Shown: positions 1 through 64,000 of the stretch, in pieces
Position numbering within the stretch: the first letter of the stretch is position 1
Layout: each line of letters starts with the position of its first letter
DNA from: Tubiluchus corallicola
Taxonomy: Eukaryota; Priapulida; Priapulimorpha; Priapulimorphida; Tubiluchidae
Assembly: GCA_030141605.1 (NCBI GenBank)
Contig: JAQGDQ010000085.1
Location: 558,001 to 622,000 of the forward strand
Length of the DNA: 64,000 nt
Direction: 5' to 3'
Made by a program: the position numbers and the translations under genes
Notes under the pieces: model-generated
What the model saw: the letters and a program-made list of their open reading frames with translations, nothing else
Database searches by the model: none
Told to the model about the DNA's origin: nothing

Positions 1-273
1 AACGCAAATAAAATCACACACAAGCTAACACGTATTTCATAAATAATGCAGTCGACATCATTTGACTCGAGCACATCACAGTGTAGTATATTTTCATGTA
101 AATCAATCATTTCTTTTGCGAATCTGAGTTTCCCGTCTCAGCATAAGATTTTTGTCTGAGCACAAGTCTTCAGTAACATTGTTATAAAAGACGAAAATGG
201 GTTACAAACAGCAATGTGAACCACGTGATGATTTAAAACACTGTTTGCAAACTAGCTTGTTTCAGATGGTAAG

Positions 274-664
274 TAGTGGTGAGCATCTAAAGTTCGAGTT
301 TGAACGTTCGAATTCGATTCAAACCTAAAATCATAGATCCGAATAATTCAGCACTTCAACAACATGCATTCTCTACAATTAAAATTGTTGGAACAGTATG
401 CAGTTAGCATAATTTAGCTGCAGTTTCTGTGCAAACTTTTTAACAAACCATAAATGGCTTTGCAGCAGAACAAATTGAAGCAATATGTATCATCTTTGTA
501 AGACCACTTTTTACTAGTGGTTCAAAACTTGTTCGAAAATTTTTGAAACTCAATTCGAATTCGATTCGGAATAGAAATACTGAAATTCGGTTGAATTCGA
601 ATTCGAAAGTCAAACAATTCTATTCGATTCAAATTCGCTTTCTGTTAGAGAATGCTCACCCCTA
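274..664. mobile_element. hAT-type MITE (non-autonomous DNA transposon)
   Basis: The ends are inverted: TAGTGGTGAGC on the left, and TAGGGGTGAGC when the right end is read in reverse complement. An 8-bp near-duplication flanks them, ATGGTAAG at 266-273 and ACGGTAAG at 665-672 (7 of 8 match), the target-site size of hAT transposases. The interior near both ends is rich in TTCGAATTCGATTC-like palindromic motifs, as in hAT subterminal repeats. There is no coding capacity in 391 bp, so it would have moved with a transposase from elsewhere. The family assignment rests on end sequence and duplication length only. Confidence 0.75.
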
Positions 665-672
665 ACGGTAAG

Positions 673-1470
673 CATTAAGCAATCAAAAAGAAAAGCAATG
701 ATGTTACAATGTGTTTTAGGTGATAAGCACCATGTCATTTGAAAAGCATTTCTCATTGCAGCATATAATCTAGCAACACAGTGATTAAATAGGTTTAACT
801 GATACAGTCAGATATACAATTTTTTGGTATAGGGGATATTAAAGCGATGAGTAATAGTACTGAACAATTAATAAAACCAAGGTATTGATGAATCATTTAA
901 GAATCGATTGTGTTATTAATATCATTTTTTTTAGTGTGAAAGCTTTGTATGCCTATACATTCTTCAAAAATCGAAATGAATGGCTCGGAAAATCACTAAA
1001 CCTCAACTTTGGCAAAAACACTTTGGAGGCACTGATCCTGAAAGATAAAGTGGAGGCTAAAATGGTCCAAAAATACACCATGAATCGGCATTCAAAAGTC
1101 GACAAGCTCGTGAGGCATCCGCAAGTGGAGGATCAGAATGCCATCCTAGTAAGCATAGCCAATGTAGGCCAATTCTGGGCCAGTACTAGCATTATGGCAC
1201 CAGTGAAATTGGTTAGGGTAGGGCAGCCAGAAAGCAGAAAATTTTGCCATTAACTTGACTGTGCCAGGCCAAAACCATCTACATGCTGGCAAGTTACTGG
1301 CCCAATTCTGGCAGATAGTGCTGGCCTAGCAAGGATCTGGTTCCTGTGCCAAAAGTGGCTTTAATTACTAAGGCTGCATTAAATCTAATAGCCAGTTTAC
1401 CGTTGTACAATTCACTAAAGTCTGATTCAGGCAGTAGTTTTGGAGATCAAGTAGAATTGCATAGAACATC
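673..1470. other. Intergenic, with a TGGC/GCCA-rich patch
   Basis: No gene is seen. An open frame at 885-1253 shows no recognisable domain. From about 1140 to 1345 the motifs GGCCA, TGGCC and TCTGGC recur in both orientations, which looks like repeat-derived sequence. I cannot define its borders. Confidence 0.4.
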
Positions 1471-1472
1471 GT

Positions 1473-1788
1473 AGAATCTTCCGTCGGAATGACTGCCTTA
1501 CCGTCTGGATTGTTCTCGAACATTTGTGCGAGAAGTTTCTATAGCGCGCTATATAAGGCGAGGCAGGCTGCCGGACATGGGGGGATTGCACATATCTAAC
1601 ACGGACTTATACTTGTATATTTACCTTTTCAGATATACTTAAACGTTTTCCAGATTTTCAAGTTTATTGTAATCATTTCACATTCCTTATCTTTGTGTTG
1701 TAGAATTCTTGCTAAATAAAGTAGTTTTATTTTACGACGTGTTTTCTGGTTTTCTCTACGAGCCTTCCGAGAGAAACAAAACACAACA
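1473..1788 (+). mobile_element. Possible solo LTR of an LTR retrotransposon
   Basis: The segment has the layout of an LTR. A GC-richer 5' part is followed by a TATATAAGG promoter-like box near 1550, a start-like region, an AATAAAG polyadenylation-like signal near 1715 and a terminal ACACAACA ending at 1788. No convincing 5-bp target duplication or second LTR was found, and the left border is uncertain. It could instead be a fragment of another repeat. Confidence 0.35.
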
Positions 1789-2045
1789 GCAGTCAGCACT
1801 GGTCCGGTCAGCATGGAACCGGTTAAGGTGCCAGAACTGGCTGTATTAAGACACATTAAAGCCAGATTCAGACAACCTAATTAAGCCAACATTAAACGTT
1901 AATCGGGCCAGTATGCTAACTGCATTGAATTCTAGCTTTGTTCTCAGTACTGTAGTTCTTTGATTACATGATGAGCATTTGACTTAAATATGGAGAGCTA
2001 TCCTGGGACTTGCCAACTTTAACACATAATAAACACCGGATACCC

Positions 2046-2170
2046 TTTGTAGTCTCACAATGCTTTTATTTATTTCAGGTCATCAGCAGCACAGTCTATT
2101 TAGCTGATTAGATGCGTTAGGGCAAAAGCTCATGAAATCTTAAATAAATAAAATTATTGTGAGACTACAA
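2046..2170. repeat. Short inverted-repeat element (stem-loop MITE)
   Basis: About 35 bp at 2046-2080, starting TTTGTAGTCTCACAAT, are repeated in reverse complement at 2136-2170 with few mismatches. A roughly 55-bp loop lies between. The structure fits a small MITE or foldback element. No clear target duplication is visible. Confidence 0.55.
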
Positions 2171-5100
2171 ATTATATTTATCGTTTTATATGTTCAATGA
2201 GCATTCAAGTTCATGTGCCATTCATCATACATTTCAGAAATAGAATGAAGAAAGCTAGCACTGACAGTTAATTAAATTCTAGTCTTATTACTCCAACGTC
2301 GTAAACATATATCCGCACCCACACTGTTTTTATTAAGTTGAATATTGCTTCCACAGGAAGAAAAATAAGATTCTGAATCTTATTGTCTGGGTGAGTTAGG
2401 CGATTAATTTATTAATTGATAATGAAATTATATTAGCAGCAGTCGTTTTTTTGTACATTGGCGTATCAAAATTGTTACATAACAAATTACCATTAACAAC
2501 GTACTGGAATAACCCACAGTCCGTAAAGGTTTACTCGAAAAAGTAATTCATAGAGTTTTTCCAGTGGTGTGGCAAAGAATTTAGCATTAAGTGACGTGTT
2601 TTATTCTAGAAGAGTCGTGCCTATTCGTTGTAAGTGTAATGAGTAATGACAGAGTGAGTAGGCCTAATAGACATCGGAATGATGAAATGTTTTCAGTAAT
2701 TTCATAGCTAGAGGCCTCGTTCTTACTGGAAAACATGTGACGTCATCGACCATGTGCGAACTGTAGACACGTCACATCAGTTTCATCGTTGATTGGTTGA
2801 TTTCTGCCAGGGTTGCTCTCAATGTTTATAGAAAGCCGCTGCGGGTTCAGCAAGTTCGACAGTTTGTATGCGTAGCAGTTTTTAGAGTGTGTTGTGCAGA
2901 AAGAGACGGTCTCAACAACAGGGAGTTGTCCCTTTGTTAGGGAGACGCGAGTTCCCCTATGTACATGAAATAACTGGAAGAAAGGGTTGCTCAAAGCATT
3001 TGGGAAAGGTGTGTATTTATATATTTATGAATGTTTATAAAGCAAAATTGTTGACTTTTGTGCAAGCTGCTGGGCAGAGCTCATTAAAATAATGCTTTAC
3101 TTAACATTGCAGGTTAGCTCTTAACGAAGGTATTATACTGCTAAAATTGCAGGTTTCTTGTAGAAATATAGTAGTATAGTCTCATTGACTACCTGTGGTC
3201 TTGTGGATCATCTTTCCAATCAATATCAACTAACACAATAACACTGCTTTTCACCTGGGAACGATGAAAACACAGCTTTTGACGAATTTCTGTGTCTTTG
3301 CATAAATTGTTCTGAATACATTGACTATAACCGACGAAATATTTTTAAAATCTGTAAAATTATATTTTAGATTTTTTTATTTAGTATGAATTAGAGGTAG
3401 TAACTGAACTGTTTTAATATTTAAATCATTAAACAGTGTTTCATAAACATTTAAATATTAACATTTAATTACCATGTGTGCTTGTAGTAGGATTACTATT
3501 TTAAAAGCTGCACTAATCAATGGTTGCGTCAGTAGAACTTAAGCTTTCGGCAATATTACTTTGATTCGACACCTGTTAAAAATTGTTGTACCACACTTTT
3601 TCCTCTTTTTGATAGGACTGTTTGTCACTGGTTCCTAAATGCTGATCGATAGTTTTCTCATATCGTTTTTTATTACTGCTTCTTATCGTGGATTAGCCTG
3701 GATAGTCGTAAATGCACTTTTCCACCTGGCCTCTCATCTATAGAATTCTCTACCAAAAGTTTTTACCCTAAAAACCACCTCAGGTGAATTTAGAACATCA
3801 ACAGATGCTTTATAATACTAGAGAAATTGGCTTTTTTGTTTTGTTAGACTTGATTTACCGTAAAAAAAGCAGCATTAGATCTAATAACCAATTTGCTGTG
3901 ACGCTGTATGAATGTCTTCCAGTTCTTCTAGTCCTTATCTTATGCTTCTTTATTTTTCTCCTTCCCAATGAAGCTTTTTAAATCCCTTTTTGGATTTTCT
4001 TGTATTCTGTGCTCGCTTGATCTCTTGGTTCAAACATCTAACTATAGTGCTCTAGTAGCAGAAGCATGAAAACTGGTCTGGCAGGAAAGGTTCACCTGTT
4101 TAGAATAATGAATTTCGCGTTCCATTGTACTTCTTCAGCTGCAGGCGAATTCCTAGAATAGTAAACAACGCTCAGCTGCTCTCTGGTCAAACACAGGGTA
4201 AATGATGATGATGATAATAATAATAACAATGTCTATAGATACATAATATGTGTGTGCATTGTGTAGGTACAATAACACATAGAAGCTTCTCATAGTCAAA
4301 GCTTGCAGTGTTTTTAAGTTTATTACCGGTAATTAGGTATTATATATCACGTTGATGAACAGATTTTCGTGGTCGCAAAAATAGCTAGTATGAGCTCGAA
4401 GTAAATTCGCTAGTTATTGCCTCATTCAACTTGTCAAAGTCTGTTTTCCTTCTGTTGCTGCTTTTTTGCCACCTTGATCAGGGCTGGCGTTCCATTGACA
4501 ATAAATCTTCATTGACCAGGGTCACTGTTTTATAGAAACCCAGGGTTAGTTAGTTACTTTACTGGCTTTATGGTAGCCCTCGATTACTTTTTCGTTAGTT
4601 TTTTGTAATGATGAAATATGCTGCCAACCTGCCAATCTAGTTGTTTGCAAAGAAGTAGAACTTGCGGATTTTACAGAGTTTAATCGAAGAGCAACACGAG
4701 AAACAAAACTTACATAAAAAACGTTAATCACTGTAACTGTACTTTTCTTTGCTCAGTGCAATTTAGCCAAAACTTGATGTATCTGAGATAATCTGACAAT
4801 TTCTTTTGACTTCTGAGCATGTTGAGAACAGGGACATGATGAATAATTTGATATATTCGTCAGGTCCCTGGATGGGAACCCGTTATGTTTTTCTAATGGG
4901 TGCAAAGTATTAAAATATCGGCAGTTTCGGAGATGCAGTATTCGATGTTACATACATGTGCAAAGTTCAACTGCACTTACGTATACAAATCAGTAAGATT
5001 TCTTTTGCTATTTTAAATAATGTAGTTCGTTTTTTGCTTTGCACAATTCAAGCAACACTGTTTTTGTCAAATAAGAGTCCTATTGCAACATGGGAATTTT

Positions 5101-8100
5101 GGCATTTTGAATGTTTTAAACGTAAAATAAATTTTGTTGGCAAATTAATTTCAACCAACACTTTTTTTATCGAATAATGATACTATTGCAAAGTAAAAAT
5201 ATTTCGACATTTCGATTTTTTGAATATTATAAACTAAAAATATTTCATTCATTTTTGTGAAGTGCAAGATAGTGAGAAGTGTTGTATGTGTAGTGACTTG
5301 AGTTAAATACTAAGAAACGTATTAGCGAATTTGTTTGGCGTTTTGAATGTAATACAGACTTGCGGTTATAGATGCTCAGAGCTGTATTTTCATTTAATGG
5401 TTAGCGAAGCCCGAGTTTGTGGCTGAGTTCCAAAGCGAGATTACATCCAAGGTTAGGGACCCGCAAGCATGTATGTAATTTGGGAACTAAATACCATGTT
5501 GGCTATGTTTAGCCCCACGTTGCATGCGAGTGTGCACAGAGTTCAGTACTGGCTGGCCTCATTTCCGTTGCATAGAAGCCACGTTGCTTCTGTCTACAGA
5601 ATGTCGTAAGCTTTGTTATTACCAGTCGCTCGTCTGATCAATAAACTTGTGATAAGGAAGTAATAAGAGGGTAGGATAAAGCCAGTTAATTGCGTGTGCC
5701 GAATGCTGACTGACGATTATTAAAGCCATGTTGGTACAAATACCTCACATTGCTAGAGGGCAATTGAAATGCCAAAAAATATAAAAAGGTGTCTTTATGT
5801 GGGATATTTGTTCCAACTGATGTTTTTTCGCACTATTAAGAATTTGTAAACTCTCATATGTCCTAAAGTTGTAATACTTTCAAATTGTAAAGCTGTTTTT
5901 AAATATTCCAGTTAGTATTTTTTTACTTTTCGTGTGCAAAATTGTGAATTCATAGGATGGGGTTTACACGCTGTACAATGTGTACAAAACAACTGTACGT
6001 GTAACTAGACTTAGTAGACTAATAAGATCATTGAGTTGTTTCGCCTGTCAAAATCTCCCCAAATGTGATATGCCAGTATACAGTATGTCCAAATTTGCCT
6101 GGTTGGTCAATCTCGAGTTTACCAGCGTTGCAAGTAAATATAAATACATTTGCTCGGCGACATGAATTTAGTGACTGTGTCTCGGACATCACATCCTTTC
6201 TTCAAATTTTGAATATGACAAATTTCTAGTCCTAGTTTGCGTCACCATCATATGACCCGAGAGTCCTGTAAGCGTTATGCGCATTTCCTCTTTCCGTATC
6301 CCGTTAAAGTGTGTGTAATTTTGAGATGTCTCCTTCCGCTGAGACAAGACGTAAGGCCAAGTACAGTTTATGCCTGATTTGTACTGGGTTTTGCCAGGTA
6401 GCCCTAATAGGCCTATGTTGCCATGTTTTTGTTATATGTTGTGGGTATAGCGTTCTTTATGTGCTAGCGTCTGTTTGTATGACCGTGTACAATTGTGAGA
6501 GTGAAAGTTGTAACCGAATTTTAATACCGCCATGAGCGTACGGTGCACCCTGCCTAATGTCAGTAATAAATTACTGTGACGCTTTCGAAAGAATGGTTCA
6601 CTGTCCATGAACCGACCTCGTTCAAAGCTTGACCTCAATGACCTGTCTTTCTGTGAAGAAAATCTTTCGCTGTCATTGCTTAGCCTTTTGAGTACCGTGT
6701 CATTATTGTACTTCTAGTGTGATCTGAGTTTTTTGGTCTTTGACTAAAGAATGTTCAAACAAAATTTGCAAGTTACAATTTAAACTGATAATTAACTCGT
6801 ACTATCGAAATATTCACGAGCAACAATTTCCGGTTGCATCGGTAACCTTGGCTTGTACAATAAACGAATGGTTTTCATTACGTCTCTCTTAACGGTGAAA
6901 TTTGATTTATTCAAAGTTATATGCTTATGTAGCCTTGTTAATTACAAGTTCAGTGTTGTTTAGTAAACAAATTGTAAATTATGAATAGCAGAGTCAAGCT
7001 CAAGTGTTAATAATATGCGCAGTTTAAGTGCAAACTATTAAATAATTACACACAATCCCATCACACGAATCATTTTGACTATACAGTCATGTACCGAGGG
7101 TTTCTAAGAGGTATTCAGTACAAAAACTGAAAAATAGCAGAAAAACTAGTGTATATATGCATATTTGGTTAGGGGTCTATTAAAAGTTTAAAACTGCTGT
7201 AGATTTGTCACTGTGAAGTGAGGAACCTCATTTTGACGAAATAGATATTAAAGAACCGGGATATCAGTGCTATTTTAATGTTTATCTGTAGAAATTTTAC
7301 TGTAAATTGAATTATTCTTCGAATAAACCATTAAACATACGTTTCAAACATGGGTGGTATGTTGTTAAAATAGTGAAAAAGTGCTCAGTTTTTTAATCAT
7401 TTTGAGTAAATTGCATGTGTGCTATGTAATTCTTAAATTCATGTTTTATGTGCATTCTTGCTGTACTACATGGCAACTCATATAAAGTGTGTAATATTAT
7501 TTGCAAATTCCTTGTATATTTATTGTATTTGGCTTCATGGGATATCCTGTGGTTTCAATCAGATAGGTATCTTAAAATTAGTCCCTCATTTGCTTGAGAA
7601 TTAACGAAATCCAGATGCTGTGATCGTTTGTCTGCGGTCTCTTACTGGTTCTAAAATGTTAATGCGTATCTGAGGAAGTTTTTCACGTAGCTAAGTTGGC
7701 AAACCCCATTATCATGAGGCAAGGGGAATGATTAATTTGGCTTCTTAAGCGCTGTTTGTTCTACTAGTACTTACTTGGCCCGCAGCCAAATTTACCAGTA
7801 TATCATAAACTTCAGCCGATATGTTTGCTTGATCTAAATGTAGACCCATAGTAAACAGTTGGTATTTACAAGTTTGTATTTGTATTTCGGTATTATGATA
7901 CCCAGGGTCGATTAGTCAGCCACTGAAGTGTTTGGTTGGGTGAACAGTTTGTTTTTGCCTGAATCTGTCAAAACTCGTGTTCAGTAATTTCAACTTTCTC
8001 TGTGCGGCTGCTTCAATTATGCGTTATTAGTCGAAACTGACAGAACAACAGGTTGTTTTGATTAAAAGCACCTGGCTTCAAAGATTTCGATTTTTTTGAG

Positions 8101-8500
8101 ATGAATTCTTGTCAATGTTTATATACATATCGTCCCTACTCAAGCTTTCTGTATTTCTTCATTCACAACCGCATTGTAGAATTCACAACGGCATGTCTTG
8201 ATTGCACGTCCTAAGTTTTCTGTTTGAGGTGCTAACTAACACCGGTAACTATATCCTTTGCCCATACTTCAGAACTGAAATACAAGGCACCGTACATCAT
8301 AAAATCAACTTTGGTTTAACAGATAGCTTATGCCGTTGCAATCTTGACTACAGTAATGTTTTTAACTGTAAACAAGATTTACTGTATACAGTGAAAATAA
8401 GTTTTATAAACAGTTTGTATTTTCGCTTATTTTCACTTGAAAACGCTGGCTGGACACATTGGGCTGGTCAAAAATCAGCGCGCAAATTCAGTGAAGTTTG
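2171..8500. other. Long gene-free stretch upstream of the MNK gene
   Basis: No protein domain, RNA gene or clear transposon is visible. A perfect CRE-like TGACGTCA lies at 2738-2745. It is followed by a GC-richer segment that ends in a donor-like AAAG|GTGTGT near 3008, so a distal non-coding first exon is conceivable but unproven. A short GAT/AAT microsatellite lies near 4204-4230. Confidence 0.35.
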
Positions 8501-8507
8501 ATAGCAA

Positions 8508-8515
8508 TGACGTCA
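8508..8515. promoter_or_regulatory. CRE-like palindrome, candidate MNK promoter
   Basis: A perfect TGACGTCA (CREB/ATF consensus) lies about 1 kb upstream of the first coding exon. It is followed by a GC-richer stretch and a good donor (TGG|GTAAGTAC) at 8622/8623. A short non-coding first exon at about 8530-8622, spliced to the acceptor at 9525/9526, would explain the layout. Transcript data would be decisive. Confidence 0.35.
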
Positions 8516-9533
8516 CAGTTTACATGCGCGACCGTTATAACTTTTCTTGGGAAACGAATTTTTTGCGCGTGTAGTACCATTAATTTACCAAATTATCAAT
8601 ATCTCTCAACTTGATTTGAGTGGGTAAGTACGCTTTTGAAGCCAAGTTCGAAAACGAAGCACCGGGCAGTTTTTATCTTCTGTGTGCATTTAAGGTCTAG
8701 GTTCCTTCCTCGTTATATTTTACTAACACCTGCGACGCAAAATATGTTTTGGTGCCACCATGTCAAAGACACCGGGATAAATCCCTATACCAGGGATCAT
8801 GGCCGCTTGGAAGTTTAGAAAAATATTTTCTGCCTGATGTTTGTGCGCAGAGCACGATAGACGGTAGACGATAATAATGCTGTTCAAACTTTGTTGTTGA
8901 CCTAGAAGGATTTTTTGCAGCTTTAAATAGGCCGGTGCCATCTGTGAGTGACGGTGGGGTGTGTATAAATAACTGGCTTTAGTCTAAAGCAAGACGTTGC
9001 ATTGCGTGGGCTGGGTTGCGTGTTAACAAGAAAAATAATAAATAACGTGAGATTTTATGAAAAAAATTCACACCCTCTTACGCTCGCTTAGGACTTCGCC
9101 ATGTTTTATTTACAAACTTGCAAGGTGTGCTTTCATTGCACTGCATGGTTTTGCGACAAATGTTTATAAGGCAGTATTGGCAAGATACGTACCTATAACA
9201 ACGATTTTGGGTGAAGCCAAACCATTCACGAAAAGGCTTAGACTTAGCATTGATTATCGTTTTTTCTACTTTTTTGGTTGACGTTGCTTAGAAGACTACG
9301 CTGTAGTGACAATATTATATCTGTAATAGCATATAGTAGATCAAAACGAGTTTTAATTTTGTGTTTAACCCGAATATGAAGGTTGTGATACATATAATAG
9401 TCTTGTGCTTCTAGGCTAGTTTTATTGTCTTCTAATTAAATGTTGTAAAAAAGCAGTGAAGTCTTCATTTCATGTCATTTGCTTTATACAGTGTTTTTTT
9501 ACTGATGTTTTTATGTTTCTTCCAGTTAGCTGA

Positions 9534-19584
<10,051 letters not shown>

Positions 19585-22050
19585 GTCATTTGTCCTGTCT
19601 TTCAATGAGTGTTTGTAAATATGTGTCTTTGTGTGCATAATGAGCAGTGTTCTTCGTGTGAGTGTTCTATTGGATGGTCATCATTGTAAAAAATCACCAC
19701 TGTTCATTATAAATGGTTGCTACATTAACAAGCTTTATTGTTTTTCTGTTTGACCATAACCTCATTAATGATCTCCCATCTGACTTATGTAACTAGGGAT
19801 GTTCTCTTTGTAATATGGTATGTTTTTACTTTTGTATAATTATATGTCTCAGTTTTATGTGTAAGCAAATCAATTGATAACTAGGGCTGCCATATTTAAA
19901 TGTTAGTTAACCTTATGATATTTGCTTTTATATTGAATTATTAGGATCTGTGAACAAGAGCAAGTGCTTGCTTGCAGAACTGAGATGCCAGTATGTAGAA
20001 TAACTATTTCTGTGTGTGATTGTATGACAAAGTATGCAGGCCTTCCATTTTCGTATTAAGTTGTATTGTGCGCACTGCCCAATGTGCTAGTTGTGTAGTA
20101 ACTTGGTATACATATACATTTTGGTGTAGTAAGCTACTTACTTTTGAGTGGTAAAATTTAGCAGTTATTTTACTAGGAGTATTGTGTATCATCAGCTAGT
20201 CTAATCATGGATATTGTTTTCACCGTCATTCTTGTTTTGCGTTGTTCGTATTAATGAGTGTCTTGCATTGTACATCATTATTTAATTGGGATTACTCAGA
20301 TGGCACCATTATAGTTAACAAGCCTGGGGAATAAGCCATTTCACAGTTCCGGCGATTGGTGATGAAACGGTCAAAGGTTAAGTACCAGACAACACATTTG
20401 TGTACACACAAATGTGACAATGCCTCGCAGCTCATGCTACTGTAGTACCAGTTTTGACAGCTAGCTAGAACCTTACCTAGTTTATTTTTTCTTGTTCCCA
20501 AGCAAGATCCTGCTAGTAAATCGCTGTATACGTATTAAATGCATAAAAGTCCATGTAAAACAACTGAAGTTACAGAACTGATGCGGCAGACGGCTTTTCT
20601 TTGCACATGTCACGTGGCGGTTGTAGTTAAGATGCGTTGCTGTGGTACATTTAACCTTTGACCTGCAGCAACTGCGCATGCGCACAACGAAACTATGAAA
20701 AGGGTTATTACTGCGGTTGCAGCTACATTGTGTAAAAATGTGTATTAGGAATCTGAAAAATGATTGTGTTCATGGCGTTAAAGATGCACGAAATCTTGTA
20801 TGGGCGAATTGTAACATTAGCTTTGAACTTGATTTAATTTTTTGGAAGTAAAGTTGCACTGCCAAGGTTTCGAAAACAACGCCAAGTACTTTTTATAATC
20901 ATTTGTGTCATATGAGTGGCTGAGAAAATAAGGCGTGAGTGTAAGAAATGGATTTTAACTGCGGGAGGATTTATGTGAAATCAAAAGTTTATTATGATTA
21001 TGTTGGTCATCCTGTAGTCTTTATCATTTTTGTTAATGCGAGGCTGGAAATTTTCTTCACGCCCGCTTATTGTATATAGTACTGTGATATATTCTTTTTC
21101 AAATTACGCAACAGTGTGTCTTGCGACATTGTTGACACTAGGGAAACGGGCACATGTCATTTTCCTAGAGTTCTTTTGTACAATGTGTTTTGTTGTTCAG
21201 ATCAATTGCTACAATTGGTTATATTATTTTGTCACTAAATGTTAATGGTGATTTCAATCAGGTCCACTAGTTTTTGAATAGGGTTTCTAAAAAGTTTCAG
21301 TATACGAGTAGTTAATCTGATCCTAAAACAGTCACCTCCAAATGTCTTTCCTCAGAATTTGCATTATATTTTCTTTACTTTGACAAGTTAAACAACTAGC
21401 ATGCATTTTTTGTAATAATGACACACTAGCTCATAGGCTTTTCAATTGTATAAATTTTAATACATGGCTTCTAATATCATCTGGGCCTGTTTTCTAAATT
21501 TCATAAACTGTTTTTGAAATATACATTTTAAATCTAGTGCTCCAGAATTGATGCCTGACGCCTTCAGTCAAAGATTGGTTGGACATTTTTCTCATTTATT
21601 TGTTAAGGGTATTGCAATTATTAATCATGACTTCAAATTAACAAGTTTGTATTTTGTGGTTAATTCAGTTTTGTTTAAAATGTAAATAGTATGTCTTTGT
21701 CTTCAAAAATTTTTACATCCACTGTGACGTGGGGAAATTTTTACTTTGTGCTGTTAACCGAGTCATATTAGTGGTTCAAACACTGGCCTTTTTACGGGGA
21801 ATCGCTGTTGTAAATAGTATGTTATACCAAATTTACTGTGTTAAGCATTTAGCTTTTGTCTCTGTAATGACATTATGGTGCATTATCTAAGTTGCACATA
21901 CCGGTTTATATTAGATTAACATAAGTTTAATTGTTGATAGTTAACGGTATGCGGTTCCTGCTGGATTATCAAGGTAAAGTGCCGTTTAATCATGTTTAAA
22001 TCGTTATTAAAATCTAATGCATATTTTTTACGAATAAAAATTCCAAAAAA
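19585..22050 (+). other. MNK 3' UTR and flank
   Basis: No further coding sequence follows the TAA at 19582. The best polyadenylation signal I see is AATAAA at 22033-22038, followed by a T/GT-rich stretch, which would give a 2.4-kb 3' UTR. Earlier cleavage sites cannot be excluded. Confidence 0.4.
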
Positions 22051-25000
22051 TTGCTGTTTCTGTGATTTTTCTTCTGACTTGGTGTTGCAAAATTTTCTAT
22101 GTAAAATTTATAATGTTGTAGCAACGTGTATGTGCTAAAAGCAATCTTCAAATACGAAGTTACTAGATTTAACAGTAGATGGCGTCACAATGAATTTTAG
22201 GTGTTTACTGCATGTATAGGTACTGTATTTTTAAACACTGCCCATATTAACTGCGAAAAGTGGCGTGTACCACCAAATTTACCGCGAGCACATTTTGTAA
22301 AAAATACTGAACATATAGCTAAATTGTAAATCACTACCCAAACACACACACCCTTGAATGTTTATAAAAGCATTGAACATAATCTTGTAATAGTGCAAAG
22401 ACAAACGAAAAAAGTTTCAAAATAGCTAGGTAACATTATTTATATTATTAATGTCAATTAAAACATGTTAAAAGATAGCACAACGAGTTCCTTGCAATTT
22501 TTGACTTTATATAAATAACACACGCACAATCGCACAATATATACATTACAATAATGATTATTATTAACTCATTCCAAAGCTCTCCCATATTGTTTCCACC
22601 AGAAGTACTGTACTGAACTTGTACTCAGAAAAATTTTGACTACATTGGTTATAGCTACTTAATATACAACAAATGGCTGCATCTAACTTTGTTGATATGA
22701 ATAAACCGATGCAAACAACTAACACAAAATACTAGGTCTATGGCAACTGTAAGCCGGAAAATAAAACAAAATCTTTCCACAATCTAAAACCTCAGAAATT
22801 TTGTACCACTTTTGATTATATTAAAAAGATACAGTGTGTATGCCCAACTTTGCCACTATTTCTTACATTTTTATACGAGTAAAGCAGGATTCCACAAATC
22901 AGTGCTCGACTAAAGAAAGTTTTCTTTTAAACTGCCAAGCATTTTTTCAGTAAACTAGATGCCTTCGCTTAACCAGACTACATTTTTAATGCAAAAAAGT
23001 GTGAACAATTACGAGACGTGTGCAATTTAGTGAACAGCTTTCATAATTGCTTCCTAAATCACACATTAATTATAGTTATATGTATAATCGTAATTACACT
23101 AAATAAACTGTTTAGGCAATATCTACTTTGATGGTATTTTTAGAGTATGGTATTTCACAGGTAATAATAGCGGATACCAACATAAGTAAGTATTCATGCA
23201 CTCGCCCATAAAAGTGTTATTAGTTTTGCAAGACTAGTCGTGCATACCTAATGTTGTTAAGACATTAGTCCAACAAAATCAAGTAAAATGTGCTGAGCTC
23301 TAGTAATGATTAATGCAATCGAAATAGTTACACGATTGTAACAGCTCATAAGTTTTTCTTTGAAATGGAAAAAACATGTTGATGCCAGCACCAAGACAAT
23401 AAATAACCTAGGCTAACTTCTAGATTAACCTAGATTAAGTGAAATATTTCAGATTCATTTGAGTAAGTATTAAATTATCATTCAATTAGTTTCGTTTCTC
23501 TGGCAGATATTGAGAAAACAATTCAACCAACTTAGGTTTGTTGATTCTTTAGAGAGTCGACTTTCCCTGTCATTGTGGACTTAGAATTATAGTTAACAAG
23601 CTGGTTTTGCAGCTCAATTATACCTTCACCTAAGAGTCTGCCTGAACTGCATTCTGACCCTGTCGCGGACAGGCAAAGTGACTAATTTAACTCATGTCTA
23701 GCTAATGTACACAAGCAATCTTATTATATTAACAATAAGCTAGACAATAATGCTTTCTTGTTGCAGCCAGGAGATGGCATTACACATTTTGCACAATATA
23801 ACATGGCGATGTGGTTATAACACCAGTGCTATTTATCTAAGTATTTAAACATTGCCAATCTTCTAATATAGCTTATGCAATTGCAAATTTAGTAACAATG
23901 GCATATCTGACTTTCATTCATAAGACAGACAGCAGTTCTAAAAGGGGTTCTATCACAATAGGTTTTTAACACATTTTTGTATTTTTACACAGTAAAACTA
24001 AACATCACATCTTCTTTGACTTCTTAAGCAAAATAAGCTAAACTTGACTGAGCATGCACACGTTTGTTCATTCATGCACAGTTAAGCTCCACAATCTTCC
24101 AACAGTTGTGGTATGTATCAAATATATTCTAATTATATCACACAATTCATTCCACCAAGTTATTATACACAAAAGCACATCTCCAATAATCTAAGAAACT
24201 AATTGATATCCAGCATTATTTACAAGATAATGACTCTGAAATTTGATTATATAGTATAGTGTGGTGTGCAAACATTATATAGTTATTACAATGACTGTTT
24301 AGGGGATTTATATACTATAATTGTGGAGTACTTTGGAGTAACATACAGAAGTTTGTCTTGATATAAGATCGGAAATCACAGTGACCATTAACCAAAAAAA
24401 AGTGCACAGCTCCCAGTTTGATGATCAAATGTGCTAAATGTAAATGGTAAGCAGGTTAGATGGCATTAATAATCATAGGGCATAATAATAAAATGCCAGA
24501 GACGAGACTTCAACATTAACGAAAAGCAAAGTCATCAACATCCTATAAGGTACATCTAGACTTAACAGTTACATATACTGACAGCAACTGGTAGATTCAT
24601 TTTGTCAAACTGTCAGATAGCTTGCAGATGGATGTAAGGAAAGCAGTACATTAACGTCAATAATTTCATAGAATGAACAGAAAAAAGAGCAAAATCCAAA
24701 TGCTTTCAAATGAAATATTTCCTCTAATGCCTCTACACACGTCGTCTCAAAACAGGTTACTCCGTAGTACAGGTCACCACATTTTGTGTTTAAATGTAAA
24801 ACGGACAGACAAATTCAACCATAAGAGCATTAGGAAAGGCAAACTAATACTTTAATTACGACCAATTAGAATTTCATTAAATCTAGACCAAGTCAGTGCA
24901 ATGTAACTGCTTTAGCCAAAAAACAGGTAATACATCTTTTTTTTGGATATTTTTGTAATTTTATCAGAAATTTTCAAAATGGGACTCATTGCTTACTAAA

Positions 25001-26454
25001 TGTTTATGCTCACCCAGAGAAGTGTAAAATCACAGTAAAATCTGTAATAATTATACTTATTTTACATATTTTATAAACAGGTTATGTGTGCCAGTAAGCG
25101 CCAGTCAACTGCACTGCAAAGTTTCTTCTAGAAAGTAACTTATATAAGAACTATTGACTCAGAAGTATACAGCATACTTGTATTTTAGGACTTCAGTATT
25201 TATAGTATTCTCATTTAGCACTTCACATTTAACATTCTCTCTAACATAATGAAGGTTTCACTTTAACTAAAAATCGTGCTCCAAAAAAGGGAAACAAGAA
25301 ATTGCTTCATAGACTTATTTCTTGCAAGCACTCTTGAGTATGAGTTTATAATATTTCTTACTGAGATCAATTAACAGTTAGGTTAGCAGAATTATGTGAC
25401 TATGCAAGCAAACAGAGAAAGAATATGTAGCCCTGAAATCAGATACTACATTACCTTTAAAGTATGCAACATGAGATACTCTCAACTATCCTTACTTCAG
25501 GCTTCAAGCTTACTTTTCCTAGTATAGAAAATTAGACACACCGATGTCACAAGATAACAATGCATTTATTTCTTTAGAAGCTTAATGATCTCAAGCTAAA
25601 TCCACAGATGGCCCCCACAAAAACATTAATATACAGGACTAGCATTGTGCAATGAGAGCGCTGGATTTAGTTGTGAAGCTACGAATATAGCATTTTGTAC
25701 TAAAAGATATGGGATTGAGTTATAAGTGGTAAAAATCGCAAAATGAAATATTTCAAACATAAAATAAAACATTTTGCTCAATGGATTTGCAACGGCAAGT
25801 TTCTAGCAACATGATGAATGCAAACTTTCTGCAACATGTTGAATGCTAAGACAATAGTTAATACAGATAACATGTCACAATTGTGGTAGTTTTTCCAAGC
25901 AACACAGTGACTGTACAATGGTACCCCCTCACCGAGAGCCTTGCACTCTAATGAAAACGTATTACTCATCAACACACTCTTCTATATAACAGGAATCAGA
26001 TGAATTTACTCTTATTTTAGGTAATGTTTTGAGCTACTTTTCAACTATTAAAATCTTCTCCACAAAAAGGAACCAAAACAATAATTACAGCGAGATCCTT
26101 TACCATTATTAAAACAGAATACAAATTACACTAATTTGAAAACTTTAAAAAGAATCAAAAGTAATGGCAGCTAAATTATAAATTTTACGCTTGAATATAA
26201 AACCAGTACAACTGCCGCAGTGTCCCGCCATAACAAAGACTAATGCTTTTTTTGTCTTAAATCTGCTCCTATATTTACATTACATATATAAATTACAACT
26301 GACTGCATTCATTTTTTTAGCATATGCACCCTCAAATGACTAAAACCAAAATCAACTTATATAAACAACATCTATGTACAGTGATCATATTTGCTGATTG
26401 TGACGAACACCCACAACTGGAAAAACTCATCTACGCCACAGATGCTGGCTGGGG
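22051..26454. other. Intergenic/3' flank between convergent genes
   Basis: No gene or recognisable repeat is seen. On the minus strand an AATAAA (25570-25565) lies about 0.9 kb beyond the RNF11 stop and could end that transcript. The rest is AT-rich sequence without visible structure. Confidence 0.35.
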
Positions 26455-29400
26455 CTACCCGTAATTCGTTTCATACGTAGAAAGTAAGGCCGCGTCCACA
26501 GGTTCCATACAGGAGGGACAAGTGAAAGACCTCATTAACCAATCATCGATGCACTCCGTGTGGTACGTGTGCATGCATGGCAGAAATCGTATGGGATCAC
26601 CGAATTGAAATTCTACCATACATATGACGCACCTGCAAAATACAGAAACTTGTTAGACAAACTCTGTTTGCACAGTAGTTCTCCAGAGTATACACCTAAA
26701 AGAAGTGATAACACAAGGTTAAACTGATTTAGCAGCATACAGCAAGTTCAGTGACAGATTATGGTGTACAAACAGAGGCACGTCTGAAAATCGAGCGCCA
26801 CAAAGACGGGTGTGTGTGTGTGCAGTAAGTAAGAAATTGCTATAAGACGTGTTGACTTGGTAACCATGCCGATCTATTAATGTGGCCAAGGGTTGCATGA
26901 AAGTGAAAAACACACAAAAATCAAGCACATGAAACGGAAATTTATCAATTAAGTAAATAAAGATTCCAAAAGCTATCTAAAGTAGTTTAACACAATTAAA
27001 ATTCTCCATTCAGCTGTTTTTAGTGTATGGATTCATATTAGGTATGCAATTCATACATACGTTTCAGCAACAAAAAGGCCATGTATTAAGAATTTGATAA
27101 ATTCATATTGCATTTATTTTGAGTATAGTCTATTGAATTGAATCAGACAGTTTCACATAACTGGTACATAGATTCTCCACACAATGCCAACAATACATAA
27201 TTAACATGCAAATAAGTTAAACAAAATTATATTAGAACTTCAACATGGATTTGCATAATATCCTTCTCACTGGAAATTGTGCACAACATAGACTATGAAG
27301 GAGTTAACAATTAAAATAAAACATTGTAAAATTAGTAAATAAAACATTCTCACAGAAGATTAGTTTTATCAAGTTTGAAAATGCTTTGTGTCATTTATAA
27401 TATATTGAATTGTGTATATTATTGTTGAATATATTGAAAGATTGCATATATTAAAAGATTAAGCTCAAGGATGCATTCCCATGAAGCAGTAAATGCATTA
27501 CATCACTATCTGATAGTACAACAATATTAATATTATTAGGAGCCAATACTTCTTTGATTTTGTTGAGCATTAGTGCTCTAAAATTGTATTGTAACAACAT
27601 AAACAAATTTGTTTTATCATTAAACTAAAAACGGGTCAAGAAGGCAAAACAGATCAATATCATGCCTGTATACTGACACAAAAGGAGCTGACAGTCCCAT
27701 TATATAAATGCTAGGTACACTATACTAAAGCCATAGATTAACTATAATAGCATGTATGTATAGCTAACATCAACAGGCTTTTTAGCTGTAGTCAGAAGCC
27801 CTGTGCTGCTGTGCTCTGTTTCTTAAATTCAGACCAAATTAACAATAAAATTCAATTAATTTAACAGATACGGTTTCGTCACCCACTGCAAATGTCGACA
27901 CCTCACACACGTTCAAACACTGAGTATGCCACAACTGCTAAAAGGCTTTTCACTTACACAAAAATTATTTTTACCAGTTCACCTGATTACCAAGTGCTAT
28001 AAAACTGGTTGTTACACGTACTACTAAAATTTCTAGGGTCATAAGCAAGGGCTGCTTGTTTCGAAAGGATTTTCTTTTTAAAGGTACGAAACTTATTTAG
28101 AGAATCACAGGTAGGATGGTAAGAACCTGACCACATAGCTGCAAACACTATACACTGAGGCACACTGCCCGCTGAAAACACTCAAAGGCAGGGCCAACTC
28201 AGCGACACACTTGTGACATGATCGCTGAACCTGACTCATTAACAAGGAAAGACGACCTGCTAAAATGAGCCACTGAACCAGCAGAGATGTCTCACTCACA
28301 CTTTCGGCATGTATAAAAATCCAATATACATCCTCCATCTACAAGGTGTCTAGATAGCCAACGCTTACGCGTGATAAGACACAGAGTCGATATCGAACCC
28401 ACTCCATTCAAACGAAGCACGGGAATTCTACCATTCGACCACAGACCCTTAAACTGAAGCAAAAACAACTTCACTTACTCTCTGTTCTTTTTGCTTCCGT
28501 CATATACACCTGTTGGGAGGTGTTGAATCAGACCTATCCTTTGTGCTATTTTCACCTGTTCATCTTCTGTGAGCTGTGTAACTGGTCGCGTCACGTTCGG
28601 CGCTGGATGGAATACAGGCACATTACGAACACTCTCCTAGAACAAAAAATTGCTATCTGTAATTCCTGATATGGCCACATAACCTCCATTATCAAAATTC
28701 TGATGATTAAAAGATTTGAACGAATGTACATGAATGGGCTCTTATGAAGTGAAAAAGTGAAACAGCCTTTTAAAATCAAAATCAAATCAAAAGCATCGCA
28801 CTGTTAGGGACCTACAATTTTTGTAATCCTTGCACATCTTCAAATTTTTTAATCCTTGTAAGCCTTTAAATCCCAAATTTTAAAATTTCGTCAATAGTTG
28901 TCTCAGCGAATTCACAGTTGTGCAATTCAACAGCCAATGCACAGCGCATTGTAATTCAAACAAGGACTATTGAACTTGAATAACCAAGGTTTGGGAGACA
29001 AAGGTCAATGGTAGTTGAAATTACAACTGCAAAAAATGTCGACTGTTCATTATACAAAAGTTAGAGGTCAATGTTGTCTGCTTCTTTTTCTAGTTACAGG
29101 CCAACTTTGCATAAGTTTGTATTGCTCTTTTTTTCGAAACTCTCATCAAAATAACTAGATCTGCTGAAACAGAGTTCTGTGCCATAGATATGAGGTGCAA
29201 TTAAAACACCAAATTCACAACTGACAGGACAGAAAGTAAGAATGTCTCTTCACATACATAAAAGAAAACGGAAATCTTATTTTACACACTCATTTGCACC
29301 TAAGAGGAAAATTGAAAACCTAAGAGCTAGGAAACGCACGCTGAAGACTGAGAAGGCAATTCAGAATTTTGTTCAGTTTAGCATTTTACATTTTCAGAAA

Positions 29401-32400
29401 TGATTATCAATAATTCTTAAATACGTGTGATCAAACTGCTGATCAATTTCAGTTCAAAATATTTACTATGGAATAGTCTTACCACATTGTTAGCTGCATT
29501 TTGACATAAAATCACGTAACTGGGTTTTTGAGTCTGTCAACTAATACATGTAATTGTCATTCCATGCAAAATAGTAGCTATCTTAGTAATGTCTTAATGT
29601 GTTTATTTGATGTTTTTTGTAAAAGGTGGATTTTTAATGTAAAAAGACTGTGACTACAGAAATTAATGCTAAATAAAAGAAACTTATTATTATTATAACA
29701 GACAGAATGCTGAAGAACGGAATTATACGGCTGCTCCACACAGTTTTTGTATAAATTCTTATACGATCGCTTCAGGAATCAGAATCAATGATTGTTTTAG
29801 CACTGTCGTTACACCTGAGCTGCATATTAGGCTAGGCTGTACATAATTGCATGTTGCAAAATGAAGAGTAGTTATTGTGCATTAGCTGGAAATTGGAACA
29901 CCTAATACAGGGTAGCCACTCCATTACTGTGATGAAAGTTAGATCAATATTTTCTTCTTAAGAAAATGATTAATTGGTTCCTAGCTCAATAACAGCAAAA
30001 GTGCAGTTCAAAGAAGGTAATTTAGACTTTTAGACCGTAATAAAATGTTCGATATTAAACCACAATTTTGTAGCAAAAAACTTTCGATTATTTATTTTAG
30101 AAAACTAACATGCAAATTACTGTAGTTGTGAAAAGTGCTGTATTTGCAGTAAAACACACATTTAAGCACACATTCATGACCTGTGAATCAGAATATCTGC
30201 AATAGCCTTTACATTCGAATGCAAAACTTGTTTGAATTTGTTTCTACACTGAGTTCTACCAGAAGTGCACACATAAGCTTGTAGAAGTATGACTCATGAA
30301 TGACATTGTCTCTCAGTAATACATGCATTTGTAAGTATAATGATAATGATAACAAAAATTTAATGATAATTTTTTGGCATGAACTATTAAAGCAACCAGC
30401 TTCAGCAACCAAATTTAGACAAATTATAGTAGTGGTTCCCGAAAAACTGCTAGTGGTTCAATTTTTGCCCTTCAAATCAATAATTTAATTTTGCTGATTA
30501 ATTTAACATCTCTCGTGTGATTTAGCAAGGATTGGTAAGATGAAGTCACCAAATCAACCAAACTTGTGATGATTTTGTTAATACATTGGAAAAAATCTGC
30601 TCTAGTGACCTACTAGCCATAGACAGTCAATTAACATCAAAGAATGGTTCTCAGACGATGACACATCAGTGATCACCACTCTGCTACCTAAATGCTCTTT
30701 TCTACAACCAGTGGCATCACTGCACACTTCTGATTATATGACAAAAGCAGAAAAGCAGAAACTACATATCTAATAATCAATCCCTAATTCTGAGATCGCG
30801 CACGCTTAAAGCAGCAATACAGCCACATGGCCATGGACTGAATGTATGCTGTGTGGCCGGTCACGGCCAAATAATCATCGACTACTATTATGAGCTACTG
30901 TGTTTGGTCGTGTGGTAATTACGTCTGTTGCCCAAAGGCTTTTCAGCAAATGAAAGTAAAAGGTCGTTGTTGCTGTTCTACTACAAAGAGTCTTTAAGCC
31001 AGAAATGAGACTGCATTTTTCCATGAAAAGCGAAAGTAAAGATCTAGAAAACATGAGAAAAAAATGAAATCAGACTACATACTCGAAAGAAAAGCTAATA
31101 AATATATACGGCAACTACTATTGGATGCAGGCAATGCGGGCATACAACAAGCAGAATTAATACCACACCGTGAGATCTTGAAGTTTATTTTCTACAGCAA
31201 GTAAAGAATGTATGTCATTGTCATTGTAGATATTGACAAAATGATACAATGATAACACATAGTCGAAGAAGAAATTTGATAATTTTGAGCATAATTCAAT
31301 TGATTGGCATAAGAGAATGGTTTAGTGATTAAACCGAAACATTAATTTAATTTAATTAACCAATTAAATAATTTAATTAGTTTGTATTTACAAGCATTAA
31401 TTATTCAAGAAAGTTTTTAATCCAGACGAGAATGAATCTTAGATGTCACACTTTGTACGTATGATATAACAGTGCATCAGAATGTTTCTAATAGTTGTAC
31501 ACTGGCAATCATATTTCACAATTCTATGTAGGTTCTAGTACAAGCTAAAAATTTAATAATTTGACTCAAATTTTCAACTAACACCATATAAAATACAAAT
31601 ACAGTATTAAAATGAAATAAAATACAATGAAATAAAAAATACAAGTTAGTAATTTAAGAGCTAAATAAATTTTAGAAACTAATTATGTAATATTTTATTC
31701 AAATTGCCCACACATCTCATAGGAAAGTCAGCAAGAAAGAAAAATGGCTTATTGAAAATGAGAGGTGCTTATCAGCACAGCTATGTATTACCTACATATA
31801 GCTAGACCCTTCATTCAATACAGGTATGATCTACATTGAAGGTAATGAACACATAGTTGACTAAAGATAAAGGCTACTGTACATGAACCTAAGTAGTTTC
31901 TCATCAGAGCTGTACATAAACAAAACAGTTATTCAAGCCCAAATGGCCTATTTACAAGACTAAGCTGGTATGATTTACAGAACTATAATACCAGGAAGTA
32001 TACTTTATGAAACTATACTTGTGCAAAAATATATTAAAATAAGTGAAAGCCTATATAACATAAAGCCTTAAACCTGACTAAAAAATTTGTCATCTTGAAT
32101 TGTGGAAAGCATTTAAAAGCTAAACTAAAATTTCTCAGTGAGAAACAGATTCATTTAAAGGAAAACTGTGATTTTTCATATCTTACCTATTTGAAGTATG
32201 ATAAAAACACCTATAATAATGACAAATCGCTTTTGATAATTAATTAATATGCTAAAAACTTAATAAGGGTGGGCAAGCTCAAATGGTGATGAAATCACAA
32301 CAGAACATAATTTTCAACAGCACAAATATTCCATGAGCACGCTGCATTTTGCTAACATACAGCTACAACAGACTAATCTAAATGAAAATAGTAAAGCAAG

Positions 32401-33439
32401 AAAACAAAAAAATCCAAAAGGACGCGCTTACAAGCCAAAAAATAATAGTGTTTCACTTCAGTAAATACTGCTGATGGAACCAACAGAATAAATTGGTGAA
32501 TTATCTAGAATTATATTCAGTTAGCCTTACTTCTAGTTCACAAATATGTGCTGTTTGTCCTTCAAATTGGAGCTTCTATCACAAGTCTGGTGCCAGATGA
32601 CTTGAGCAAAGTCAAGTTAATAATATCTGTCATGAAGTATGAAAATCGTAATGCTTTTAATGTTCGCCAAGTTCAGTTCAAGGGCTCAAGATAAAAATCA
32701 CGCGTATAGTGTCTAATTAGCACATTGCAAACAATCTTAATTCTGATTTAAACTTCTGGCTTATAAGTCACAACCAAAACTCAGAACCAATTCAACTGTA
32801 CTGTATTTTTATAGCAGTAGACCAATGGTCAATTTATTGTAACTGCAATTAAGTGTTTATTGCTTCTAACACATGAAAAAGACTATGTACTCTATATTCG
32901 AGAGTTCAAGAAAGAGCAAGCAGTGGCATATTAAGCATTAACACTAGTTTATCGTTAATAACTATGTTTTAAAATATGATTTCTGATTTTTCATGGTCAA
33001 AGACTCATGCATCTTGGCCATTTTTTTATTTGCTGATTCATTATGCAATGAAAATAACTAGTGTAAGAAAAGTTAACACACTTTCAGTGTATCTAGTGCA
33101 GCAATAAAAAACCATATTATCTAAAAAGTAAATGCGCTGTTTTACAAACTATAACCAAAAAGAAAAACTAAAAGTTCGGTGAATTTTTACTGCTTTTCTT
33201 TTTAATTTTTGAATCATAAAGACTATTCCAATGTAGTATGATGTTGACGTTCTAACACTTTAGCTAACAGTCGTTTCGAAAAGTGCTATAAGTAAGAAAT
33301 AGCTAACCTGATAAGGAGGTGGTGGTCCAATTTGATCTCCTGGACCAGGCGAAGATTCTCTGTTGTTTGTGTTTGCAGCATCACTTCCTCTTAATAGACT
33401 AATATCGTCAGATGTGCCCCTTTTTAAGCAGTTACCCAT
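26455..33439 (-). CDS. RNF11: RING finger protein 11 (RNF11) orthologue, 3 coding exons
   Basis: RNF11 is a small membrane-anchored E3 ubiquitin ligase adaptor. It binds NEDD4-type WW ligases and ITCH and takes part in the A20 (TNFAIP3) complex that damps NF-kB signalling. The coding exons are 33439-33308, 28636-28479 and 26632-26455, with matching phases, encoding 155 residues (human has 154). Seen in the sequence: MGNC start (Gly2 myristoylation, Cys4 palmitoylation in the family), PPPPY at 39-43 (WW-binding PY motif), the RNF11-typical QLTEDEQVKIAQRIGLIQHLP segment, and a RING-H2 with Cys98, Cys101, Cys116, His118, His121, Cys124, Cys135 and Cys138. The RSFTCPSC context retains the threonine (134) that AKT targets in mammals. 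The C-terminus is STYETNYG, two residues longer than the vertebrate end. Intron 1 is 4.7 kb and intron 2 is 1.8 kb. Confidence 0.95.
28230..28452 (-). repeat. tRNA-derived SINE-like element in RNF11 intron 2
   Basis: On the minus strand an A-box (TGGTCGAATGGTAGA, 28441-28427) and a B-box-like GGGTTCGATATC (28400-28389) stand at tRNA spacing, the internal pol III promoter arrangement. The acceptor and T stems do not pair well, so this is not a working tRNA. A second pair of weaker box-like motifs follows (TGGTTCAGTGG, then GGTTCAGCGATC about 50 bp on), hinting at a dimeric SINE. The left border is about 27 bp from the exon 2 donor. The 3' end is not defined. Confidence 0.5.
28637..33307 (-). 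other. RNF11 intron 1
   Basis: The 4.7-kb intron runs between a CAG|GTTAGC donor and a TTCTAG acceptor on the minus strand. It is AT-rich. I see no nested gene, RNA or intact transposon in it. Confidence 0.6.
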
Positions 33440-34099
33440 GTTTGCTAGTAAATAATATTACTTCATAAGGCATCAGACAAAAATATCTTCACAATACATA
33501 ACAAAGGACATCCATAAATTAACAGAAAGGCCAGTGCAATCGCGAAAATTCACATGAAAACAGTGGCCTCTGAACACTTCATAAATGTAATCGCGCGAAC
33601 GAATGTAAAGCAACAAAAGTTTTAATTACGAATTGGCAACAAATAGAAAAACTGAAGTAATTTTTTACCAAGTTTTGTAATTATAAAAACTTAGGAAGTA
33701 CTTTGTGATTTAACTTTGTCAAAAAGTAGGTAAACAAATAATTTTATTTCTTTTAAAGCGAACTAATACAAAAACTCTCATAAATGCAAGACGTCATCCG
33801 TCAGCTGTGCTAAAAAGTAGTTCGACTTGCAGACGTCTGAAGAGTGGCTATGTAATAGTTTTAATAATTTTTTTAATGCAGACGAAAAGAGAAGAAATAG
33901 GGATTTTTTAGTAATCGCAAAAACATTAAAAAATAAGGGAGGTAAATAAATTGTTTTTAAATAAAATTAATGACTTTTAGAATAGGATAAGTTGTATCTA
34001 CGTGTATGATAGCAGTCCATCGATGCGATGAATTAAAGTACCCGTTTCTCCACTTGCATAAAGCTTAAAAAATTCGTCTCGAAATTTTATACCACTTAC

Positions 34100-34200
34100 G
34101 TACAACCTTTTTGCACACAGGGCTTGCGTCTGCAGGAACGCTGTATAAAACCTGCAAATTTAAACTCCAGCGATGACCGTTAGACAGAGCCATTTTGACG
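34100..34200 (-). other. RNF11: Candidate upstream RNF11 exon (5' UTR or N-terminal extension)
   Basis: A good minus-strand donor (GTAC|GTAAGTGG, donor at 34099) lies upstream of a usable acceptor (TTTACTAG) just before the RNF11 start at 33444. Within this exon an ATG at 34193 opens a frame of 31 codons that, after splicing, runs in frame through Pro-Asn into MGNC. It could encode a 33-residue extension lacking the N-terminal glycine, or be plain 5' UTR. The exon's upstream edge is unknown. Confidence 0.5.
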
Positions 34201-34550
34201 ATAGTTCGATCATTTGAAACAAGTTTAGATAACACCGAGTAAAGTTGAAAAAATAATCAGAGCATTCGTAGTGCACATGTCACTATCTAACTAAAATTTT
34301 AAATTACTTTATTTTGTCAAGAAGATTAAAAATACGTTTTTTGGTTAGTGAGTGGTGCACCCTGGAGGTGAGTCAACGACATTTTACCAGCGAAAAAATA
34401 ATTTTAAACAATTAACAAATGTTCTTTTCTAATTAGCCGAGTCTTTCAAGCAGGTAAGCGAAATGCTAAGTAATATAACTTTGCATGGAAAGTTTTTTGA
34501 GACATAGCTTAACATTTCATTTTCTGCCCTTGATTGACATTGTGCGTATA

Positions 34551-34558
34551 TGACGTCA
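34551..34558. promoter_or_regulatory. CRE-like palindrome upstream of RNF11
   Basis: A perfect TGACGTCA lies about 360 bp upstream of the candidate first RNF11 exon, where a promoter would be expected. No TATA box is obvious. Confidence 0.3.
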
Positions 34559-35858
34559 TGTAATGGGGCAGTTTGAATAGTATTGCGGTCTAAAATGGAT
34601 CTAAAATGAAAAAAACCCAAAAGATCCTTTCAACGTGTGTACAATGTAAGCATAAAATTGCTATAAGGTAATGTAATTTCAAGGCGATTTTTCTGAAACC
34701 TACTCCAGGTACTCTTTTTCTAGTCCTTTAAGACTTTCTGAATACTAGCTATTATTCATTTCATTGACGTTTCTATCTATGCATTAAAGTTCAATAAGCA
34801 ATTAAAATGAAGACATCTGCGGCATTTTGTGAAAGTAGTTAATTGCCATCATGTATCTTGTACAGGGTGTAACAACACTTTGCTGTTACTGGCACAATAG
34901 AGAATCAGCAATGCCACTTATACCCTTAATATTTTGGGGGGGGGGGGCTCATTTCTGGGGAGTATCTAGCAGCTCAGCTAGCTGGCTGTTGGTTTGCTAA
35001 TACATTAAATCATCACTAGCAGTAGTCAATCTCGCAAATGGAGCATTGGTAAAAAACGGGAAATTTGTTTTGCAAAAAATAAATATCCTCTGAAATTAGA
35101 TTCATCAAAATCAGAAGAAAAGTACTGTAACTCCGGCGTGGCACTAAAACATAATGCTCAGATTGTTATACACTAACTCTTAAAAAACTTGCAGCAAACT
35201 TGTGACTCAGTTGTAAGTCACGTAAATCTTGCAAAACTGAGGGGCATGAATGAAGATTCGAAGAGATCATGGTCGAACTCTAGATTCTTCAATCCATTGC
35301 AGATATTTCACAATCTTGTCTTTTGAACCCATCAGTGGTATGTTCTCACACTATCCCTACAATTAGACTAAAACCAAAAAACTTCTGCTTTCTGGTCAGC
35401 TGCAAATCCTATAACTAAAATGCCTGAATTTTTTGTATGCTGGTTTACTGGAGAAGAGGTTTACAATCGACTATATGCATTTAAATTTTTCTGGGATGTG
35501 TCAGAAGTGCCTGGGAAATTGTTTTAATAACTGTTTTAAAGAGTCCACGCAATACATGCCAAATACATGCACTATGCAGCTAAAATAAAGCATAAATAAT
35601 ATCAGTGTGGTACCATCAAGTAATTATTACTAATTTACCACTTTGTTAAGAGATTTCTTGCAGTAGCATGAGGCCCCCAAAAGTTGTGAGGCTTTGGGCA
35701 ACAGTTACTGTCCAACAAATTGTCAGCAGTGAGTTGATATAATTAATTATTTTGTTCTCGTTGTGTTTATACTTCTGTATGTAGACCCTGTATTTGCCTT
35801 TCAATTTACTTTTCAAACTTAATAACTCAGCTGACCAAATGGCTTTGACACGGATCCC
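34559..35858. other. Intergenic
   Basis: No gene is seen. A run of 12 G lies at 34936-34947 on an AT-rich background. Confidence 0.5.
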
Positions 35859-36341
35859 TCAATTTGTTTTTGAATGCACTAATATTTGGGACACTAGTAA
35901 CATATCGTTTGGCATGGCAAGATATTCCAGAAGGCAACAACTCTTTCCATGAAAAAAACGACCTCTTATGTTAGTATGATAGAAACCCTCAAACAGTTTC
36001 ATCGAATGTCCACGCAAATCATAGTTGCAATGAGTCAGGACGAAGAAGTCATCTTTACTCAAGATGGTCAACTCTTTCAAAATTTTGAAACAAACAGAAC
36101 AGCCCGTTTGACCAAACCAATGACTCTGTTTGCTGAGTTTTCGATCCTAGTTATACTCATTCTATTTTAAGTCCTTCAAAATCCATAGGCCCAAATGCTT
36201 CACTTCAGTTGGCAGATTAATTTTAAACTCTCAAAGTTTGTATCTGACATCATACTTGGGTCTAATGCGAAGCAAAGAACGCTTGGTTGGTTTTGGGGTC
36301 AATAGGTACAAGTCACACCATTTTTCTACCTGCAACGCCAT
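35859..36341 (-). mobile_element. Decayed non-LTR retrotransposon (CR1/L2-like) reverse transcriptase end
   Basis: Minus-strand reading, in shifting frames, gives a series of patches in the right order for the C-terminal half of a CR1-type ORF2: EKWCDLYLL (the thumb-region WCDxWLL motif), a HLGLWI..DLKWNE patch, NSANRVIGLVKRA, then DLRGHSMKLFEGFYHTNIRGRFF. Stops, frameshifts and deletions separate the patches, so it is a dead 5'-truncated copy. The clade within non-LTR elements is uncertain. Confidence 0.55.
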
Positions 36342-37790
36342 GTTTTGTTGATCGATGCTGCCACGGTATGTATGTACTGTAGATATGCCTTTTTATATCA
36401 TCTATATAATTATTATAATACTGACTTACTATTAAAACATCTGGGGAGGTCATCAACAGTTGATTAGGAAACAGTATGGTCTGTATAAGCACTATGGTAT
36501 ACGTAATTTATTTATTTAATTGCGAATAAAAAACATTCAACGAGCAGTAGATGCGTGCTGTGCGTGCGAGCACAAGAAATCACACTCGTTTTATGCAGCA
36601 TTCCGGGCTAAAGTTTCTGGTATTGTGTATAAATGGCGCGGCAAACGCAATCATGTTGTTTTGCAATTTTTGGGTGATTAGTTTTTGATGGTGTTGCAAG
36701 TTGCAAAAACATTTTAAGTATGTCAAGAAGATGTGGAAACCCGTTAATCCGGCTTATATTATTTGATTGATTCAGAGTGATGCAGTTGAATGTTTATAAT
36801 TCAGAAGCTGCGTGCGTATAACAGGCACGAGGCTGTTTGGATAATAAGCGTCACGTGACTTTACACGTTTGGTGCAATTTTTTTTAAGTGATAGGGGCAT
36901 CTTAGTCTTTGAATTGCATTATATTTTAGTACCACGCCGGAGTTATAGTATAAGTCTACTGTTTTTGATTAATCCAATGTCAGAGAATATTTATTTTTTG
37001 CAAAGCAAAGTCACGTTTTTCACCAATGGCTGCATTGGCCTGATTGGCAACTGTTAGTGGCGATTTAATGTCTTAGTAAACTAACAGCTAGCTGAGCTGC
37101 TAAATACTTTATACAAAATTTTGAGTTTTTTTTCTATTGCTTCATATGATTCAGATTAATTATCAACCTATTAATTAATAATAATATAATTAGATTTGCA
37201 GAATTGGGAAATATTAGCAGGCAACCTTCTGCATTTTATCCTTGAAAGGAAGTTTCTGTGCTTTAGCCCTTAGTTTATAGTTATTATTAGTGCAGATCCT
37301 ACTTATAATACTTGTTTATGCAAAATTAGATCTAAATTTAGGTTAAAATTCTTTTGTGCAGACAAATAGATTTAGTAAGAAGATACAACCTTTGTTATAT
37401 AAAACATTTTTTACCTTAGTGTGGTCTTGAATGTAATGAACAATTGCAAGAAACTGAATTTTGGGTTTCTGATCTTTATTCAGTGTCAATACGTCCTACC
37501 CACGCTTGTCTACTACATGTAAACCATCCTCACACAAAAATGTTCTTTTGACATTGCTTTCATTGATTGTTGCTGAATAGCTAAGAAAATGTGGTGCCAG
37601 TGACTTTACAAGCACAAAACAGACAGGAAACTAAATTGCGTAAAAATTGTCGATAAATGATTTATGAAGTACCATTTGATATTTTTTACAGATTTTCTTA
37701 TTTGTGATTTTAGCTACTGGGAGTCACTTGATGTAAATGTTCTGTTAATTTGGAAACATCTAACGACTGAATCTGTTAATTGGTGCACTG
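36342..37790. other. Upstream region of the unidentified gene
   Basis: No coding sequence is visible. An E-box CACGTG occurs near 36851. An acceptor-like GATTTTAG at about 37712 would start the first coding exon's leader, so a non-coding first exon probably lies somewhere in this stretch or further upstream. Confidence 0.3.
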
Positions 37791-40700
37791 ATGAGCAGAT
37801 CCAAAAATTCATGTTTGGTTTATGAATTATTAGATGCTCTAAGTGTACAGGAGGCCGAGGCTAGTGCTGCTGTATTGACTGAAGTAAGTAGTTTATGTCT
37901 CGTTTAAAGGAATTGAGACAGTGGTTGAACCATTAGCTTGATAATTAAAGACCTGCGATTTTATGCAAATCTTCTAGCTACTTGGTCTACTGTAATAACA
38001 TTCCATATTCAGTTGTAAATTGTAAAATCTAATTGTAAAATGGGTACAACAGCCATTGAGAATATTATCATCATTTTATTAAAAATTAGTACCACTTAGT
38101 TCAGCTCTTAATACAAATAATTGAATTTGTAATTGTAAAGAAATACTTTGGCGACTTGTTGTTAGTACTAAAAGATAGGCTTTTTCATAAATAGACATTA
38201 GGCAAGTTTTCTTCATGTTCTGAATTAGCAAAAAATGATTTAATCCAGGTTTGTGTATTGGGCTTTTGAACATCTTGTCAAGCAAAATTTGGTTCGTTAA
38301 CATAATGTTTAATGCCAGAAGGTTTGAAATCGATTAAGTACATTTAAACTTACTTATAAAGTAAGAAGGTATATCGTATTGCGCAGTTAAAATGCAAGGT
38401 AGTTGCAGAGATGGCTGATCCGATATGAGTATTTACAGCAAGTATTTAAACTCACATTTTGTTTTGCGTGTTTTAGTTTTTTGATGATTTGGTAAAGAAG
38501 CTGAGAAGCAATGAACTTGCTGAAGATTTTTTGGAGTGTATGATAAAGCTCAGCGTAAAACTGTTTGAACTGCCGTGTGCAAATCCACTGATTAATCAGA
38601 CACTTGTAACTCTCTCATCAACTGGCTCTTCTGCCAAACGCTCAAGAAGACCATCTTGCAAAAGACTTTTTGAGTTAATTGCCAATCATCTGGACAGAGT
38701 CAACGAATATCAGGCAGAACAAAATGATGATGACCGAAGTAGCATCACAGCAGGTGAGTTGTGAATGCAGTTTTAATTTGCAGATAACTGGTCAAACGCA
38801 TTACTTAGCAGAGAAAAGTAGCTTTTGATATTGCTTGCTGCACAAAGTAGTATATATATGATTTTCTTATGTACTGGCTGCTGGGTTAACTTTGGAATTC
38901 ATTTTCATAAAAAACTGTGATTCTGTTTTACTTTCCATTAACATTAGGATTATGGTTAATTAATTAATTAATCAATTACCAGCACATTATAGTAGGCTGT
39001 AAATTAATTACTAGACCATTGATTAGCACGGACTGTTGCTATTATCTGCAGGCAAGACAAGACAAGACAAGAGATGCTTTAATTGCTTGAAATGACAAAT
39101 TTATGCACATGAATAAAGCGAATACAGCCATGTGTCAGCAATTCATTTTAAGTGACAGATCCATTTGCCTGTCTTTCCTTAAATGAAAACCAGATGATTG
39201 ATAAGACTCAATCTCATTTTAATTTACTATCCAAAACATACATGTTTCTTACCTATAAAAGTTAGCAATTGTTTCTAATTGTTGACTAATTACCTTGGAA
39301 AATTAATCAACGGCAACTGAACACAGCTATCGCTTACGTCACAAACTAACCACAGTTTATGCAATGATAGGCATCTTCCCTGCACATCACAGGCGAACAT
39401 TGCAGTTCATGATCATGCTTATCACAACACCGCGCCTAATTTGTCGGCCACGCGAATATGACAAAGAGGCGCCATTGGCAGTATTAGTGGATTTGCTGAG
39501 CCGCGTATAGCTTTGAGTTTAACAAAATTTAACTATCCGAGGTAATTATTATTTAATCTAAGATTTGTTTTAAAAAAGTGGTTGTAGTTTTCAGTATTTT
39601 AGAGCATAATTTATTTTTAACTAATCTACTAGTCTACACAATCGTCTGGCTTTCTTTTAACATCTTCTAAGTGCTCATAATTGTCATTTCAAATGGATTT
39701 TTCTTGTTTAGGGCTTAGTATAGATGGTTTTGCAGCAGCTTTTACGGTATATCCTCGTTTACTAGAAAATGAATTCCTTCGACTTATATCAGCCGTGATT
39801 GAAAGTGGAGTCAATTGTTACGATGCTGCAGCAGAGTTGATGTCAAGGGGGAAACTGGTAGGTGGTTGTAGTTTACATATTATTGTAATGATTTCATGGT
39901 AATACAATAAGTTTTTTCTTTCTGTGCTGATTAACTTCGAGTACTGATCACATTGTAATGCCAAATAGTTTTGTCTTTTACTCTCTATGTAATGATCAAT
40001 ATCTTTGAGTACATGTACTTTAGGTTAATTCGTATAATTAAGAGTTGTCGGGGAATGATTGTACTCCACTGTACAGTTCTAAGAAACTGATAGAATAGAT
40101 AATTGAAAACTAAAAAGAATAGATAAAAATTGACAAAACCATGAGAAGTAGTATTTAATTTTAAATAAATAACGCTTATTTTAAGGGCCATTCTAATGTT
40201 ATTCGCAGCTTTGAGGGTCATAAAGGCGCAAGGATCCGATTCATGTTGTTTCTCTTCAATTTCATTGGTTTTTAATATATGACAATAGGTATTAAAAACT
40301 ATTTTAGAAATACGTTAATTAACAGTATTATGATTAAAATTTGAAAATTGTGTTTGTTTTTGCTTGCGATAACTTTTAAATATAGTGGGACTATCATTTT
40401 CTGATACCCCATTCACTTTTATTTGTTTTAGATAAAGATTTGTTCTTTGGATGCGCTTGTTTGTCAATCTGTTATGCACATGTGGTACACCTTGTGGGAA
40501 GAATCCTCCCACTCTGCAGTAGTGTCTCAATATATGAGCTGGTTCTACCTGTGTGTGCGTCAAACTGATGCTGCAGCCCGCCAGGTAAAATCTCAATGAA
40601 ACTAGCAGCTTTTTGTTGCTATGATACCTTGCTGTTGTGTTTTTAAAATATCATTGTGAAAATGATTATTGATATTCCCGTTTCATACAAGCTCCCCGGT

Positions 40701-43700
40701 TTACTCAGCGCAGCACTAATCATGTCATAACCCTTTGCTTTTATGAACGTCTGGACCTTGAAGTCTTTCATTACAATTGACATCCTGACCCAGGCACAGT
40801 AGCAGATGTAGCCTGAAATGTTGCGGGTCCTGAAGTTTTACTTACAATTTTTTTAAATATATTTATTGTGTAATTTTTAATGAAAGCACTTTTGGGAGTA
40901 AAAATGTTTAATAAGTACTGTAATATTTTTGAAGTGAAATAAACTTTCTATTGAATTTTATTAAAAGTATGCACAATCTTTTTATGAGAGGCAATTTACT
41001 TCACTGCAGTAAGAATGCAGCTAATTATTTTATCAATAGATAGTCTTTTTATTCCTAGTGCCCGAAAGATCCTAGATTTTGAGCCCCATAGGCACCGGCT
41101 TGGCTAGCCTAATAGATAATATGAAATTACTTGTGCATTGATCTTTTGAAAGACTGTATTTTAGTTTTACCCTTTTAATGTAATGCAACCAGACCAAAAT
41201 GCAAACTTGTTTAAAGTTTACAGAAAGAGTCAAAACAGACTCAATGTTACAATTCAAGAAACTCCTCCTTGTTTAGACTACCTGTAATCGAAACTGAACG
41301 ATATAAAAAAGTTTTTTCCCTACTGTTTAACTGTCGATAATTTTTCTTTTGTACTTAACTAATCACTGCATATTTGCACAAATTGCACCTTTAAAGTTGT
41401 TAATATGTGTTTTACTAATTTTAGATGATATTTATTAACTGTATTTTGAGTAATTTTATCAATCTTGTTTTAAGTTGTGTATTAATCCATCTTTTGCTGA
41501 ATTTTATTGAATTAACTATTAGACCCTATTAAACTGTTAGTTGTTGATTTATTTCAGGATAGAATACTGACATCGTACCCATTAGTTGTGCAGCCGCTAG
41601 TTCTTTTGTTACTAATAGATCCTGCAGGTGAGGTTTTTTACATAAAAGATTTCTGTGCTGGTAAAATTATCTTTAGCATGTGTAAAGTATTATTGTGATA
41701 AATGTTAGTAGACTGACATATCAAGGATTATAGTTGAAATTGAAGAAAGATTATGAGAGAAAACTAAAATCAGACAATTTAGCATAGTCTGTTGGTCTCT
41801 GGGCTTTATTTCATAGTGTACAAAGCACATATCATGAAAAAACAGATAAATATTGATAAAACCTTCTATGTGAATTGCTGTGATATTATTTTTATTAGCT
41901 GTAAGAATAAAATTTGTTAACGAAAAACTAAAAAAATTGAGTTTTACTATTATAGTATCACCAAGTGTAATGATAAAAATGTGAAAGTTGCTATTTGAAG
42001 AGTACTGCTGATTGTATAAATCTTGTGTTGCCTGGCCAACCTGGCCTACATGTACATAACTGCATGGTTCACTGAGTGCACATCTGCACTACCTCTACCT
42101 ACTGTCTAATAATGGTATGTGCCGAAGCCTGTGCTTATTCCTAAATGATTCATGTAGTACCAATTTTGGGCTTTTGCTAGAAAGAAAGTAGGTCGAAATT
42201 TTTGTGTGCATATGCTGTTTTTTCTGCTGTCATAATAAAATTTGTTTTATCATGTAAAATCCAAGGAATATTAGGTGTTTTATGTGCTATCTGTGTCACA
42301 AAACTTAGGCGTAACGTGCCTGTAAAGTACCCTAGCTACTGTAGGTGTTGTCACATGAATGCCTGTATGACTGGTTGTCAGTCCTTGCATAATATTAAAC
42401 AGACAAGCAAGTTTATCTTCATGTCTGTTACACAACTCTGCAAGCTGCAGGTATATTGATATTTTATGCATCATGGAACTTCCCTGCACTGAACCAAATG
42501 TACTCAATAAATTATCTTCATTGTTTCTCGTTGCTATATAAGAATGACTTCACGTACTTTTTTGCGTGTAGACTGTAACGTGAAATTTAAATTCAGTTTA
42601 TACACTATGCACAGATGCATATCACCCTTTTTGGTTTTATATCTAGCTGCAAATTTACTAACTTGTACCTTGTATTTGATTTTTCTGTTAATTGTATTCT
42701 GAGTCCTGATATTATATATTATAAATTGAAATTGTTAGATTGATTAACCTTTTCTTCTTGTTTTATATTGCAGTTTTCCAGGGAGTGTGAAAATTGTAAT
42801 GTCCAGTTTAGATTAGATAAGTTTATTTGTCTCATTTCATATGTATATATACTGTATTTAATTATATGCAATTCATTATAATTGCCTTGAGATTAGATGA
42901 ACCGATGGCATATTATAGTGTTGTCACCGTTGTTAATGGCTGGTTTTTTATTTTCACATTGTAGACCCCTGTTTTTATGCATTTCTGAATTTTTTTCCTT
43001 TTAACTTATGCTTAGTATTAAAGAACTGGAACATGCCTAGGGCTAAATCAGTAAGGGCTCCGTGGTATCTTTGCTGGTGGAAATTGTAGGTTTATTTAGA
43101 TTTCTTGGAGCTTGCATGGTTGTTTTTGGCAGTTAGCAATCTTTCAGAACCTGAAATACAAAAATATGATGTAAAAAATATCAGCGTGATACTATGTAAG
43201 AGTCTTGGTGAGAGCACATAGCTCTCTAGAATGAAAAAGAATTGAACTGTAAGGCACTGTGGGTCACAAATAAACCGTTCCACCAGGGTATTGAAAACAA
43301 TTTAAAGTTTCACTTAAAGTACGTTTTGCTAGAAGAACTACAGAAGGCATGGCATTGTTGCTATGTCGTAACTTATTCACTCTATCACATAGCTGGTTTT
43401 TCAACACTATAAGTCATATTCTATGTTGTTATTATATTAGCTGTTATATCGTAATTTATTCACTATCACATAGCTGATTTTTCTACACTACAAGTAGTAT
43501 TCTACTAGCCTGTTTAGTACTTACCATCATTAACGAGTAAACCTCAATACACCCCTTCTCATCACTGACTACAATATTACTGTCGCTTTGGTCCCGACTA
43601 TGCATAAAATGTTATTGAAGGCTTCGGCTAGTTTTTATTAATTACTTGCCGGTGCGTATTTTCGCAAATTCAGTGTTTATGGATTTTGTCGTGTAACTTG

Positions 43701-46700
43701 AGATGGGTTGTGTATAACTGTTAAAATTGTGATGGCACAGTAGTTGCAATTCGTTTGCACAATAGCTGGAAAATGCGGTTTGAAACTTTTACTAAATTTG
43801 AGTGTTAAAATTACATAGGTGACACATTGTCTACACTAACACTGAATTAATGTTAATGTTTTTTCCAGACTTGCCTATGAAAAACCATGAAGTTCATTTA
43901 GAAAATTTGATTGCTGAACTGAGTTTGATAGCTGACATTTGTCACGATCTCACACAGTTTGTGCTGTTACATTTTTTGGAGTGGTATTATGCTTGCATAA
44001 CTTTCTTACTGTATGGAAACGAAAAGGTGTGTAGTTGTTTTAATTCATAACTAGCCAAACCCCACAAAAAGAATTTTGTGCACAAATCAACACAAAACAC
44101 ACACCACACCACTCCACCTCATCACACCACACTGCACCACACCATACCACTCCACCACATCACACCGCACAGCACCACACCATAACACCACACTGCACCA
44201 CACCACCCACACCATACCACTCCACCACACCGCACCACGCCATACCACCTACACACCACACCACCCACACCATACCACTCCACCACATCACACCACACTG
44301 CACCACACCATACCACTGCACCACCCACACACCACACCACCCACACCATAATACTCCACCACATCACACCGCACAGCACCACACCATAACACCACACTGC
44401 ACCACACCATAACACCACACTGCACCACACCACCCACCCACCTACACACCACACCGCACCACACCATACCGCTGCAGCACACCGCACCACCCACACACCA
44501 CACCACACCACCCACACCATACGACTCCACCACATCACACCACACTGCACCACACCATACCACTGCACCGCACCACCCACACACCACAACACACCACCCA
44601 CACCATAATACTCCACCACATCACACCGCACAGCACCACACCATAACACCACACTGCACCACACCACCCACCCACCTACACACCACACCATACCACTCCA
44701 CCACATCACACCCCACCGCACCACAACATACCACTGCAGCACACCGCACGACCCACATACCACACCACACCAACCACGCCATACGACTCCACCACATCAC
44801 ACCACACTGCACCACACCATACCACTGCACCACACCACACCACCCACACACCACACCACCCACACCATAATACTCCACCACATCACACCGCACTGCACCA
44901 CACCATAACACCACACCGCACCACAACACCCACACACACACCACGCCACCCACTCCATACCACACTACCCACACCACACCCCACACACCCTATCACCCCA
45001 CCACACCATCCATTGCACAACACACAAAGCACACCACCACCACACCACATCAAATCCACCACCTCACGTGGTGATCATGATGTTGATGATGATGATGATG
45101 ATGGTGGCAACGGTGACAACACCTATAGCACAAGCACCAACAGCACAGCATTACAACAAAACCATTCCAAACATTTTTCACAAAGTTGAAACTATGTGCT
45201 ATAATATAATAAATAGCAAAGGCCCCGCAAAAGATTTTGCGTATAAATACACGTGTAATCAATAATACGCGAACATCCTACCTAGTCCACATTTATAACA
45301 CAAAGCCCGTAACATCGTGCCTACTGTTTGTTTAACTAACGCAAAGCCTGTAGCTTTTTGCTGAATTAAAGTTATAAGCAGAGTAGAGTACAATGGATGA
45401 CGTCACAACAATGCCTTTGCGTCAGCAGTTTCTTAAGCGAAAATTGTCGAAAATAGAACATCCAATTAACTCGTTGATACTCCTCTCGGTGGACCTGTCC
45501 TAAAATATAACTCACATCATCGTGTAGCCCTGTCCATCCTCTTTGTAAAGAGCTATATATCTCCTTCCGAGAGTCCCACCGGGCGCCGCTAGAACGTTTT
45601 TTCCGCAGGCTGTTTGGTCAAAATTTCGAAAAAATCGCGAGTTGGGTCCGGGAAAACGCCCGTTGCGGGACCCCGTGGCTCTCTCGCAAATTCTAAATAT
45701 GCCTACTACACCCACCGCTGAACGGGCTATCTATCCATACCCAGCACCACCCTCGGCCCGTTCCCGTTCTCTACATCTCAGCCGTATAACTTTTGCAAAA
45801 AACGGCCGAAAAAGGGCCATTTTTGGAGGTTTTTCGCCTCCCCCTCCTCCCGGTGGGCCCGATTCGAAAAATAAACCATCAATGGCACGACACTAGATTG
45901 AGACCTTTCGTTTGATATATAGATCGCCGCAAATGGTGCCCTCGTCCGGGCTGTAGCCTCGAATGTTATATATATATAAATATATATACCAAGAATATTA
46001 ATATAAGAGACTAGCCAAACCCCACAAAAAGAATTTTGTGCACAAATCAACACACAACCCACACCACACCACTCCACCTCATCACACCACACTGCACCAC
46101 ACCATACCACTCCACCTCATCGCACCACACAATACCACCACACTGCACCGCACCACACCATACCACCTACACACCACACCACCCACACCATACCACTCCA
46201 CCACATCACACCACACTGCACCACACCATACCATTGCACCACCCCACACCACCCACCCTCACCATAATACTCCACCACATCACACCGCACAGCACCACAC
46301 CATAACACCACACTGCACCACACCACCCACCCACACCATACCACTCCACCACATCACACCACACTGCACCATACCACTGCAGCACACCGCACCACCCACA
46401 CACCACACCACACCACCCAGACCCTGCGACTCCACTACATCACACCACACTGCACCACACCATACCACTGCACCACACCACACACACCACCCACACACCA
46501 CACCACACCACCCACACCATAATACTCCACCACATCACACCGCACTGCACCACAACACCCACCCACACACCACGCCACCCACTCCATACCACACTACCCA
46601 CACCACACCCCACACACCCTATCACCCCACCACACCATCCATAGCACAACACACAAAGCACACCACCACCACACCACATCAAATCCACCACCTCACGTGG

Positions 46701-49700
46701 TGATCATGATGTTGATGATGATGATGATGGTGGTGGCAATGATGACGACACCTATAGCACAAGCACCAACAGCACAGCATTACAACAAAACCATTCCAAA
46801 CAATTTTCACAAAGTTGAAACTATGTGCTATAATATAATAAATAGCAAAGGCCCCGCAAAAGATTTTGCGTAAAAAACCACGTGTAATCAATAATACGCG
46901 AACATCCTACCTAGTCCTCATTTATAACACAAAGCCCGTAACATCCTGCCTACTGTTTGTCTGTTTATCTAACGCAAAGCAGCTTTTACAGAATTAAAGC
47001 TATAAGATTATAGGCAGAGTACAATGGATGACGTCACAACAATGGCTTTGCGTCAGCAGTTTTCTAAGCGAAAATTGCGAACAATAGAACATCTAATTAA
47101 CTCGTCAATACTCCTCTCGGTGGACCTGTCCTAAAATATAAACTACATCATCGTGTAGCCCCGTTCTTCCTCTTTCTGATGAGCCCCATCACTCCTTCCT
47201 AGAGTCCCACCGGGCGCCGCTAGAACCTTTTTCCCGCAGGCTGTTTGGTCAAAATTTCGAAAAAATCGCGAGTTGGGTCCGGGAAAACGCCCGTTACGGG
47301 ACCCCGTGGCCCTCTCGGGAATTCTAAATATGCCTACTACACCCACCGCTGAACGGGCTATCTATCCATACCCAGCACCCCCCTCGGCCCGTTCCCGTTC
47401 TCTACATCTCAGCCGTATAACTTTTGCAAAAAACGGCCGAAAAATGGCCATTTTTGGAGGTTTTTTCGCCCACCGTTCCTCCCGGTGGGCCCCATTCGAA
47501 AAATAAACCATCAATGGCACGACACTAGATCGAGACCTTTCGTTTGATGTATAGATCGCCGCAAATGGTGCCCTCGTCCGGGCTGTAATCTCGAATCTTA
47601 TATATATATAAATAAATAAATATATATACCAAGAATATTAATATAAGAGTATAATTAAAGAACACATAGTGTCATAGTACACAACTAAGGGTGAGTAATA
47701 GCTGAGTGGTCACGGTGTGTAGTTGTGAACTAAGTTATGCAATGCTAGCTAGGCCTGTAATGATACATTGATGTAGCAATGCATTGTGATATCTTTTATT
47801 ACGATATGTATATTGCCATTGTGCACCCATATTGTGATAATCTGAGTCAGTGATATAATTTAACAAATAGCATGTGCTTGACTGCATGCTGATAAAAACA
47901 TGCTTGACTGCATGCTGTGAAGTAATTCAAGCTGCAGCTGCAGGGTGCCCAACAGGGTGCAGTCAGCAGTAATTGCCAACAGCCAAAGTAATTGAAAACT
48001 CAAGGTGTTAAATTCATAGTAAGCTAATTATGTCGTTTACATATAAACCTACCTGTGACGTGGCAAAAGTGAATCGGAAACATGGGAACTTTTATACCTA
48101 AAGCATTGATATGTTTGTTTTTCTGGTTGCCTACACATTATGCACGTAATAAATAAAATCAAACAGCTAATGGAGTTGTTTTAGTCTTTAGCAATCGTAA
48201 TACTGTTAATGGATGAAATGTGTTTACTATTTATTATAAACGGCTTCATCTAGATTTTTTTATAAAACCTGCAAATGTAAATCGTGTGTATCATATTTTG
48301 AGGTTAGTAATGTGATATGTATTGTATTGTGACCTAGGTGTATCGTTACTGCACTAATGCTAGTATAGTAGTAAGGCTTTGGTAGTATATATGGATGTGT
48401 GGCTATTGAGAAAACATTTTGTGCAGTTTAGTCTTGCCTTGTCTGATCTTTTAGAGGGATGGTGAATATTAAATGATAACAAGGCTGTGGTGCCTCCGTT
48501 TATTCAGCATCTTATACCAAACAATTATCCTTGATAATTAACCGAGTTCTAGTCCTGTAACGCCATTAGTAGGCACTGTATATCGAGGTGCATTGTGCCA
48601 AACTGTTAAAAATACTGTATTTAATGGACAGTATTGGTTGAGACGAGTAAATTTTAGTTTAAATTAAATTATTTTGTTTGTTTCTGTATCTGTTTAGTTA
48701 TTAAATAAATTATCATTTATTAAGCAGGGTAAATCAGAAATTTAACAATAACACATTCTATTCCAGAAGGTACGAGTTGCGTTAAATTTCGGTTGCAAGT
48801 ACCACACCACTTCATTCACAGAAGGACAAATGGTAAGGCCAAAAATAAAAATACTTCTGTTTTCATCTAATCGCCTGGGTAATATTTTTTCGCACACCCA
48901 ATCAGGAATATTATAATTTTTTTGTGTATTCATATACTTATCTGATGCAGTCATATAAAAGCGTATTTTTTCAAATTAAGAGGTAAAACACAATAATTAT
49001 AACATTGTTTTGGCGAGGATGCGACCGTGTTTTTCTATGGCTAGCTCTCGACCTGGGTTGCCGTTTCGTTGTGTTTTCCGGAATTGGCGGGTATTAATGG
49101 CCAAGTAGTATTGTCGCCCACACCGTAATTATCAGAACGTTCATACAGTATAAAAAACAGACTACAAGATAATCGATAATTATACAATAATCTAGTAATG
49201 CGGAACAACAAACTAGAAAATGAAGCATGAAAAATGTGCATTAAAAAAATTCAAATGTTACTGCTAACCAGTGAGAAATGAGCTTTGATTTCAACTGATT
49301 TTAAATATTCCACAATTCTGCTTTAAACATTCACAAATGTTTTGAAAAATAAAATTCTTCTCCTCCCTACTGACATCTTCTGAAATCGTGAGGTAAGACA
49401 AAAACAGTTTTTGTGGCCGGCCTAAGTACATTTTACTATTCAGGTGTTGATATTGCTGAGCATACATTTTGCATTAACATAGCCTCAATATTTATGTTTA
49501 AGTGATGGAGGAACCTGCATGCTTGCAATTTAAAAATTTATTATCCAGTTGTATTGCTTTTTACGTTATTTAAAACATTGCTGATTATTGATGGTAGATT
49601 CTTGGTATCAAAAATTTTCAGTCATATTTTCAGAAAGAGGAATAATTAGGAACGGCAATTATGATTTTCTACAATACTCGAATGAGTTTTAAGTAAGAAT

Positions 49701-51505
49701 GGGAAATTTATTGCAAGTTTTGACCAACCAGAGAACATTTGTGGTGTTATAGCTGGTCTCGTTCAAAATCACATGATTGGTATTTTTACGCATTGAAAGA
49801 ATTATGTTGCGTTTACAAAAATTTGAATTTTTTTCAAGTTCGTTTATTACTCACTGTTTGGTGTTACTTCAGTGTTGCAAAATGTACTCTTTCAATGCAT
49901 TTGCTATAGTAAATTTAGTTGTGTGGTGTGGTGTGTTGTAAGTGGGGTGCTGGATGGTTGTGTGGTGTGGTGTGTGTTGTTGTTGTGAGTTTATGCCCAA
50001 ATTTATTTTACTATACTATAGTAAATACTGTACTGCATTGCAAGGGCTTTCTTTAGTTTTTTTTAGTCATGTAACATTGTTTTTTAAGGAGAACATAGTC
50101 GAATGGGTAAAGACCCTGAGAGCGTTAATGTGCAAATCAAAACTGCAAGTGGCTGATTTGAAATGTGTGCTTACCGCTGCAGGCAACCTGCCATCTAGTG
50201 GGCTCATTGGACATTTGCTGCTACTTTTCATGGTCTCTTCACATGGGGGAACAAAAGTTGCAAGTGAAATTTTGAAAATGGTGTGTAAATTTTGTTTGGT
50301 TTGAAAATTTGAGCACATTTTTAACATGTGGAATGTCAATGTCATTTTTCTCAGCTGCAGAGTAATCTAGGAAGTTGATGCCACTGGGGTAGGATATGGG
50401 TCAAATTCGAATTCTATTGACTTCTGGATCAGTTGATGCATATCACAACATTTTATGATGTTTCAATGATCAAAGATCCACGTATAACAAGTCTAAAGTG
50501 CTGTTATATTCCTACCCCTGGACTGCAGGCAACTAATAAACATAGGCCAAGGTATCAGACACTAACATTCAGTGACACGTTTTAATTTAATCGCATGTGA
50601 TATGACAGTGGTTGTGTTTTTCACAGAGATTTAGTAGTTTGGTAACATATGATTTTAAGTGAAAAAACTTTTTGCAGTACTCTCACATATGTTGATGTCA
50701 TGGAGGCAACTGTGCACCTCTACTGAGGACTTTATAGTTTAAAAAGACTGTTTTGTCAGTTTTCACAAAGAGCACAAAAATTTGCCTTACATTGTTTCTT
50801 TGAATCCTTTTATGCTGTTTGTTTCTTTTGAAATGTTTGAGTAAAATACTATGTATCTTGAAATGGATTATGTCGCTTTGCTCTCACTAATTAGTTAAAC
50901 TCGCTTTGACTTGTGCATCGCTGTTCGCTTTGCTTATGCTCATTTTGATCTTTCTCTCTCCCTCTCCCTCTCCCTCTCCCCCTCTCCCCCTCCCTCCCTC
51001 CCTCGCCTCTCTTGCTCTCTCTCGCCTCTCTTGCTCTTGCCTCTCTTGCTCTTTCGCTCTCTTTCTCTCTCTGTGCCCTCTCTCATTGAAACAAAAATTG
51101 CGTGCCTAAAGATCTGTGACAGTAATAAAGTCGGAAATACGAATGTCTAGTGGCCATACTGTAAGGCACAATGATTAGACGATATAAATAAACTTTGTTT
51201 GATATGGCGTGGCTTTCGAGTTCTAGCATGGATATATACATTTACACTTTTTTGCTCCGTTATTGTTAGATACTCGACTAGTTTTAGGTGAACAGTAATA
51301 TTTTTCACAGGTTATACCTACAGAGAACCCGCAGCAACAGTTGATTTGTGTACTGGATGTTCTAGAATACGCTCTGAAAGCAGGTATCAGTAATCAACAA
51401 GTTGATTTCAAGTCCCGTCTGCTGGCAGTGGAAAGCTCCGGGTGCCTTGACCACGCCTCTCAGAAGCGTGTGAGGAGAATGTATGCAGAGGAAGGTAAAA
51501 AATGA
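37791..51505 (+). CDS. Unidentified helical protein, 8 exons
   Basis: I do not recognise this gene. The exons are 37791-37883, 38477-38753, 39712-39857, 40432-40584, 41558-41627, 43869-44026, 50089-50280 and 51311-51494 (or to the TGA at 51503-51505). All have consistent GT-AG borders and phases, which strongly supports a real gene. ATG 37791 follows an in-frame TAA. The protein is leucine-rich, with no signal peptide, and is predicted mostly helical in a HEAT/ARM-like manner. A basic linker (SAKRSRRPSCKR) lies near residues 80-92 and an acidic patch (EQNDDD) follows. No catalytic motif is seen. If the last exon reads through its GTAAAA, the protein ends EEGKK at 428 residues and an AATAAA follows at 51635. 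Otherwise it continues beyond the window. Intron 6 is 6.1 kb. Confidence 0.8.
43357..43505. repeat. Two-copy tandem repeat
   Basis: A segment of about 69 bp (43357-43425, containing TTATTCACTCTATCACATAG) is repeated with roughly 85% identity at 43441-43505, in intron 5 of the unidentified gene. No function is visible. Confidence 0.6.
44051..46010. repeat. Minisatellite-bearing block, copy A (tandem duplication)
   Basis: The block begins CTAGCCAAACCCCAC and ends with an AT-rich TATATATA...CCAAGAATATTAATATAAGAG tail. A minisatellite of 5-8 bp CACCACAC/CACACCATA-type units fills 44100-45060 and shows a higher-order period of about 60-90 bp. It is followed by a CACCTCACGTGGTG palindrome, a GATGAT microsatellite (45086-45103), a CRE-like TGACGTCA (45398-45405) and a GC-rich pocket (45560-45870). 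Copy B follows directly. Both lie in intron 6 of the unidentified gene. No coding function is claimed. Confidence 0.85.
46011..47650. repeat. Minisatellite-bearing block, copy B (tandem duplication)
   Basis: It has the same start, order of parts and tail as copy A, but a shorter minisatellite (46060-46690). The non-repetitive parts look well over 90% identical by eye, with scattered substitutions and small indels. The duplication is therefore fairly recent, and length change is concentrated in the array. Its CRE-like site is at 47029-47036. Confidence 0.85.
47750..48356. mobile_element. hAT-type MITE in intron 6
   Basis: The left end TAGGCCTGTAATGATACA and the right end, in reverse complement TAGTGCAGTAACGATACA, form a terminal inverted repeat. 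An octamer pair flanks it, ATGCTAGC at 47742-47749 and ATGCTAGT at 48357-48364 (7 of 8 match). Subterminal GATACAAT/ATATCGT-type motifs resemble a widespread hAT group. At 607 bp with no open frame, it is non-autonomous. Confidence 0.7.
49921..49988. repeat. GTGGTGTGG tract near the 3' end of intron 6
   Basis: A G/T-rich tract built of GTGTGGTGTGGTGTG-type units lies about 100 bp upstream of exon 7. It is the reverse complement of the CACCACACC minisatellite at the start of the same intron. Confidence 0.7.
50949..51081. repeat. CT-rich microsatellite before exon 8
   Basis: An uninterrupted pyrimidine-rich tract of CTCTCC, CCCTCC and CTCTTG units lies in intron 7, about 230 bp before the exon 8 acceptor. 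The open frames across it are low-complexity artefacts. Confidence 0.85.
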
Positions 51506-52439
51506 ATTTTGAGTTGTTTAAGGTAAGTGAACAAGTAAATGGTTTTATGCACAGAGCATGAGGAATTTGGGTAACATTGCTGTTGAAAATATAGCTATGT
51601 TCCATGGAACCTTGGTGTGTAGGTATTTGTAAACAATAAATCTGCATTTCAGCAAATGTCTTCAGCATTTACAGACGATTAATTAAATGTGTTTTGTCAA
51701 GAAAATATAAAAACTGGTATTCATTTCTTCTCTGAAATTTGTTCAAATGTTAAGTGCATGTGAGTATTAGCATGATGTCAGACATTACAGTCAAGATCGA
51801 CAAGTATCTACGATGCTTTTTTACATAACATATTTAAGCTTGGAATGTACACGTTATGCTTCAGAAACCGTGTTACATAGTTACAGAATAGCAAATTCGT
51901 TCGAACAGCAACATTACACAATAGTATACACCATGTTGCCGATTTAAGACATTCTTTTATTTTTCTTTATAAAAATTATGACATTTTGTTATATTCATTA
52001 GTTTCTGATTCAAGTTTGCTACGTGGAACTTGTTCTTCGAGAAAAAAAAATTACACACCCTGTTTAGCAAGATTTTCGAATTTATGATCAGAGAAACATG
52101 GCTATGCCCTAACCGAAACAACGATGTTATATTAATTATTGCATTTTACGTTTTAAATTCAAGAAATATGCTTTCATATGACTGTGCCTGGTTTAATATT
52201 AATTCAAACAAGGAAATGACAAAATTTCTGGCCAGGTGTCTGATAAAAAATTTACTCATTACCTGCTTGTACATTATATTGTTATGATATATGTAAATTC
52301 AAAAGCAAATTCAAAATTTCACGCACATATGAATTTATATGTGTGTGAAGTAAATTGTTCTTATATCTTGATTAGACGGAAAAACAAGTATTTTTATTGT
52401 CTGTTCTATTTTTTTAGTACCTTGAATTGATGTCTTGTG
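51506..52439. other. Flank of the unidentified gene
   Basis: No gene is seen. AATAAA at 51635-51640 is a candidate polyadenylation signal if the gene ends at 51505. Confidence 0.35.
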
Positions 52440-52640
52440 GTAAACATATGCAATCACACATGTACGCAGGATTAAACAAGGTTACACTGAAAATAAATAT
52501 TACATCACATAAATCATTTAAACCAGTTTGTGGATTATTAGTTCAAACTGGAGGCAGACTGTTCCATAGCTTAATCACAGCTTTATTTCGGAGCAACAAT
52601 AAACACTCCATGGCTTGGCTCTAGCTTTGTTGTAGTGTAT
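52440..52640 (-). mobile_element. Weak non-LTR retrotransposon remnant
   Basis: On the minus strand a short patch RNKAVIKLWNSLPP resembles the WNSLP motif near the end of non-LTR reverse transcriptase ORFs. Nothing else around it is clear, so this is a tentative call. Confidence 0.3.
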
Positions 52641-52989
52641 GGCCGGATCATAAAGTGGCGATGAAAATGTGAAACAGTGGCGATAAACAATTTCCAAACC
52701 TCTATCGTGTGAAAGAACGGTTTTTCTTTTATTTGCGAAGCGCTTTAAGAGAGATTTGTCTTCAAGTCAAAAACCAAATCATAGTAGTAGTAGAAATAAT
52801 AGAGATTGTTTATTGTAGTGTGACATTTTCATTTGCATCAGTAAGAACTTATTGTGATAAAAATATTTGAAAACCCAGCCATTAGGTTTATGAGTATTAC
52901 AATAATTACACGTACATTATTATTATAAAGGAAACTAGTTAGTGCGATAGTATGTGATTAGCAAACATATTGCAAATTTAACCTTTAGT

Positions 52990-53285
52990 GTATACAGCAT
53001 TAAATCAAGCAACCAATGCTATAAAATCTTCCTTCATAATACAACATTTAATATACAGATCATCTCTATAACTATTATAAAGATGACATTCTGTTAAAAA
53101 ATGTTCTTCACTTTCGCCTACATTATATTACAGAAAGTACAAATTCTGTTGTTTAAGTCAATTTGTTGAAACCTGCCAGTTTCTATGTGCAAAGGTAAAA
53201 CACCACACCTAAACTGTGACAACAACGATCGCTGAGGTCTTGTCATGCATAAATTCATATAATACTCTGTGCAAAATTCTAATTT
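52990..53285 (-). mobile_element. Decayed non-LTR retrotransposon ORF2 end
   Basis: The minus strand reads TRPQRSLLSQFRCGVLPLHIETGRF...RICTFCN, then after a stop and frameshift ESEEHFLTECHLYNSYR. This is the 'RSLLAQLRCGILPL..ETGRF..ERxCxxC...ExHFLxxCxxY' zinc-knuckle-like end seen in many invertebrate non-LTR ORF2 proteins. It is a dead fragment. Confidence 0.6.
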
Positions 53286-53704
53286 AAATAGTTTTAATGT
53301 TCTTAATTCGGGTTTATTTTCTACTTCGTATAACTACTCTACCTTATATTTTACTAACGTTTTATTTTTGCAATGGAGGTTGTTAATTATAGTTGTAAAT
53401 TATATGTATTGTGCACAAATCTGAGTAGATCAGACCACATCAGAGACTGTAATAGCCACTTCGCTTAAACAAGAAGCAAGCACATGAATACAAACACATG
53501 TCCCGTTTCATGTTTCGATGTGTTTACACGTGGCGCCATCCGGACGCCTAATAATCTAAAATTAATAGCACGAACTGCTAAAGTGTATTATAAATAAATA
53601 AAGAATTAGGTCACTTGTCTCGATACATGAAGAAAAAGATTTATGTAAAACATTAAAAACGGCCTCATTTGTGCAAGCTGAACACAATTACACAGTATTA
53701 TCGG

Positions 53705-54060
53705 TGTAATCATTACACACGGCCTTAAAGAGGTTAGCATAAGTTTTTCTAATTAGATATGCTAAGAAATGAGATTTTCATTTGTACTTAAATATTAGAT
53801 AATTTAGAGATTTTGTTTTGATTTCTTGAGGAATGGAGTTCCAGATACGTGGGCCTTGATACTTGAGGGAACATTGGGCTTTGCTTGTTTTGTATCTTTT
53901 AACATCAAAATGATTACTTAATGCAAAACCTGTTCGGTAATTGTGCAAAACCAATGGTTCACTCCAGTATTCATTCAATAATTTAGGGAGCATATAAATT
54001 TTAATTTTAAAGTTAAATTTAGCCAATTCCAGGTGCAAATTTTGTCTGGTTATAATACGG
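53705..54060 (-). mobile_element. Decayed non-LTR retrotransposon ORF2 C-terminus
   Basis: An open minus-strand segment of 86 codons carries LPKLLNEYW..HNYRTGFAL and LKYQGPRIWNSIPQEIK. This is the characteristic 'HNTR..., YxGPxIWNSIPxxIK' terminus of jockey/CR1/RTE-type reverse transcriptases. A stop follows and the reading continues degenerately toward 53705. Confidence 0.65.
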
Positions 54061-54189
54061 GATAGTATTTGAGGTCAGCAAAGCATCTAATTTACCGTTT
54101 GTAAACTCCTCCCATGTGCAAAGAATGAGGCACATTTAATGCAAATTTAACCCAATCACAGTTGCCCAATCAACTGGTCTTTAATTAGA

Positions 54190-54530
54190 GTGGTGATCCA
54201 TCTACATGAAACATTTTCTCAGTGCCACTTCTGCCCCAGTGAAGTTCGTATCAGAATGACAGCAGATTTGTCTTATTGGTCATCTCCTTGCAATAAAACA
54301 ATGATAAGCATTCAAAAACAAATCTGTTTCCATTGCGAGAACCACCTCGATGTGAATTGCTCTCAATGCCATACAAGTGAATAATATCCCGTATTGCTTC
54401 AACTCCTTCCTGTGCTCACGTATGAAACATGGGCCAAATAGGTCGCAAGCAGCATAGGTGAATGGAGGCATGGATTCAAAGCAGTCCATTTAAGAATGGA
54501 CCATTTTTGTTCACATGCTGGCTGTTACAC
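54190..54530 (-). mobile_element. BEL/Pao retrotransposon integrase remnant
   Basis: The minus strand encodes the start of a BEL/Pao integrase core: PPFTYAACDLFGPCFIRE, KELKQYGILFTCMALRAIHIEV, a TDLFLNAYHCFIARR patch, then after a stop a degenerate SDTNFTGAEVALRKC. Two internal stops and the lack of flanking pol sequence mark a dead fragment, separate from the larger copy near 60 kb. Confidence 0.7.
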
Positions 54531-54971
54531 CCATTTAGACAAAGATGTGGTTTTTACTACGAACTACAAATTTTATTTCACACATCAAAAAATTCAATAT
54601 CAAACACATTAATAAATTTTAAATAAAATAATTTGAGTAGTGCGAGGTGAGTATATGATCATATGGTCATTAACACACTCGCCTTACTTAAATGAAAAAA
54701 TGATTATAGTTATGCATGCTTCTGTAGATAACTTAATGTAAATAAGGATGAAGTAAATGATGTAATAATAGCAATGGTATAAGAGCAATAAACCTGAAAG
54801 TTGAGAAAGGAAAACATAATATGTAATTACGACTTTGAGTGAGCCTTAAAGAGTGAAAAAAAATTTTAAATAGTTACGAATTTGAATTATGTAATTATCT
54901 GTCAATGCACCATATTACTTGTATGTACAATGATATACATATACACATATATGTACCAATCATCATCATCA
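54531..54971. other. AT-rich spacer
   Basis: No gene or recognisable element is seen. A short ATC microsatellite lies at its right edge. Confidence 0.5.
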
Positions 54972-55151
54972 TTTTTATTCAGCCACAACATTTACCACGT
55001 TTTGATCAGTTAAGGTCATGTTCACGCAACAATCCACCTAAATAGTTTGGACACAACAATCTACCTAAACAGTCCAAACTATGTAGGTGGAATGTTGTGT
55101 GAACATGGCGTTAACTGATCAAAACATTGCAGATGTTATGTCTGAATGAAA
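54972..55151. repeat. Foldback element (long inverted repeat)
   Basis: Arms of about 80 bp, 54972-55052 and 55072-55151, are reverse complements with roughly 85% match, around a 19-bp spacer. They include TTTTGATCAGTTAA and CCATGTTCAC/GTGAACATGG segments. The right half of the left arm (CAACAATCCACCTAAATAGT) is partly repeated in the spacer. The layout fits a MITE or foldback transposon. No coding capacity. Confidence 0.75.
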
Positions 55152-56039
55152 GCCATGTCTTTGCCTAAGTGGGTGTTGGCTGTTATTTTCATTTTAAGAA
55201 ATGTCATTTCCCCATCACTAAACATTGACCAGTTTTATTATAACTCTTTTGAACATTAGAGTAACACAAAAAGTCAACATTCACAAAAATAATGAGTTTT
55301 GCCAGAGTCTGATATTTTCTGGTATGCAACTGATGCCAGCGGTGCCAGGAAATTGATATCTTCCAATAGGAGTGATGAAAGTTGTTAGTGGGACAGATTC
55401 TTTGTGTAATGGTGATTGATGGAATCCCTTTCACCAGTCAAACGTAATGAATTTTTTTTGCTTCTTTAATTCCCCCAATTCCCCCCCCCGGTCACTTCTA
55501 AAGGAGTGACTGCTTGATAAAAGGGCATTTTAGCGTATTTATCAGCGGCCTGAAATCGATTGTCATCGGAATTTTATCTGGAACTATTTTCTCTTCTTTC
55601 CTTCAGTAGGTTCTTTAGGTGGAACTTTCCATTTTAGATGATGTGTTTCTAATTCTTCAAGTTCCTTTTCTAGGAGTGGCACAAGTGACACAGACACTCT
55701 TGACATTTTTTGCTTTCACTGGCACAGCATCTTCACTGAGATATATTTTTGCATTTAGACCAGGCGTTAGTCTTTTTGTAAACCGAACAAGTCCTTGTAG
55801 TTTGCCATCAGCTGGGACCGTGTGTCTAGTACATTTTTTAGTCAGGTTCCTAGCAAAAACTATTGAGCATGATACCATTTTATCCCGTTTTTTACATTGA
55901 CTGCCCTGTTTTGCCGGCTTGTTGGCTACACAAGGTCAAAATGGTTTTTCTTACTACACTTTTTATAAATTCACGTGTTTTATATTTTTTTATCCCTATC
56001 TAGTGTTACATTTCTCTCTTGAAACATTAACCTACGTGT
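55152..56039. other. Unassigned segment
   Basis: No gene is recognised. A minus-strand open frame at 55878-55657 (73 codons, with LQGLVRFTKRLTPGLNAKIYL) looks protein-like and could belong to the retroelement debris next to it, but I cannot name it. Confidence 0.3.
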
Positions 56040-56287
56040 TTTTGCTTCGTTAATACTGAAAACCATTCATGACCAAGAAGGATTGCCCACGAAAACCACT
56101 TCTTTGCAACATAGCTTGAGTTTTTCAGGATTAAGCTTGATATTTTGTTGGTAACATCTCTCTACAAAACTTTCTATCTTCTTGTGATCCTAACTAAGAT
56201 TCTTTGAGAGTTTGCCCTATGCCAACTACCAGCATGTCATCGTGTATGTCAATAGCTCTAATACCTTCTAGTGTTTGGTTGATGCGT
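56040..56287 (-). mobile_element. Ty3/gypsy reverse transcriptase fragment
   Basis: The minus strand reads RINQTLEGIRAIDIHDDMLVVG (the DD of the YxDD catalytic box, with His in place of Ala). After a stop/frameshift, DHKKIESFVERCYQQNIKLN then PEKLKLCCKEVVFVG, the order expected just after the catalytic box in Ty3/gypsy elements. It is short and broken. Confidence 0.7.
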
Positions 56288-56374
56288 CAGATTAATAACC
56301 AATAATATTTTCCAAAGGAATATGCAGTTTGTCCACGCTTTCACACAGCATGTATCAACAACATAACACACAGA

Positions 56375-56565
56375 CATTTATACTACTTGCCGAAGTACAT
56401 CGATGTGCACCTTGTTCTTTCTTTTGTAGCCCCTCACATTCTGGGAAGCTCAGCAGAGAATTGTTGGATGCCACAGGAACTAGCTTATTGTGATACCATG
56501 CACAAATGACAATGGCTTCGGCATTCACAAAATGGTATGAGCTTCTAGGGAGTTTCTTCAACTCT
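56375..56565 (-). mobile_element. piggyBac-like transposase fragment
   Basis: The minus strand reads KKLPRSSYHFVNAEAIVICAWYH then NKLVPVASN, and in a shifted frame a KVHIDVLRQVV patch. This resembles the 'RG..., V..W.DNK.V..LSN ... I.V..P.VV..YN' region of piggyBac transposases. Frames are broken. It directly abuts the Ty3/gypsy scrap, so one element probably inserted near or into the other. Confidence 0.45.
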
Positions 56566-57308
56566 TTCTTTCACTGTTTTTCATAGAGCTCTGCTTTTAT
56601 AATTATAGCACTGAACAAGAAAAAAAAAACATGAATTTCAAACTGGTGACTGGAAAAATTGTTTCCACTATTGCTAAGAATGTTCAAGAAATATGTAGCC
56701 AATTCTTGTTTTCCTGTAACAGCCAAAAGTTTTTGGTTGTTATGTAGAAAATTCTAGCTTCTTGAATTATATTTTTTCATGGTCAACAATATAGGCATAA
56801 AATAGGCAGAGCTTTGTTTTGCAGGTCTAAAATAACTAATGAAACCCCTTCAATTCTTATCAAATATTCTAGTGTTGGTAAAATAAACACATTTGTCTTT
56901 GCTACTCAACATTACAACTTGTACAATGTACATGTATTACATATTCGCTAATGCTAATAGATTCTATTAATTTGCCATGCAAACAAAAAATATTTCACAT
57001 TACATTAAACAGTAATTTCTGTCTTTCCTTAGGGGTTAGGTGTATATCACATACACGTAGCTGTTTGGTGACATGTTGTTACATAGGTGCCATTTGTCTT
57101 GAGCTTTAATTTTAAACATTAGTGGCAAAGTGTTTCCAGTTCAATAAAAAAAGGATAAAACAAAAACGAAGCTACTTCTAGTATGTAAAATTTTAAGAAA
57201 ATTAACATTTCATCACCACTTTAACCAGATTAGAGTAGTATATCTCCTTCAGTGTCCCCAAATTTTGTGTATGGTAAGTTATCTAGTCTTCCCTAAGCTC
57301 TACATGCC
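56566..57308. other. AT-rich spacer
   Basis: No gene or recognisable repeat is seen. Confidence 0.5.
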
Positions 57309-58510
57309 TGCTGAGTGTATCTCGGTTGTCTGCATCACTGGCCAGCAAAGCCGTGAGGCAGTCGTACTTTCTGATAACTTGTCAAACATCTACTCCTATT
57401 TTGCCTACATAATCTTGACAACGTTCCATTAAATGCAAAACAAAAGCTGAAACAAAATAACTGACCAGTGGCATTGTAAGTTCTATGCTAATTATTTAAA
57501 AATAAAAAAGGAATAAAAAGGAAAAAAGTTTTGTTTACAGTTGGTATTGGAGTGTCTGTGTTGTCTGTATCATTGGCATTCCAAAGCCATGAGGCAGTCA
57601 TACCTTCTGATAGCTTATCAATCACCCATTTTATCTTGACGGCATTCCACTATGTGCAAAACAAAAGCTAAAACAAAATAACAGATCAGTGGTGTGCTAC
57701 CTTCTTATAAAAAAACTCCAACAGCATAATTGTGTAGCTTGTATCGTTTAATCTGAAAACAAATAAGATAATTTTATATAATTTTGCTCAATTTTACGGC
57801 CAAATCTAAACCAAATTGATCTAATTAACTTTAACAAACTTTTACGCAAATTATAAAATCTAATCTCTAGTCTTTTTAATAAACAAAGGTTCAAGATTTA
57901 AGAAATTAAGAAATCAACTTACATGATGATCTTCTATAAGTGTAATTATGAAATTATAACAACGAATCAATGAATGACGCTAAACAATCTGTCACTGCAG
58001 TGTGTGAACGCCTGAGTTACTCCAATCTACAGGTAAGTGTACAGGTAAAAGACTGGTCACATGACCTGTTTAAAAGGAAACCAGTTTATAACAGAAAAGA
58101 GGGGCAACACAAGTTTAAATCAGCACAAGTGGATTCGTTGGATCTATGCTAATTGATTGACAATAAAAATAAATGTTAAAGAAAAGAAGTTTTGCTCACA
58201 GTTGGTATTGATGTGCCTGGGTTGTCTGCATCAATGGCATCCCAATGCCATGTACCTTCTGACAACTTGTCGATCACCTATTCTTATTTTGCCAATGCAA
58301 CCTTGACAGTGTTACATTAAATGCAAAAGAAAAGTTAAAACAATGTGACTGATCAACGGCATCATTGTCCGAAAAAAGGAAGAAAAGTAAATCTTGAAAA
58401 AAACTTTTGCTTACAGCTGGTACTGGTGTGTCTAAGCGGTCATACCTTCTGATAGCTCCTTGGTCATCCATTTCAATCTTGCTAATGCAGTTTTGAAACA
58501 GTTACACTAA
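57309..58510 (-). repeat. Four diverged exon-like repeats
   Basis: Copies lie at 57309-57473, 57541-57694, 58201-58360 and 58418-58510. Read on the minus strand, three end at a conserved donor-like CCA[AG]CT|GT[AG]A[AG]C, and two start after an acceptor-like TAG. The peptide reading recurs: CQDYVGKIGVD, QVIRKYDCLTAL, ASDADN in one; DDQGAIRRYDRLDTPVPA in another; RRYDCLMAL and RQVVRRYMAL in the rest. Stops and indels break most copies. They look like tandemly amplified exons of an unknown gene or element, now decaying. I cannot identify the family. Confidence 0.5.
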
Positions 58511-58560
58511 AGCAAAGTGATTGGCCCCTAGTCCTAGGGGTTTATTGTAGGGCTGAACAT

Positions 58561-58622
58561 ATGAAGGGAATAAAAACAAATTATAAAGGGAAACCCTTAT
58601 GATTTGTTTTTATTCCCTTCAT
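58561..58622. repeat. Perfect 21-bp hairpin
   Basis: ATGAAGGGAATAAAAACAAA(T) at 58561-58581 is exactly reverse-complemented at 58602-58622, with a 20-base loop that itself contains an AAGGG/CCCTT mini-stem. It is a very stable cruciform or RNA hairpin. No terminator or miRNA context can be shown. Confidence 0.8.
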
Positions 58623-58689
58623 ATTCCCTTTGTTTTTGTTTCGTTAAGCCAATAGGCATTCACAGTTCTATAAAAAAGAAAACTTTTTT

Positions 58690-59230
58690 TAAAAGCTTTA
58701 AGATATAAAATGTTAATATTATGTCACATACATTTCGATTGCAGGCTGCAGTCATCTTTAGTGTGACAGATTAAACAAACAACAACCAGTTTTATATGCA
58801 GAACCTAAGTACAGAAATTCACCCATTATGTATTTAAGTAAACCAAAAGTTAAATGAATTTAACTGCTTTGCACATTAAGAGAAAGCTTGTTAAGGTTCA
58901 TAAATAAACTGTCTTTGTAGCTCTCAGTTATTTATAAATTTGGTCACGATGCTGAAATTATTAAAATCAGTTTTGTGGCCAGAGGCACAGATATGGTCGA
59001 TGCTAGATTGAGGTAGATTTTTTAATTTCCTTCCAGTTCTAGATAAAATACCCAGATCTTTACATACTGTTACTTTAAAGTGTCGAGATGTTTTGCTATG
59101 GTAAGCAGCATTGCAGCTGCTAAACCGAAATCTATAAACAATAACAGACTGTAAGAATGTGGGTATTTTTGTCTTTAAATAGAAAGAGAGAGCCCACTCT
59201 ATTGCTAGGTTTTAAGATAATGCTTAACTG
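58690..59230 (-). mobile_element. Penelope-like retroelement 3' end (GIY-YIG endonuclease region)
   Basis: The minus strand reads VGSLFLFKDK, then VYRFRFSSCNAAYHSKTSRHF, KVTVCKDLGILSRTGRKLKN and DHICASGHKTDFNNFSIV. This matches the 'VVYKFxCxxCNAxYYGxTxRHxxVRxxEHLGxSxxTGK' endonuclease segment of Penelope-like elements. The motif Tyr-Gly has changed to His-Ser. A stop follows, then a tail with ATGACTGCAGCCTGCAATCG, which resembles these elements' usual 3' sequence. It is 5'-truncated and inactive. Confidence 0.65.
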
Positions 59231-59299
59231 ATTATGGGATAAAATTGCTTAACCATATGACTGAGTTTGTCTTCACTGTGAATCATAACAGGCCGCATT

Positions 59300-59704
59300 T
59301 ACATGAACTATTTTTTAGTTGACCCTTTTTATATTTTACGCACTTCTCCAGCTAGTCTCGGCTGTTTGCGGATTCTATTTCCAGTTACTTTAATCACATT
59401 GCCTCCTTGTCAAACTACCATTTGTGCTGGCTTCTCTATGACCATTTGCATCAATTTGTCTATCACCGTTTACATCATCTCGGTATCAGACTAGACTCGC
59501 ATTCACCCCTGTGTCACCATTTAATCAAATCTTTTCAGAATCTTGTGCACAGTAAAGTCATTCCTAAGTGTGCTTTGTTTTCGTTAAGACAGTTATAGCC
59601 ACATTGTTAATCTCATAAGCATATCCGTTTTTGACAGTTTACAGGGCCGAAGTCGGCTTTTGATTGGTGATTGTACTACAATCAATGTCCGCCATATTCC
59701 AACA
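59300..59704 (-). mobile_element. Partial BEL/Pao LTR (3' LTR)
   Basis: On the minus strand, 160 bp beyond the end of the pol remnant, the sequence starts TGTTGGAATATGGCGGAC, the usual beginning of BEL/Pao LTRs. A TATAAAAAGG box lies near 59330. The end is lost where Penelope-like sequence begins, so the later insertion or a deletion has cut it. Confidence 0.55.
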
Positions 59705-59866
59705 AAATATTGTAGCGTTTTATACGTCATTTCTGTTGAAAAAAAAATAAATAAAAGGGCTATTTTACAAATTTGCATTAAATTATGTAGTTCTAGACTT
59801 TACTAAACACAAAGATTAAGTAAACCTAATTTGGTAATTTTACTAATTTATACTATGTAACACGTT

Positions 59867-61550
59867 CTATTTCATTTTACTCCACTTGGAACGTGCCTGA
59901 AGTAAAGGAAGATATTCCTTAAGCCATCTTCTCCAGAATACGTCAGCCATATGTTGAATCTGTCGCCAACGTTTTTTCTAGATGTCAACTGTGCTAAATT
60001 GCCCGGGAGCGTAAACTGGGTTCTTATGTAATAGCAGTAGGTGATTAGGCATCAGTGCTTCACAGTCTTTTATGTCATCAGAAACACTCGTGATCGGCCT
60101 GTTATTTAGAATGCTTTCTACGATACAAAAGTAAGTTTGCAAACCTTCATCATCTAATGTTTGCTTGGTCATAACGAAGCTTAAAACTCGCTTAACGCTC
60201 TTGATGGTGTTCCCAAACTCCAGCTGTGTGATGAGCAGCAGGAGGGTGGAATTTCCATTCTATATTCTGCTTCAGCATCGCATCAGAAGCCTTTGTTTGC
60301 TCCAGCTGTTTGATTGACTGCCTGAGTTCACGCTCTGCTCCAACCATGTTCGTACCGCAATCAGATCTGATGATTTTTGGTTCTCCTCGTCGGCAAGAGA
60401 ATCGTTGAATTGCATTAATCAATGAACTGCTGTCCATAGTGTGCAATACGTCCAAACGAATTGCTCGGGTTGCTATGCATGTAAATATTAGCCCATAGCG
60501 CTTCGTGCTCTTTTAACTAAGTATGGCCCAAAACAGTCTAGGCCTACATTTTCGAAGCATCTGGAAACTTCAACTCTTTCAGGTGGCAGATCGCTCATTT
60601 TTTGCTCCATGGGTGATTCTAACTTTAACCTGCACAATCTGCACTCTCGAGTTACCTTGTTTGTCATTACACGAAGTCCTATAATCCAGTACTTGGATCT
60701 CATGAGAGACATGGTGTGTTCTTTGCCAATATGGCCATAGTTGTCATGGTAGTGCCTAATGACCAGCTTAGAAAATGGGTGTTTCGAAGGTAACAACACC
60801 GGATGTTTTGCTAAGTCAGCAAGGTCAGCATGGCGTAAGCGACCTCCTATAGTCAGTACACCCCCAGAAGACATGACTGGATCAAGCTTGTAGAGATCAC
60901 TTGGTTTTGGAACCAATTGTCCTACGTCCTTTGACAACATCTGGTATTCTCTATTGAAATGCATCTGCTGAATGTGTTTCACTATTTCGTTTTCAGCTTC
61001 ACTAATGTCCGACAAGGTTAGTTTCATTGATGAATTTTCATTATATCTTCTAATTCGGCCGTATAGATTTCTTTTGACCTTTATCAGCCAAGCAACAACT
61101 CGTTTCAGTCTGTAAAAGGAAGAATAATGTTCACATAGCTTATCTATAACACTCTTCATAATGTTCACTCACTACTTCTATTGCACCAGCTGCAACTTTT
61201 CTCTTTACCTCTTTGTCATCTAGCAGGTAGTTCTTTCCTGATAAGAAGTCGAAGTTTGGCCAATTTTCCTTTGATTGTTTCAGAAAAGCTAGTCCATGTT
61301 TCCATCTGGTTGAGAATAAAAGTGCATTTGCATCTAGGCCGCGAGTAACATCATCAGCCAGATTTTCTTCTGATGGGACATGACGCCATTGTTTTGCAGA
61401 AGTTTGCTGCAGAATTGAAGACACCCCATTGTTGACAAATGTGTGGAATCGTTTTGTGTCATTGTGTATGTACTGTAAAATGAGCACACTATCCGACCAG
61501 AAGAAAACATCATCAATCTTCAAGTCTAATTCGTCTCAGCAGGCGAAGAT
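59867..61550 (-). pseudogene. BEL/Pao retrotransposon pol remnant (RNase H end and integrase)
   Basis: Minus-strand order: end of RNase H (FFWSDSVLILQYI, QWRHVPSEENLADDVTRG), linker (HYSSFYRLKRVVAWLIK), integrase zinc finger (HYHDNYGHIGKEHT ... CRLCRLK), core (NVGLDCFGPYLVK; RSDCGTNMVGAERELR; HHTAGVWE), and the C-terminal end ([35 protein letters not shown]). Breaks: frameshifts near 61140, near 60510 and near 60195, and an in-frame TAG near 59975. gag, protease and reverse transcriptase are missing, so the copy is 5'-truncated and dead. Confidence 0.85.
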
Positions 61551-62490
61551 AATTTACTGAGCATAAGCAATAGTATAACTTTTCGTACGTTTAATAGATG
61601 CATTGAATACCTGTTTGTGGTAATTCTCACAGTAATTCATTTTTTACTGTTTGTGCCTTGCAACTCATTCACTCAATCAGAATGTAATGTTTTAATTCAG
61701 TTAATGTCTGTAATTTTTTTGAATGCATAATTGAACGTGCATAAACTACTTTTCACAAGTTTCTGGTGTTATTTGGCACTTTATATACTGTGTATAATTT
61801 ATTTATTCAGCAAAATCAATTCCAACATAGACAAGAAAACAAGATTGTAAGGTTATAAGGTTTTAAACATTTTTATAACTGTACTACTGATTTTATTTCA
61901 TTTTCCATTTTATTATTATTTTATTTTACTATTCTATTTTATTATCTGATAGAACAAGATAGACAGGACTACAGTTTTAAAAACTACATTTATACTACAT
62001 GTTTAAGCAAAAAACTGCACTCCTGGTTAGAATGAAACCACAATCACAATATAAATGAAAAGCACAAATTACAGAAACATTACAGTCAAAATACAGTGCA
62101 GAAAAAATACAGATGATATACATGTTTAAGCAAAAAAAACTGCACTAACCATATGATTTAAAGAATACAGTGCAGAAAAAATACAGATATACAAGTTATA
62201 CAGTTTACAGCATGGCAGAAAAAAAATAAAAACTGCATGGATAGGAAGGCAATGAAAATGAGTTATAGTTTAGTTAGTAGTGTTTGGTAGCTGGTTTGGT
62301 AGGGGCAGAAAAAAATATAAAAAAAACCCAAAAAACTGTGCACAGCAAAAAATGAAATACAAAATATAAAACAATACAATACAAATACAAAAATACAATA
62401 CAAAGTTTACAACTGAACTAGCTTGCTAATATATAAATATTATATATAAATTATTTACGAGTATACATAGTATACAGGTGTACTCGTCAT
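61551..62490. repeat. AT-rich region with short direct repeats
   Basis: No gene is seen. The phrases ACATGTTTAAGCAAAAAA..CTGCACT (near 61996 and 62117) and CAGTGCAGAAAAAATACAGAT (near 62094 and 62167) recur, indicating local duplication. The remainder is A/T-rich low-complexity sequence. Confidence 0.55.
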
Positions 62491-62496
62491 GTATGC

Positions 62497-62712
62497 TCCA
62501 CAACCTCACGTACGGCATTCGTGCTGTAAATTCCAAACGGTACGGGTTTTGACACCTAAACGATTAGTTCTCTCTCCAGTGGAGACACACACAAAAAATA
62601 CACAACGTGTGTCCCAGCAACCTCAAACGTGCGGCCTTCGTACATTTAATTCCATACGGTACGGGTTTTTACACCAAAACGATTAGTTCTTTCATCAGCT
62701 GGGACACACACG
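62497..62712. repeat. Two-copy direct repeat of about 95 bp
   Basis: CAACCTCA...CGGTACGGGTTTT...ACGATTAGTTCT...GACACACAC at 62497-62594 is repeated with roughly 80% identity at 62616-62712. It lies just downstream (minus strand) of the family pseudogene and could be part of its 3' region or of the element carrying it. Confidence 0.7.
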
Positions 62713-62762
62713 AAACACATGTAGCCAACAGTTGGCTATAGAGGCAAGCTCTAAAGTGCAGG

Positions 62763-64000
62763 TCATTCTCCTTCGTCCTTGTCTTTCTGCTTCTCCTCCT
62801 CTTTTGCTTTCTTCTTTGCAGATATTCGGACAAGGACGCCTTCCAACCATTGCTCGTATGGGATACCTTCATTTGGGCAAAAAAGGTATCCACGCTGACA
62901 CCGATGGTCTGTTGTTAGCAGTCTGTTCCAAGCCACATTTCTTGCAACTGTTGAAACACTTCAGGCGCTTGTACTTCGGAGCTTGCCCTTCTTATAGCAT
63001 GCGACGATGGCGGTACGCTGTTGAGCGAGACACACTTGGTGGTTTGTCACCATCATCAGGACCATCATCAGGCAACTTCCGCTTTCTTACAGATGCCTCA
63101 CCAGCTGTATTCGGAGGTAGAACGTAGGTGTACCTTTCCCGGTATTCTACAACTGGAGGTGCATCGGGAAGCTGATGTGCCGGTGGAAGTGGATGCGGTG
63201 ATGTTAATGGCTGTGATGGCAGGTCCATACCCTGTACAAGTGTGTCCTGCTCTTTCGCTCTCATTTTCTTGCTGAACCTGCAAGGACAATATACAGTGTT
63301 ACAATAATATAGTGTATACAAATGCAGTGTAAGTCACAGTTTTTAAACAGTGAAATTGTCAATAATAAAAATGCACTGTAAACTTACCAGTCGATCAGCG
63401 TTTTCTGATTGATGTAAAACAGCTGCAGCGTGGTGTGGGCTTGCACCTTTGGATTCGACGACAGCAGTTCCTGGATTTGGCCTTAATCCTCTAGAATGAG
63501 CCTCCATCTGGTAATCATCTTATGTGGACTGGACGACTTCAGTGGGCATGGATGGATAACGCACAGCTTCAGGCAGATGGCTTCAATTAGCCTGCTTGCA
63601 CTTGGCCACTGAGCTGGCCCCACATTGCCTCCAACAAAGCACCTAGAGAATAAAAAACAAATATTCAATCACATGAAATAATTGACTCAAAAATACAAGA
63701 GAAAAAACACGAGAAATAAAAATAAAATAAAATAAAATGAAAAAAATATACCTTTTAACACTCTCCTGTCCAGGTGCAACTTGAGACTTGGATGGCGCGG
63801 CCCTTCGTCAGCTGGGGCTTATGCCGTGGTGGATAATCGATCCGCCTCTTGCCCACATCATGGAGGTCGTTCCACAGTGTAATAATGGTTGTCACCTGGG
63901 AGTTTGAGAGTGCAGCTGAACCTTTTATCGCAACAAGGTAGTTTGCAAGGTTTTGAACCCTTCCATTCCTGATGGTCCCATGAAAACTTCTGGTTGTTGA
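62763..64000 (-). pseudogene. Decayed copy of an uncharacterised multi-exon protein family (partial, runs off window)
   Basis: Minus-strand exons: 64000-63752, 63642-63388 and 63277-62763, with canonical donors and acceptors and matching phases (AAAAG|GTATAT; TCTCTAG|G; CTG|GTAAGT; TTGCAG|G). The order of conserved patches is GTIRNGRVQNLANYL, KGSAALSNSQVTTIITLWNDL, RCFVGGNVGPAQWPSASRLIEAI, RWRLILED, TLQLFYINQKTLIDWFSKK, YVLPPNTAGEA..RKRK, SRSTAYRHR, CKKCG, and CQRGYLFCPNEGIPYEQWLEG. The last two patches suggest a CxxC...C zinc-binding end, followed by a Lys/Glu tail. I recall similar unnamed proteins, often multi-copy, from marine-invertebrate and fish genomes; their function is unknown to me. 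Breaks: a frameshift near 63775, a stop where DYG would be expected in exon 2, a stop after HRRML and a frameshift within the zinc motif. Confidence 0.6.

Follow-up and report, generated by a model that had tools for sequence, protein, structure and literature searches.

The closest described relatives of the feature analysed here are the Dada DNA transposons (Kojima & Jurka 2013), described in PMC3706591 and PMC8869645. The zebrafish transposase Dada-U6_DR carries a zinc module of four cysteines (C389, C394, C429, C432), the catalytic residues D567, D635 and E811, a DxxH motif and a terminal finger, C1359/C1362/H1372/C1381 (PMC3706591). Introns occur in nearly all of the Dada transposases described there, and the target site duplications are 6–7 bp. 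Where do these elements insert? The 2013 paper places all Dada elements with clearly definable termini in small RNA genes, and it also lists families without an identified target (PMC3706591). The later source treats insertion into small RNA genes as a habit of many Dada elements, not as their definition, and reports off-target copies, one of them within a hAT element (PMC8869645). In Dada-tA, TTGCGC is substituted for the native hexamer at the insertion site, in some cases on a single side (PMC3706591, PMC8869645).

How does the present locus compare? We analysed 64,000 nucleotides of the genome of Tubiluchus corallicola, referred to here as the window, and at its right end found what is very probably a decayed Dada transposon with Dada-U6-like ends, represented there by its 3' (C-terminal) half. 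Membership was judged from published features and spacings rather than from direct alignment to Dada proteins, and we hold back a little confidence because the superfamily's usual target, looked for at these ends, was not found. The preliminary description had spoken of an unnamed, uncharacterised family; the family has a name, for its protein is the Dada transposase of Kojima & Jurka (2013). That description would have given up its reading if homologues proved confined to one known transposon type, which for the copies seen here is in effect the case, and the recombinase that it proposed to seek beside intact copies is the gene itself.

All of the conserved patches named in the preliminary description are present, on the minus strand, between positions 62763 and 64000. 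Exon A (63752–64000; located by tblastn with sister-copy peptides, genome matches and its donor site) is partial, running beyond the end of the window, and encodes the C-terminal region of the transposase from RVQNLANYLVAIKGSAALSNSQVTTIITLWNDLHDV to YPPRHKP. It is followed on the same strand by intron 1 (63643–63751, GT–AG, by sequence script), by exon B (63388–63642, RCFVGGNVGPAQWPSASRLIEAI..NQKTLIDW, by splice sites and tblastn) and by intron 2 (63278–63387, GTAAGT–AG, by sequence script). Exon C (62763–63277, minus strand) is the last and encodes LVQGMDLP..YVLPPNTAG..SRSTAYRHR followed by a zinc finger. The three spliceable exons were thus correctly described, and the two GT–AG introns, as membership in Dada leads one to expect, bear out the earlier argument against a retrocopy. 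The two stops also stand, at 63483–63485 in exon B and at 62992–62994 in exon C. Instead of two frameshifts, comparison with sister-copy peptides gives three, near 63960 and 63805 in exon A and near 62925 in exon C. Because of the first of these, the patch read as RNGRVQNL begins out of frame, in its 'RNG'; the sister copies have MEGY–RVQNL at this place. Similarly, the C-x2-C of the supposed terminal CxxC motif is real; it belongs to a C-terminal CCHC finger (62877–62946, minus strand, from sister-copy comparison and the spacing published in PMC3706591), which in the window copy a frameshift splits after the second C, ahead of the H.

The element does not end with its coding sequence. Its non-coding 3' part extends on the minus strand from 62762 to 61532 (blastn against sister copies and 3'-end alignment) and includes, at 62508–62715, two direct repeats of 89 nt lying 119 nt apart, of which the copy on C1384 has more units. 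Homology to four other loci (L004, L005, L006, L007) and to two units in L012 stops at 61532 by both blastn and alignment, and measured against the copy on C562 some 226 bp, including the 3' terminus, are absent beyond that point. The truncated end adjoins a retrotransposon pol remnant lying outside the Dada element (60192–61535, minus strand; domain search, blastn and alignment), in which Integrase_H2C2 scored above the cut-off and rve weakly, below it. We take this remnant to be BEL/Pao.

In the other direction the gene crosses the right-hand boundary of the window and continues, on the same strand, with further exons in the adjoining locus L003. The whole copy, on the minus strand, spans from window position 61532 to about 6.5 kb past the right edge, with its 5' end near 628.53 kb of the contig (G000:C719). 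Part of the DUF6729 domain (PF20499, E 1.7e-40) lies upstream in this same copy, together with the first two catalytic aspartates, and the DxxH region is occupied by a 2.25-kb hAT-like transposon with a BED finger (L003:2750–5003), which has CAGTG ends and an 8-bp duplication, ATCTAGAC. With two stops, three frameshifts, the hAT-like insertion at DxxH and the loss of its 3' terminus, the window copy is dead. As a separate observation, a piece of an endogenous mononegavirus L polymerase (PF00946, PF14318) lies at L003:7983–9425, minus strand (G000:C719, approximately 628483–629925); the 5' end of the Dada copy is at its edge, at a TTGCAC site, as if inserted there.

Do the protein motifs bear out the assignment? 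Like Dada-U6 of zebrafish, the family here combines a putative DDE core and DxxH with an N-terminal CCCC module, a C-terminal C-x2-C-x9-H-x8-C finger and introns (PMC3706591). The D1–D2 spacing is 68 (L003:4947–5753), equal to that between D567 and D635. The CCCC spacings, read in C1616 with one stop within, are 5, 32 and 3, with 134 to D1, against a published 5, 35, 3 and 135. DxxH occurs as DIFH or DIYH, the DIFH of C1801 following D2 by 28 residues. The terminal finger of C1801 and C562 is identical to the published spacing of 3, 10 and 9; C1384 lacks part of it, and in C1525 one neighbouring residue is changed. For the catalytic E there are two candidates, SLESFH at 190 residues after D2 and another at 214–216, compared with a published 176, these distances being measured on exons pieced together from two copies. 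From its cysteine spacing, DUF6729 would correspond to the Dada CCCC zinc domain. A once unnamed family is in this way given a name, and DUF6729, with the LPPNTAG and C-terminal CCHC signature, is linked to the Dada transposase; a literature search on DUF6729 found no paper. A sequence search of the PDB with one piece (L003:4947–5753) gave no match at E <= 10, and among viral contigs five pattern matches for relatives yielded none that was confirmed. KDZ/Zisupton, our first guess, was rejected, the DDE spacing and the zinc modules fitting Dada and the scanned pieces giving no Pfam KDZ match.

Might the gene instead come from some other DDE superfamily in which C/DxxH occurs, such as hAT, MuDR, P or Kolobok? 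DxxH or CxxH is common to these four (PMC3706591), and a second element family in this genome, with the different end CAGTGGCGTCGTGC.., has 72 bp in common with the 5' interior of the Dada element. No Pfam hAT, MULE or P domain was found in the core pieces, however (E up to 1 or 10, most weak matches having been dropped), and both the pair of zinc modules, whose spacing matches, and the U6-type sub-terminal repeat described below are features of Dada. We regard such an affiliation as extremely unlikely.

The Dada gene is not alone in its genome. In the 343.5 Mb assembly searched, where all copy counts are lower bounds, the exon A peptide matched at least five further places (best E 1.2e-30), the LPPNTAG exon peptide at least nine further contigs (best E 3.3e-68) and the zinc-finger exon peptide at least nine (best E 2.9e-27), all of this well beyond what chance would give; a profile search for DUF6729 found at least 16 pieces. 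No DUF6729 was found in 14 control genomes, but neither was U6, so that this control is only weakly informative. Copies at unrelated places have sharp common termini and unrelated flanks, the 5' terminus reading hexamer|CTCCCGGACACCAA.. and the 3' terminus ..CAGAGAAGATTGGGCGGGTGCCT|hexamer. Two elements measured from end to end are 4119 bp (C562) and 5624 bp (C1801) long and are without internal stretches that the window copy contains; internally deleted derivatives are also published for Dada-U6 (PMC3706591). With C562 the window copy shares 93.4% identity over 2196 bp and with C1801 94.6% over 2680 bp, so that the family is not very old. On C1958 the units stand head to tail, with 6–7 nt between ends at the two joints read, in the manner of the Dada-U1 tandems that have a hexamer between units (PMC3706591). 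A palindromic derivative on C2272 (L048, 32600–34050) is bounded on either side by a 3' terminus, and both termini face outward, onto TTGCGCA.

These observations bear on a further alternative, a host gene family that is uncharacterised and does not move, or a Dada gene that has been domesticated, with one pseudogene in the window. The gene is multi-exon, and a domesticated Dada gene is indeed known in cyprinoid fish (PMC8869645). That gene, dDada, resembles ours in deriving from a Dada-U6 transposase; unlike ours it is transcribed from an orthologous locus, whereas the copies in this genome are numerous, mobile and decayed. All seven loci with listed open frames (L003–L009) are deleted, truncated or interrupted, and a resident gene is hard to reconcile with common sharp termini, unrelated flanks, internal deletions and head-to-tail units. 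The host-gene explanation is largely refuted by the termini, and we consider it highly improbable. Lesions, genome matches and shared termini agree instead with what the preliminary description had proposed, a dead, multi-copy, mobile family beside other transposon remnants. Some of the decay is shared: in C1616 and two units on C1958, one and the same codon between the cysteine pairs is a stop (GY*KTV; Y in the window copy), and the three probably have it from a single source copy that was already broken. Further DUF6729 matches also contain a TAA.

What do the ends of the element reveal? We scored 25, ten 5' and fifteen 3'. The 5' ends were drawn from 25 rows at 22 places, leaving out seven with the CAGTGGCGTCGTGC.. 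terminus (C794, C485, C461, C1491, C1295 and two on C1185), four array repeat units (two each on C1958 and C1317) and the eroded end on C879. Of 17 3' ends found, two internal tandem joints were left out; a diverged 3' end on C1894, with CAGAGAAGATT present and an unrecognisable terminus, was left uncounted. The repeat CAGAGAAGA stands 14 nt from the hexamer, exactly at 12 of the 15 3' ends and with one mismatch at two; for C562 the scored piece stops short of the repeat, which is seen in L004. In Dada-U6, similarly, CAGAGAAGA lies 14 nt from a site GCGCAA/TTGCGC (PMC3706591). The same gap recurs in this genome's own U6: in three genes CAGAGAAGA and 14 nt precede GCGCAA, and in two variant genes one or two letters ahead of GCGCAA are extra or different. 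At the same distance from the 5' hexamer, seven of ten ends have TTTTCAATG, a 6/9 match to TCTTCTCTG, and two have TCTTCACTG (8/9), the window copy matching at 5/9. In contrast to Dada-U6, then, the 5' sub-terminal repeat here is mostly 6/9, the inspected copies are broken, and none of the 25 ends lies in U6.

All fifteen 3' ends have a final T in common. Together with the 6–7 identical bases that flank the element C2104b, whose hexamer is TGTCGC on both sides, this led us to reject a target duplication of 2 or 3 bp. C2104b provides the one clear two-sided 6-nt duplication. At C1143 the hexamers are TTGCGC and TTGCGC with ends 13.4 kb apart, belonging to one element or two, and at C562, C1801 and the C1958 array the two hexamers are unequal. 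TTGCGC is exact at five of the fifteen 3' ends. The remaining ten hexamers match it at a mean of 3.1 of six positions, compared with 1.40 for 200,000 random hexamers, a mean reached by none of 200,000 simulated sets (the background being ten loci, elements included). Among the 5' hexamers TTGCGC is exact in three of ten, and six of ten match at five or more positions. The mean for the 5' hexamers leaves out C2104a, whose flank is common with C1317; the hexamer GTTGCG of C1472 (1/6), possibly shifted by a one-base gap, was kept as scored. The element prefers TTGCGC-like sites.

Does TTGCGC perhaps belong permanently to the ends of the element, instead of being target sequence carried along? Its presence after a third of the 3' ends, and at both outward ends of the palindromic derivative, is what such an arrangement would give. 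The other ten 3' ends have other hexamers, however, and several of these are native to their sites: TGTCGC, by its occurrence on both sides of C2104b; ACTCGC at C1801, found also in the element-free paralogue C1157; and GTTTGC at C1317, with identical letters in two uninterrupted paralogues. We think a fixed TTGCGC unlikely, if worth weighing, and prefer a hexamer acquired from the target. At their 5' sides C562 has TTGCGC and C1801 ATGCGC, with another hexamer at the 3' side, much as in Dada-tA, where the element carries TTGCGC along and puts it in place of the native hexamer, in some cases one-sidedly (PMC3706591, PMC8869645). The 5' flank of C1801 has no match to the paralogue C1157, and a rearrangement is possible there. 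For C2104b, C562 and C1801 a search for uninterrupted empty sites with joined flanks returned one-sided paralogues only (C1157; C2104, C1317).

If the ends are of the Dada-U6 type, do the elements lie in U6 genes? U6 is highly conserved, and at least six matches to it were found in the genome, five above the cut-off and none with an element inside. They come from 48 candidates scored among many in a first look, and stretches close to human DNA may be absent from the searched assembly, so that these counts are lower bounds. A pattern joining element end and U6 matched twice, with three mismatches each, against once in the control. In the 21 larger loci no U6, U1, 5S or tRNA was detected at E <= 0.1, and a dedicated tRNA scan likewise found none; in this respect the family differs from Dada-tA, whose home is the tRNA-Ala genes (PMC3706591, PMC8869645). 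The RNA scan of these loci gave eight matches, two of them histone stem-loops and the other six resembling microRNAs or sRNAs and scoring below their gathering scores. With blastn-short, U6 gave 27 matches of 12–13 nt to loci L003–L055, 26 of them the CAGAGAAGATT stretch. Six ends fall outside the 21 loci (C1958c 3', C2104a 5', both of C2104b, C1143 5' and a C1317 unit), where approximately 60–80 nt of flank was compared with U6 only, and six 3' flanks within the loci (C1846, C1143a, C2085, C1143b, C331, C610) reach only about 80–105 nt outward; about half of the flanks were thus read over 60–105 nt.

Given the statement of the 2013 paper on small RNA genes (PMC3706591), the count of 0/25 speaks against the Dada assignment. 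Because no element lies inside the U6 genes, we file the family not as Dada-U6 but as Dada with Dada-U6-like ends. Tentatively, and at somewhat less than an even chance, a transposon of the Dada-U6 branch may have broken free of U6 as its target, few U6 genes having been found in this genome; it would still prefer TTGCGC-like sites and carry the ancestral U6 hexamer as a one-sided passenger. In the portions of the literature available, no described Dada family was found that has U6-type ends and all its copies outside RNA genes. Since Kojima reports both a passenger TTGCGC and an off-target copy, the hexamer pattern extends published Dada behaviour and is no new phenomenon, and the variation is modest.

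How might the copies have arisen? By analogy with the published superfamily, an intact relative would make the multi-exon DDE transposase, and this enzyme would recognise the 9-nt sub-terminal repeats, which lie 14 nt in from either end, excise the element at its ends and insert it at a TTGCGC-like hexamer. The CCHC finger, one of two zinc modules, is plausibly DNA-binding. Cut-and-paste by the Dada enzyme may have generated the copies; to judge from the tandem arrays of C1317 and C1958, some later copying could have been passive.

The window feature belongs, as a dead copy, to a transposon superfamily already known and is ordinary in kind; its target pattern is moderately interesting. If the off-target insertions hold, the family amounts to a natural experiment in which to see how a site-specific DNA transposon comes to choose a target, retain it or lose it, and it bears on the use of Dada for targeted gene insertion, an idea already published (PMC3706591). 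If the escape from U6 is true, a target-specific DNA transposon would have become a looser inserter, its site recognition relaxed and the core motif kept.

Three minor observations may be added. The Dada copy on C887 (L006:4043–7618) has coding tandem repeats within an open frame, with many 94-bp and several 91-bp units. Locus L014 holds two histone 3' UTR stem-loops (RF00032, above gathering score) at 6624–6670 and 7970–8016, the nearer some 365 bases from the truncated copy on C1432. Within the window itself, a long low-complexity repeat of CACCACA type, open in several frames, occupies positions 44122–46703.
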